Source: Xiphydria camelus (taxonomy: Eukaryota; Arthropoda; Insecta; Hymenoptera; Xiphydriidae). From it: a stretch of DNA of 64,000 nt. This document shows positions 1-64,000 of the stretch, piece after piece (positions within the stretch are counted from its first letter, which is position 1; each line of letters starts with the position of its first letter). The position numbers and the translations under genes were made by a program. The notes below the pieces were generated by a model. It was not told where the DNA came from. It did no database searches and worked only from the letters and a program-made list of their open reading frames with translations. Location of the stretch: positions 12,944,822 to 13,008,821 of the forward strand of contig OY783193.1 of assembly GCA_963678675.1 (NCBI GenBank), read 5' to 3'.

Positions 1-100
1 TCCATGTTCCGTACGCTGCGGACTGCCGGCAAACGCCAGCGAACCTTCGTTGGCATTCGCTAAATCGGCAACACGAGTATCCCGTCGACTAGCGACAATT
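1..100. other. flank, nothing recognised
   Basis: No coding frame or repeat recognised before the terminal inverted repeat that begins at about 101. Confidence 0.4.
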
Positions 101-482
101 TAATAGACTGCCTAAGTCTGACGTCACAAATGGGCGGAGCTTCCAAACCTTTCCAAACAAATCGGTTTTGCGTGCAAATTGTCCATAAGAGAGTTTTCTT
201 TTCAAGTGTATCGTTAATTTTGACGTAAATAAGGGTTATGAGCTATATATTTTTGTAAAGTTTGGTCAAACCTAGGTTATCCCCAAATATTTTTAAATAG
301 GTAAGCTGTATAATATATTTTTTGCTCCTTTTAGATATGTTAGGTTATGAGGTTATGTCAATGTTTTGTTTTCATGAAAACTTTTATAATTTTTGAAAAG
401 TACTATTTTCTCAGGAGCGTTTTTAAATGTTTTTTTTAATTATTATTTTCTAGGTTGAGCGGTTTAATGGACATTTATAACC

Positions 483-599
483 ATGGTAATGTGTTTTGTG
501 CCTGATTGTAAACACTATAGTGACTGAAATCTTTGTAAATTTTTCACGTTCCCTGCTGACTTACAAGAGCGAAGGAAATGGATTAACATGATAAAGTAA
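483..599 (+). pseudogene. THAP zinc-finger fragment, broken
   Basis: From ATG 483 the frame gives the start of a THAP (C2CH) finger: MVMCFVPDCKHYSD, an in-frame TGA at 525-527, then NLCKFFTFPADLQERRKW and a stop at 597-599. The Cys-x4-Cys pair, the F..FP turn and the Trp fit the first half of a THAP domain; the distal C-x2-H pair is absent. In P-type transposons this domain binds the element's subterminal DNA. This copy is clearly non-functional. Confidence 0.65.
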
Positions 600-777
600 T
601 ATTATTGAATACTCCCAGATAGAAAAGTCTGCCACAGGATTAGTGTAGTGCCGCTAATATACCGCCAAAGTTGATGCAGACCTTGTCGAAGCACGTCTTG
701 TCGGTAGAACGTGATATTCCAACCGTGGCATTGTACCGCAATTCTCGAGATTTTTAATTCTGGCATATTGGAGGTAA

Positions 778-972
778 AAAATACATGTATACTGTCAGTA
801 CAGGAAGACGATATATAAGGGGTATAGTTTCAAGTAGGGGTAAGCATGGAGATCGTACGCTTTGAAACTATACCCCTTAGATATCGTTAGCTTACGAAGC
901 ATGGAGATCATACACTTTGAAACTATACCCCTTATATATCGTCTTCCTGTACTGACAGTATACATGTATTTT
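778..972. repeat. nested inverted repeat, 54-bp arms
   Basis: 778-832 and 919-972 are near-perfect reverse complements, sharing for example the block ATACATGTATACTGTCAGTA. The loop repeats part of the arm (CTTTGAAACTATACCCCTTA occurs at about 860 and again at about 918). It looks like a small foldback MITE or hairpin inside the THAP element. The peptides on both strands are by-products of the symmetry. Confidence 0.65.
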
Positions 973-1122
973 ACCTCCAATATGCCTCCAATTACGTCAA
1001 AATTAACGATACACTTGAAAAGAAAACTCTCTTATGGACAATTTGCACGTAAAACCGATTTGTTTGGAAAGGTTTGTAAGCTCCGCCCCTTCGCGTGACG
1101 TCAAGACTTAGGCAGTCTATTA

Positions 1123-2658
<1,536 letters not shown>

Positions 2659-3027
2659 CAATAATCTTCCGTCGCACGAGTGACAGAATTTCAGAAGGTC
2701 AATTGAAACCTTTTAATAGTATCGATCATAAATAACATATTTCTTGCATAAATTTTTCATTGAATGCCACATTATACGGGCCGCACAGTGTTCACATGGC
2801 AGATCGGACGGCGTATCGTATTTCTCATTTTACAAAGCAGTACTCTCTCACTACATGTGTATGTTCTTTCTGGATTGAAAAGAAAGGCACGTAATTATTT
2901 CTCTCGGCAGAGGCACTCTCCCGATGCGTGATTTCGCGCATACGGCTGCCAAGTGGCACGTGCGAATATCAAGCCACGTTTAGGCTTCTGTCGGTAAATT
3001 TGAGCCGCCTCAAAGGAGCTTCGAAAT
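2659..3027. other. unassigned sequence
   Basis: No gene, TIR or tandem repeat recognised between the microsatellite and the small element at 3028. Confidence 0.4.
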
Positions 3028-3205
3028 ATAGCGGTATCTATTACCGTGGGCACTGCAGAAAATGACTCATTCTGACCTGTCCCATATCGCCCGCCTCGCC
3101 GGGGGTATGTTTCGGCGAATCTAGGCTACCTGAAGGGTTAATTGCCGGACGAGTCGTAATGAACCCCTTACCAGCAAATACCCATTGTAATAGATACCGC
3201 TATAC
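3028..3205. mobile_element. small MITE-like element, about 24-bp TIR
   Basis: TATAGCGGTATCTATTAC at 3028 is repeated in reverse complement ending at 3205, with extended partial symmetry (TGGG/CCCA) just inside. The 178-bp unit has no coding capacity. The TATA at both termini could be the target duplication. Confidence 0.5.
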
Positions 3206-3517
3206 TTTGAATATTAAATCAGGTTTGTAAAGGGGAGAAATGAATTCAATACATGACTGATGCAGTTGATGGCCAATTAGGGAACACTTAATGACAAGTA
3301 ACTCCGCCATTAAATTGTCACCATAGCTTGTCCCGTTTTGTAAAAACTGTCGCTGCCTCCACCTTCTTTTTCGCTTCTGGGAGGCTATTATGATGAAAGC
3401 AGGACTAACACCAGCAGCAATATACGGTTCCATTTTTTAACATCAACACTCCGTTTCGTTTGAACGCTCAACTGGTTCTGACCGCATGTATCCGGATACA
3501 AGTCGATGTATCCAACA
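3206..3517. other. unassigned sequence
   Basis: No supported gene or repeat seen; only short overlapping frames on both strands. Confidence 0.4.
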
Positions 3518-3650
3518 GTATGTTGCCAACAGCGACATCGTGTTGGCAACACTCAATGTTGATGTTGCCAACAGCGATGTTGATGTTGCCAACAGCGATG
3601 TTGCCAACAGCCATAAACGTATTGCCAACATGTTGCCAACATTTTGTATC
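3518..3650. repeat. degenerate TTGCCAAC minisatellite
   Basis: Imperfect repeats built on TGTTGCCAACAGCGA and its reverse complement GTTGGCAAC recur about eight times, some spaced by GATGTTGATG. The mixed orientation allows small hairpins. The reading frames here are repeat artefacts. Confidence 0.7.
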
Positions 3651-4109
3651 CCGGTCTAAGCGTACCTTTATACTACGACCAACGGCGAATGCCATTTGTT
3701 GGCCTTCGTTGGCCCGGTCTGTACCCCGCTATAGACGAACGAATGGGCATGTTCACAACTTTTTGTACAACTGTTTAAAGTGCATGAATCGGAAGATTAG
3801 GGTATTAAAGTAATGTAGGTAAAAAATGGGTCATTAAAAAAATGTTTTTCCAGTATTTTTGAGATGTTAAAAAAGGCATTCGTTTTAAAGCGTCGCACTT
3901 TCACCGCCATTTTAACTGACCAATCAGAGTCGGGCAACAGATTCTCCACCATTCACAAACCCGGGTTTGGGCCCTTGCCAGTGGCTTTAGTGACGTCACT
4001 AAGGATTTCGTTTGAATCGAAATCAAACTTTAAACATTAAAAAAAAAGAAATTAGTGCTCAGAAAAAAAACAAACACATCTTATTAATAGGCACAAAAAG
4101 TATTAAAGA
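3651..4109 (+). other. probable 5' region of the nested LINE
   Basis: Non-coding sequence upstream of the LINE ORF1 start at 4110. It ends in an A-rich stretch just before the ATG. The true 5' end of the LINE cannot be fixed from one copy, so assignment to its 5' UTR is inference. Confidence 0.35.
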
Positions 4110-4743
4110 ATGAGCAAAAAAAAAATCGTGAACATGCCCATTGTACAAAATAGCCTCCACGATCTCTCTGAACCAGCCAAAGAGAATATTCCCCCCGTGG
4201 GAACAATACCAAACTCCTCACCTTCCCCCGGTACTAATCCTACTTACAATGGCGGCAGTCTCCGCGAGGGTCGAGTCAAGAAGAAGTCACTAGAGATAAA
4301 CAATTCTAACCCTGTCATACCTCACCTTCGGATCCCCCTTTTGCGAACCTGAGTACCTCTCTCTCTGGCACCGAGCCACATCCCAAGAAAAGCGCCGCAA
4401 CCACCAGTCCTACTAACCGCCCGTCCCTTCCCATCGATAATAAATTTCCGATGAATCACGACGGTCCGTACCGAGTTTACATACAAGCCGACCCAACAAG
4501 CCCAACCTCACTGTTAACAAGTTAACTGTAGGCAGACTAATCACATAACTTATTAAAGATGCCCTGCTAAGAGTTGACAAAAAATGCAGGGATTCACAAA
4601 CTCATTGCCACCTTCAAAGACAGAACCAGTGCAAATAATATTGTCGCGGTCCAATCCTTATGCCTTTATGGTTACATCTGCTACATTCCATCTCATACCT
4701 TCTCTAAACAAGGCCTAATCAAAGGCATCCCACTCTCCTTTAA
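4110..4743 (+). pseudogene. I-superfamily LINE ORF1 (gag-like), segment 1
   Basis: ATG 4110 opens a Ser/Pro/Asn-rich N-terminus, which shifts frame near 4350 and continues Pro/Ser-rich. From about 4574 the typical ORF1 core appears (GIHKLIATFKDRTSANNIV, then YIPSHTFSKQGLIKGIP), resembling the RNA-binding gag domain of jockey/I-type LINEs. The segment stops exactly at the TTAA target of the piggyBac-like element at 4744 and resumes in frame style at 6399. Frameshifts and stops make it inactive. The later pieces of the same or a very similar LINE are at 6399, 12351, about 23960 and 25556. Confidence 0.7.
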
Positions 4744-4804
4744 CCTTCGGGTACACGCGCCCTCATTTGTAACAAGATTACACGCGCCGGACTGTGAGTC
4801 CGCA

Positions 4805-5510
4805 ACTTGAAAAGCACTTGAAAGGTTCCTTAAAAATTGATCGAATCCTGATGAAATTGAGTATTCTGGGGTTTTTGGGGTCGCTGATTAAGAATCCAAA
4901 GTCAAAATTTCGAAAAACAATATGGCGGATCCAATATGGTGGAAAGGTTCCTCAAAAATTGATCGAATCTGGGTGAAATTGAGTAATCAGGGGTTTTTGG
5001 GGTCGCTGATTACGAATCCAAAGTCAAAATTGCGAAAAACAATATGGCGGATCCAATATGGCGGAAAAGTTCCTCAAAAATTGATCGAATCTGGGTAAAA
5101 TTGAGTACTCGGGGGTTTTTGGGATCGCTGATTACGAATCCAGTCAAAATTTCGAAAAATAATATGGCGGATCCAATATGGCGGAAAGGTTCCTCAAAAA
5201 TTGATCGAATCTGGGTGAAATTGAGTACTCGGTGGTTTTTGGGCTCGCTGATTACGAATCCAGTCAAAATTTCGAAAAAAATATGGCAGATCTAATATGG
5301 CGGAAAATTTACTCAAAAATTGATCGAATCTGGGTGAAATTGATTACTCGAGGGTTTTTTGGGTCGTTGATTACGAATCCAAAGTCAAAATATCGAAATA
5401 AAATATGGCGGATCCAATATGGCGGAAAGGTTCCTCAAAAGTTGATCAAATCTGGGTGAAATTGAGTACCCAGGGATTTTCGGGGTCGCTGATTACGAAT
5501 CCTGCGCTGA
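4805..5510. repeat. about 118-bp tandem array, six imperfect copies
   Basis: Each unit contains TTGATCGAATCTGGGTGAAA, a GGGGTTTTTGGG tract, CGCTGATTACGAATCCA and one or two copies of ATGGCGGATCCAATATGGCG. The copies differ by small indels and substitutions. It fills the left half of the TTAA-flanked element; the derived frames on both strands are not genes. Confidence 0.9.
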
Positions 5511-5859
5511 TTGGCTTGATAGGGATGACGTGAGCTAACGCGATGCGACCTGATTGGCTAGGAGAGAGTGACATTAGAATAAGGGATGACTGTTCCTCGG
5601 TATTTACGACCCCGAGGAGATCTGATAAATTTATCGCGCGGCGACCGAACAATGGCGTTGGGTATTTTCCGTGTTCCGGATCTAGCGAGCAGGGGTACCG
5701 TTGCTCGTCCTTGATTATAAGTTTAGTTACTTCTAAAAGACATCAAAGTTTCTTAGCGTTAATATACTCTACGAAAAACAGTGAAGCTTATATATTTTTT
5801 AAAACCCTGTTTAGACTTTTGCCTAAACAATCCTTTCCTAGAAACCATAGCGCGACCCC
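5511..5859. other. middle of the TTAA-flanked element
   Basis: Non-repetitive spacer between the two arrays. A 145-codon open frame crosses it but resembles nothing I recognise and runs into the second array. Confidence 0.4.
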
Positions 5860-6160
5860 GAAAACCCCCGGGTACCGGAATTCAGGGCAATTACTCACTT
5901 TTACGTCGAGATTTGATCCGCGCATGCGCCGTATTGTGACGCCATATAGGAATTTTGTAATTCTGGCCTCAGATTCGTAATCAGCGACCCCGAAAACCCC
6001 CGGGTACCCGAATTCAGGGCATTACTCAATTTTACGTCGAGATTTGATCCGCGCATGCGCCGTATTGTGGCGCCATCTAGGAATTTTGCAATTTTGGCCT
6101 CGGATTCGTAATCAGCGACCCCGAAAACCCCCGGATACCCGAATTCAGGTCAATCCGTTA
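5860..6160. repeat. about 128-bp tandem array, 2-3 copies
   Basis: Units share GACCCCGAAAACCCCCGG, a GTCGAGATTTGATCCGCGCA block and GGATTCGTAATCAGCG. The last motif is the reverse complement of a motif in the 4805-5510 array, so the element's two halves carry related repeats in opposite orientation, as in foldback-type elements. Confidence 0.85.
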
Positions 6161-6398
6161 ACTTTTCGACTTTTGGCCCGATTTTCGGCGTTTCCGCCCA
6201 ACTAATTGTAAAGACAGATTTCGCAATAACTCGATGACAAGTGTAGGCTTAGAGTTCACACAGCAGCTAGATACACGTCAGCGCGTACGCTTGAAAGGTA
6301 CTGAGATCGGTAAGGCGCTGTAGCGGCGGGTTTTGAAACGGCGGTTAATTTTAAATTCGTGCGGACTGAGAGTCCGCGCGCGTGTACCCGAAGGTTAA

Positions 6399-6556
6399 CG
6401 AAAAAGACGCCTCCTCATTTAACTCCCCACTCAAAATCATTAGCGCACGCCGAATGAATAGGAAAATCAACAATAAACAAGGGGGTATTGAGTATATCCC
6501 CTCCTCTACACACACTCCTCTTAAACTTTAAAGGGAAAACTTTCCCTTATGTATAG
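6399..6556 (+). pseudogene. LINE ORF1, segment 2
   Basis: Sequence beyond the TTAA at 6395 continues the ORF1 reading: ISARRMNRK then an IPSSTHTPL stretch, matching the gag-like 'AR..R....PS.T' region that follows the segment-1 core in this LINE type. A stop lies near 6525. It is cut off at 6557 by the TAA-flanked element. Confidence 0.55.
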
Positions 6557-6560
6557 TAAA

Positions 6561-7049
6561 GCGGCCCTCACACGATCAGTATTACTGACAGTATTAATTA
6601 CTGACAGTATTTCATAAGTATTTCATGATTCACCGCACACGATCAGTATTTATGTCAGTATAGATTTGTAGTTCGTAGAACGTCGTTGTTTTTCTGTACT
6701 ACCTATAATTTTAAAGAATGGACAAGAAACAAAAGGCCGGGCAAGGTAGTTTCATATCAAGAGACACGGTAGTGTCTCGCGGCATGTTCATTCACGCCAG
6801 AGCGCTCTCGCCGCGAGCACCCGTGTATCTTTACAGGAAAGATGTCTGCCCCCTTCACCCCTCAATTTTTACATCGAATTTTCTCAGTAAATACACGGTT
6901 ATAACCAAAACTATGCTTAGTTACGCCATATAAATCGTCTATTCTCTATTGATAGAGACCAGAATAAATGTTGTAAGTTATATATTAACAAAGATTTTTC
7001 CTTAGCAACGCGAAGCCACGCCCCTTGCCCCGAAAAGTCGAGGATTTCC
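6561..7049 (+). other. left subterminal region of the TAA-flanked element
   Basis: Contains repeats of the ACTGACAGTATT motif to about 6660. A short frame at ATG 6718 (MDKKQKAGQG) could be a first exon but has no supported continuation. Nothing else recognised. Confidence 0.35.
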
Positions 7050-7691
7050 TTGCTGGCTGCGATATATATATGTCAAAATGTCACAATTTTTTCGGCTATC
7101 TTCGGCAATGGTCGGAAACACATACAAGCGCCATCAAATGTGTGGGATATATTTCGGCTTCCATCGTCGATCGACTGTTCAGTGATGATCGTGTTCGGTG
7201 ATGATCGAAAGTGCGTGTACAAAAGTGCGACCGATAGACGCGATGTGTCACCGCGAGTGCACCCGAGGAGCGTCTCCAGGGCTTGGATCCGACATTTCGC
7301 GAGTGATCGGAGTGAATAGTGCCTCCCTATCATTTTTCCAACTCCAATTCCTCGCGCTTCGCTCTCGACGCGACGGCGGAAAAGTGGAAGCGACTGCTCG
7401 AGGAATCGGTTTTATCCCGCCTCCTAGTGATTTTCCTCCCACGGCCCTCGCTCGTGCACCCGCGACCGCATGGTGGACTCTCCCCGACGGAAATTAATTC
7501 CTCGAGGAAGTCTCTCCGCGCTCCTCGTTGACGTCCGAGCGACGATCGCTGCGAGGTTATCTTCCATAACCTATCCTTATGTCGCCTGGGTGATTATCTT
7601 CCTATCTCGGATGATTGACGGCAGCGTTCGCGCGAGAAGCTTCGAGGAGTTTCGCTCGCTGAAAGTAAAACGCATCGCGTCCACAGCCATG
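7050..7691 (+). other. candidate captured host 5' exon ending in ATG
   Basis: A GC-richer, non-repetitive block ends CCACAGCCATG followed at once by GTAAGTAA, a textbook splice donor. This is the layout of an insect 5' UTR exon whose coding part is only the initiator Met. Several long but mutually inconsistent frames cross the block, as expected for UTR. The gene of origin cannot be identified because only the start codon is present. It sits inside the transposon bounded by 6560 and 12347, which implies gene-fragment capture. Part of it (CATTTCGCGAGTGATCGG, about 7290) recurs at about 9212. Confidence 0.5.
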
Positions 7692-7841
7692 GTAAGTAAT
7701 TTTTAGAAGTGAGAGGAAATGATCATTCGGATTTTTTCGATGCCTAATAACCGAATTACACACCTCATACCTAATTGCAGAGAGAAGCTAGTGCCGCTGG
7801 CAGCCGTGAAGGAAGAGGTTATCGTTAACATGGTCGCCAGG

Positions 7842-9160
7842 AAAGCGATTTTAACTGCCTCTTCGGTCGCCGAGGCAAAGTCCGACCACTCTGGCATCGC
7901 TGGCTGGCTGTATCGGCGCCTCTGGTTTTGACCGTCAACCCAACAGAGGCTCGATGTAATCATAAAATGAAGGAAGGTGAACCAAATCTGTGCGAGAAGA
8001 AAGGTTCGTTGATTACTGTTTTCTCAATTGATATGTCGACTGATACTCACCAACCGACGATTCATTCTCAATCCTGTTCCTCGTACCTTACGTATCGCTC
8101 ACACCACTTTGTAGAACTCGTTCACCACTGACGCTCCCGTCCAGTTTTAAATACTTCTTAGACACGCGCGGAAATAATTTCTGAAACAAATAGGTATAAG
8201 GCGTGTCATTCAGTTGGACATCAAAAAACCCGAATGATTATTTCCTCTCACTTCTAAACATTACTTACCATTTATTCAAAGATTCACAATTTCAAGCTTC
8301 GACTTCGATCTCCCAAATTAATGGCCATCGGAAGATCAGACGTTTCGCACTTTTCGTAAGAACGTATATATGTGAAAGCGACAAGCGTCGTCTGATTTCC
8401 TGATGGCTGTCAATTCGGAAGATTACTTATCATTATTTTTCACCACCTCTACAAGTTATTCAATACTAATTCAAAACTTTTATATTTTATGGTTACACGA
8501 ATCGCTTTTAACTGCCTCTTCGGTCGCCGAGGCAAAGTCCGACCACCCTGGCATCGCTTCCCTTGTATCGGCGCCTCTGGTTTTGACCGTCAACCCAACA
8601 GAGGCTCGATGTAATCAGAAAATGAAGGAAAGTGAACCAAATCTGTGCGAGAAGAAAGGTTCGTTGATTACTGTTTTCTCAATTGATATGTCGACTGATA
8701 CTCACCAACCGACGATTCATTCTCAATCCTGTTCCTCGTACCTTACGTATCGCTCACACCACTTTGTAGAACCCGTTCACCACTGACGCTCCCGTCCAGT
8801 TTTAAATACTTCTTAGACACGCGCGGAAATAATTTCTGAAACAAATAGGTATAAGGCGTGTCATTCAGTTGGACATCAAAAAACCCGAATGATTATTTCC
8901 TCTCACTTCTAAACATTACTTACCATTTATTCAAAGATTCACAATTTCAAGCTTCGACTTCGATCTCCCAAATTAATGGCCATCGGAAGATCAGACGTTT
9001 CGCACTTTTCGTAAGAACGTATATACGTGAAAGCGACAAGCGTCGTCTGATTTCCTGATGGCTGTCAATTCGGAAGATTACTTATCATTATTTTTCACCA
9101 CCTCTACAAGTTATTCAATACTAATTCAAAACTTTTATATTTTAAGGTTACACGAATCGC
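7842..9160. repeat. 655-bp tandem duplication
   Basis: The segment 7842-8497 recurs at about 8500-9157 with about 99% identity; both copies start TTTTAACTGCCTCTTCGGTC and contain TTTTAAATACTTCTTAGACA. The interior is related to the palindromic MITE family seen at 14309 and 24834 (blocks such as GAATTGACAGCTAT) and to the centre of the palindrome at 47025-47560. The open frames repeated in it are not convincing genes. Confidence 0.85.
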
Positions 9161-9411
9161 TTCGATCTCCCGAATTGACAGCTATTAGAAGATCTCCAGA
9201 GGGCTCGGATCTGCCATTTCGCGAGTGATCGGTATAAAATATACAAATATAGTAATAGCGTGTAGCATACGAACTGAACTAAAGAATAGCGTGTAATATA
9301 GAAAACCTGTTGTTAATTCTATCGTTAACAACATATAGGTAGGTAAATGCACGGTAGACACATCCATAGTATCAGCGCGAGATAAGTATTTCAAAAAATA
9401 ATCTAAGCAAT
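9161..9411. other. unassigned, partly repeated
   Basis: Includes a second copy of the CATTTCGCGAGTGATCGG block (about 9212) shared with the candidate 5' exon at 7290. Nothing else recognised. Confidence 0.4.
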
Positions 9412-10010
9412 TTAAAAATAAAATTCTTTATTTGGTACATTTGTTTGTGTGTGTGTGTGTTCGTGCGTGCGCGCGCGGGTGTTTGTATTTTTTTTAAAAA
9501 TAAACAGAAATTTTTTTAAATTTCTTCTTCTATCAGCAGAATTCCGCCTTCCTCTCCAGTATCTATAACAAAAAAATATCAAACCTAATTAATAAACTAG
9601 GTAAATTAATAAATTAGTGAGAAAATGACAAATTATATACCTTTGGTTCCGCGCGCGCAAGTTGCGACCGCCAAGCGGTCGCCTGTCCGCCGGTTCGTTC
9701 AGCTCACCTGCAAAAAAACAAAAGCAATGAATAAAATTGTATAAATTGATTTTATAATAAAAAAATGAAATATTAAGGAAAATAGAAATTTACCTCCTGC
9801 CTGTGGTGGCTCGCGTTCGGGCTCTCTTTCTGGAATGTATAATAATAAAATTATATAAATACGTATTATTATAATAAGTAATATAAAAAGGAAATGATGA
9901 AGATTTTACTTACCTTGGTTAGCATTTGCTTGAGGTTGTCCTTGGATGCCTGGAGCAGGATGGTCTGCTTGCGGGGTGGGTTGGGTAAAAATGTTTTTCA
10001 GCCTAAATGA
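9412..10010 (-). pseudogene. unrecognised multi-exon fragment, Pro/Gln- and Arg-rich
   Basis: On the minus strand, exon-like blocks with consensus sites line up in one frame: 10010-9914 (acceptor CAAATCAG, donor GTAAGT; reads SFRLKNIFTQPTPQADHPAP onward), 9829-9794 (36 nt, reads EREPEREPPQAGG), 9707-9641 (reads ELNEPADRRPLGGRN) and a last block from 9562. A minus-strand AATAAA signal lies at 9427-9432, just upstream of a (GT)n tract. The low-complexity protein matches no family I know. It may be a captured gene end or the second ORF of the host transposon; the reading frame of the last exon is uncertain. Confidence 0.4.
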
Positions 10011-10092
10011 CTGATTTGAAAATTATGAATGATAAATAATATCATTAATATGTAATAATTTTACAATTAATGTTTCGATAATTTATATTTTC

Positions 10093-10235
10093 CCCAGAAC
10101 AATTCGTTCGTGAAAGGATTTCCATAAATACCGCTATTAATATCACTGTTGATATGGAATATTATTTAATCTCCAGAACAATTCGTTCGTGAAAGGATTT
10201 CCATAAATATCGCTATTAATATCATGGTTGGTATG
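10093..10235. repeat. 79-bp duplication
   Basis: CCAGAACAATTCGTTCGTGA starts at 10094 and again at 10173; about 60 bp following each are nearly identical. Confidence 0.8.
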
Positions 10236-10358
10236 GAAGATTATTTAATTACTGACATAATACCTACATAACTATAAATAATCCGATAGTCGATAATATA
10301 GGTATATTGTGGACATAGGACGATATGGCACGTAGTGATTTATAGACTCTAGGATGTA

Positions 10359-10569
10359 CACCCAGGGACACGGAATCTGTCGCTGGTGAATTTTTTAAAA
10401 TGTTATTTTTAAACGTGCTAACCAATGATTAATAATTCTCATGCTTTCATTAACCAGAGTAGACGCCACCGTAGCTAATGAGAGTATGATAATTAATTGT
10501 TCATTGGTTAGTACGTTCAAAAATAACGTTTAAAAAAGTCACCAGCGATAGATTCCGTGTCCCCGGGTG
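10359..10569. mobile_element. TA-flanked MITE, CACCC family (copy 1)
   Basis: A palindrome-rich 211-bp unit between two TA dinucleotides: CACCCAGGGACACGG at the left, CCGTGTCCCCGGGTG at the right, followed inward by TCTGTCGCTGGTGA and its complement. Terminal symmetry extends about 70 bp per side. The TA target and lack of coding capacity fit a Tc1/mariner-type MITE. Related copies: 11816, 35436, 41031, 51470, 51685; the 43755-50836 element shares these termini. Confidence 0.85.
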
Positions 10570-10656
10570 TACCTATGCTATTGGTCGGAGACGCAAGGAC
10601 GCCGAATGATTGGCTCTATCTATCGTTGGCAGACGCCAATCGTCGCGAGAGAAGTT

Positions 10657-11750
10657 CCCTACGATACGATATAACGTATTCTCCTCATGAATAAATTCCA
10701 AAAAGTAGTAAAATCCCCCCAAAAAACAGATTCTCTGTAAAAAAAGGCGGCATGTTCATTCAGTGCCCTACGATACGATATAACGTATTCTCCTCATGAA
10801 TAAATTCCAAAAAGTAGTAAAATCCCCCCAAAAAACAGATTCTCTGTAAAAAAAGGCGGCATGTTCATTCAGTTCCCTACGATACGATATAACGTATTCT
10901 CCTCATGAATAAATTCCAAAAAGTAGTAAAATCCCCCCAAAAAACAGATTCTCTGTAAAAAAAGGCGGCATGTTCATTCAGTGCCAACAAAAATTGATAC
11001 GTAAAATACTCTCAAAAAAAGATTTGAAATCAATTAAGATCGCCATGTTCAAGATTTATATATAAAAAGTAAAAGGCATCATTTGAAAGGAAAATTATTG
11101 TAAATCAAGTTACTAAAAAATCCGACTAAACAAATTTATAAAAAATTTTTAATAAAAAAGAACTTGCCGCGTTTTTCCTTCAAAATAAACAATTCAGACA
11201 GAATTATACTCGATGTTTATGCACTTATGATTTTAAATAAATTCATAACACTTATATGATACCACCAGTATACCGAATGAAGGGAAGGGTATTCCTTCAA
11301 AATAAAAAATTCAGACAGAATTATACTCGATGTTTATGCACTTATGATTTTAAATAAATTCATAACACTTATATGATACCACCAGTATACCGAATGAAGG
11401 GAAGGGTATTCCTTCAAAATAAAAAATTCAGACAGAATTATACTCGATGTTTATGCACTTATGATTTTAAATAAATTCATGACACTTATATGATACCACC
11501 AGTATACCGAATGAAGGGAAAAAACGCGGCAAGTTCTTTTTTATTAAAAATTTTTTATAAATTTGTTTAGTCGGATTTTTTAGTAACTTGATTTACAATA
11601 ATTTTCCTTTCAAATGATGCCTTTTACTTTTTATATATAAATCTTGAACATAGCGATCTTAATTGATTTCAAATCTTTTTTTGAGAGTATTTTACGTATC
11701 AATTTTTGTTGGCACTGAATGAACATGCCGCCTTTTTTTACAGATCCTCT
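10657..11750. mobile_element. foldback-like element built from tandem arrays
   Basis: Order: three direct 109-bp units (starts 10657, 10766, 10875), an inverted arm of about 195 bp (10982-11176), three direct 117-bp units (starts 11177, 11294, 11411), then the inverted second arm (11519-11744), which also includes part of the first array's end (GGCGGCATGTTCATTCAGTG in reverse). No coding capacity. The mix of inverted arms and internal tandem units resembles Drosophila foldback elements; homology to them is not implied. Confidence 0.75.
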
Positions 11751-11815
11751 TTTTTTTGTCCCAATCTGAATATTCTTTCGTTGTGATGTTCACAACACGG
11801 GCATTGACCTATATA

Positions 11816-12027
11816 CACCCGGGGACACGGTATCTGTCGCTGGTGACTTTTTTTAAACATTAATTTTAAACGTACTAACCAATGAATAATTAATTCTCAT
11901 GCGCTCATTAGCTACGGTGGCGTCTACTCTCGTTAATGAAAGCATGAGGATTATTAATTATTGGTTAGTACGTTTAAAAATAACGTTTAAAAAAAGTCAC
12001 CAGCGACAGATGCCGTGTCTCCGGGTG
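11816..12027. mobile_element. TA-flanked MITE, CACCC family (copy 2)
   Basis: TA | CACCCGGGGACACGG ... TGTCTCCGGGTG | TA, with the same internal palindrome as copy 1 but the middle segment in the opposite orientation. Confidence 0.85.
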
Positions 12028-12347
12028 TACATCGATAAATCGTTTTAGTACGGATTTTTTGGTTTCTTCTTGTTCATTCCCGAAATCGGAGCCGGGTAAG
12101 CCTATGTATACGACGGCACGGGCACGTTGCTTCCATGGCTGCGCTTGAAATACTGTTCAATTACTGATACTCTTGCATTCAGACTATCAGTATTTTCATC
12201 AGTATTTTGGCTCCGCCCAAATACTTTCAGGGTCCCGAAAGTATAATCAGTATACTGATACTCCATCAGTATTTGCCCTCACACGGTCAATAATATTGTC
12301 AGTATTTCGAAATACTGTCAGTAATACCGATCGTGTGAGGGCCGCTT
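12028..12347. other. right subterminal region of the TAA-flanked element
   Basis: Carries multiple inverted and direct copies of CAGTATT and a second internal CCTCACACGGTC motif at about 12279 that echoes the terminus. Confidence 0.5.
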
Positions 12348-12350
12348 TAA

Positions 12351-13935
12351 CCATGGTCTCCCCATCCATCTGCCCTCTCGCTAGCTGGACTACCTTACCT
12401 GACAGCATGGACAGCGATCACCTTCCCATTAAATTAACCATAGGAGCTATAGCGTGTTCATTCCAACCCACCACTCACGGCTATTACCTGAGGAAAACAG
12501 ACTGGAACACCTTCAAAAAATCCCTGACCGACGAACTTTCTAACCCTATACGAACTCAGACGTATTTGTCTCCCCTTGTCAAGTACGATTACCTCATCAA
12601 CCTAATAAACTCTGCCATCATAAAATCCCCCCCGCCCCCCAAACCTAATACTAATTCTGCTCGTCGCAAATGGAATGCTCCCTGGTGGAATGATCGCTGT
12701 GCCCAAGGAAGCACTAAGCATCTTCCGAAAAATCCCTAGCTGCACCAATTGTATTGCCCTCAAAAAAGTTGAAGCCAACGCTAAAAAAATATTCAACCAA
12801 GAAAAGAGACTCATGGCGCAGTTTCTGAGAGTCCCTCAACTACAACACCCCGCTATCCACGGTCTAAAACAGGATTAAGGGCATTAAGAACCACTACATT
12901 AAACCCCCCTCTCAATACACCAATGATACTGCCACTATTAATACTATGGAAAACTTCAAAAATAACTTCTGTAAGTCGTCTAACCCCTCTCAGTCGCCTA
13001 CCCGACTGATCCTTACCTAGAAAGCCCATTTAACCTCCAAGAACTTAAGACCGTAATTGCCGGCACCAGAGTTAAATCAGCCCCAGGTTTGGACCACATC
13101 AATAACCAAATCATTCAGAATCTCCCTCTTCCCGCTCTCACCGACCTCCTAGACATTTTCAACTCCCTCCTAGAATCTCTTTGGCCTCTTGCATGCTAAA
13201 ACTCCTCGAAAAACTCATTCAAAACAGACTCAACTGGTTGATAGAGCACCACGACATCCTCCCGGACTCCTAATACAGATTCCGAAAGAAGTGATCGTGC
13301 GCTGACAACCTAGCGCTTTTCACAACAAAAATCAACACGGGATACGCCCACCATGAATTCACCCCAGCGGTATTCCTCAATATTTCTGGCGCGTTCGATA
13401 ATGTTGCACCCAAGACATTGAACTGACAATCGACGAAAGGTGCTCCATTATACAATTCGCGGATGACATTGTTATCTTTTCTCGCTCAAAAAACCTCCAA
13501 CTCTCACCAACTAAAACTTCCATGATCATATTCACTAATCATCACATCCCCCCGGATTCCAACATCCTCCTAAGCGATACTCCTATATTCCCCTCCAATT
13601 CCGCTAAATTCCTCGGCCTACACCTAGATACGAAACTAAGGTGGAAACCTCATCTGGATCACCTTATTAACAGAAGCAGGAAAGTTCTAAATATAATCAG
13701 GGCGCTCCGCTTCACCTGGTGGGGTGCTGATCCACACACCTTGCTTATCCTGTTCAAATCCCTACATCGCAGCTCAATTGAATATGGTTCGTTCTGCTTC
13801 AATCTAGATGACTTCTCTATAAAAAGTAGACTTCAGAAAACTCAAAACCAAGCTATCCGACTAGCTTTGGGCTATAGGTGCTCAACCCCCATTAATGTCA
13901 TGCACGCCGAAAGCAACACCCCTCCTCCCCCGATA
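12351..13935 (+). pseudogene. LINE ORF2, endonuclease end to reverse transcriptase thumb
   Basis: Begins with the end of an apurinic-type endonuclease domain (SDHLPI motif at about 12415), then the linker ending WNAPWWNDRC (about 12675). From 13522 a frame reads FLGLHLDTKLRWKPHLDHLI and SLHRSSIEYGSFCF, the typical region after the RT palm in I/jockey-type LINEs. Between them the polymerase core is eroded by frameshifts and deletions. ORF2 is cut at about 13935 by the nest that runs to about 23.9 kb. Much of ORF1's end and ORF2's start is missing, so the copy was already deleted before or during the 6560 insertion. Confidence 0.7.
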
Positions 13936-14170
13936 GCAAAGTGGCACCACAGTGACTGCACCCTGCTTTCACGCGGTGCATTCGAGTGCATGCACTGGGG
14001 TGTCCATCTGTCTGTGCACCGTGAAGCCACACTGCAGTCACGCAGTGTAAGTACGATGGTAAAAGTAGAATTTTGCAAAAAGGGGGCGATAAAGTAGGAT
14101 TTCCCGCCTGCCTTATCCGCCTACTAGAGAGAGAGAGAGAGAGAGAGTGTCGGTTTTTTTTTCTCAAACC
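13936..14170. other. left edge of a transposon nest, plus (GA)n
   Basis: GTGGCACCACAGTG at about 13941 is partly mirrored by CACAGTGGTGCCA at about 23896, which may be the eroded ends of an outer element enclosing the 14-24 kb nest. A 20-bp (GA)n tract lies at 14128-14147. Confidence 0.3.
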
Positions 14171-14250
14171 CGACCCGGCCAGGACTCGAACCTGCGATCT
14201 TTAGAAGACTGGGAACGCTTCTCGCATTCTACCAATTGCGCCATCGACTC
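14171..14250 (-). other. tRNA-derived sequence (SINE head or tRNA pseudogene)
   Basis: The minus strand shows a pol III A box (TGGCGCAATTGG) and B box (GGTTCGAGTCC) at tRNA spacing, with CTTCTAA in the anticodon-loop position, which would read TCT (arginine). The acceptor and anticodon stems have several mismatches and no clean 7-bp acceptor pairing, so a functional tRNA is unlikely. The downstream sequence (minus direction) runs into a poly-A-like tract and (CT)n, as in a tRNA-type SINE. Confidence 0.6.
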
Positions 14251-14308
14251 TTTGTGGTGGAAGTCGACTAAGTTATACATATAATATCGATACCTGAAAG
14301 CAACAGTA

Positions 14309-14648
14309 CCGTATGTCCCACTCTGTACGGGCCAGTTTGAAGTTACCTTCGGGGAGGCTTGGTCGGTACTTGAGTCATTTAATACCGGTAGAAGTCGAGT
14401 CGGTAGTTAGAGTTGGTGTCAATCCGGGTGATCGAAGCGTCTAACTTCGAAATTATGAATTTGTGAATAATGGAAATTACTCACCATTATTCACAAATTC
14501 ATAATTTCGAAGCTAGACGCTTCGATCACCCGAATTGACACCAACTCTAACTACCGACTCGACTTCTACCGGTATTAAATGACTCAAGTACCGACCAAGC
14601 CTCCCCGAAGGTAACTTCAAACTGGCCCGTACAGAGTGGGACATACAG
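14309..14648. mobile_element. TA-flanked palindromic foldback MITE
   Basis: A nearly perfect 340-bp palindrome: about 165-bp arms with a loop of about 10 bp, termini CCGTATGTCCCAC and its complement (ending in CAG rather than CGG), bounded by TA. It has no coding frame. The terminal CCGTATGTCC links it to the families at 24834, 29625, 39299 and 50839-52210. Confidence 0.9.
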
Positions 14649-14650
14649 TA

Positions 14651-15185
14651 GTGAGATAAAGCCGAAAGCCGATTTCGAGCTATGTCAAACGTAAACTAAA
14701 TTTTTAATATTTTTGCCGAGATATCTCAGTGTTGCATTGTGTAAAGGCCGGTTTATATATACCTATATATATATCTCATTAAATTTTTAAAAATAATTTG
14801 ATACTTTCTTTTTCAAAACAGTAGCGATTATGATAATTAATTATTCATTATTTATTAAATAATTCAGTACAATTTGCACTGTTTGAAACATTATTATAAT
14901 ATCAATTTTGTTATTTTCTAATTTAAAAATTCTTCTATCGGGGTGTGAAATCAATTAATTGTAAATTTACAATCGCACACATCCGCAGATCAAAATTTGT
15001 AACTAGTCACAAATTGCTTTCTGGGAACAAACCTATTATTATATCAATTTTGTTATTTTCTAATTTAACACATTCGCTGCCACTTTTAGATTGATTGCAT
15101 CGCGCTCAGTGTCGGTAACAGACTGAATAATTATGTAATGTGCACGTCAATGTGTCTCCGATCGGAGCCGGCGGCACATGGCGCG
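14651..15185. other. AT-rich sequence with a short direct repeat
   Basis: The block ATCAATTTTGTTATTTTCTA occurs at about 14902 and 15040. TTTAACACATTCGCTGCC (about 15060) is mirrored imperfectly by GGCAGCAAACGTGTTAAA (about 19380), suggesting an older MITE into which the next transposon inserted. A palindromic CTCCGATCGGAG occurs on both sides (15158, 19363). Confidence 0.45.
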
Positions 15186-15459
15186 TTCACACTGGGTCGG
15201 ACGTACGACGTCCGTCATCCGATAGTACGACGCCGTACGATATCCTGTTCACACTGAACTTTAGTACGGCTACAGGACTGCAGATGGCAACAAAGTACAG
15301 TAATAAATTTTAGTGTAGGATGGAGGGTATCAATGACATTCAATGATCAGTTAGCATTTTTTGAGACATGATAGGGTTATGGAGAGGCTTATGTCGATAG
15401 TCTTTAGGGAATTGATATATTCAGATACATTGACGAATTAATATTATCTGTGATCAAAA

Positions 15460-16925
15460 ATGGATATACGTAGACTATTATTGATCAGGAAGCGAATTTT
15501 ATTAGTTGCTGCTTTAAACCTTATTCGTCATAAACGAGCGCAAGCTAGAAAACGAAAAAGGAAGTATTGGATTCGCCCAACTATCACTAGACGAGATGAG
15601 CAAGGAGCAGGTACAAATCTCGTACTAGAAATGTCTCTGAATGATAAGGAATGGTATTTCAACTACATGCGTATGTCACCAGAGACGTTTTATGAATTAT
15701 TAGACTTAGTGTCACCATTAATTGGGAAACAGACGACTAATTGTAGAGAGCCACTTCCACCTCATTTAAGATTAAGTCTAACACTTCGGTAAGTTTGATA
15801 TGTTAATATAATTTAACTCTGTATAATTTGATTACTATTATACATATGTATGTTGTAGGTATTTAGCTTCCGGAGATCTCATGGCATCGATGGCAATGTC
15901 ATACAGAGTAGGCAGAAGCACGGTAACAAATATCATCCGTGAAACTTGTGAATCAATCTGGAATGTATTAAATCCAATAGTATTGTTTCAACCATCAGAA
16001 AAAGGCTGGTTGGAGATAGCACAAGAGTTTGAAGAAAGATGGAATTTCCCCCATTGTGTGGGGGCAATAGATGGAAAGCATGTTGTAATACAGGTAATGT
16101 TCTTGCAAATAAACCTGTTATTTTAAATTATGCTAAGTGTTTATGTGGTACATTAGTTTTCAGTTACCCTTTTTACTATAGAAGAGAAATGTGTATATGA
16201 ATTTATTATAATATTTACAGACACCAGAACATTCAGGTTCTACATATTACAATTACAAGGGCCAGTACAGTATTGTCTTGATGGCAATTGCTTCCGCTTC
16301 ATACCGTTTCCTTATGGTTGACATAGGTGCACAAGGTCGACATAGTGATGGTGGAACTTTTCGGAATTCCATTATGGGACAACGTTTTGCCAACAACGAA
16401 ATGAGTTTGCCATCTCCATCACTACTTCATCCTAATATACCACAACGGGTACCATATGTTTTAGTAGGAGATGCCGCTTTTCAACTAAACAAATTTACAT
16501 TACGCCCATATCCATGTAAACAATTACCACAAAGGAAGGAAATATTTAATTATCGACTTAGTAGAGCAAGAGGTGTTGTTGAAAATACTTTTGGTATCAT
16601 GGCTACACGGTGGAGAATTTTTCGAAGACCCATGAATACCTCGTTAGAAACTACAATTTCAATAGTAAAAGCTTCCGTATGTCTGCATAATTTTTTGATG
16701 CACAAAACCGGTTACAGTCCAGCGGGATATGGAGACTTTGTTAATAAAGAAGGTAATATAGTAGAAGGTCAGTGGAGGCAACAAGAACCTGCTGTAGGTT
16801 TAAATAATATAACAATGGCTGGAGGAAATGCCCATTCTCGGTATGCATCCAAAATTAGAGATACATTTGCATTATACTTAGAAAATGAAGGCGCAATTCC
16901 TTGGCAATATAATCAAGTAGCGTAA
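15460..16925 (+). CDS. PIF/Harbinger transposase (HARBI1-like), three exons
   Basis: Exons 15460-15788, 15859-16093 and 16221-16925 join in frame with GT/AG borders to 422 codons without internal stops. Exon 1 is basic; SYRVGRSTVTNIIRE in exon 2 is a helix-turn-helix. The DDE_Tnp_4 nuclease motifs are present: GAIDGKH (first Asp), GRHSDGGTF (second Asp) and RGVVENTFGI (Glu), followed by the WRIFRR and LHNFL signatures. These proteins cut and join the element's ends with help from the Myb/MADF partner encoded convergently at 17180-19139. Length and motif order fit an intact transposase; activity cannot be judged from sequence alone. Confidence 0.88.
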
Positions 16926-17179
16926 CTGTAATGTATATAAGCATATATGTGGTTTTATTGTAAGAAATTCAAAATTTTAAATAAGATAAGATGTCGATAA
17001 ACATTTCACCAATAGTTGAAATCACTAATAGCACAATATTATTTTAACCCTTGTGCTGTCTGTGGATTTACAATAATAACTATCTAGGACTGATGTAAAG
17101 GCATTTAAAAAATGTTTTGTACGCGTAATTCATTTTTCGATTTCAAATTTATTTATACATTAATGAGTAAGACTATTAT

Positions 17180-19139
17180 TTATGCGTCTTCAACTTGAAA
17201 TAAGTCTTGTAAAATTTTCCTTTGAAGGATCTCAAATTTCTCCTCAGATAATTTTTTCATACGACATGCCAAATAACTTGTAAAAGCAAAAACTGGATTT
17301 TGGCTGTCCAAAGTTAGAGCCGAATTAATAGCAGAGTCGGTTGTTTTTAATTGCTCCATTAGGTTATTCTGCATTGCAGCGAAGTCATCCTGCTTATTTT
17401 TGGGAATTGTGCGTCTACGTTTTACTGAAATAAAAATGAATTAGATGCGAAACTAGGAAGATAATAGTTATTAACGATGTTAATATGTACATTCATACCT
17501 ATTGATGTTTGTGACGAGTCACTGGTGCTACCAGTGCTGACGATCGTGAAGGTAGGGCTGGGCGTTAGCAAATTGAGATCTCTTTGGTTTAAGTCTGTAA
17601 TAGTAATTATAAATTATATTAATATCTTATATTCATAAATTTGTCGATAGTGCCATTAATAAATTTATACTGAAGACTTAAGCGATGACCTATACCGTAT
17701 AATCGATTTTTTAAAGTATAGTAAATAGTATAATGTCATTGAATACTAATTTTCAGTAAGCATAGGGCAAATTCTCGGTGTGTTTGAAATCTTTCAATAA
17801 TACCTGTAGAACTTGGTCCCGCCACAGTTGGAAAACTAGTGGATTGACTTTTATTTTCTTGAATCGTTTCTTCAGAATCTGTAATGAAATAATATAGATA
17901 TACCAATACATATATACCGCAACAGTACTGTTTTTAACATAATAAAATGCAACGAAAACATTACATACTTCTTTTTTACTTTCGTACATACCTTGTGATA
18001 TATTATAGTTTTAATTCCATTTTTTTTCCAATAATGGTTTTTTAAAATGTGGTTTATAATTACTGCAGGTTGTCGTCGGCACCTCAATGTTACTGTGGGT
18101 TCTACAAATTTTACACCGTTATTACACCATATACATATAATGAACTGTCAAATTACCAAATATTACATTCAAATGCAATTAGTATGAATAAAATATTGTT
18201 TACCGTTTGTAGCCTACAGCTGGACGCAGAAACTCCATGAGTTCAAAATATGGCCACGTTTCCTTTTTTGGACGACTTATCGCTCCACTACCACTTCTTA
18301 CATATTTTTTTTGTTCAGCACACTTGCGAACGTATGTATCACGCAAGTTTCTCCATTTCGTTTGAGATACTCCTCGTGTTACATCTGAAATTATATTTAT
18401 TATCTCTTATAATTTCTTCTAATAAGTAGTTATCGAAGATTAGAATATATAAAAAGTGAGAAATATTCTACAAGTATATGCTATTTACATATTAAAATTT
18501 CTTAAGAAGAAAAATTGAAAGATGTTAAAATAGTTACTAAAAATATGATCCAGCTCCGCCCATACAAGTTTTACGCTTGCTGCACTGCGCATTGTGTAGG
18601 GTAGTGTGGAATCCCATAAAATACGTTTGTGACGTATAGCATCTATAAAACTTTCAACGTCATTTATTGCGTCACCATTTTCCATTTGGTAACCCTCCTC
18701 TGCTGGAGGCTTGAACTTTAACACGCAACAAATATGCTCCGATTCGTATTCTATTGCTTCGTCGCAAAATTCACATCTCGACTGAAAGAAACAAAACAAA
18801 ATCAGAAATAGTAATATTTCAGATAACAAAATTCCTAAAAGAACTCTACAAGTCGTCTTGCAGACATATTCCACAAATACTGTATAAGCTATAACAATTT
18901 TAATATTTACTACTAAAACAGTATTAATAATTACAATGAATTATTGAAACTATAAAGCTTCTCATCTAACCTATCTTCAAGAATGGAACATTTCATTCTT
19001 AAATGAATGTATTTCATCGATTTAATAATTTGCATTTGCAATCACTAATAGGTACAATGCTAATGCGCTTAGTTCTATGCATACATGTATGTACGTATGA
19101 TATACTTACTTCAAATACGGTATCCTCAGAGGCTTCCAT
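17180..19139 (-). CDS. Harbinger accessory protein: zinc finger, MADF and BESS-like
   Basis: Minus-strand gene starting at 19139 (MEASEDTVFE, donor GTAAGT). The next exon (to about 18549) reads CEFCDEAIEYESEHICC, a small Cys/His finger, then the first half of a MADF (Myb-like) domain (FIDAIRHKRILWDS). The following exon (about 18375-18196) gives the second half (TKWRNLRDTYVRKC). Ser/Thr-rich linkers (exons near 17879-17802 and 17597-17501) lead to a BESS-like tail (YLACRMKKLSEEKFEILQRK) ending at 17180. In this superfamily the Myb-like partner binds the TIR and brings the transposase to DNA and nucleus. Exon limits are my reading of splice sites. A near relative is encoded at 39280-41584. Confidence 0.8.
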
Positions 19140-19333
19140 TTCTTCAGTCGTTCTTGTTCCAAATTATTTGTCCAAATGAACCGTCCGATGTGTTATCGTA
19201 TACGACGAAAATTGAATCTTGATCGATTTTTCATCCGACGTCGTACGACGACGGGCGCTCGAGTCGTCCGACGAAGTTACGCTTTCTGATTGGCTACGGG
19301 CCGTCGTACGACGGACATCGGACTCAGTGTGAA

Positions 19334-19521
19334 TCCGGCAACAGGCGCGAAGTGTCGACTGGCTCCGATCGGAGCCGGCGGCAGCAAACGTGTTAAAAAT
19401 TTTGTGAAGACAATGAAGTTACCGACATTCATGGTCGGTAAATTTACGAAGTGTGCACGTCGAAAAGGCACCTTGACTGCACTGAGTGTAACTACTGTGC
19501 TTTTACGCTGTGAACCACTCA
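19334..19521. other. spacer between two Harbinger elements
   Basis: Includes the right-hand GGCAGCAAACGTGTTAAA block mirrored at 15060. No gene recognised. Confidence 0.4.
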
Positions 19522-19522
19522 G

Positions 19523-20433
19523 GGCCGGTATTATAAAGCCCGGTTGACCGAAGGTTGAGCTTCAACCGGCGGTTAAACTGCAGTTTGCGTATTATAAATA
19601 TCGACCGGAGGTTGAACTGACGGTTGAGCGGAGGTTCAGTCAACTACTAGATGACGTTGGGTTTGACTGTCAACTCTCGGTTGAAATAGTAAGAACGTAA
19701 CTTCAAGAAAGGTAGAATAGGCGGCAAATCGAAGAGTGTTAACATATTTTACCTATTCCGTAAACTTTGCTTTCGTTTTTGTTCCAACACGCGTGTGCTG
19801 CTGACGCAATTGCAGTCCCGTATCTTTTTCGGGAACATCCATTACGATAATTCTACACGCCGATTCCTACCGTTCAGTATCATCGCGATCTAAAATACCT
19901 TTCTAATTTAGTATCAAGCTCGTCATCGGGCACAATAGCAAAGCGATATAGCTCGACGATGAAAGGTTGCAAATGTAATTATAATCTCACTCGGAAAGCT
20001 AATTGCCAAACGGAATGGAATCCCCCCCCCGCAGTAACCACTCATTAATACTGTTCTATGCATGTCAACTTTGTAAAGGGGAGAAAGACCAGGGGGTACC
20101 GCATCGCTCACGCTATCCCCACTACTGTTAGTTGTAAGATATATAAACCGCAACCAAATGCACGTTATTTAATATGTGTAATCAAGTGAACAGTGCCTCG
20201 TCCAGCATAGTGTATTCAGCGCATTCAGCTAGTTCAACTTGCCGTTCGTTTCACCGTCAAATTACTGTGTCTCTATAACCTGAATAGGTATATTATTAAT
20301 AATATAGTGAGTACAGTGTCAAATATAATTACAGTATAGTGTTTTAAATATAATTCTTTAATAATATAGTGAGTACAGTGTCAAATATAATTACAGTATA
20401 GTGTTTTAAATATAATTCTTTATAAAAATAAAA
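19523..20433. other. 5' region of Harbinger 2
   Basis: Contains TIR-proximal GGTTGAC repeats to about 19690 and, just upstream of the transposase ATG, a 66-bp direct duplication (20297-20430) containing AATATAGTGAGTACAGTGTC. Promoter and 5' UTR function is inferred from position only. Confidence 0.5.
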
Positions 20434-21676
20434 ATGGCATCATCGTGTAATGATAGAAATAATATAAGACTTTGGGAAGAAAGTACCGACAGTGAAGATT
20501 CTAGTGATTCTGATGCAGAGTGTGACGAACGTAGAAGGGTAGTAGTTCATAGGGCTCCGAGAAATTTTAGATTCCGTGTCAATCATTTCGAAAGATGGAA
20601 TGATGAAGAGTTCAAAATGAGATTTCGCCTGAGTAAAGAGACGGTGATAATGCTAGAGCAGAGAATTGGAAATGACATAGCACCAAGAACTGAAAGGTAA
20701 ATTTGAACCATATAAAAGCAAATATATTTTACATGCTTGTGAATTTTTCAGGAATCATCCTGTTACTGCAATGCAACAGATACTACTTGTTCTAAGGTTT
20801 TGTGCTACTGGATGTATTCTTCAAAGCATTGGTGACTTTGCGGGTATACATAAAACCACAGCGGGCCAAGTCATCAAGAAAGTACTTAGGAGAATAATTT
20901 CATTAGCACCAGACTATATAAAAATGCCAAGCAACCAGCCAAATCAAGAAACGGTGAAACAGAAGTTTTTCAATGTAGCTCGATTTCCTCGAGTGATAGG
21001 TGCCATCGATTGTACCCATATCAGAATAATTTCACCAGGTAATTTTTATGTTTTGCATTTTGATCTGTATATGTACTTATTTAATTATTAATATGTGTTT
21101 ATAGGAGGAGATAATGCAGAATTCTTTAGAAATCGGAAGGGCTATTTTTCACTGAATGTTCAAGTAGTAGGAGATGCAGATTTATTTATCAGGGATATTG
21201 TTGCTCGTTGGCCTGGTTCAACTCATGACCAGACAATATTTAATAACAGTCGAGTGAAGGCCCGATTTGAAAATGAGGAATTTGGTAATGGAGTACTGCT
21301 TGGCGATTCAGGATATGCTTTAAAAAGATACGTTATAACACCGATACTTAATCCAGCAACACAAGCGGAACAACTGTTTAATGAATCACAAATTAGAACT
21401 CGAAACCCTATTGAAAGGTTATTCGGTGTACTGAAACGAAGGTTTCCTATTCTGTCTCTTGGAATAAGGCTATCTGTTGATATGGCACAATCAGTAATAG
21501 TAGCATGTGCAGTGTTACATAATGTAGCCCGTAGTATGAACGAGCAAGATCCCATTTTTGATTTTGATTTGTTAGACGCTGATGAAAATAATGCGGTTGC
21601 TGATAATAATCATCATAATTTTAGAGAAGATTTTATTGTATATTTTCTAAATTTACTAGAGCCTAATAACAATTAG
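20434..21676 (+). CDS. PIF/Harbinger transposase (HARBI1-like), three exons
   Basis: Exons 20434-20696, 20752-21038 and 21105-21676 join in frame to 373 codons. The N-terminus is acidic (STDSEDSSDSDAE), then RFRLSKETVIMLEQRIG leads to QILLVLRFCATGCILQSIGD and a helix-turn-helix (HKTTAGQVIKKV). Nuclease motifs: VIGAIDCTHI (Asp), WPGSTHDQTIF (Asp) and NPIERLFGVLKRRFP (Glu), then AVLHNVA. All three catalytic positions are retained, and the length (about 370 residues) is normal for HARBI1-like proteins. Partner gene: the Myb/SANT protein at 22443-23508. It belongs to a different Harbinger subgroup from the 15460 transposase, judged by the sequence around the second Asp (WPGSTHD versus GRHSDGG). 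Confidence 0.92.
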
Positions 21677-22442
21677 TGTTACAACTAGTTGCTCTTGCTG
21701 AAACTTCTTAAGTGTTCTTCTATATTTTATTGCAATGTAATAACTCAATACGTCTTAATTCTATTGCTTTGTTATTTATCATTGAAAAAGAGTCTTCATG
21801 GGGATTTACTTATGATTTTAGCACTTAATCGGCCAACGTATCATATTAGGGCCTTGGAATAAAAGGGATTCAAGTGACTTTTTCTATATATGGACTTAAG
21901 TGCAGATTTAGGTACCTAGTTGTCTAGTTTTTGGAAATGATTTATAAATATTTTGAATAAAATGGTAAATATTAGAGATCACATGCATAGAGATCTTGAA
22001 TTTTGTAAATCTAAATAACTTTATCCTTGATTATTTCGAAACTGTGAAATAGGCACTTAGACTCCTTTTATTTCAAGGATCTCATATAATAATACGTTAT
22101 TTTTCCGTTATATAATACGTTATTTTACGAATATTTTCATAGAATTAGAAAAAATATATCTACTGTGTCTTTTTGACTGCCAGAATAAGGGTTAGACAAA
22201 TTAAATGTTTTCTGCTGCTGCACACACTCGGTTCTTGGATCCTCAACGTACCATCCCCGACTGGTCTCGAGAGGGAAAGATAGACCTGCAACAATTTTAT
22301 GTTATGTTGGGTTCCACCAATAAACGCGAATGTCTTCGGTTACTAGAATGATTTATCCTGAGTATTGTTGTCCACAAAGTATAATCACGTATAATAAAGA
22401 ACCGCGTCGAAAGCAAACGGACAGTTACCTGAAATTTCAGTA
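21677..22442. other. intergenic region between the two Harbinger 2 genes
   Basis: AT-rich, no coding signal. A weak internal inverted similarity is visible (about 21855-21925 against 22010-22070, around TTGGAATAAAAGG and CCTTTTATTTCAAGG). Confidence 0.45.
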
Positions 22443-23508
22443 TCATAACTGTCTTTTTAGGAGGCCAATTTCAAGCTGGAGCTTTTCATTTTGAAGTTTT
22501 TGATGTAGCAGCTTCTCGTTACAGAGCTCCTGTTCTACTTCCTCCTTCCTCATTCTCACTGCATGGAACTCCCTATCTCTAGCTGCTTCCTCTTCTAATA
22601 ATTGTTTCTTTAAATTAAACATTTTTACCTTAATAGTTTCATCATCGCCTCCTGATGTATCCGTTTTCTTTCGCTTTATTTGTAATAGCGTATGTTTTCT
22701 TGATTTTAACATTTTCGGTGTATAATCAGACCAATCTGTATGGATAAATAATAACAATTGTTACTGCCTGCAAATGTAAGGTTGCTGTTTCATTTACATT
22801 ACCTTTATTTACTTCAGGAGCAAGAACCTGCATAGGTTGGGACGTAGTAGGAATTTCCTCCGATACTTGGATGTCATTTAAAATTATCGGATGAGAGCTA
22901 ACATTAGGCACTTCTATATTGGCTTCTCTATCACCTAAATGTATAACATTTATTTTATACAAATATAAGAAAATGTCAATATTAATGTGTTTTATTTACA
23001 GAAATTTAAGAAAAATCTAATATGGATAGTATACGTACAATATTCCTCTACATCTAACATATCGCTATCACCCTCGCTTGGTTCCAAACCATTTATCGAG
23101 AAGCTGATTATACTTTTTATTTTATCAAAAAGCAGTTTGAGTGCTGCTTTTATATCAGGCCCCTCTGTACCACCTCCAGTTTTATAAACCATCTGCTTCT
23201 TCGCTGCCTCATATTTACGTACTTCTTTTTTTAAATTGTCATATTTGCAACGTAGCTGCTCCGAATTTCTGGGTTCGGTTGTTGACAAATTATATGTCTC
23301 TGTTATTTTCTCCCAAGCAGCAGTCTACAATTGAATTTATATAATTATATTATTGTATTACATTAAATAGGTTACCTGTTACCTTTTCCTTCCATGTGAC
23401 CGCATCCGTTTTTTTATTTTCTACGATACTTCGATAATTTATTATTATATCTACAAGACGGTGACAGTCTGCATCAGAATAAATAATTCTTCTGTTCTTT
23501 GCAGCCAT
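22443..23508 (-). CDS. Harbinger Myb/SANT-like DNA-binding protein
   Basis: Starts at 23508 (MAAKNRRIIYSDADCHRLVD), with helix 1 of a Myb/SANT-like domain; after a short intron the second exon (about 23324-23040) continues TAAWEKITETYNLSTTEPR and QLRCKYDNLKKEVRKYEAAK, ending TGGGTEGPD, which is the 'K.W..I...F....R...QLK.KY.NLK' pattern of Myb_DNA-bind_5 proteins. An exon near 22937-22770 is a Ser/Thr/Val-rich linker; the last exon (about 22735-22443) is a strong coiled coil (KKQLLEEEAARDREFHAVRM). In PIF/Harbinger elements this protein binds the ends and helps import the transposase. Exon borders are approximate. Confidence 0.82.
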
Positions 23509-23825
23509 TTCAAAACAATGCAATTGAATAATTACTCGAATAACACGATGAACACGTTTAATACCACATCAAGGAAATTAACCTAAAATGAATGTGTCAC
23601 GAAGTGTGAGTTTTCAGAAAATATTTCCATTGAACCTTGCTTCTCATTGGTTAAGAATCAACCGGCAGCATTGCCAACATCTACAAATAAATTTCAACTT
23701 CAGGTTGACGAACCGACAGTCAAAACTACGTTTATAATACCGAATTTGTTCGAACCGTGGGTTGATCCTCAACCGGGGGTTGGGCAACCGGAGGTTCAAC
23801 TACAGCTTTATAATACCGGCCCTCA

Positions 23826-24105
23826 GTGTGTTCACTGTGTAGCCACGGTGCTTTTAGTTTGTGTACGCCACGCGATCACGCCACGGTGAGACCACAGTGG
23901 TGCCAGTACGTGGCAGCACTGCGTGCGGCTAGCGTGTACATCCACGCTTTGCTGTCGGGGTCTTTACATCTGGTTCATCAACTGTACATACAAATTTCTA
24001 CTCAAAACTTACTCGACGGAAAATCACCCTATTATTAACCATTTAAGCTATCTCCACATTCATACCAGAAAGCATACCCCCCCCCCCCCCCCCCCGGGTC
24101 CTATC
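23826..24105 (+). pseudogene. nest edge and possible LINE ORF2 fragment
   Basis: 23826-23930 is the right edge of the outer nest. From about 23960 a short plus-strand frame (TSGSSTVHTNFYSKLTRRK) sits where the LINE should resume between its RT thumb and RNase H. A 19-base poly-C run lies at 24077-24095. The assignment to ORF2 rests mainly on position. Confidence 0.35.
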
Positions 24106-24109
24106 TTAA

Positions 24110-24815
24110 GGGGTAACACCACTCTAACGGCCGAAGAAAAGGCCTAAATTGTATAGTATTTTATGGGAGTATGAAAAAAGGAATCGAATTTCTGTTTAGA
24201 GGGTTTATTAAGCATGTAATGAAGTATGAAGAACAATTTTGTAATTAGCAATTAAATACAAAATGGCGGCTATACAGCCAATCTACTGAATCGCCTTTTT
24301 GTTTACGGGCGGACACGCTACGTCTAGACTATTGCACGGATCGATTTGAAATTTTAACAGTAACTTCACAAATACATTCTTTAGAGAAGTACGTAGCCGT
24401 TTTTTGATTGAATGTAAACTTTTTTTTTATAAGCAATTTACGGCTCATTTCTTGGCAAAAATTCGATTTTTTTCTTTCAAAAGTGCACCATTTCTATAAG
24501 AATTGAATTAACGAAAAATCCCTACGTACTTCTATAGACAATAGTATGTAGATTAATAATCTTTTTAGTTTTTTGTTCCAGGTCTTATACTTTCCGAGAT
24601 GTGTCCGCCCGTTTTTGTACTAAAAAAAAGGCGATTCAGTAGACTGGCTGTATAGCTGCCATTTTGTATCTAATTACTAATAACAAAATTGTTTTTCATA
24701 CTTTATTAAATGCTTAATAAACCCTCTAAACAGAAATTCGATTCCTTTTTTCATACTCCCGTAAAACACTATACAATTTAGGCCTTTTTTCCGGTCGCTA
24801 GAGTGGTGTTACCCC
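24110..24815. mobile_element. piggyBac-like MITE with about 210-bp TIRs, TTAA-flanked
   Basis: TTAA (24106-24109) | GGGGTAACACCACTCTA ... TAGAGTGGTGTTACCCC | TTAA (24816-24819). The inverted arms extend about 210 bp and include GATTCAGTAGACTGGCTGTA. The 706-bp unit has no transposase. It is inserted in LINE ORF2 sequence. Confidence 0.85.
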
Positions 24816-24833
24816 TTAAGAAGCTTCATTCTA

Positions 24834-25208
24834 CCGTATGTATCATGCCAAATTAAACAAGCAGATATACCGACATTGCCGAAACTTTACCGACGGTCAA
24901 GAATTTTATAGTTAGAGTTGGCTTGAGAAGAGTGCGCTGTGTGTGCTGCGTGAGAGCGAAAAGTGTCAAACGTCTGATTTCCCGATAGCTGTTAATTCAA
25001 GAGATCGAAGTGTTTCGTCTATTATTCAATACTTCGATTTTCCGAATTGACAGCTATCGGGAAATCAGACGTTTGACACTTTTCGCTCTCGCGCAGCACA
25101 CACAGCGCACTCTTCTGAAGCCAACTCTAACTATAAAATTCTTGACCGTCGGTAAAGTTTCGGCAATGTCGGTATATCTGCGTGTTTAATTTGGGATGAT
25201 ACATACGG
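24834..25208. mobile_element. TA-flanked palindromic foldback MITE
   Basis: A 375-bp near-perfect palindrome with termini CCGTATGTATCATGCC and complement, bounded by TA. The right TA (25209-25210) is also the left TA of the next MITE. Shares GAATTGACAGCTATCGGGAA-type internal sequence with 7842-9160 and 47025-47560. Confidence 0.9.
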
Positions 25209-25210
25209 TA

Positions 25211-25551
25211 CAGGGTGTCCCAGAAAATACACGCCAAACGATTATCAAACTATACGGAGCGTCTGTTACATTCACCACTATTGAGATGACCGATGTCTTT
25301 CGGACTGGAACGTTTATTCGGTTCGCGTCTGGGCTATCGGTATTAAGGCCATCACACGTGAAAAAACGTAAGCAGTAACAGTAAGGATTGACCAATCAGA
25401 AAGCCTGTTTAAGCATAATTCCGTAAGAATGATATTTCTGATTGGTCAATCCTTTGGCCTTTACCACCGAATTTTAGAGAACCCTTTTGGATCGGGTGCG
25501 TCTACCGATATGCAACCCGTTACGCTGGCGTGTATTTTCTGGGACACCCTG
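25211..25551. mobile_element. mariner-type MITE (CAGGGTGTCCC ends)
   Basis: TA | CAGGGTGTCCCAGAAAATAC ... complement | TA, 341 bp. It contains a nested palindromic insert (about 25345-25460, beginning AAGGCCATCACACGTG and ending GGCCTTTA) related to sequence at 59922-60028. Confidence 0.85.
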
Positions 25552-25553
25552 TA

Positions 25554-26640
25554 TAGAGGATATTCGCCAAAACCTCCCACCTCCAAAATCACATCGACTC
25601 TCACCCCAAGCCTCTTGTTTACTCATACACTCCCATCGCACCGCCTACTGACCTCATAGACTTCGACATCGAGAAAAGATTTTCGGAAGCCAACTCCCCT
25701 TCCACGAACGCAGACTTTCACCTTTACCTGAGCTCCCTAAACCCATCCGCCTTTCACCTCTCTACCGATGGCTCAAAAAAGATTCAGGAGTAGGCTTCGC
25801 CATATGTTTCCCGGAACTTGAATCTCCCTTAGAATTCAAAATCCTCTCTTACGCCTCGGTGTTCACTGCCGAAGCCACGGGTATTCTACACTCCATTCTC
25901 CTAATCATTGACCTCCACATTCCAATTGCATATATATTCACATACTCACTAAACTCTCTTCAAGCCATCGCCACTCTCAACCTCAAAAATCAAAATAACA
26001 GACTTATCTTCAGCATACGCAACAAACTCAACTCCACCAACCCCGACTCTCAATCGATCCACTTAGTTTGGAGTCCCGCTCACCATGGCATTGTAGGCCA
26101 CGAAATAGCCGATTGAGCAGCTAAAAGAGATTCTATAAGAGGAATTCGTACCATTTCCAAAATCCCCTACTCTGACCTGTATTCTAAAGCAAAGGAATAC
26201 TCAGACACTCTTTTCCAAACATACATATATTAACAACACTAAGGCACGTACTGGTTACAAATACTTCACCCACTATTTTGAGCGACTGAAACCCGCTTGG
26301 TACTCAAAACTAGATCTACCCAGACGCGGAATTGTAGCCATTAACAAAATAAGACCTGACCACTACTCGTTATCTTATAGCTTGACTCGCCAAATCCTAG
26401 CCGTCGCCTCCCCCTGTGCTTGCGAAGAACCTGTGGAGGATACCAATCACATAATGTGGTCCTGCAATATGTATCTCGTTCAGCACTCTTGTCTCATGAG
26501 GCAACTCCAGTCTTCATATTCCACCCCCTCACTCCATTGAAAACCTTATCGCTAACCACCCAAAAACGATCCCCCTCCTCATATCCTTTATCAATAGCAC
26601 TAGCCTCAAGATTTGAACTCTGACGTCGCTCTCGTCGTTG
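25554..26640 (+). pseudogene. LINE ORF2 C-terminus: RNase H and zinc-knuckle region
   Basis: A frame with scattered stops reads an RNase H domain: STDGSK-type first motif (about 25768), YASVFTAEATGI (about 25850), then WSPAHHGIVGHEIAD (about 26070). Further on comes the C-terminal motif RRGIVAINKIRPDHYSLS and CACEEPVEDTNHIMWSC, a Cys/His cluster found at the end of many LINE ORF2 proteins. RNase H in ORF2 places the element in the I superfamily. Multiple stops and frameshifts make it inactive. This is the 3'-most surviving piece of the LINE that starts near 4 kb. Confidence 0.8.
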
Positions 26641-26811
26641 AATAAAGAATCGACGCTTGGTTATAATCCCAAATTGCACTGTTAATGAAGAGCCGGTATT
26701 CTTTCATGGTTAGGTCGAATATTTTGATCCATCTCACTGACAGCTACGGTAAAACAGACGGCAAAAACAGAGCCTGACGGATCCTTTCATACCGCCAATT
26801 CATACGCCTAA
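26641..26811. other. probable LINE 3' region
   Basis: Non-coding sequence after the ORF2 end, up to the TAA-flanked MITE. No poly-A tail recognised. Confidence 0.35.
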
Positions 26812-27190
26812 AGGTCGGGACATACATTACAGGGCCGTGCCAGGGTCGAACACAGCCGAAGAGGAAGAAATGGTCAGAACCCTTGCACGGCGCGTGTATC
26901 TAGGAACCACACAATATATCCGTCAGTCGTCAGTTGTCTTGGAAACTGCTACGTTGCTAGGCGCTAAAACACGTAAATTACGGAAACACGAGAAGCGCGG
27001 CCGGACCGTCACCGTGAAAAAGTAAAACTGAACCAACTGACCCGGTCCGGTGACGGTCCGTTGGCGACGCCCGGTCACGGCCCGGTAAAGTGAGAACAAA
27101 AGCATTTGATTCTATTGGACAGATCGACCGCCGGACGATACTCGGCCGTGCTCCGGCCCTGGCACGGCCCGGTAATGTATGTCCCGACCT
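26812..27190. mobile_element. TAA-flanked MITE, about 38-bp TIR
   Basis: AGGTCGGGACATACATTAC at 26812 and GTAATGTATGTCCCGACCT at 27190 are inverted repeats; TAA flanks both sides (26809-26811, 27191-27193), as in Harbinger-type MITEs. The interior is GC-rich with CCGGTCACGGCCCGG-type motifs. Confidence 0.85.
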
Positions 27191-27193
27191 TAA

Positions 27194-27485
27194 TTCAAAC
27201 TAACACCACTGGTGTCAAATTCAGGGAAAAAGACTAGCATGTCCCTGCTCGGTTTACCATAGGACATACGGTATATACCTTCTTATTTACAACTTGCACA
27301 ATGTAAACTCAGGGACAGACATTTGTCCAACTTGAACATAAGCTTCCCATGTATGATCGCATGGAAAGCCTGTATTGACATCGGGCAGATATTCTGCCAC
27401 AGTCTATGTACATTGTTATTTGGCTTATTCGTAAGCATTTTTTTTTACTTAAACTCTTGGCAGTTATGCGGTAAAGTAACAAAAT
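27194..27485. other. 3' flank of the TRMT10 gene
   Basis: AT-rich sequence downstream of the stop codon at 27486; no clear poly(A) signal chosen and no repeat recognised. Confidence 0.4.
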
Positions 27486-28770
27486 CTAATTCAGTAAAAT
27501 GAGCGGGGCGCTATCTTTGATCACGTTTGTCGCTCCATTCTCGGTAACGGTATCTCGATTCGGCTCGATTTCGCACCTATCGATGACTTTGTCTGTTGCG
27601 TCTTGATCTTTCAGCTGCGCATTTTTTCGCTCAGGCAAGACTTGCAGAAACGCTTCTTGCCACGTCCTTCCCTCCGTTACTCTGAGCACTATCTCGAATA
27701 CTGAAAGTTTTGTATAGACTTGGGATATCGCAAGTGGGTTCTTTCTAACGTTGATCGCGTTCAGCACGCTTACCATGATCGACGGTCAATACTTTTCTGG
27801 CTTTCATTTGTAAGAACTTGTCCAAAGGTAATCGTCCATGCTTAAGGCCCTTCTCGGTGGCGAGTTTATGGCACAGGCCCTGAAAAGTGCCAAGGTCACG
27901 ATCTAACCTAACAAAACCACAAGCTTTCGTCTTGTCTTGCCTTACTTTGTGGCAATTGTGATCGACCAGACCTCCTATGACGTAGACGCAATCTTGATCC
28001 AGAGTATCGATAACATTTTCGGACTCACTCGTCAAATAGATAATCCTATCCTTAGGGTAGACGTCAATGTACGAATCCAAATGAAATTTGACCTTTGGTC
28101 AGACAAAACAGAGGATTGAGGCTATTACGTTGAAATTTCTCGAAAAGGAGGCGTCTAATCATACAACAGGTAGATTGACTTACGTCCCAATGTTCATAAC
28201 CGTTGTGCTTTTCCATCTCCCGCTTTGACTTTCCGTCAAAACTCGTCACGGAGAACTGCATCGGGGCTGTGGCTCTTCTGTTCAACGTATAACACCTCGA
28301 TATTTGTTTGATTAATTTAGCTATGTCTTTGTCTATCATTAGGTCGTCGAACGCCAGATCAATCGTTACCGTCAATTTGCAACTGCTATCCGCCATTGTC
28401 GACCTCTTGAGGGTCTTTCTCGATGGTCCGAGATCCATATTGTTCGCGCGCGCGAGGGCTCGTTTCTCCTTCGTCTTGGCGCGTTCTTTGAGTCTGCCAA
28501 AGACACGGCGCGTAGACAGGGTACGTTGATACATGTGTACATGGGTACATTATCATCATTGCTCAACGAAACGAGAAGACGAAGTCCCTATTGTAGCGCT
28601 CATTACCTCTTTTCGCCTTTCCTTTGGAGCCACTTTTCCTTCTTTTTAATTTTCTTCAACTGTCGCTTACTCATAGTTTTGCCAATTTCTCGCGCGGCAG
28701 TGCTCAGTAAATTGGGTTCAGTTGGTGTCTCATCCAGAACGCTTATCTCGTGAACGTCGCGACGCTCCAT
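27486..28770 (-). CDS. TRMT10A: tRNA (guanine-9-N1) methyltransferase, TRMT10A type
   Basis: Five exons on the minus strand (28770-28607, 28493-28184, 28092-27946, 27879-27774, 27700-27486), all with GT/AG borders, join in frame to 313 codons. The N-terminus is Lys-rich (KRQLKKIKKKEKWLQRKGEK), as usual for TRMT10 proteins. The SPOUT methyltransferase domain follows: KLTVTIDLAFDDLM, then IIYLTSESENVIDTL, YVIGGLVDHNCHKG (cofactor-binding knot region), HGRLPLDKFLQMKARKVLTV and VLRVTEGRTWQEAFLQVLP. The family methylates N1 of purine 9 in cytosolic tRNAs using S-adenosylmethionine. The start is the ATG opening exon 1. It is an intact host gene; the TRMT10A rather than TRMT10B assignment is by overall resemblance. 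Confidence 0.93.
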
Positions 28771-29060
28771 CTTTCGCGTTATCCTAACCTCTGGAAATGC
28801 ACCCGCGACCAGCCAACGTGTGGCCTTGCGGATAACCCGGATAACGAATATTTTCGACTGGACAAAGAGAGAAAGTCAAAACGCGAGCTGCCGTGAACAC
28901 GCTTACACGCACACATACGTCAGGACATCCGACTGCGATACAAAAAACCTGCATACCCACTATGAAGTATGAACTAAATGTACAGAGGGTAGAGAGCGAC
29001 AAAGGCAGTACATTAAGCCGGGCACTCACCGGCCGCGCAAAACCATTGGTATGGATAATA
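28771..29060. other. upstream region of the TRMT10 gene
   Basis: Non-repetitive 5' flank of the minus-strand gene. No TATA box singled out. Short frames here are not supported as genes. Confidence 0.4.
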
Positions 29061-29341
29061 GAGAAGATGCACCTTGATTAGTGGCGCCATTGGTGGAGAT
29101 TTTCTGCACATTATGGGTATAAACATTTCGTGACAGTATTAGGTTATATCGGTTATATCAGTTTAATAGTGATTTCAAAGTGAATCATGCCGAAATCGAA
29201 GCGAAACTGTTGTGTTACTAATTGCAAAAATACTGAAAGATCTTGCGAAACCAGTAAAATTTTACTGACACGCTTTGTTTATACCAATTATTTTCCAGCA
29301 GCGATCACTAGGGGGCATTGTTCGCCGGTTCGTGCATCTTC
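29061..29341. mobile_element. P/THAP-type deletion derivative
   Basis: Ends GAGAAGATGCACC and GTGCATCTTC mirror each other. The interior keeps the first THAP exon (ATG 29187: MPKSKRNCCVTNCKNTERSC) and an end block (CAGCGATCACTAGGGGGCA) also found in the longer relative at 61231-62390. The rest of the transposase is deleted. Confidence 0.65.
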
Positions 29342-29454
29342 CCAACCTTCCCAACGTTGGCAAATGCTCGCAAGCATTTGACGCGGTTCGCAGCGGTTCC
29401 ACCGTGGGTTCCACTAACTGAATTCTATACTACCGGGTCTTCACGTATGTTGTA

Positions 29455-29622
29455 CCATATGTCCGCGATCAAAGCACCCATAGCAAAATTGCGAGTTTTG
29501 CATGAGCACCCCTGTGGGTCTCCTCGTCCAATAGCATCACCGAAGAAGCGTGGTGTGCATTCGTAGGCATCGGCGAGTGTTGCGTCGTCAGCAAGTTCAG
29601 ATTGGTTTCAATGAAATGTTAT
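29455..29622. mobile_element. half foldback MITE, CCRTATGTCCGCG family
   Basis: Starts CCATATGTCCGCGATCAAAG after TA and follows the left arm of the family (TTTTGCATGAGCACCCC, TCGTCAGCAAGTTCAGAT), but stops at the loop; a second element begins at 29625. Confidence 0.75.
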
Positions 29623-29624
29623 TA

Positions 29625-29937
29625 CCATATGTCCGCGATCAATTTTACCATAGGAAAATTGCGATTATTGCATGAGCACCTCTGCGGGTCTCCTCGTCCA
29701 ATAGAATCACCGGAGAAGCGTGACTGCGCATGCGTAGTCATCCGCGAGTGCAGTTCGACTTCGACGCGAGAATCGAAATCGAAATCGAACTGCACTCGCA
29801 AACGTCACGCCAACACTCGCGGTGACTACGCATGCGCATTCACGCTTTTCCGATGATTCTATTGGACGAGGAGACCCAAGCGGTGCTCATGCAATAATCG
29901 CAATTTTCCTATGGTAAAATTGATCGCGGACATACGG
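29625..29937. mobile_element. TA-flanked foldback MITE, CCRTATGTCCGCG family
   Basis: A 313-bp palindrome from CCATATGTCCGCGATCAA to the complement ending ACGG, TA on both sides. The centre (TCGACGCGAGAATCGAAATC) is slightly asymmetric. Close copy at 50839-51149. Confidence 0.88.
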
Positions 29938-30044
29938 TACATGCATTATTACAGGGAAAAATCCTAAAAGTTTTGTATTAAACATTTTTCTCTAAAATGA
30001 TTTCCTGCTAAGATAATCAGCCGTACCGGGACTTTTTGAACACC

Positions 30045-30200
30045 CTGTATAAAATTTACTAACTCAGATACCTACGCAGGCATGCGTCCAACCATTCCCC
30101 AAAGTTTCATCGCAATCGGATGAACGGTTTAGGAAGGCATAAGAGATATATAGATAGACAGACAGACAAACATTCATTTTTATATATATAAACAAGCTGA
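30045..30200. repeat. RTE-type LINE 3' tail
   Basis: Contains TTTCATCGCAATCGGATGAA, GGTTTAGGAAGGC and a tail ATAGATAGACAGACAGACAA then CATTCATTTTTATATATATA, the characteristic 3' end of insect RTE-type LINEs and their SINEs. Only the 3' end is present. It lies between the TRMT10 gene and the symplekin stop. Confidence 0.6.
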
Positions 30201-30290
30201 TCCAAAAATTACAATTTTACCAAAAAAAATAAATTTTTTATCACTTGCTATAGAACGTTGAGTTCCTTATTCGTTCGTTCATTGGTGCAT

Positions 30291-33200
30291 TCACCCTAGA
30301 GGAGCTTTTAGCCCGGGTGCCATTTTCAAGGCTTCGGATAATTGCGCCGGGGGCAATTGCAAGATAACAGCAAAACTTTGCGGTTTAGTGCGCTCGCAAC
30401 ATTTGACAAACCCTTCCCACACTTTAGGTTGTTTCCATACTTGCTTAAGGATTAAACGCTGAAGGATATTCATAACAAATCCACTCAGTCTTGGGTATAG
30501 GGCTAGACTTTGTATGACTGTACGCATCAGTAATGTAGGCAACGGAGTCATCTCCATGAGATGTTGCATTACCACGGCAACTGTCTCTTGAGTGTACGCC
30601 TGTTTCTCGGCAAAGCAAAGGGATGTTGCTAGAATACATTGTTAATATTTTAGTTAGGTTTTGCCGTTTCGAGAAGATGAATTACTTTGTAACGCTTCTG
30701 TCAAATGTGTGAATATAAACACCTTTTATAACAGTCTTGAGTTCTGCTTTACTAGGGTCTATCGTGTGTAAGGCAATTAAGAGCTCTGCCGGTGTAACGG
30801 GAGATGTATGAGGTACGCCACTGTCATTGTTATGCGTACCGAGTAATCGGTTGAAGACCTGAAATGATAAAGCATAGTACGAAAGAGACGCGAAGTCAAA
30901 GAATGCTTTCGCTCAAGGCTCGGATTTCAAGATTAATTCTCACCTCTTTGACAACGATGGGATTAAGCTTGATCAATTTGGGAAGTGCGGCAATGACTTC
31001 TTTTTTGGTCAACCCATTTAGAACTGGTATTAAAAACCTGACATCCGAGACTCTGGTTTGGTACAACTCTCGCACTCGCGCCACCAGTTCCGCGCTCGGG
31101 GCAGCTGTACGCGCATAATTTACAGATAAGTCGGACTCGTATAAGTTATGCTTTAGATAATCGAAACGTTCCAATCGCCGGAACGATATACGTACACTTC
31201 TCGGTGAGGATGTGAATAATCCTGGTGATCAAAGTCTCGGCTCCTTTCGGACAATTTTCAACGAGAGTCAGTAGCTGGGGACTACCCATACCCAACGATC
31301 TAACGGGACCTTCCACTAATCTCAATACAATTCGCCTCACATCAGGTCCCATGGAGGAATATACCGTTGCCAATCTATCAAAAGTAATACGAGAAGATTT
31401 TAGAGAATCGATTGTAATACGAGAAAGACACGTGGAGAAATTATCCTACTCTTGAATTAAATCTTGATGTTCTGTTAATAGTGCCAAGTATAACGCAAGA
31501 CACGCTCTCGTGGTGGATTCGGACCATAGATCTTCTACTTCGGGTCTACCCCTGTCCTGACCGAATACAATCTCCGGCGGATTCGGCAGACACAAGAATC
31601 CCAGATAGGGAACGGCGTACTCTTCTATGTATTTGCTCAATTCTGGACGGCCATAAAATTTCACCACTGACTCTATAGCAGCTTCTCTTATCTGTAAATC
31701 CAAAGCAGAAACAATTTAAGGCAAGAACATACCTTGATCGTACAAGAGAGCAGTGCTAAACCAACCGTGATATTCTCGTGCCCGGTGTGACGCAATAGGA
31801 TATTCAGGAAGATCAGTTGCTTCGTCGGTCTTCGAACAACCATCTCTTTCAATAGTTGCAAAGGTGCCAGCCCTCTAACTTCATCCGACGAAACCATTTT
31901 TAATGCTTCCACCGCATCTTCCGTAATCAAAGGTGCCTCCAAGTATAATCTTTGAGAACAGAAAAGCTATATAATCCGAGATTTATTGCGATAAATAAAT
32001 GAATACTTTTTCATATCCTACCTGGACAACAGCGTATCTCGATCTCTTCCCTGAATTAGATCAATTGCTGATACCAAAGTGCACAACAAGAAATTATAGG
32101 GTTGATGTGGAGCCTCTTGAGCTTTGGTGGCCAAAGTAGTTCTTCTCTGAAAGCCTTGAAGAAGAGCGTACTCCTCGTACAGCCAACCTAGAGCTAAATC
32201 TAATCGAGTCCTTATATCATCCGTTATATAACGGAGTACTGCATCTTTAATAACGGGATTGAATGTTGCTGCTAGTGTCGTTAAAATTTTAGATCTGAAA
32301 AGATTAAACATTAGTAATGCTGCTTCCAACGTTGCAAAAGCCCAAACTTACCTGACAGGTGCGACACCGCCCAGGACAGCAACTTTCTCAGCAATCAAAA
32401 TTCTGTTTACCGCCATCAAGAGCATTTTCTCTTTGGTTTCCTTAGACAAAGGTTTCGTTACTTCTGACAACTTCAACGCCTTCATTCGGGTCCTCGCCTT
32501 TGCTACAGACTTTTCGTGAGCTTCCAACGAAGCTTTAGCTTCCTTCTCCTTTTCCCTGTCTTTCTCGCGTTTTTGTTCCCTCTTTGCCTCGGCTACGGTG
32601 ATCGTAGGATTTTTTATGAGATCCTCCATAACGGCATCTTCATCCTTTGAATCCTTCTTAGCTTTCTTCGCCTTAGCCTGCTTAATTTGAGCTGCTATCA
32701 ACTTGGCAATTGTTTGACGTTGAACATTGATATCCGTTGTCGCGCTAGGCTGATACTCTCGCTGGAAAACCGCCGTCATGATATCCGGTACCCATGCCTG
32801 TTGATAAAACATTACTCCCCATTGCAGAGTGATTCATTTTGCAACTTGTTTATTCATAAAGAGAAACATGATGTCTTCATAGTGAGACAAACAACTTGAG
32901 GTGCAATCTGTAATCAATTACCATACTATCCATGACCAGATCTGTAGCGATTTCAACGTTAAGTCTATCTGCTATATAACTTTCAGAAAGCTCAATTAGT
33001 TCGGGTTGTTTCGGTGGTTGAATTGGAAACGGAGGTGCTTCCGGTTCTTCGACTACAACGGGTATTTCTAATTTTGCACGTTTAGCCACGGTAGTGGCCG
33101 CAGTTTCCTAGAAATAATTACCAAGTAACGTATGTATCACGCTTATTTTCGCAAGGCGGATTTGTCTATTTCAAATTCAATCTTTAGATCTGGTTCGAAC

Positions 33201-34164
33201 TACACCTGCTGACGCTTTTTCATGCGACGAATATCTTCCGGTTTCGGGTAGGCTTTGATTATTTCTTGCTCCTTGGCACCGAGTTGAGCCAATTGCTTGG
33301 CCATAGCCGGTGCAAACTCTATACTCGCGGGATGCTTTATCAATCCGAGCAAAATGAGCTTGAATTGCTTTTGAACGCTAGTTACTTGGGAATCCGACAA
33401 TGTCGGCGGCAAATCGTTCTGTAGTTTTTGTAAAGCTACAATGATCGACGAAGAGAAAGAATTAACGCGATGCTGTGTTACACGCGATCATAATTATCTC
33501 TTCCATCGCGCGATTAATCCTAATGAGAAATTGAATATCTACTTTCATTTTTACGTACCTTGGATGACTCTGGGCATAAACTGTGGTCTTGTTTTGGCAA
33601 TAAGTGCCAATGAACCCATACATGTCATTAAATTGACGCTACTTATATGTGGGGAACCATGAAACTTTATTAATAAATCCATTACATGATTCGCCTCTTT
33701 TTCCAGTTTACGTCTGCGCGCTATTTTCAGTGTTAAAGGAATATCTTCCAGTGAAAAGTCATCCGGTTTCTTGGGTGAATCTGGATCTGGATATGTCTGT
33801 ATCAAAACAACACCTTCCAGAAATTTTACAGCTTGTGTCCTGATTCTAAAAAAGAATTAAAAACGGGAAAGATTTGCTATGGTACTTATTGTATACAACA
33901 AATCGAATAACTAGAATTAATGGCAATTACCCGTCATTATCACTATCAATCATATTGATAATTTGAATCTTCAAAGCGCTAAGTTGAGTCCAAGCAGTTT
34001 CCATCTCCTGTGTGACTATAGCAGCACTGGCCACCCATTTTAGAGTAGCTCTAAGTATTCTGCCACTAGCTCTAAGGGCTCGCTTGGCTACGGCTGCAGC
34101 ATCGTCCGAAACTAATCTGGACAACGTCTGAACCATACGTGGTATAACCTCGGGTTGCTTGACT
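30291..34164 (-). CDS. SYMPK: symplekin, 3' twelve exons (both ends incomplete)
   Basis: Twelve minus-strand exons with GT/AG borders read in one frame: 34164-33931, 33845-33559, 33435-33206, 33107-32922, 32797-32352, 32294-32022, 31949-31733, 31691-31450, 31374-31196, 31104-30944, 30858-30723 and 30628-30291. The N-terminal HEAT-like part ([20 protein letters not shown]), a Lys/Glu-rich middle ([20 protein letters not shown]) and the symplekin C domain ([60 protein letters not shown]) are all clear. Symplekin scaffolds the CPSF/CstF and histone pre-mRNA 3'-end processing machineries in the nucleus. The first exon(s), with the start codon, are not found upstream within the window. The last exon stops at APLG, where relatives continue; CTAGG|GTGAAT there could be a donor to an exon I could not find. 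Confidence 0.92.
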
Positions 34165-34685
34165 CTATAAAAGGCACAGTTGTACTTTTAAGGCGGAGAC
34201 TTTTACTCGAGAACGAGATAATTGTTGGTTAAATATTCTTTCCGGGGACCCTAATGCGTAATGACCAGGAAAAGGTTTCATGATATTGTTACTGAGGGCG
34301 AATGCACCATCCCCTAAAAAAACGTAGGGCATATTATTATCGCTACCCGGAAGTGGACTAGGAAGGGGTAAATTCAAACTGTTCGATGACAGTTTTTTAC
34401 ATAGAATACTTTGGTTAAATACTCCGCCATCACTTATCCGCCCTTGAGAGCCTATATCGGCAAACATGAAACAATAATTACTATCCACTACTGCCAGTAG
34501 AACGATGCTGAAGCTCCCTTTGTAGTTAAAGTATTCCGATCCCGAGTGTAAAGGTGACTGTATAGTGATGTGCTTGCCATCTAGAGCGCTGAGGCAGTGG
34601 GGGAAGATGAATCCTTCTGATTGTGAAATCCATCCGTCTGTAGTTTGAGGCATCTGAAATGACATGAAATAAGCATTACGTTTCT

Positions 34686-35035
34686 TTTTTCTGTTATAGT
34701 CCTCGTCATCGACACCTAGTGAACAGGGAACAGGCAGAGATATGGAGTCAAACTCTCCCGCAGCTGGGACGAGCATCAACTTCGAAGCTAACAATTCAAG
34801 AGTTCCAGTTGTTAAGCGCCGTTCGAAAAACCCGCCAGAATTAGCAGAGGTCGAGAAAGAAATGTCAAATGCTTTTGGCACATTGAACGGAGTACTTCAT
34901 AGAAGTACTGAAGTAGGAGATGATGATTGTGAATTATACGGCAAACTTCTGGCAACGAGATTGAGGAAATTTTCCGAGAGTGAAAGAGAAGATATTATGT
35001 TAGATATAGATCAAATGTTAGTAAGCAGACGTTGA
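34686..35035 (+). pseudogene. Harbinger 3 accessory protein C-terminus (BESS-like)
   Basis: After an acceptor (CTGTTATAG, 34685) the plus strand reads SSSSTPSEQGTGRDMESNSP and ends LYGKLLATRLRKFSESERED, a BESS-like tail of the Myb/MADF partner protein. The stop at 35033 is TGA, and the same frame then stays open for about 116 codons to a second TGA (about 35388). The N-terminal Myb/MADF exons are absent because the element is truncated to the left. It overlaps the transposase intron on the opposite strand. Confidence 0.55.
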
Positions 35036-35435
35036 AACAAACAAAATACTCATACTAATTCATACATTTATACCACTCGTTCACTCTCCTCACAAAGTTC
35101 ATGCCAATCTGAATGGTCACACTCATCTCCTTCACCGCACAAGCGACCTCTATCACCAGACGCAATCCCTCATCAACCACTCACTCAACGGGTTAAAATA
35201 CTTTCCCAGGAAATTTTACCTCCCCAAACCATAAAACTAGCACCATCACACATACAGCCAGAATCTCATGTCCATGTTACAATTCCGGAAGTGTCAACAC
35301 AATCGATATCTGATCATACATACAATTCTGTACGATATCAGTCACCGAAATTTAAAAATATTATATATGAGGCATATGAAAATGCATGAAAAACAGAAAC
35401 TAAAAGTCCATGTAATTATCAAAATAATAGTGAGA

Positions 35436-35648
35436 CACCCAGCGTCACGGATTCTGCTTCCGGTGCCTTTTGTAAAATGTCATTTTTCAAGGTACTATCC
35501 AATGAACAAGTAATTCTCATGCTTTCTTTAACTACAGCGGCGTTTATCCTGACTAATTAAAGCATTAAAATTGATTGATCATTGCTTAGTACGTTTGAAA
35601 CTGACATTTTGCAAAAGTCACCAGAAGCAGAATCCGTGATGCTGGGTG
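35436..35648. mobile_element. CACCC-family MITE, diverged copy
   Basis: Ends CACCCAGCGTCACGGATTC and its complement, with the family's inner blocks (AATTCTCATGCTTTC, TTAGTACGTTT) still recognisable. A TA follows the right end; the left TA has decayed. More diverged than copies at 10359, 11816 and 41031. Confidence 0.7.
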
Positions 35649-35650
35649 TA

Positions 35651-36193
35651 CATACATATCTATCTATGGTAAAATTAAAACTTTTAAAACTTTAAACTTA
35701 ATTACTGAGTTAATATAACCACTTCGTATTGTAATTAGATTGATAAGTACCATTAAAGTGTGTGTATCTGTTAATAAATGATTGCTTTACAGGTAATATG
35801 AAAACTTTTACTTACCTTAATCGTATGTTTCAGAACTTCATTGAGTGCCAAACAGACTTCAATTATTATGCGTGAGATAAGTGGACTTGATATTTTAAAC
35901 AGATAGTGTAAACTTCTGAAACTGTCCCCAGTTGCTAAAAATCTTAACGTCAATGCGAGTCGTATTTTAACTGGTATAGCTTCCCTCCAGACAGTATCTT
36001 GTTTTGAAACTTTTGGAGAAATTTGTTGTACAAGATGCTCAAAATCGGCATGTGACATCCGAATGAAGTTATCGAACTCCCCAGATGGTTCAGCAAGAAG
36101 CTCAGCAAGTTGGTTGTTCATGGTCTCCCTAAAGATGCAGAAACAATGCATGAGATACATTGTATATACTTCTGTATTTACGAATCACTTACA
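35651..36193. other. Harbinger 3 flank around its N-terminal exon
   Basis: Apart from the transposase exon (annotated separately) no feature is seen. Confidence 0.3.
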
Positions 36194-36461
36194 TATCGAC
36201 TCATCCAACGAAGACTGTAGTAACTCCAAAAACAACGAATACTATCGTAACTCAAGATACGATAGTTTCTGACGGAAGATGTTCATAAATCCGAAATATT
36301 ATTAAACGTACATGGTTCTGTTATTTGTCTACATTACTATTTTGTGAGATACGACACTTGTCTGGGGAAGATAACATTATGTTTTACTGTTCTGTACTTG
36401 TAACTCAAAAAATACAAAATTGGAGTTACTACAGTCTTTGTTGGACGAGTCGATATGTGAG
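36194..36461. mobile_element. MITE with about 38-bp TIR
   Basis: CATATCGACTCATCCAACGA (36194) and TGTTGGACGAGTCGATATG (to 36461) are inverted repeats extending inward through GACTGTAGTAACTCC. No coding capacity. It could also be an end remnant of Harbinger 3. Confidence 0.6.
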
Positions 36462-37030
36462 GTGCCTAGATGCAAACCCAGTTATTTCCGTTATAAGTGA
36501 AACAGAGGAAATCGCGGAAAACTTTCATTTTTGCAATGGTCAATTTCTCTATTAACGTTAATACATAGAGGGTTAAAGAATGTGAAATTTGTTAGTGTTC
36601 CCTTGAAAACCGTAGATTTCTTTCAAAATTTAGAGCCATTATCATAAAAATAAGTTGAATATATCTGGGTTTGAAAGTAAGAATGTAAAATATCTGAATT
36701 TGAATTTTGCTTATCTAAGAAAGACATGAATATATCTGCTGTTGAAAGTAACAATGTTATAAATAACTCTTTTTCAATTTCGCTTGTCTAATAATTTGCT
36801 ATTAGCGTTATGTATAGACCTATTTTGACAGGTACTTTGCAATAATAAGTAAAGGTTTTTGTAATCAAGTACTTTGTTTATGTTACAATAAAAATAAAAT
36901 ACGTAAAACAAATCTATTATTGTCCTCTTCAGGCTCATAAATAATTACTATTCTCATTAAATGATTATGAATAAATTTAACACACCAGTGAAAACCGAAC
37001 TTGTTAATAAAAACAATACTGATTCCTGGT
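36462..37030. other. AT-rich sequence, nothing recognised
   Basis: A loose internal duplication (GAATATATCTG with GTTGAAAGTAA at about 36656 and 36730) is the only pattern seen. Confidence 0.4.
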
Positions 37031-37033
37031 TTA

Positions 37034-38265
37034 GGCCGGCGTTACACTATACAATATCTGTAACAAAGATCTTTTATCATATCTTGTACAAAATTTGTTT
37101 CGTACAATCTCTTTAATTTAATTGAAATAGACTTTTATTCGGTATAAATATAAGTGTCTATTTACGTCAAAAGATTTTTTCTATTACGTCCTTCTTTAAC
37201 TATACCTCTTCCCTCGGAATACTTCATTATGGCGAAAGAAGTGTTTCTTTGAGCTAAGCAAATATTTATTTGCTATTACAATATTTTTGTTTGAATGAAA
37301 GAGACGTTCGAATAATTCATATATATTTACTTGGCCCAACAAAATATTTTTTCCGCTGTAATCAATTATTAACTGTTTCATGTAATATTATGAGACGACA
37401 CGGTGTCGCACCTCTTTTAACCCGTCAGCACTCGCGCTATGAGCATTTCTCTCACGCAAATTTTCACGGTATAGGAACAACATTTTTCTTTCGAATTTGA
37501 CTGAATCCTTTTGTTTTTAATTTACACTAAAAGAAACAGGAATAGTTGTTTAAGGATAAAAAACATTCTCGAAACATTTGGATGATTTTTGTAAAAGTTT
37601 CTTATACCGTGAAAATTAGCGTGAGAGAAATGCTCATAGCACGAGTGCTGACGCGTTAAGTGGAGTAAAGAAAGAAACCAGACATCGACGGTCCAGGTCA
37701 CGATCCCCATATGCCCTAACTTGGGAAAAGGGTCGAGATGCATCGCGCTTGCCGAAACACAACTGCTACAGGTTTTATAAAATGTAGCAGTTTCCTATAC
37801 TTTTATAAAAGAACTTTTATAGCAGAAATGTTTTATAAAATGTGATATTACACAGTCAAATTTTTCGTCAAATATATTTTATAAAAGATCTTAGTCAAAA
37901 AGATCTTTTATAGGGCGATTGGGTAACTGCACAAAACAGATAGAGTGCCATCTGTGGCACGCACCAAGCATTAAGCAGATGCCCGTGGTATAAGCGCTGT
38001 TTACACGTTATTTTGGATAATAATTGAAGTGTTTTACCTATGAGATTTAATCAACATGGCCTCAATTATAATAGAATGTGGATTTCAAAGCATTCAAATA
38101 AATTCTTTCCGTGGAAAATCGTTATCAAAAGGTAAATACAAGCAGCGCCACCAAGCTGGGTTTCTTGGCGAAACTTGGATGTACATTCTCTATATGTACA
38201 CGTGTAACACAAACAAAAGCTACGTTTGTGGAAGTACGCTAGAGCCCTATAGTGTCATGCCGGCC
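37034..38265. mobile_element. non-autonomous Harbinger-type element, TTA-flanked
   Basis: Ends GGCCGGCGTTACACTATA (37034) and TATAGTGTCATGCCGGCC (to 38265) with TTA on both sides (37031-37033, 38266-38268). Inside are several copies of AAAGATCTTTTAT and a nested TTAA-flanked MITE (37421-37655). No transposase. Confidence 0.75.
37421..37655. mobile_element. piggyBac-like MITE, TTAA-flanked
   Basis: TTAA | CCCGTCAGCACTCGCGCTAT ... complement ending GACGCG | TTAA; inverted arms of about 55 bp, 235 bp in all. Confidence 0.8.
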
Positions 38266-38360
38266 TTAGTAACGACTTCACTGGAAAGCGGATATAACCG
38301 GTTTTGATTATTGCGTATGACAAGCGTATGGAAAATATCTGATTTTGTACAGGGTCTTCA

Positions 38361-38492
38361 TAAATGATTACAGACCACGTGACAAGCCACGTGACCTATG
38401 CGCTATGCGCGCATTGGTTGAGAGCTCGGACTAGTACAATTGTGCAATGCTGGTTGGATATGCGCGTAGGTCACGTGGTCTGTAATCATTTA
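38361..38492. mobile_element. 132-bp MITE with about 30-bp TIR
   Basis: TAAATGATTACAGACCACGT at the left and ACGTGGTCTGTAATCATTTA at the right; the left arm has a 12-bp duplication (CCACGTGAC twice). Confidence 0.75.
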
Positions 38493-39101
38493 CCGCGAAA
38501 ATTTGAAAATTGGATATGTTTGGTTTTGCATCTAAGCGCCTCATGTAATCAACTAATCACTATTTCTGCCATTTATTAGAATCAATAGTATCCTACATGC
38601 ATGCATACATACAATCACGCCTCTTTCCCGTATGGGTAGGCAGAGACCACAAATTTACATGTTATGATCCTGACACACCTCTTTTGCTTCATTCACTCTA
38701 TTATAATAATTCATATTATCCTATAAAAGTGAACATATAAACTGGATGTATTTTTGTAATTCACCTTGTTCTGTTTCGATGAATACTCAGCATCCACCAT
38801 CTCCTTTTGCGCCATTTCTTTTGAATCACTCTTCTTTGGTGCACAATTCTATAATACTTGAAAGCGCTGTACAAATAAATTGCCGCGGCTGCGATTGTCT
38901 CCACATCCATCCTCCTCAAATGGCCAATGCAGAATGAGCAACGCCAACGTGTGAACGGTGTCCTTATTGTTGGGCCAATGCGTTGGGCCAACGCATTGGC
39001 CCAACGTGTACAGGGGGCTTAACGGGACCAAGCGGTGGTTGCTCGTACCGTACCTACCGAGGGATTGGAGTTCGTCGCTATTTCTCCGTAAAGCGGATTA
39101 A
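38493..39101. other. unassigned, with a perfect short palindrome
   Basis: No gene recognised. Positions 38969-39005 form a perfect 18-bp-arm palindrome around a single base (arm GTTGGGCCAATGCGTTGG). Confidence 0.5.
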
Positions 39102-39279
39102 GCCCGATATTACATTGCAGCGACGCGACGGATTGTCGCGCGCGACGAATCACTCCGATTGGCTGTGAAAAAAGTGGTGGTGGAGTAAATCTGTCGCGGC
39201 GACGAAATTTTTCGTCGCTCGAAAGTTGAGCAGTGCTGAACTACAAAGCGATGGCAGCGATAGTTTCGAGCGAAAAAAG

Positions 39280-41584
39280 ATGGAGGATCCAGTGAGTACC
39301 GTATGTCCGCGATCATTTGAACCATAGAAAAATTGCGAGTTTTGCATGAGCACCCCTTTGGGTCTCCTCGTCCAATAGAATCACCGGAGAAGCGTGAATG
39401 CGCATGCGTAGTCATCCGCGAGTGTGGCGTCGTCAGCAAGTTCAGATCGGTTATCGAAATAATCGATCTGAACTTGCTGACGACGCCACACTCGCGGATG
39501 ACTACGCATGCGCATTCACGCTTCTCCGGTAATTCTATTGGACGAGGAGACCCAAAGGGGTGCTCATGCAAAACTCGCAATTTTCCTATGGTTCAAATGA
39601 TCGCGGACATACGGTATATTTACAACAACAATGATATTAGGTTTGTTTTTGTTGCCCACACTTTCTGCACTCATTTCTCTACAGTCCAGTATATCTGTAG
39701 TCCTCACAAAAGAGCCGAAAGTGTAGAATTCCCCGTCAATTTTTACAACTCTCGAAAAAGAGTAAAAATTGGTGGGAAGTTTTTGACTTTATGATAACTA
39801 TGTACTGTACCGTTGAAAACTGAGCGTACTTAACGTAGACAACGAGAACAAATGTATTGATAGTAATTACATATGTAGGGGCCTAAGAGAATTTCAGTAT
39901 AATCTTTCAGGAATTTTACAAGTGCGGAATGTGCGAGGAGGAGTTTCTTACAACAGAACTAGATGATCACCCTTGTTTTCATGGATATTCCAATTTAAAG
40001 TGGGTAGATGGCCTTCTGTATCCAAAGAATCATTAAGTAGTCAAATTTCTTACAATATTTATTGTGCTATAGTACTTTTTTGTTATTGTAAACAAGGTGT
40101 TTTTATTGAGGCTGATTATAAAACAATCTATAGGTAGGGTACCGTGTGATTGTTTCCGTTGATCGGTACTTTCCAGTATGAAGCCAATCGTATAGCCCAT
40201 CCTTTTATTGCAAATGAACGTATTATCAGCCTCAAGGAAAACACCTTGTATACATTATAATTGGTTATGTGTAAAAAGTTTATGTTCGTTTTATTATCCA
40301 TATCACAGGGGAAAGTATAATTGAGGAATCAGCCCAGAAAGTTTCTGTCATCAATAAGGCTGCACAAAGTACGTGAAAAAGATTTATACATTTATATTCT
40401 TTTGCACGTTCTGTTACGTACACTATTGTGATCTGCTAAATAATCGCGTAAATGTTATAAATGTTATTTTGTAGATGACGATTCGGTTTCAACAAATTAT
40501 CAGCTTCTAAAAAGCTCTGAATATTTGGAATCACAAATATCTGCTAATATCAATAGAGTAGGTGAAGTCGACATTGAAGAAACATTAATCGCTGAGGTTC
40601 GCATTCGTCAACCTTTATGGAACCATAGACTCCCTATTACACAACGAGATAGGAATACAATGCATGAGCTATGGAATGAAATATCTGTTGAACTAAAAGG
40701 TACTTTTTCTGTTATTTCGTTATCAAGTTTGTCTACTGTACGATATTGATTGTATCTTACAATGAACGCATTAATTATATCGTGTTTATTTTGAGAATAC
40801 TTTATATTTGAAGGAGTACTAACACCGGAAGAGGCTTCAAAGAAATGGAAGAACCTTAAAGACTCCTTTATCCGCTGCCTGAATGATGAGAAAAAGAGAA
40901 AGAAAAGTGGTTCAGGCTCGACAAAAAGTAAAAAATGGAAATGGTATGACCAAATGTTATTCATAAGAGATCTTCAAAGTAGTGAACGGTTAGTAACAAT
41001 TCTTATGCATATCTTCCATCACTTGAGGTACACCCGGGGACACGGTATCTGTCGCTGGTGACTTTTTTTAAACGTTATTTTTAAACGTACTAACCAATGA
41101 TTAATAATCCTCATGCTTTCATTAATGAGAGTAGACACCACCGTAACTAATGAGCGCATGAGAATTAATTGTTCATTAGTTAGTACGTTTAAAAATAGCG
41201 TTTAAAAAAGTCACCAGCGACAGATACCGTGTCCCCGGGTGTACATGTTAATTTATATTTGTTTCATTTTTTAACAGCACTATAACCAACGTAACCCAGG
41301 AGGACCATTCTGACAAGGAAAGGAGTAGTGGTTCCTCCATCACTAAAAGGCAGAAGACTGACCAAACTAACAAAATGTTGGAAAGGTTATGCAATGCGGT
41401 TATTGAACCAATAGAGCCTCCCCAACCACCTCAACCACCTCAACCAACACCTATAATACAGGACGACGACGTTGATCATATCGTAGGATTAATAGGAAGT
41501 TCGTTACGGTGTATGCCGGAAGGAATTAGATTGCGACTTGGAATGAACCTGTACAATCAATGCTTACAAAAGGAATTGGAATAA
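39280..41584 (+). CDS. Harbinger accessory protein: zinc finger, MADF and BESS-like
   Basis: ATG 39280 (MEDP) is followed by a donor GTGAG into which a foldback MITE has inserted. The next exon (from 39911) reads FYKCGMCEEEFLTTELDDHP, a small Cys/His finger like the one in the 17180-19139 gene. Exons near 40310 and 40474-40701 lead into the MADF domain (ETLIAEVRIRQPLWNHRLPI), completed by the exon at about 40815-40988 (ASKKWKNLKDSFIRCLND). The last exon (41277-41584) is Pro-rich (PPQPPQPPQP) with a BESS-like end, stop 41582-41584. Frames stay open throughout, though two introns contain MITEs (39299-39614, 41031-41241). Role inferred from family: end binding for the transposase at 41683-43618. 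Confidence 0.78.
39299..39614. mobile_element. TA-flanked foldback MITE, CCRTATGTCCGCG family
   Basis: A 316-bp near-perfect palindrome, arms of about 155 bp, CCGTATGTCCGCGATCATTT at the left end. It lies at the TA six bases after the exon 1 splice donor of the MADF gene, so the donor GT is preserved. Confidence 0.92.
40093..40248. mobile_element. TA-type MITE (CAAGGTGTTTT ends)
   Basis: CAAGGTGTTTTTATTGAGGC and its complement (GCCTCAAGGAAAACACCTTG) face each other, with TA just outside the right end. 156 bp, non-coding, in an intron of the MADF gene. Confidence 0.7.
41031..41241. mobile_element. CACCC-family MITE (copy 3)
   Basis: TA | CACCCGGGGACACGGTATC ... complement | TA, 211 bp, in the last intron of the MADF gene. 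Confidence 0.92.
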
Positions 41585-42419
41585 AAAATTTTATTGTATG
41601 TTTTCTTGATCTCCCTAATCAAACATCGAAATATTTTATATACAGAATTGTAGTCTTCCTGACAAAACATCATGATTGAATTTTAAATATTATTTTGCCA
41701 TGGAACTGCACCGTCAGTGTTAAAATATCTCATAAACTGATCTCTTATCTGACCTGCAGCACGGGTATTCGTGTTGGATCCAACGTTTGTAATATTTAAT
41801 AACGCGGTTTCTTCCAACTGATCTAAGTCAATCTCTTCAACCAAGTTATCGTTATTATTTCGCCTCAACCAATTATGTAGAGAGATTGTAGCTTGTACAA
41901 TTTTTAAAGCTCTTTCTATAGAAGTATTGATTGCCCGTCTATAAATTCTCCATTGGGAAGAGAGAATACCAAACGAACACTCGACAATCCTGCGTGCTCG
42001 ACTAAGCCGGTAATTGAATACTCGCTTCTCTTTTGTTAGACCTCTGCCAGGAAATGGTCGCATCATGTATTCTGTTAATTGGAAGGCTTCGTCTCCAATG
42101 AATACATATGGCAGCACTGGATGACCATTACAGATTAAAGATGGTGGAGGAATATCCATTTTTCCTGTAGCGAGTTTTTGGCCTATTGCTGATTTGTTCC
42201 AAATACCCCCATCACTCTGCCTTCCTGGAGCTCCGATGTCGACAATGCGAAATCTATAATTACTGTCGCATACTGCCATTAAGACAATGCTATGCGAGCC
42301 TTTATAATTATAGTAAGTCGATCCGCTGTTTGGTGGAGCCTGTAATATTAAGTGTTCCGTATTCAGCAAAAGTAGATAATAATTTCCTTAGATATGTAAC
42401 TTCAATGAGTTATTAACCT

Positions 42420-42585
42420 GGGGCCCCTTTCTCGAGTCACTCGCAAGAGAAATGTATACGCATCTTAGCGAATAGACTAATCAGTAACTCCATCACAACG
42501 GAATACTTGATCCTGATTGGTCTATTCGCTAAGATGCGTATACGTAACTGTGCGAGTGACTCGAGAACTCGAGGGGCCCTGACGT
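42420..42585. mobile_element. MITE in transposase intron
   Basis: GGGGCCCCTTTCTCGAGTCA (about 42421) pairs with TGACTCGAGAAC..GGGGCCC at the right (to 42585). Inner arms share TATACGCATCTTAGCGAATA. The block TTGATCCTGATTGGTCTATT recurs in reverse complement near 52410. Confidence 0.7.
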
Positions 42586-42787
42586 TTATATATTTGTAAA
42601 TTACCTGAATAACGACATGTTTTCCATCAACCGCTCTAATGCAGTGTGGAAATTGACATTTATTTTCAAAGTCTCTAGCAATCTCTTCCCACTCAGCCAA
42701 AGTAGGTTCAGCGAGAAGAATTGATGATAATACCTCCCATAATGCTTTGCATGTTTCCAGGATGATATTCGAAATTGTTGGCTGTGC

Positions 42788-43035
42788 TATACGCCTTGTG
42801 CGTATCTCGAAAGTGCGCCGAAAGCGCCGCGTAGTGGCCAAGATTGGCATAAATGGGTTACACTGTCAACCAATCAGACCTTCCGGCTTGTGCTTATACA
42901 GGCAAACCTAAGTGTACATGTGACCACATGTATAGTCGTACACCCCCGTGCCGTGTAACCCAGTACAGCACTTTTTGCTCACCAGGCGAGTAAGGCGGCG
43001 CCACCATCGATGCGCACAATGCGTATATAATATTG
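42788..43035. mobile_element. MITE disrupting transposase exon 2
   Basis: Imperfect ends TATACGCCTTGTGCGTATC and complement of TATACGCATTGTGCGCATC face each other; GC-rich interior. It splits the MSM|...|QPTIS junction of the Harbinger 4 transposase. Confidence 0.55.
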
Positions 43036-43754
43036 GTATTTCATGGACATCATTGAATCTCCAGTTGCTAAGTACCTGTAATAAACATCGTTACAGTTAC
43101 ATTTTTCAACAATGAAAAATAAAATAAGAATACTCTTACAAAAACTGTATTCTTTACCTTAATGTTAGAAGTAAGCGTTCTTGTGGACAGATTGGCTCCG
43201 GAATGTACCTTTTCTTTTGAATGCGTGGTCCGACTAACAGAAGCAGCTCATCGAAACTTGTTTTAGACATTCGGCAGTAATTATGGAAAATCACATCGCT
43301 TTCCAGTAGTCGAGGTATTGTGACATTAAATGCTCCGCATTCATTCCTTTGTTTCAAGAATGGAACTATCCAATGTCTCCTTCTTCGGTGCTTTTGAGGT
43401 TTTTGGAGGTTAATTATTGCAAGAGCAGCAGTAATCGCCAAACGTCGTCTCTGAACTTCTTTTTTGTAGTAATTGTTATACTGCTCACAGTACTCGAAAT
43501 AACCTTGTCTATAAGCATCATACTGTTGAATGCATGCGTTTTTTGATTTTTTTCTTATATGTATTTTTGCATTCATTTTACGTATACAATTAGTATCAAG
43601 TTCTGACGAATTATACAAACACCAATCTTTTACAGTACATATCCAACTTCACCGAAATATGCACAATACGTATCTACACACAATTGATCTTTAGGAAGTT
43701 TTACAGAAATTCTAGATTCTTTCTATATATAACACTTTCGGAACACTGTATGTA

Positions 43755-44318
43755 CACCCGTGCTCACGAAATCTGTCGCTGGGGAATTTCAAGAGGAAGT
43801 TTAGTAGAGTCGCGTATAGATGCCCGATACGGGAGACTAATCGCCGGATAAAGAACCGTCTATCAAGTACGGCGGTAACAAAATTGCAGGATTTGGGATC
43901 AATAGGTTAAGCTTTGTGAATTCGGCGCATAAAGATAACTTTTCGTAAAAAGGAATAGTATAAAGTAGTTGTAACTAAATTGAAAGAAAATTAAATTAAT
44001 TTTGTTTAGATAAAGTGTCGATAGTGTAAAGTAAAATAAAATGTTCATTTAAACTCAAAAAAAAAGCTGTAAACATAACCATTGTAGTCAATTAAAGTTA
44101 TAAATAAATTTTATTGTCTTTGTGCAATTATTATCTCTGTTTATTTATTAAGTCATCATCGTAACGCACGTGTCGGGGCCAACTTTTCACAATTATTTAG
44201 CATTAAATCTTACATTACGTTGTGTAGGAAAACTTTCGCAGAGATCTCAGAACCATCGGCTGATATCTAACTTTAAGCATATCACCTTTGATAGCATTTG
44301 ATTTGTTTAGCAAAACAG
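43755..44318. other. outer part of the left palindrome arm
   Basis: Non-coding, mirrored at 50274-50836. I see no first AGA exon with a start codon or signal peptide here. Confidence 0.5.
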
Positions 44319-45593
44319 GACCATAAATCAATTCTACTGGTCATCATTACATGGAATCATCCAAATTCCACCGATATAGGTAATTACTAAATTGCTCGAG
44401 AAATTTGACCAAATAGATCTATTTTGACTGACAGCTATTGTGTAGACATAGTATCAATTTGTTCTTATCATTTATTTATTTTTATGCTATCAAATACCTT
44501 TACTCGTCTATAGCATGGAATACGACTTATAAGCAGAAGCAGAACGCCATTGATGCAATCGTCCAGAATTGCCGTGAATGCGAACGCTTTCAATGTCGAA
44601 TGACTGTAGGAGTTGGTGGAAACTCGAATGGAGTCCGGAGAAATAACTTTGAACGCAATGATCATGGATGGGTAAGATTATACTACCTGTTATTTTCTGT
44701 TACTTCTTGCAAACATCTTTGATACTCGTAACATTTTCCGGTTTTCTTATCAGCGTCAAAACGGATGTTAGAGCCGTAGGTGGACTGAGGAAGGTAAAGA
44801 ATGCCATTTTGGTCGCTTGTAAAGTCTTGGACAATACCAAACGTATCTTACTAGGAGGAAAACTTGCGACTCAATTCGCCGTTGAAATGGAATTCATCGA
44901 AGAGTCATTGAAAATGACTGAGTCGCAGAAGATGTGGACAAAGTGGAAAGCTAGTAATTGTCAATCAAATTTTTGAAAGGTAACTTACCACAAACGATGC
45001 TACGTCAAGTGTAAAGAGTATAATTCAATTGGATCCTCGCGTTCCTTTTCAGAATATAAAACCGGATCCGACGGAATCGTACAGTCCGTATTATCTAGCA
45101 TCGATAGATAAAGCGCTAAAGGCGGCGCAGTGTTTAAACGAAGATAATTACGACACTATTGGTATCATTGAAATTGATACGAAAGGTCATATAACTGCTG
45201 GTACTTCGACGAATGATGCTGAGAATAAAATTTCCGATCGAATGGGAAACTCTCAGATTCCTAGGGTTGGTACTTACGTGCATCAGGAAGTCGGCGCTGC
45301 TACTGGCATTGGTGATAAGGACATTATGATGCATTTTTTACCAAGGTACCGCTGTAAAATCGAATTGTATCATAGATCGCGTCATGCGTAATCTTTCGTC
45401 TCTCGCAACTCATCTCTCCGTTCTGTCCGATAGTTTTCTTGCTGTAGAGGAGATGCGCTGTGGAGCTGATGCGACTAAAGGCACGTCAATTGTAATCGAT
45501 AGAATTGAAAAGCACTATCCGACATATTTCAGTGCCATTGTCGCGCTGAACAAGACCAGTTATTTTGATGCGACATGTAACGGAAAAAAGTGA
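44319..45593 (+). pseudogene. AGA: aspartylglucosaminidase (AGA) pseudogene, left-arm copy
   Basis: Five exon blocks with GT/AG introns: 44319-44379 (VIITWNHPNSTDI), 44514-44671 (AWNTTYKQKQNAIDAIVQNC, then VGVGGNSN and, shifted, LNAMIMDG), 44754-44979 (VKTDVRAVGGLRKVKNAILV), 45053-45345 (DTIGIIEIDTKGHITAGTST) and 45434-45593 (FLAVEEMRCGAD to the stop). Together they follow lysosomal N4-(beta-N-acetylglucosaminyl)-L-asparaginase almost end to end, including the Thr of DTIG that becomes the nucleophile. The signal-peptide exon is missing. Lesions: one extra G in exon 2 shifts frame before MIMDG; TGG to TGA at 44974; the RxGDS motif reads RMGNS. Retained introns show capture as genomic DNA. Confidence 0.85.
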
Positions 45594-46004
45594 ATAGTTT
45601 ATTACTGCGATTAAATCCAAACAATTTAGAAAATATGGAGTATACATATATGTACCATATATGTATATAAATATTATAATAAAGTAACAGATTTGTTCTA
45701 AAAAACATCAACTAATTTACCGGGGAGACCTAAAAGGACTCTGGAGAGAGTTTTTCCACATTTTTTACACACTTAATTCTAAGGTTTTTCGAATTAAAAA
45801 AAAAATATATTGCAAAGAACTTTTCCCGAGATCACATGGGGTTCCAAGTATTCGTGCTGACCGAGTATGTATTAAATTTAACGTATTAATGAGACACAAA
45901 AAATTAAGAATCTAGTTTAATCGTCTCAATTTTATTCAATTTCGATTGCTTCTTTGTTTCTATCATATTATATTCGAAAGTGGTTATAACAGAAAATCGA
46001 GAAG
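45594..46004. other. region between AGA and transposase, left arm
   Basis: AT-rich. Likely transposase promoter/5' UTR on position; mirrored at 48588-48998. Confidence 0.4.
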
Positions 46005-47022
46005 ATGGCTTTTAGACCAACACTCGAAAACTTAGGAAGACTTCGAGGGATGCTAGAAGGAGGCGTGCCAACTGCGGAGGTAGCAGAGACCATGAACTGT
46101 ATTATGCGCACGGTACAACGCTGGATGAGACGGCTGATCGAGGACGAGCCTTTCCAGGATGGGCGCTGTCATAGTGGACCTGAGAGGATTACGACGCCAG
46201 AAGAGGATGGAGCGATCAGAGATACAATGGCAGAACATCCTTTCCTACCAGCGAAAGCGATTCCCCTTAATCTAAACATTGGAATCAGCCGGCAAACTAC
46301 ACAGCGCAGATTACACGAATCTGGTATTCACTGCAGGAAGGCAGCGAAGAAGATTTTGCTCACGGAGAGGAATAAGGAGCAACGTATCGATTTCGCCATG
46401 CGTCACTTAAATATGACCGTCGAAGAGTGGCGAAAAGTTATTTTCATGGACGAGAAAGTATTCTCCACGGATAAGGACGGCCGATATCGAGTTTGGCGAC
46501 TCAATAATACCCGATACGAGCCCGAAAATATTCTGCCAGTCGTACACAACGGCCGCTCCACCGCAGCGTATTGGGGATGGATGTCCGGCGATGGCGTGGA
46601 GAATCTCGTCGAAATACGAAGAAACTTAAATGCCGAGCAGTACGTTGATTTACTCGATGGCGTGATGCTACCGGCTGTACGAGAACGATATCCTGAAGAA
46701 GAGCTACCGATCATCCGTATCGTCGAGGACAATAGCCCGATCCATACCGCATGTGTCACGAGGACCATCCCGAAATTTCTCGGTTGGATTGACCACCATG
46801 TTCACCAGATATAAACGTAATCGAAAACCTGTGTCCCGGATGACGCAAGATTGGCAACCTGGTTTGGTTCGGCGTCGCAAACATCTGCTGCAGCGAGCCG
46901 TTGCTTCTTGGGAGGATTTGAGGAACGCTCCAGAGTATTGCGAAGCACTTGTCGCATCGATGCCTCATCGTCTACAACCCATACTGGAAAACGGTGGAAA
47001 TGGCATTAATGACGAAGGCAGA
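46005..47022 (+). pseudogene. Tc1/mariner transposase, left-arm copy, frameshifted
   Basis: Identical in start and most residues to the intact copy at 47562-48587 (MAFRPTLENLGRLRGMLEGG). Open through the second Asp (VEDNSPIHTA), then a deletion of about 13 bp near 46760 shifts the frame and ends it at 46814. Coding sequence for the third catalytic block continues in another frame with a further 1-bp loss. Not functional by itself. Confidence 0.88.
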
Positions 47023-47561
47023 GCCCGACCACCCTGGCATCGATTTCGCGAGGACCACATTGACGGTAGCCCCTCTCTCCGTTGTTGCCAGCTGTATCAG
47101 CTTCTCTCTGCAATCAGGTGTGAGGTGTGTCATTCGGTTGAGTATCGAAAAGAGACCCGAATGATTATTTCTTATCACTTCAAAAAACATTACTCACCAT
47201 TATTCAAACATTCACAATTTCTTGGTTACACTTCGATCTCTCGAATTGACAGCTATCGGGAACTTAGACGCTCCACACTCTTCGCTCTAGTATCGGAAAA
47301 GATATATGGCATCGATGCTCCATCGACTGCAAATACCATCTTGTTGAATTCACTGTCTGGGAGTACTACACCGATGTCCAGTTGTCGCACTGATAGTAAA
47401 GTGCTGCACCGATGACCCCATAGAGAATCTGTTATATGAGCAGAATATATATTTTATTATACATATATTATAGCAGAAGTCTCAAAATTGAGTCAAGACT
47501 TCCGCACCTCAAGCATGAGAAACTATATTGGAAAATTTAATTTTTCGTTAATCTGTTACCT
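47023..47561. other. central spacer of the palindrome
   Basis: Unpaired middle. It contains a block (about 47030-47290) homologous to 7719-8340 (TCAGCTTCTCTCTGCAATCA; CGAATGATTATTTC; ATTCACAATTTC), so a repeat of that family occupies the loop. Confidence 0.6.
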
Positions 47562-48587
47562 TCAATAATTGATGCTATTTCCATCGTTATCCAGTATGGC
47601 TTGTAAGCGATGAGGCATCGATGCGGCAAGTGCTTCGCAATACTCTGGAGCGTTCCTCAAATCCTCCCAAGAAGCAACGACTCGCTGCAGCAGATGTTCG
47701 CGACGCAAAACCAAACCAGGTTGCCAGTCTCGCGTCATCCGGGACCACAAGTTTTCGATTACGTTTATATCTGGTGAACATGGTGGCCAATCCAACCGAG
47801 AAATCTCGGGATGGTCCTCATACCAAGCCCTCGTGACACGTGCGGTATGGATCGGGCTATTGTCCTCGACGATACAGATGACCGGTAGTTCTTCTTCAGG
47901 ATATCGTTCTCGAACAGCCGGTAGCATTACGCCATCGAGTAAATCAATGTACTGCTCGGCATTTAAGTTTCTTCGTATTTCGACGAGATTCTCCACGCCA
48001 TCGCCGGACATCCATCCCCAATACGCTGCGGTGGAGCGGCCGTTGTGTACGACTGGCAGAATATTTTCGGGCTCGTATCGGGTATTATTGAGTCGCCAAA
48101 CTCGATATCGGCCGTCCTTATCCGTGGAGAATACTTTCTCGTCCATGAAAATAACTTTTCGCCACTCTTCGACGGTCATATTTAAGTGACGCATGGCGAA
48201 ATCGATACGTTGCTCCTTATTCCTCTCCGTGAGCAAAATCTTCTTCGCTGCCTTCCTGCAGTGAATACCAGCTTCGTGTAATCTGCGCTCTGTAGTTTGC
48301 CGGCTGATTCCAATGTTCAGATTAAGGGGAATCGCTTTCGCTGGTAGGAAAGGATGTTCTGCCAATGTATCTCTGATCGCTTCATCCTCTTCTGGCGTCG
48401 TAATCCTCTGAGGTCCACTATGGCAGCGCCCATCCTGGAGAGGCTCGTCCTCGATCAGCCGTCTCATCCAGCGTTGTACCGTGCGCATAATACAGTTCAT
48501 GGTCTCTGCTACCTCCGCAGTTGGCACGCCTCCTTCTAGCATCCCTCGAAGTCTTCCTAAGTTTTCGAGTGTTGGTCTAAAAGCCAT
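47562..48587 (-). CDS. Tc1/mariner-superfamily transposase, intact, DD35E spacing
   Basis: One uninterrupted 341-codon frame from ATG 48587. The N-terminal half has paired helix-turn-helix DNA-binding segments (GVPTAEVAETMNCIMRTVQR; GISRQTTERRLHEAGIHCRK). The catalytic domain shows VIFMDEKVFS (first Asp), CIVEDNSPIHTA (second Asp) and WPPCSPDINVIENLW (Glu). Counting from the second Asp to the Glu gives 35 intervening residues, hence DD35E. Such enzymes cut out TA-flanked elements and insert them at TA, which agrees with the TA borders here and of the surrounding MITEs. Length and all three acidic residues are normal, so it could be active. Confidence 0.93.
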   Translation of the reverse strand: MAFRPTLENLGRLRGMLEGGVPTAEVAETMNCIMRTVQRWMRRLIEDEPLQDGRCHSGPQRITTPEEDEAIRDTLAEHPFLPAKAIPLNLNIGISRQTTERRLHEAGIHCRKAAKKILLTERNKEQRIDFAMRHLNMTVEEWRKVIFMDEKVFSTDKDGRYRVWRLNNTRYEPENILPVVHNGRSTAAYWGWMSGDGVENLVEIRRNLNAEQYIDLLDGVMLPAVRERYPEEELPVICIVEDNSPIHTARVTRAWYEDHPEISRLDWPPCSPDINVIENLWSRMTRDWQPGLVLRREHLLQRVVASWEDLRNAPEYCEALAASMPHRLQAILDNDGNSINY

Positions 48588-48998
48588 CTTCTCGATTTTC
48601 TGTTATAACCACTTTCGAATATAATATGATAGAAACAAAGAAGCAATCGAAATTGAATAAAATTGAGACGATTAAACTAGATTCTTAATTTTTTGTGTCT
48701 CATTAATACGTTAAATTTAATACATACTCGGTCAGCACGAATACTTGGAACCCCATGTGATCTCGGGAAAAGTTCTTTGCAATATATTTTTTTTTTAATT
48801 CGAAAAACCTTAGAATTAAGTGTGTAAAAAATGTGGAAAAACTCTCTCCAGAGTCCTTTTAGGTCTCCCCGGTAAATTAGTTGATGTTTTTTAGAACAAA
48901 TCTGTTACTTTATTATAATATTTATATACATATATGGTACATATATGTATACTCCATATTTTCTAAATTGTTTGGATTTAATCGCAGTAATAAACTAT

Positions 48999-50273
48999 TC
49001 ACTTTTTTCCGTTACATGTCGCATCAAAATAACTGGTCTTGTTCAGCGCGACAATGGCACTGAAATATGTCGGATAGTGCTTTTCAATTCTATCGATTAC
49101 AATTGACGTGCCTTTAGTCGCATCAGCTCCACAGCGCATCTCCTCTACAGCAAGAAAACTATCGGACAGAACGGAGAGATGAGTTGCGAGAGACGAAAGA
49201 TTACGCATGACGCGATCTATGATACAATTCGATTTTACAGCGGTACCTTGGTAAAAAATGCATCATAATGTCCTTATCACCAATGCCAGTAGCAGCGCCG
49301 ACTTCCTGATGCACGTAAGTACCAACCCTAGGAATCTGAGAGTTTCCAATTCGATCGGAAATTTTATTCTCAGCATCATTCGTCGAAGTACCAGCAGTTA
49401 TATGACCTTTCGTATCAATTTCAATGATACCAATAGTGTCGTAATTATCTTCGTTTAAACACTGCGCCGCCTTTAGCGCTTTATCTATCGATGCTAGATA
49501 ATACGGACTGTACGATTCCGTCGGATCCGGTTTTATATTCTGAAAAGGAACGCGAGGATCCAATTGAATTATACTCTTTACACTTGACGTAGCATCGTTT
49601 GTGGTAAGTTACCTTTCAAAAATTTGATTGACAATTACTAGCTTTCCACTTTGTCCACATCTTCTGCGACTCAGTCATTTTCAATGACTCTTCGATGAAT
49701 TCCATTTCAACGGCGAATTGAGTCGCAAGTTTTCCTCCTAGTAAGATACGTTTGGTATTGTCCAAGACATTACAAGCGACCAAAATGGCATTCTTTACCT
49801 TCCTCAGTCCACCTACGGCTCTAACATCCGTTTTGACGCTGATAAGAAAACCGGAAAATGTTACGAGTATCAAAGATGTTTGCAAGAAGTAACAGAAAAT
49901 AACAGGAAGTATAATCTTACCCATCCATGATCATTGCGTTCAAAGTTATTTCTCCGGACTCCATTCGAGTTTCCACCAAATCCTACAGTCATTCGACATT
50001 GAAAGCGTTCGCATTCACGGCAATTCTGGACGATTGCATCAATGGCGTTCTGCTTCTGCTTATAAGTCGTATTCCATGCTATAGACGAGTAAAGGTATTT
50101 GATAGCATAAAAATAAATAAATGATAAGAACAAATTGATACTATGTCTACACAATAGCTGTCAGTCAAAATAGATCTATTTGGTCAAATTTCTCGAGCAA
50201 TTTAGTAATTACCTATATCGGTGGAATTTGGATGATTCCATGTAATGATGACCAGTAGAATTGATTTATGGTC
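48999..50273 (-). pseudogene. AGA: aspartylglucosaminidase (AGA) pseudogene, right-arm copy
   Basis: Mirror copy of 44319-45593 with the same exon/intron structure (exons about 50273-50213, 50078-49921, 49838-49613, 49539-49247, 49158-48999). It shares both the extra-G frameshift and the TGG-to-TGA stop, so these lesions predate the palindrome. It differs at a few codons (VGFGG versus VGVGG; CNVLD versus CKVLD; DRIGN versus DRMGN). Confidence 0.85.
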
Positions 50274-50836
50274 CTGTTTTGCTAAACAAATAAATGCTAT
50301 CAAAGGTGATATGCTTAAAGTTAGATATCAGCCGATGGTTCCGAGATCTCTGCGAAAGTTTTCCTACACAACGTAATGTAAGATTTAATGCTAAATAATT
50401 GTGAAAAGTTGGCCCCGACACGAGCGTTACGATGATGACTTAATAAATAAACAGAGATAATAATTGCACAAAGACAATAAAATTTATTTATAACTTTAAT
50501 TGACTACAATGGTTATGTTTACAGCTTTTTTTTTGAGTTTAAATGAACATTTTATTTTACTTTACACTATCGACACTTTATCTAAACAAAATTAATTTAA
50601 TTTTCTTTCAATTTAGTTACAACTACTTTATACTATTCCTTTTTACGAAAAGTTATCTTTATGCGCCGAATTCACAAAGCTTAACCTATTGATCCCAAAT
50701 CCTGCAATTTTGTTACCGCCGTACTTGATAGACGGTTCTTTATCCGGCGATTAGTCTCCCGTATCGGGCATCTATACGCGACTCTACTAAACTTCTTCTT
50801 GAAATTCCCCAGCGACAGATTTCGTGAGCACGGGTG
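50274..50836. other. outer part of the right palindrome arm
   Basis: Mirror of 43755-44318; non-coding. Confidence 0.5.
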
Positions 50837-50838
50837 TA

Positions 50839-51149
50839 CCATATGTCCGCGATCAATTTTACCATAGGAAAATTGCGATTATTGCATGAGCACCTCTGCG
50901 GGTCTCCTCGTCCAATAGAATCACCGGAGAAGCGTGACTGCGCATGCGTAGTCATCCGCGAGTGCAGTTCGACCGACGCGAGAATCGAAATCGAAATCGA
51001 ACTGCACTCGCAAACGTCACGCCAACACTCGCGGTGACTACGCATGCGCATTCACGCTTTTCCGTTGATTCTATTGGACGAGGAGACCCAAGCGGTGCTC
51101 ATGCAATAATCGCAATTTTCCTATGGTAAAATTGATCGCGGACATATGG
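50839..51149. mobile_element. foldback MITE, CCRTATGTCCGCG family
   Basis: Palindrome directly after the TA that ends the AGA element (50837-50838); it ends at the TA 51150-51151, which also starts the next MITE. Near-identical to 29625-29937. Confidence 0.92.
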
Positions 51150-51151
51150 TA

Positions 51152-51467
51152 CCGTATGTCCGCGATCATTTGAACCATAGGAAAATTGCGAGTTTTGCAT
51201 GAGCACCCCTTTGGGTCTCCTCGTCCAATAGAATCACCGGAGAAGCGTGAATGCGCATGCGTAGTCATCCGCGAGTGTGGCGTCGTCAGCAAGTTCAGAT
51301 CGATTATTTCGATAACCGATCTGAACTTGCTGACGACGCCACACTCGCGGATGACTACGCATGCGCATTCACGCTTCTCCGGTGATTCTATTGGACAAGG
51401 AGACCCAAAGGGGTGCTCATGCAAAACTCGCAATTTTCCTATGGTTCAAATGATCGCGGACATACGG
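51152..51467. mobile_element. foldback MITE, CCRTATGTCCGCG family
   Basis: A 316-bp palindrome, near-identical to 39299-39614; the right TA (51468-51469) is shared with the following CACCC MITE. Confidence 0.92.
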
Positions 51468-51469
51468 TA

Positions 51470-51677
51470 CACCCGGGGACACGGTATCTGTCGCTGGTGA
51501 CTTTTTTTAAACGTTATTTTTAAACGTACTAACTAATGATTAATAATCCTCATGCTTTCATTAATGAGAGTAGACGCCACCGTAGCTAATGAGCGCATGA
51601 GAATTAATTGTTCATTAGTTAGTACGTTTAAAAATAGCGTTTAAAAAAGTCAGCGACAGATACCGTGTCCCCGGGTG
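51470..51677. mobile_element. CACCC-family MITE (copy 4)
   Basis: CACCCGGGGACACGG ... CCGTGTCCCCGGGTG between TA 51468-51469 and TA 51678-51679. It lacks a few bases of the CACCAG inner motif on its right side (GTCAGCGACAG). Confidence 0.92.
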
Positions 51678-51679
51678 TA

Positions 51680-52210
51680 CCGTACACCCGTGCTCACGAA
51701 ATCTGTCGCTGGTGACTTTTTTTAAACCTTATTTTTAAACGTACTAACCAGTGAACAATTAATTCTCATGCCCTCATTAGCTACGGTGACGTCTACTCTC
51801 GTTAATGAAAGCACGAGGATTGATTAATCATTGGTTAGTACGTTTAAAAATAACATTTAAAAAAAGTCACCAGCGACAGATTCCGTGAGCCCGGGTGTAT
51901 GTCCGCGATCATTTGAACCATAGGAAAATTGCGAGTTTTGCATGAGCACCCCTTTGGGTCTCCTTGTCCAATAGAATCACCGGAGAAGCGTGAATGCGCA
52001 TGCGTAGTCATCCGCGAGTGTGGCGTCGTCAGCAAGTTCAGATCGGTTATCGAAATAATCGATCTGAACTTGCTGACGACGCCACACTCGCGGATGACTA
52101 CGCATGCGCATTCACGCTTCTCCGGTGATTCTATTGGACGAGGAGTCCCAAAGGGGTGCTCATGCAAAACTCGCAATTTTCCTATGGTTCAAATGATCGC
52201 GGACATACGG
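51680..52210. mobile_element. foldback MITE interrupted near its tip by another MITE
   Basis: The terminal CCG (51680-51682) and the TA after it are separated from TGTCCGCGATCATTT (51900) by the 51685-51897 MITE, which duplicated that TA. The rest of the palindrome runs to CGG at 52210, then TA. Near-identical to 51152-51467 and 39299-39614. Confidence 0.9.
51685..51897. mobile_element. CACCC-family MITE with the AGA element's termini
   Basis: Begins CACCCGTGCTCACGAAATCT, identical to the first 20 bases of the 43755 element, and ends GAGCCCGGGTG. Inserted at the TA inside the end of another MITE; TA flanks both sides. Confidence 0.92.
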
Positions 52211-52362
52211 TACATACGTAATTATAAAACTGTCGCGCGAACACCCTATTTCATTCCTCCGACAAAATATCTGCGACGGACTCCCCACCCAATTTTACCA
52301 TAGCCAATCGGAGTGATTCGTCGCGCACGACAATCCGTCGCGTCGCTGCAATGTATCAGGCT

Positions 52363-52480
52363 AAGGCCATCACACAGAAAATTCCGTAAGACGTAAGACG
52401 TAAGCGAATAGACCAATCAGGATCAAGTATTCTGATGTCCATAAAGGCCATCACGGCCATCACACAGAAAATTCCGTAAA
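52363..52480. repeat. AAGGCCATCACACAG end repeat, duplicated
   Basis: AAGGCCATCACACAGAAAAT occurs at 52363 and its core again at about 52456. The reverse complement, ending GGCCTT, is at 62832-62866, and a related end (AAGGTCCATCACACAAACGC) is at 60537. They look like opposite ends of one or more elements now separated by nested insertions. Confidence 0.6.
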
Positions 52481-52625
52481 GTGGCCCGGAGACGGTCAAT
52501 AATATTGTCAATAATATTGTCAATGGTACTCATTGATGCATCCAATTGATCGTGTAGGAAGCAATTGATGCCATTGTCAATCGATGGACGGAGATTGATA
52601 GGAAATTTGATTGAAGCACATTAGA
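52481..52625. mobile_element. half of a GTGGCCCGGAGACGG MITE
   Basis: GTGGCCCGGAGACGGTCAAT and the next 125 bp match, in reverse complement, the right end of the complete copy at 60030-60520. Its own other half is not adjacent. Confidence 0.75.
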
Positions 52626-52711
52626 CACTTTTAGCAAACCCTAAAATTTTCTCCGTATCCCTATCCGTATCCGTAAACTTATCGACTTACGTTGGCCGCA
52701 AAATAACCGTT

Positions 52712-54875
52712 TAAGCAAGCATCGATCTACCCATACGTATACGAAACCGAAAGCAATAACCTCAAAAAAACTGTCAAAGAACTTAGTTATTGGACAGTGT
52801 TCTTATTTTTTATTGATAATATTTATTTAAGTAAGAGCTAAAAATCTTGTTTTTATTCATTTAAATTAGACTGTCTAATAACTGCAAGGTGTCCAATAGA
52901 TAGGTAGATAGTTTATTTCGGCCCACTGGCCTAGAAAAGGACTTGGCAAGTAACAAACATATTCCCTACAGTGTTCCTCCCATACCAGCATTCCACAATT
53001 CTTCCCATGCATACTTCTCTTTACGTAAACCGTTATCATTCCTCTGTATCATGTATTTTGTGCGCGTTTTCTCTTTCTCCTTCTCTTTCTTCCTCTGGTT
53101 TATCGTTCTTAGCCACGATACCTTCTTGCTTGACGCCCCCTCACTTAAGATCTCCTCTCTCGTTAACTCCGTTCTCTCAAGGTGACCAATAACTGGGTGG
53201 TTTACCCTAATTATTGTACATAATTATGGACGATATACTTCACCCCATCCTAATTGATAAGGCCGATGAAGATGACGACAATTTGGACGATCTAGTTAAG
53301 GGCATATTTTACACGATGGGGACCTCCTGAGTAACTGGGCAGCTCTCTATGGAAATTTTGATCTTGCCTTTTATAACGATAGCCTCAGCTTTGCCATGTT
53401 TAGGTTTAGTAGAAGGGATATACCGAGGCTAGCCAGGGCTCTACAAATTCCTGACCCGATTGTTGTAACTCGAGTTTTCTTAACAAGTATATACAGTCCT
53501 ATTGATCTATTTCTTAGGAGGGTTTTACCCTAGTATGTAGCAGAGGATATCTGTCAGACATCTACAAGATGTTTATATGTCTAGAAAATGATATCTATAT
53601 TTGGTATAAATGTGGTCGAAATCTAGATATAGACAGCGCGTAGATGTCTGACAGATATCCTAAGTTGACAAGAATCGATATTCTGCGGTAAATATAATAA
53701 TTTCATAAAATATAAGATTAATAATATTTAAAAAAGGGATTACAAAGCACTAGAGGGCCTTCTCGTTTTCTAATAAAATGCTAGCTGCTAATTCGTTTTA
53801 AAGTTTTTTATTAAAGAATGAGAAGACTAATATAGAGCTTTATAATTAAGTTTGTTTAATAGTATTAACTCTTAATTTTAAACAATCATTATATTTACCA
53901 CAGAATATCGATTCTTGTCAACTTAGGATATCTGTCAGACATCTACGCGCTGTCTATATCTAGATTTCGACCACATTTATACCAAATATAGATATCATTT
54001 TCTAGACATATAAACATCTTGTAGATGTCTGACAGATATCCTCTGCTACATACTAGGGTAAAACCCTCCTAAGAAATAGATCAATAGGACTGTATATACT
54101 TGTTAAGGAAACTCGAGTTACAACAATCGGGTCAGGAATTTGTAGAGCCCTGGCTAGCCTCGGTATATCCCTTCTACTAAACCTAAACATGGCAAAGCTG
54201 AGGCTATCGTTATAAAAGGCAAGATCAAAATTTCCATAGAGAGCTGCCCAGTTACTCAGGAGGTCCCCATCGTGTAAAATATGCCCTTAACTAGATCGTC
54301 CAAATTGTCGTCATCTTCATCGGCCTTATCAATTAGGATGGGGTGAAGTATATCGTCCATAATTATGTACAATAATTAGGGTAAACCACCCAGTTATTGG
54401 TCACCTTGAGAGAACGGAGTTAACGAGAGAGGAGATCTTAAGTGAGGGGGCGTCAAGCAAGAAGGTATCGTGGCTAAGAACGATAAACCAGAGGAAGAAA
54501 GAGAAGGAGAAAGAGAAAACGCGCACAAAATACATGATACAGAGGAATGATAACGGTTTACGTAAAGAGAAGTATGCATGGGAAGAATTGTGGAATGCTG
54601 GTATGGGAGGAACACTGTAGGGAATATGTTTGTTACTTGCCAAGTCCTTTTCTAGGCCAGTGGGCCGAAATAAACTATCTACTTATCTATTGGACACCTT
54701 GCAGTTATTAGACAGTCTAATTTAAATGAATAAAAACAAGATTTTTAGCTCTTACTTAAATAAATATTATCAATAAAAAATAAGAACACTGTCCAATAAC
54801 TAAGTTCTTTGACAGTTTTTTTTGAGGTTATTGCTTTCGGTTTCGTATACGTATGGGTAGATCGATGCTTGCTTA
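52712..54875. repeat. 2.2-kb palindrome from a Harbinger transposase N-terminus
   Basis: Arms of about 985 bp (52712 to about 53697; about 53887-54875) around a loop of about 190 bp. Each arm carries, read inward, a frame DDILHPILIDKADEDDD and DGDLLSNWAALYGNF..., then FRFSRRDIPRLARALQIPDP, which is the start of a HARBI1-type transposase (the 'FR.SK.DI..L...L.IP' pattern), ending at TAG before any catalytic motif. A smaller inverted repeat (GGATATCTGTCAGACATCTA) lies near the inner end of each arm. Arm identity is very high. Confidence 0.85.
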
Positions 54876-55449
54876 GGGCCGGTTTTACCAACACGGTATA
54901 AACGCCGTATAGCGCTATACTGAGAATAACCTGTACGCAAGCGTTTTACCACGATGGTATAAGTCTGGAATAGGATAAACTTTGGAATAAATGCAGGGAT
55001 AGCTTATCCGGCAGTTTCAGCGCTGGATAAGCTAGCTATCCTCGGGATAACCTAACTTTTTGTTTGCGTCTTTATTATTCCGTGACAGAATCACAACCGT
55101 GACAGAATCATAATAATTGTTATTAGTTGTGAAATAGAGTTGATTGATGTGCCAGTTGTCAAATCATCATCTGATGATGAAATTGACGTCTTAGGGCCGG
55201 TTTTACCAACACGGTATAAACGCCGTATAGCGCTATACTGAGAATAAGCAGTACGCAAGCGTTTTACCACGATGGTATAAGTCTGGAATAGGATAAACTT
55301 TGGAATAAATGCAGGGATAGCTTATCCGGCAGTTTCAGCGCTGGATAAGCTAGCTATCCTCGGTATAACCTAACTTTTTGTTCGCGTCTTTATTCTTCCG
55401 TGACAGAATCAGAACCGTGACAGAATCAGAACCGTGACAGAATCATAAT

Positions 55450-55840
55450 AATTGTTATTAGTTGTGAAATAGAGTTGATTGATGTGCCAGTTTTCGAATC
55501 ATCATCTGATGATGAAATTGACGTCTTACAAAGAATGAGAAATCTTAGGAAAATACGTGCCCGGTAAGTAAATAAAGGATACCTATACCTACTAATTTAT
55601 AACCAATATCTAATACAAAACTATTCCAGAGTTGACTATTTCGAAGAATACAATGATTGTAGAATTCTTCACTTGATTTCGTTTGGAAAAACAAACCTGT
55701 GTAAGAGATTATTGAGATAAAGACGACATCGCATTGCTACGAGGTCGTAAAGAAATGCAGCAATTCAGCTAGCAACGAAATTATTGCCAACTTTAAGATC
55801 TCTTGCTTCAGGATCAATGCTAATTACTGTAGGTAATCGT
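55450..55840 (+). pseudogene. Harbinger transposase N-terminal exons, decayed (copy A)
   Basis: Exon 1 ends SSSDDEIDVLQRMRNLRKIR before GTAAGT (about 55563); exon 2 (from about 55632) reads VDYFEEYNDCRILHLISFGK and RNAAIQLATKLLPTLRSLA, with two stops. This matches the region before the helix-turn-helix of HARBI1-like proteins. Nothing of the DDE domain follows; captured sequence begins instead. Confidence 0.7.
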
Positions 55841-55880
55841 TTTTATCATAATGTTAAATCTTTTAATTAGTTATTATTAT

Positions 55881-56323
55881 ATGCCGCCACCTCTGCAACC
55901 TCCGGCGACTCCTAACATCGCGAGGAGAGCTAGTTCACAGGACTACAAGTTCGTCGATCGGCATAAACCGCCACTGATCTCCCAGAAATCAATGGGCGAC
56001 ATACTAAAAAACATCGACAAAGTCAAATTGAAACTCGTCACAAGGTACGATTAAACAATTTTATCGCGGTAAACTTTTAATTCGCCAGGAACAAAGAGGA
56101 GTTTCGCATTGTCAGAATGTCGTGGCTGCGAAGGATTGATTTTGTTCACAGTGGGCTTTTAAACGTGTTTTTCAGATCGCCGGGTGGGAGACCTTTGCGA
56201 GCCAAACGAGAAAATAGCTCTTGCAACGACCTTCAAGAGATCTTACGGAAACGATATATCGCAATGCAATCGCCGGACAGTAGAAATTCCACCGCGACAT
56301 TGACGTTCGATTATTCGTTCTAG
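55881..56323 (+). pseudogene. captured MTFR1-like last two coding exons (copy A)
   Basis: Exon block 55881-56044 reads PPPLQPPATPNIARR, then DRHKPPLISQKSMGDILKNI and DKVKLKLVTR before GTACGATT; after TTTTTCAG, the last block 56176-56323 reads SPGGRPLRAKRENSSCNDLQ, EILRKRYIAMQSPD and ends TAG. The proline run, the 'SM.D.LK...KVKL..V.RSPGG.P' core and the basic tail are the signature of the mitochondrial fission regulator family (MTFR1/MTFR2), whose members act at mitochondria. The intron is retained, so genomic DNA was captured. The reading frame is intact but has no start of its own; in-frame Met 55851 is fortuitous. Confidence 0.75.
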
Positions 56324-57280
56324 ATTAAGAACTCGATGATGCTCAAGTTCTCTAGGTCGCAGCATTTTTTCGCGTCGGTCGGTGCTCCGAGGAACGGCTA
56401 TTGTAGGCTTCCTTTCCACGCGTGCGATTGAATCATGATTATAATTTTATCCAAGTCAGAGCTCTGGAGAATCAAAATTAATAGATCTCTCTTCTTTTTT
56501 TATAAATGAGTCTTTCCTTGCTAGGTAATTTCGCGCGACACATTTTAGATTATAGTTCTTTTTTAATAGGAGAATAGAAGCTCATAGAAACGTCGGGAAA
56601 ATTTTGTTTTCTCTCTTCGCTCTTTTACTCAGAAAATGCAAGTATAAATTTAAAATTTACGCACGCGGGTCTCTAATCGCGAGAATCTCAACGGTATCCA
56701 ATAATATCAACCAAAGAAGTCATCTACCATTGCATGGTCTTGTATAAGTAACATTTAAATTTATCTAGGTAGACATTATACCTTTCTTCAATTCGCGTGA
56801 TTACAGAGTTTTCAGGAGCAGAAGTGATACATCCGTCGTACGATGTAGAATATGAAAAAATTTTAGATTTGCATTGATACACTTTTGTAAGATTCCTCGG
56901 CACTAGACATCAAGTCGTACAACGCTCTTTGTATACTTTTGAGATAGGGTCGCGTATACTTGAAAAAAACGATGACATTGTACCGCTCTATGTAATCTCC
57001 GAGTAAAGTCACCGCGTGATAAATCTTAAGTTGTAGCGATTTAAAAGTTTATAGATTTTAGAATATATTTTGTCCGATACGAGATTTAGATCAAATGGTG
57101 CAATTTTACGTTGTAATTACTATTATTGACGACTCTCATAGTTTTTTTTGAGACTGAACACATTCTTCTTGGTAAGATATTGAATGTTTGGACGTGTTTT
57201 GTACCTGATGCTCTTATCGACGACTCGAAAATAAAAGTTATTTTTACGAAAATATAAATATATTGTTATAGATATCTTTT
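56324..57280 (+). other. captured 3' UTR-like region (copy A)
   Basis: Non-coding sequence following the MTFR1-like stop. AATAAAAG near 57230 and ATATTGTTATAGATATC follow. It is shared with copy A' (58518-59475) but not with other elements, consistent with a captured host 3' UTR. Confidence 0.5.
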
Positions 57281-57724
57281 ATTTACCGGGCACGTATTTT
57301 CTTCGGATTTCTGATTCTCGGTAATACGTCAATGTCATCATCAGATGATGATTAAAAAATACACCAATCAACTCTATTTCAAAATTAATAACAATTTACC
57401 ACAACGATCAGGTTATGATTATGTCATGAAATAATAAAGACGTCAAACAAAAAGTTAGGTTATACTGAGAATAACAACTCCGAATTTCGTTTATCCCGCC
57501 GGAACAGCTGTCAGAACGACCAAATGTCATGCGCAGTACGTACTTCTTACTACCAACCTAAAAATAATTTTAGATGGCCAACACTTATACCTGGAATAGT
57601 TATCCCAGGCAAACTTGGAGCTGGTAAAACGCCTGCGCTTTATACCAGGTATAAAGAAGAGTATAAATTTATCCTTGGTATACTTATTCTAGGTATAACT
57701 TGGCTTTGGTAAAACTGGCCCTTA

Positions 57725-58030
57725 CAAAGAATGAGAAATCCTAGGAAAATACGTGCCCGGTAAGTAAATAAAGGATACCTATACCTACTAATTTATAACC
57801 AATATCTAATACAAAACTATTCCAGAGTTGACTATTTCGAAGAATACAATGGTTGTAGAATTCTTCACTTGATTTCGTTTGGAAAAACAAACCTGTCAGA
57901 GATTATTGGGACAAATACGACATCGCATTGCTTCGAGGTCGCCAAGAAATGCAGCAATTCAGCCAGCAACAAAATTATTGCCGACTTTAAGATTTCTTGC
58001 TTCGGGATCAATGCTAATTACTGTAGGTAA
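57725..58030 (+). pseudogene. Harbinger transposase N-terminal exons, decayed (copy A')
   Basis: Same exons as in copy A: MRNPRKIRAR before GTAAGT, then VDYFEEYNGCRILHLISFGK and, in a shifted frame, RNAAIQPATKLLPTLRFLAS. Confidence 0.7.
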
Positions 58031-58074
58031 TCGTTTTTATCATAATGTTAAAACTTTTAATTAGTCATTATTAT

Positions 58075-58517
58075 ATGCCGCCACCTCTGCAACCTCCAAC
58101 GACTCCTAACATCGCGAGGAAAGCTAGTTTACAGGGCTACAAGTTCATCGATCGGCATAAACCGCCACTGATCTCCCAAAAATCAATGGGCGACATACTG
58201 AAAAACATCAACAAAGTCAAAATGAAACTCGTCACAAGGTACGATTAAACAATTTTATCGCGGTAAACTTTTTATTCGCCAGGAACAAAGAGGAGTTTCG
58301 CATTGTCAGAATGTCGTGGCTGCGAAAGATTGATTTTGTTCACAGTGGGCTTTTAAACGTGTTTTTTAGATCGCCGGGTGGGAGACCTTTGCGAGCCAAA
58401 CGAGAAAATAGCTCTTGCAACGACCTTCAAGAGATCTTACGGAAACGATATATCGCAATGCAATCGCCGGACAGTAGAAATTCCACCGCGACGTTGACGT
58501 TCGATAATTCGTTCTAG
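58075..58517 (+). pseudogene. captured MTFR1-like last two coding exons (copy A')
   Basis: Exons 58075-58238 and 58370-58517, same splice sites as copy A (GTACG donor; acceptor TTTTTTAG). Reads SMGDILKNINKVKMKLVTR and SPGGRPLRAKRENSSCNDLQ. Differences from copy A are few and mostly single substitutions (for example I/V, N/D, M/L), and the frame is still open. Confidence 0.75.
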
Positions 58518-59475
58518 ATTAAGAACTCGATGATACTCAAGTTCTCTGGGTCGCAGCAATCGCATCGGACGGTGCTCCGAGGAACGGCTATTGTAGCCTT
58601 CCTTTCCACGCGTGAGATTGAATCATGATTATAATTTTATCTGAGTCAGAGCTTTGGAGAATCAAAATTAATAGATCTCTCTTCTTTTTTTTTATAAATG
58701 AGTCTTTCTCTGCGAGGTAATTTCGCACGACACATATTTTAGATTATAGTTCCTTTTTAATAGGAGGATAGAAGCTCATAGAAACGTCGGGAAAATTTTG
58801 TTTTCTCTCTTCGCTCTTTTACTCAGAAAATGCAAGTTTAAATTTAAAATTGACGCACGCGGGTCTCTAATCGCGAGAATCTCAACGGTATCCAATAATA
58901 TCAACCAAAGAAGTCATCATTGCATTGTCTTCTATAAGTAACATTTAAATTTATCTAGGTAGACATTATACCTTTCTTCAATTCGCGTGATTGCAGTTTT
59001 CAGGAGCAGAAGTGATACATCCGTCGTACGATGTAGAATATGAAAAAATTTTAGATTTGCATTGATACACTTTTGTAAGATACCTCGGCATTAGACATCA
59101 AGTCGTACAACGCTCTTTGTATACTTTTTAGATAGGGTCGCGTATACTTAAAAAAACGATAACATTGTACCGCTCTATGTAATCTCAGAGTAATGTCACC
59201 GCGTGATAAATCTTAAGTTGTAGCGATTTAAAAGTTTATAGATTTTAGAATATATTTTGTCCGATACGAGATTTGGATCAAATGGTGCAATTTTACGTTG
59301 TAATTACTATTATTGTGTGACGACCCTTATAGTTTTTTGAGACTGAACACATTCTTGTTGGTGAGATATCGAATGTTTTGACGTGTTTTGTACCTGATGC
59401 TTTTATCGACAACTCGAAAATAAAAGTTATTGTTACGAAAATATAAATATATTGTTATAGATATCTTTTATTTAC
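58518..59475 (+). other. captured 3' UTR-like region (copy A')
   Basis: Counterpart of 56324-57280 with scattered indels. No gene. Confidence 0.5.
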
Positions 59476-59921
59476 CGGTTACGTATTTTCTTTGGATTTC
59501 TGATTCTTGGTAATACGTCAATGTCATCATCAGATGATGATTAAAAAACTGGTACATCAATCAACTATTTCAAAAATAATAACAATTTACCACAACGATC
59601 AGGTTATGATTATGTCATGAAAGGATAAAGACGTCAAAAACAAAAAGTTAGGTTATACTGAGAATAACAACTCCGAATTTCATTTATCGCGCCGGAACAG
59701 CTGTCAAAACGACCAAATGTCATGCGCAGTACGTACTTCTTACTACCAACCTAAAAATAATTTTAGATGGCCAACGCTTATACCTGGAATAGTTATCCCA
59801 GGCAAATTTGGAGCTGGTAAAACGCCTGCGCTTTATACCAGGTATAAAGAAGAGAGAGAGAGAGAGAGTATAAATTTATCCTCGGTATACTTATTCTAGG
59901 TATAACTTGGCTTTGGTAAAA

Positions 59922-60029
59922 CTGACCAATCAGAAAGCCTGTTTAAGCATAATTCCATAGGAATGATATTTCTGATTGGTCACTCCTTACTGTTACTGCT
60001 TACGTTTTTTCACGTGTGATGGCCTTAAA
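59922..60029. repeat. small foldback related to 25345-25460
   Basis: GACCAATCAGAAAGCCTGTT with a complementary AATATTTCTGATTGGTC-type segment, ending ACGTGTGATGGCCTTA. The same arrangement is nested in the mariner MITE at 25211. Confidence 0.65.
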
Positions 60030-60520
60030 GTAGCCCGGAGACGGTCAATAATATTGTCAATGAAATTGATCAATTGCGATTGATGGAGTAGCACATAGAC
60101 CGTCAATAATATTGTCAATAAGATTGATGATTTCAATTGCAATTGCGATTGATGGAGATCCAATGAATACGTCAATATTTCATCAGTGGCAGTGAATTTC
60201 TCGCGAGTCGAGTCTTTTATTGGTTAGGTTTTATTAGTGGAAGTGAATTTCTCGCGAGTCGAGTCGTTTATTAGTTAAGTTTTATTAGATGGCGTGTCCG
60301 TCATCGCGTGGCCGTCTGGTGCAACTGCCCGAACGATTGTCAATTTCTCGATTACACGATCAATTGGGATGCGTCAATGGTCCCCGTCAATGTGCTTCAA
60401 TCAAATTTCCTATCAATCTCCATCCATCGATTGACAATGGCATCAATTGCTTCCTACACGATCAATTGGATGCATCATTGACAATATTATTGACAATATT
60501 ATTGACCGTCTCCGGGCCAC
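60030..60520. mobile_element. 491-bp MITE, GTRGCCCGGAGACGG ends
   Basis: GTAGCCCGGAGACGGTCAAT at the left and ATTGACCGTCTCCGGGCCAC at the right; TTAA lies at or next to both ends. Internal CAATAATATTGTCAAT repeats and a duplicated GTGAATTTCTCGCGAGTCGA block (60191, 60241). Confidence 0.8.
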
Positions 60521-61353
60521 TTAAAACGTAAAACGTAAGGTCCATCACACAAACGCGGCGTAAGACGTAAGCTTTGACCAATCCTGAGCGAAGACACTGT
60601 CCCCACCCTTTTTACATGCAACTTATAGAATGGGTGCTTTCCTTTTACTGACACAAGTCGACACGAGTCGACTCGTGTCGCCGAAAGTGCTTTCCATTTA
60701 GTTTGTGTCGCCGTGAGTCGGCGACACGAGTCACCTCAAACAGACTCCGCTAGAGAGCTGAGTTCACTCCGAGTTTGAGTGTGAAAGGAGCGAAAGTTTG
60801 AACGAGAGAACGGGGCAAAGGAAAAATATATAATGGAAAGTTAATGCAAAGTCTGATTGAAGAAAATGAAGGTAGGTGAAAAATGTAATTATTTGCAGTA
60901 ATCTGTAAATATTACAGATATTAGATCCGTAGATTTTAGTTATTCATTCGTAAATACCAGGTCGATTGTACATGTCCGTACAGGTTAGCATCATTTTATA
61001 TACACATTCATCTGAAATGCTGAATGCGTGAAATAAATAAATTTTACACTATTTACTTACATTAATAATCTTTTCAAAAATGTAAGATTTTACATATATA
61101 CTTAAAAAGTGTATATTAATAATGAGTATTACTATTATGTTTGAAAACGTTTTATACTTACGTTTTATACTGTAGCCAGTTCAAAGATTTTAGGAATATA
61201 CTTATGCTATAAGTATATTCATAAAATTGCTATAGGGAAGCTGCACTTTGACAAGTGGCGCCATCGGTGGAAATTCTCTGCATATTCTTGGTATAAACAA
61301 TTCGTGACAGTATTAGGGTATATCAAAGTTTAATAGTGATTTTAAAGTGAATC

Positions 61354-61830
61354 ATGCCTAAATCGGAGCGAAACTGTTGTGTTACTAATTGCAAGAATGC
61401 TGATATTCTTGTGAAAACAGTAATATTAAGTTTTACTCATTCCCGGGTAAATTCTACGAAATGGGAAGGCGACAGCAGTGGATAAAAGCTGTTAACCGAA
61501 AAAAGTAAGTAAGTTCAGTAGTCGTTGAGAACAAATTATCATCGTGGGAAGGCGACAGCAGTGGATAAAAGCTGTTAACCGAAAAAAGTAAGTTTAAGGT
61601 AGTAATCGTTGAGAATAAAATTATTATCATTGCAATATTTCAGTGAGGATGGTTCTTATGGGTACCAACAAAATATTCAAAAATATGTAGTGCACATTTT
61701 ATCGAAGGCCAACGAAGTACCATGCAGTCTCATCCTGCGTATATTCCAACTATATTCTCTGCGACACGGTCCCAAATTTCAACAGAAGCGGAGACGCAGG
61801 CTATTTCTTGTTTTGAAAGATATATGAAAA
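61354..61830 (+). pseudogene. THAP-domain transposase N-terminus, broken
   Basis: ATG 61354 reads MPKSERNCCVTNCKNAD; after a frameshift FPGKFYEMGRRQQWIKAVNR, and after an intron WVPTKYSKICSAHFIEGQRS and HPAYIPTIF. The C-x4-C, W, C-x2-H and AYIP-type elements together make a complete THAP finger, the site-specific DNA-binding domain of P-type transposases, but in shifted frames. A segment of about 50 bp (GAAGGCGACAGCAGTGGATA) is duplicated at 61466 and 61548. Confidence 0.75.
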
Positions 61831-62390
61831 GATCGACCGCACTTCTGAAACTGTTTTCAGCCCTAAAATTACGCAGGTGATACAAGCTGATAATGAAGAT
61901 GAAGAGGTTGAAAGAATAATCCATCCCGTCAATACAAAAAGTAGTGTTGAAACACAAGTGTTGTTTTGATTCTTACGAAACAAATAAAGAATATTTTGTG
62001 TTTGAAAGTTCCTTAGATGGAAATAACTTTATAAAGGGGGTAAATTTAATAAGGGGGTAAATTGATAGACATTTCTTATAACATGTCTAGTTATAAAAAA
62101 CAGTCCATGGTGTTCTATTTCCTGAACATTTATCACATGTTTTGCTTCACATAATTTCTCTCCTTTTAGCACTTCTGATGGTCTGTTATTATTGAAATAA
62201 ATTTTTTCAAACCCACAGCGAATAACTTTGTCCATTTTTGGAAACAAATGCACAAAATACTTCAAAAATTACATTACCCGAAGAAAACACCGACTTAAAC
62301 AAATTTACTGACACGTTTTGTTTATACCAACTATATTTCAGCAGCGATCACTAGGGGGCACTGCTCGCCGGTTCGTGAAGCTTCCCTATA
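61831..62390. other. P/THAP element remainder
   Basis: No catalytic motif found; short frames on the minus strand are unsupported. Confidence 0.4.
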
Positions 62391-62831
62391 AATGTGACTT
62401 GGCGGGTTTTGCATCTAGGTATACCCCTCCAGTCCTAAATTAGTATAGAATATTCGACTTTACCGCTCTACTAGCCTAGCGAGCGTTCCATTACCCTTGT
62501 GGTGAGAATCGACATAAAAGTCGTATAAATGGAAAGCACCCACTCTACCAGTGCAGATGAATACGACAGTTCTGACTCTTCACGTCATGCATTTTACATT
62601 GCGGTTCACTGTATCCTTATGTCAATCTAGGAATAGCTTTTCTGTTTATTATGTATAGGAACTGAGTGTAATCAATAATTAAATGTACTTACTGTTAAGC
62701 TTTTCTTCCCAATTGAAATGAAATTATTATCAAACTGACCCTTCTACCTACATGTAAATAGAGGGTGGGGACAGCGTCTTCGTTCAGGATTGGTCAAAGC
62801 TTACGTCTTACGCCGCGTTTGTGTGATGAAC

Positions 62832-62866
62832 CTTACGTCTTACGGAATTTTCTGTGTCATGGCCTT
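62832..62866. repeat. right-end counterpart of the 52363 repeat
   Basis: CTTACGTCTTACGGAATTTT to GGCCTT is the reverse complement of the end at 52363-52397 with one base missing. Confidence 0.7.
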
Positions 62867-64000
62867 TAAGAAGCCGACGGTTGGCGGTGATTAGCAGAGT
62901 GATTTCGGTGACGCGTGACGCACTAGGAATCGGCCGGCAATTTGCCTTCCGCGAAAGGTACGGGACTGCGAGCGCATTCCAGCCCCCTGCTTGGCCTTAT
63001 CATATCCCATCTCATCCCTCGAGTTACCTTCGTTCTACAAGAGTATACGCAGTAAGAAAGAGATATGCTAATAGCAAGAATTTTTAATACACGAGTTTTG
63101 CATTTGAGAGTCCTTTGAACAGCCCGCGTTCTTTAGCGGAAAATACGATGGTCGTCGCTTCATGTAGACTTGTCCAAAGAACTGTCGTTCTACGAAAACG
63201 TGACGTAACGTCGCAGACCCCACGCTCTGGCGGACGAGCTAGGAACCTCGTAGAGCGACCACCTTTCCTTTCTTCCCTATCACATAACCCATGACTCTCG
63301 TTTCTTTCCGGTACGCAGTCCCTGGAAGTAGTCAGGCGCAGCCCTATGAAACTACACCAATGCGCCTTATATAAATTGTGTCCCCACTATTGAAGCCGCT
63401 GGAAATTCCGCTGCGTGGCGCCACTCACACTTGATGTTAATAGATCATTATAATAACGGTCGTGTAGTGTTATTCGAACACTTCGAACATAATTCCGTGG
63501 ATCGTGTATGTTCGGTATATTTTTTTATGTTTAAATGTAACATCATTTTTTTAAATTTATTGTTAACGATGCCGTGCCATGTGCGGAGGACATAGAGGGG
63601 GTAACATCACGTTACTGCTGGCGCTGCGCTGCGGCGGACACAATAGCCGGGAAAGGGCGAGTAACAGGGGGCTGGTCAGGCGTCTCGGCGAGCGTACGTT
63701 ATGTGATAGAATCTAGTGAGAACGACCGATTGCAATAAAGATCTCTTCGTTATTTATAATAACTACTGAGCCTTCCTTGCGTCCGATCCGTTCCGCGATC
63801 TGTAGGGAGTGGATTGACTCCTGCACATGTTATATAATTATAACCTAAAAATTGTAAACGTTGAGCGCACTGCAATTCTTTTCGCGAGAACATTTTAACA
63901 TCGCGGGTTAAGAGTATCTACGATTGGTCAAGATGTATAGACGCGCGCTTCAGAATTTCTCGGGCCTGAGAAAAAAATTCAATTCAACGATAAGCAATCA
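62867..64000. other. unassigned right edge
   Basis: Moderately GC-rich in parts with no supported open frame, TIR or tandem repeat. AATAAAGATCTCTTCGTTA near 63735 followed by AATAACTACTGAGCC vaguely resembles an LTR end, but no partner LTR is visible. It may be symplekin-upstream or intergenic host DNA. Confidence 0.35.

Follow-up and report, generated by a model that had tools for sequence, protein, structure and literature searches.

In the window, the 64,000-nucleotide stretch of the Xiphydria camelus assembly analysed here, positions 43753-50838 form a single palindromic Tc1/mariner-type transposon that runs from TA to TA over 7086 bp (~7.1 kb; Table 1). An identical 30-bp repeat lies at both ends (43753 on the plus strand, 50838 on the minus strand; mean expectation 0.00 in 100 shuffles). 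The arms, 43752-47012 and 47568-50839, are 98.8% identical, with 40 substitutions and 16 gap columns in 3259 aligned columns. In both arms, five exons of an aspartylglucosaminidase (AGA) gene with GT-AG introns adjoin a transposase. We place the element in the Tc1/mariner superfamily because of its transposase type and TA target. Its layout differs from that of the superfamily, as the short ends sit on 3.26-kb arms with two transposase genes, not one. The inverted repeats, the end repeats, and copies elsewhere bear out the TA-flanked palindromic unit described in an earlier reading of the letters alone (the sequence-only reading). The left half of the central spacer resembles repeats at other window positions. 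MITEs of ~216 bp with ends similar to the element's terminal repeat occur at six places in the window.

Table 1. Features of the palindromic element, in window coordinates
Feature	Position	Strand	Evidence or remark
Whole palindromic Tc1/mariner-type element	43753..50838	.	Inverted repeats, ends, six further full-length copies at other loci
Left terminal inverted repeat	43753..43782	+	End repeat search; resembles ends of window MITEs
Left captured AGA block, host-derived, five exons and four introns	44305..45588	+	82% DNA match to host gene, limited to block
AGA exon 1, partial, without start codon or signal peptide	44311..44379 (start 44301/44311)	+	Exon model, host comparison
AGA exon 2, one-base insertion	44514..44671	+	Exon model, host comparison
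AGA exon 3, premature stop near end	44754..44979	+	Exon model, host comparison
AGA exon 4, nucleophile Thr	45053..45345	+	Exon model, Pfam domain
AGA exon 5, truncated at CNG	45434..45588	+	Exon model, host comparison
Filler, AGA block to element DNA	45589..45725	+	Matched in AGA carriers only
Left transposase, broken	46005..47012	+	13-nt deletion near 46759; frame stops at 46814
Central spacer	47013..47567	.	Right half 47288-47567 common to AGA-free palindromic relatives
Right transposase, full-length 341-codon frame from Met	47562..48587	-	HTH_Tnp_Tc3_2 and DDE_3
Right captured AGA block, mirror of left	49004..50287	-	Inverted repeats; mirror positions computed from alignment seeds
Right-arm AGA exons	50213-50281, 49921-50078, 49613-49838, 49247-49539, 49004-49158	-	Mirror of left arm
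Right terminal inverted repeat	50809..50838	-	End repeat search

Similarity of the block to AGA, whose absence the sequence-only reading had named as a possible refutation, is overwhelming. The conceptual peptide (305 aa, with X at the frame slip and at the stop) is similar to insect AGA, with matches at up to 5e-99, and to human AGA (1apy; 1.4e-39 and 4.9e-28); among the 55 proteins listed as matches, the first 26 comprise 18 from named Hymenoptera and 8 without an organism name. Pfam Asparaginase_2 was detected on two single frames (4.7e-15 and 2.1e-11). The five exon blocks with canonical introns reported for each arm are confirmed (left-arm introns of 134, 82, 73, and 88 nt, all GT..AG), as are the retained nucleophile Thr of DTIG and two lesions common to both arms, an extra base in exon 2 and a change of TGG to TGA in exon 3. 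That a whole gene was captured is overstated, since the block lacks the start and the signal-peptide codons and stops short of the host protein's final ~26 residues. An open reading frame equipped with a start and a signal peptide is thus missing, and the active site is altered: the Thr is kept, and the counterparts of human Asp237 and Thr257, which we take to be active-site positions, are changed in the alignment to 1apy.

The transposase carries HTH_Tnp_Tc3_2 (5e-15) and DDE_3 (3.9e-14) domains and matches Sleeping Beauty (PDB 5cr4; 7.1e-28) in an alignment that pairs D, D, and E. Tc1 catalytic spacing is DD34E; counted by eye, D and E lie one residue further apart here. The element resembles Tc1 and Sleeping Beauty-like transposons in these domains, in this match, and in its TA ends, and differs from them in that spacing, in its two head-to-head transposases, and in its 7-kb palindrome. 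The transposase assigned to each arm holds for the right arm, where the frame is full length, whereas the left one is broken. The right-arm frame is full length in four of the seven full copies and in one partial copy, which would set the element apart from Pack-TIRs, described as non-autonomous.

Among 46 element matches in the assembly, copies were characterised from 17 stretches and 3 later ones. Besides the window element, there are six additional full-length copies (99.1-99.75% identical), seven partial copies, and an older carrier, L023. The seven full copies (7067-7229 bp, 99.12-99.75% identical) occupy seven places on five contigs with differing flanks; five have TA at both ends and two have one end altered. 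Some copy flanks are formed by abutting MITEs with identical ends, and the target is blurred there. No empty target site turned up. Both AGA lesions, frame slip and stop, are present in 14/14 arms of the full copies and, among the 7 partial copies, in the 8 arms whose site patterns could be located; the exon-2 insertion is absent from L023. On contig C20, three of the 14 places fall inside a 25-kb span and possibly do not represent separate insertions. Exact scans for the terminal repeat in viral and prokaryote contigs returned 0 hits, and a search for other AGA-carrier proteins among lengths of ~74-236 aa returned 1 candidate, with 0 scored.

Copies with matching ends had been proposed as a check, and the AGA block, its junctions, and the tips do recur in full and partial copies, so the block moves with the element. 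The view that two independent transposon insertions simply flank normal host sequence explains the host origin of the block and nothing further. We regard this view as vanishingly improbable; it is refuted because the block recurs together with the same junctions and tips in seven full and in partial copies, and because a parental AGA gene lies elsewhere, without tips. In addition, the palindrome ends coincide with the transposon ends. Chimeras can take the form of long, near-identical inverted arms, and an assembly or read artefact of this inverted-duplicate kind was therefore weighed. It is highly improbable, given the 40 substitutions and 16 gap columns between the arms, the asymmetric spacer, and the recurrence of left-right arm differences in copies at other loci.

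The parental gene, also sought in the assembly, was found intact on contig C1, away from the element (C1:40733458-40734892; 341 codons), with four introns at places identical to those of the capture. As in Pack-TIR elements, a parental copy therefore lies outside the element, and the retained introns imply copying at the DNA level. An intron-bearing, decayed AGA copy taken as DNA and held in both arms is thus upheld. Arm homology at the host locus is limited to arm positions 554-1834, no terminal inverted repeat within 3 mismatches was found in the 7 kb around the gene, and no further intact close AGA was found in the assembly. A 23-bp end-like palindrome lies ~325 bp from the gene. K2P distances between captured and host introns are 0.12-0.14 for introns 2-4 and 0.30 for intron 1, which also differs in length. 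In the AGA tree that includes the host gene, the captured copy is sister to host AGA (100/99; tips 0.7 and 0), and the host and captured copies group with two sawflies (98/98). A first tree had placed the capture beside ants without support (64/64), and early transposase matches named ants; the host-gene tree overturned this affinity. A horizontal origin of AGA is rejected both by the host sister relation and by a test of placement inside non-Hymenoptera (p-AU 0.028). The element AGA copies and the host AGA coding sequence have 11 distinct 21-mers in common.

Relatives without AGA bear on the age of the palindrome. Three of them (L024+L026, L033, and L034) are all palindromic and match the window element across the spacer's right half (81-85%), so the palindrome is older than the AGA capture. 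A stretch of L024 occupies the place of AGA; L025, L033, and L034 match parts of it (83-90%), and it is present in 0/8 AGA carriers examined. Each AGA-free palindrome has this replaced stretch in one arm only. In the opposite arm, it is deleted in L024, and L033 and L034 each carry there ~1.7 kb of the host Hobbit/BLTP2 gene, which is confined to that arm and has an intact host copy on C20. Because of the AGA and Hobbit/BLTP2 captures, we conclude that the family caught host genes at least two times, in the same arm interval; the Hobbit search, in which the best 40 of 1436 candidates were scored, gave at least six carriers, and its counts are lower bounds.

The sequence-only reading had a one-armed Tc1 element capture AGA, the capture decay, and the arms then duplicate, with the shared lesions dating the duplication and the few arm differences marking the palindrome as recent. 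The lesions are indeed common to both arms in 7/7 full copies, and only 7 substitutions separate the outer 2.4 kb of the arms. This order is nevertheless unlikely given the three AGA-free palindromes with the same spacer half at their centre. Moreover, the differences between arms form clusters (33 in the inner 0.86 kb versus 7 in the outer 2.4 kb), and arm-to-arm conversion tracts are present in copies. The shared lesions are explained by conversion and by a burst from one decayed master, and the exon-2 insertion is missing from L023. Conversion between arms and the recency of the burst, rather than youth of the palindrome, account for the likeness of the arms; arm identity is no clock for palindrome age when arms convert each other.

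The captured AGA passenger decays freely, as judged from a Ka/Ks of 0.55 against the host gene (Ka 0.135, Ks 0.245; four frame-slip codons, the stop, and the first three and last two residues omitted) and from polarised amino-acid changes, 57/63 of which fall on the captured side. It has new residues at 34/119 Hymenoptera-invariant columns. Among the rows covered (19 of 37), nine hymenopteran or ant-clade controls have 0-3 of 119-122 and a tenth 4/118, and eight rows outside this set have 5-12 of 117-119. AGA could instead have been a selected cargo that worked long after capture and failed only recently, which would fit the single stop observed versus 4.3-4.6 expected in neutral-decay simulations (293 codons, first 10 residues skipped; P 0.03-0.08 across four mutation schemes), the intact GT..AG of all four introns, and the retained Thr. 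We consider such a history improbable: a Ka/Ks of 0.55 is expected of a free pseudogene compared with a constrained host gene, the changes at invariant columns outnumber those of the controls, two active-site positions are altered, and the capture came without start codon or signal peptide. Weak constraint may have acted on the otherwise freely decaying passenger for part of its time. A hairpin-RNA role for the two AGA copies was considered as a possibility in view of the 21-mers they have in common with the host coding sequence.

Overall, we favour, at a probability of about 0.93, a palindromic Tc1/mariner-type family that takes host DNA into its arm interval, in which AGA replaced element DNA, was doubled by conversion, decayed, and spread as a unit. 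Its members carry two transposase genes, arranged head-to-head with a spacer between them, have ~30-bp tips and a TA target, and would repeatedly take up host DNA between tip and transposase. In the AGA lineage, ~490 bp of element DNA was swapped for ~1.28 kb of host AGA and ~137 bp of filler, a replacement and a source both seen in the comparisons above. The capture may have occurred by repair or template switch; a CATCTG shared at the left junction hints at this. Gene conversion between arms, itself observed, would then have placed AGA in both arms; the relatives that carry a second host gene in just one arm resemble the presumed state before doubling. Once captured, AGA was released from constraint and decayed, and one transposase frame remained full length. 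To judge from the copies, a decayed master then spread undivided to 14 places, most likely moved by its own or a relative's transposase.

Known kin of this element are Turmoil-1, Ssk-FB4, and the Pack-TIRs. According to sections of PMC2572040, Turmoil-1, a Harbinger element of C. elegans, holds two host coding pieces, one of them intron-bearing, close together in both inverted repeats; the pieces are described as free of selection on frame or splice sites, and a capture hotspot was tentatively inferred. The present element, also of the cut-and-paste kind, likewise has host coding DNA and introns in each of its inverted repeats, but with ~1.28 kb and five exons on kilobase, Tc1/mariner-type arms rather than 205-bp and 131-bp fragments on 760-bp repeats, and its genome also offers the donor, palindromic relatives without AGA, and a recent burst. 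Ssk-FB4 of Drosophila, as portrayed in parts of PMC8277862, is also an inverted-repeat element that took an almost complete intron-bearing insect gene to several loci. It is non-autonomous, with 9-10-bp target duplications and an expressed, likely functional cargo, whereas ours has TA, internal transposase frames, and a decayed passenger. Animal Pack-TIRs are similarly TIR elements holding duplicated host DNA (PMC8277862, in part), and Pack-TYPE elements are described as non-autonomous in portions of PMC8903248; the present element is multicopy, has transposase genes, and holds the host block twice. TcMariner accounts for 115/370 Pack-TIRs in the survey of 100 animals, sections of which report none in its insect reference genomes (PMC8277862); the present element is a clear insect example in that superfamily. 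Among the open-licence papers listed, titles and abstract openings yielded no AGA-carrying transposon. How cut-and-paste elements acquire host genes, and how cargo comes to lie in both inverted repeats, has so far been poorly resolved. The order of events is testable here because one assembly holds two donors, AGA-free palindromes, one-arm and two-arm captures, an older carrier, and a recent burst. A broader proposal, for which we see evenly balanced odds, is that the arm interval is a standing capture site, where host genes, introns included, first enter a single arm and are then doubled by arm-to-arm conversion, a general route into both inverted repeats; the two donors, the one-arm and two-arm states, and the conversion tracts all occur within one genome.

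The window holds a palindromic element of Tc1/mariner type whose tips are 30-bp repeats, each beginning at TA on either side. Because ~216-bp MITEs with similar tips occur at six sites in the window, these tips are the transposon ends of a family common there. From the tip inwards, each arm comprises ~550 bp of element DNA, a host-derived aspartylglucosaminidase (AGA) block, ~137 bp of filler, ~280 bp of element DNA and a transposase gene. On the right, the transposase frame is full length, at 341 codons counted from Met; it includes the Pfam domains HTH_Tnp_Tc3_2 and DDE_3 and has a PDB match to Sleeping Beauty (7.1e-28). On the left, the transposase is broken. DDE_Tnp_4 transposase frames at four places (16212-16925, 21092-21676, 34165-34896 and 41683-42387) also mark the window as rich in transposons. 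At 50836-52214, five MITEs from two families (in the order A, A, B, B, A) abut in a chain, joined at TA, and several full AGA carriers are likewise adjoined by MITEs of those families. At 1123-2657 there are ~384 tandem CCTG copies.

Coordinates of the palindrome, its AGA-free relatives and Hobbit-bearing DNA (C, contigs; L, fetched stretches of the same assembly)
Feature	Location	Strand	Description	Basis
Palindrome	window 43752-50839		two arms of ~3.26 kb flanking a 555-bp spacer	inverted-repeat and arm alignment
AGA-free relative L026+L024	C29:17181565-17186641
AGA-free relative L033	C1:26.81 Mb
AGA-free relative L034	C17:19.94 Mb
AGA-free relative L025	C6:26.57 Mb
Hobbit-bearing arm stretch	L033:4556-6871	-	without the element stretch
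Hobbit-bearing arm stretch	L034:302-2545	+	without the element stretch
Hobbit next to element DNA	L033, L034, C17:14.44, C20:11.83, C10:24.57, C6:19.95 Mb

Splicing the five exons across four GT..AG introns (134, 82, 73 and 88 nt) gives AGA order, and the conceptual peptide, in which X stands for frame slip and stop, reaches 5e-99 in its best match to insect AGA and 1.4e-39 against human AGA. The match to the donor on C1 (82%) is confined to arm positions 554-1834, counted from the tip. The donor gene is intact, with 341 codons in five exons and introns at the same places; in its frame the captured block begins ~15 codons in and ends ~26 codons short. A search of the assembly with an AGA protein found no second intact close AGA; two far matches, at 35 and 37% identity, presumably represent further genes of the wider family. 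A 38-protein tree makes the captured copy sister to the host gene (100/99; tips 0.7 and 0). Two facing end-like motifs of the palindromic family (TACACCC, 9 nt, GGGTGTA; C1:40733112-40733134, L022:2113-2135), ~325 bp beyond the host AGA stop, may be a relic of a former element, or chance.

The captured gene has a one-base insertion in exon 2 and a premature stop at the end of exon 3. Its Thr nucleophile is retained, but by alignment the equivalents of human Asp237 and Thr257, both active-site positions, are altered. Between captured and host exons Ka is 0.135 and Ks 0.245 (ratio 0.55), and the 82 amino-acid differences fall 57 on the captured side and 6 on the host side, with 19 ambiguous; these values fit a free pseudogene compared with a constrained gene. 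Of 119 Hymenoptera-invariant columns, the captured copy has a new residue at 34; among the rows listed, ten that are hymenopteran or from the ant clade show 0-4 of 118-122, and eight that are neither show 5-12 of 117-119. On the other side stands one stop seen against 4.3-4.6 expected in neutral simulation (P 0.03-0.08), which would allow for a constrained phase. Among exon differences (window 44311-45588, host to captured, unpolarised), 80 of 127 are of the type G>A or C>T.

A 2-kb left-arm query gave 46 matches in the assembly (357 Mb, 38 contigs), and copies were classed from the 17 stretches read among them. These place carriers at 14 sites including the window, three of them <25 kb apart on C20; apart from the window's own, six palindromes are full length (L010-L014, L017) and seven are partial (L009, L015, L016, L018-L021). 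The seven full copies (7067-7229 bp) are 99.12-99.75% identical, lie on five contigs in differing flanks, and have TA at both ends in five cases. Both AGA lesions are present in all 14 arms; the transposase frame is full length in the right arm of four copies and short in the left arm of all seven. Near-identity in different flanks shows that palindrome and cargo spread as a single unit.

The 40 differences between the window arms are clustered: the outer 2.4 kb accounts for 7 and the inner 0.86 kb for 33; none of 20,000 random placements left the outer part so poor, and the longest run without differences has p 0.0001. Across the 14 arms compared, at positions 2126-2272 the left/right difference persists in L010, L011 and L013, while both arms are R-type in L014 and L017, extending to 2430 in the latter, and L-type in the window and L012. 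Four private changes are shared by the two arms of a copy (two in L012, one each in L011 and L017), and 42 are confined to one arm. The arms thus convert each other, and their identity gives no date for the palindrome. The sequence-only reading had taken the few arm differences as a sign of recency; the clustering and the conversion count against this. Conversion would also have doubled the AGA capture.

That reading also had the capture decay before the arms were duplicated, an order opposed by AGA-free relatives. Three of these (L026+L024, L033, L034) form palindromes in which head-to-head transposase regions, two in each, enclose the right half of the window spacer (81-85%), so the palindrome predates AGA capture, provided these relatives did not lose AGA. 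The AGA site in L024 (arm 534 to 1975) is occupied by its own 760-bp stretch, parts of which are matched at 83-90% by L025 (~490 bp), L033 and L034; none of eight carriers examined holds it, and only one arm of each AGA-free palindrome has such a stretch. At the left junction, CATCTG is common to host and AGA-free element, hinting at a microhomology-guided switch as the capture route. At the right junction, filler lies between block and element DNA; this filler (window 45589-45725) contains an AT-rich inverted repeat and is present in those carriers read that reach it. Matching pieces of an older carrier, L023, are 87-89% like the window arm, with lesions of their own and without the exon-2 insertion, which places capture earlier than that insertion.

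One arm of L033 and one of L034 lack the element stretch; each contains ~2.3 kb of different DNA, which is 89-94% alike in the two and has one frame matching Pfam Hobbit/FMP27/BLTP2 (5e-12). In the assembly, a single Hobbit gene (C20:10271797-10276492) shows long open frames; ~1.7 kb of it (~C20:10271183-10272901) matches both arm stretches at 82-89%, including one intron, judged from a Pfam gap at C20:10272117-10272192. The captured frames are interrupted by stops that are absent from the host gene, and the 2.3 kb read at the host locus showed no match to the element arm. Hobbit DNA adjoins element DNA at six places at least among the 40 of 1436 candidates that were scored; at one, L036, the block lies between two inverted tips, with no transposase in the 3 kb read. 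The family has thus captured from two host genes at one and the same interval of its arm: AGA, present in both arms, and Hobbit, present in a single arm of the two AGA-free palindromes read.

Host DNA in both inverted repeats, as for AGA here, recalls Turmoil-1, in which, according to excerpts of its description, two host pieces lie in both repeats and the authors tentatively inferred a hotspot (PMC2572040). Carriage of nearly a whole gene recalls Ssk-FB4, described in part of another account as a near-complete Drosophila gene inside an inverted-repeat element; the same excerpts count 370 Pack-TIRs in 100 animals, 115 of them TcMariner and none in insect reference genomes (PMC8277862). What appears new is a palindromic Tc1/mariner-type element that has transposase frames and carries nearly a whole five-exon gene twice, with donors, forerunners and burst all in one genome. 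The host Hobbit gene has three AGA-carrying stretches as neighbours at a distance of up to ~50 kb (C20:10.22-10.27 Mb).
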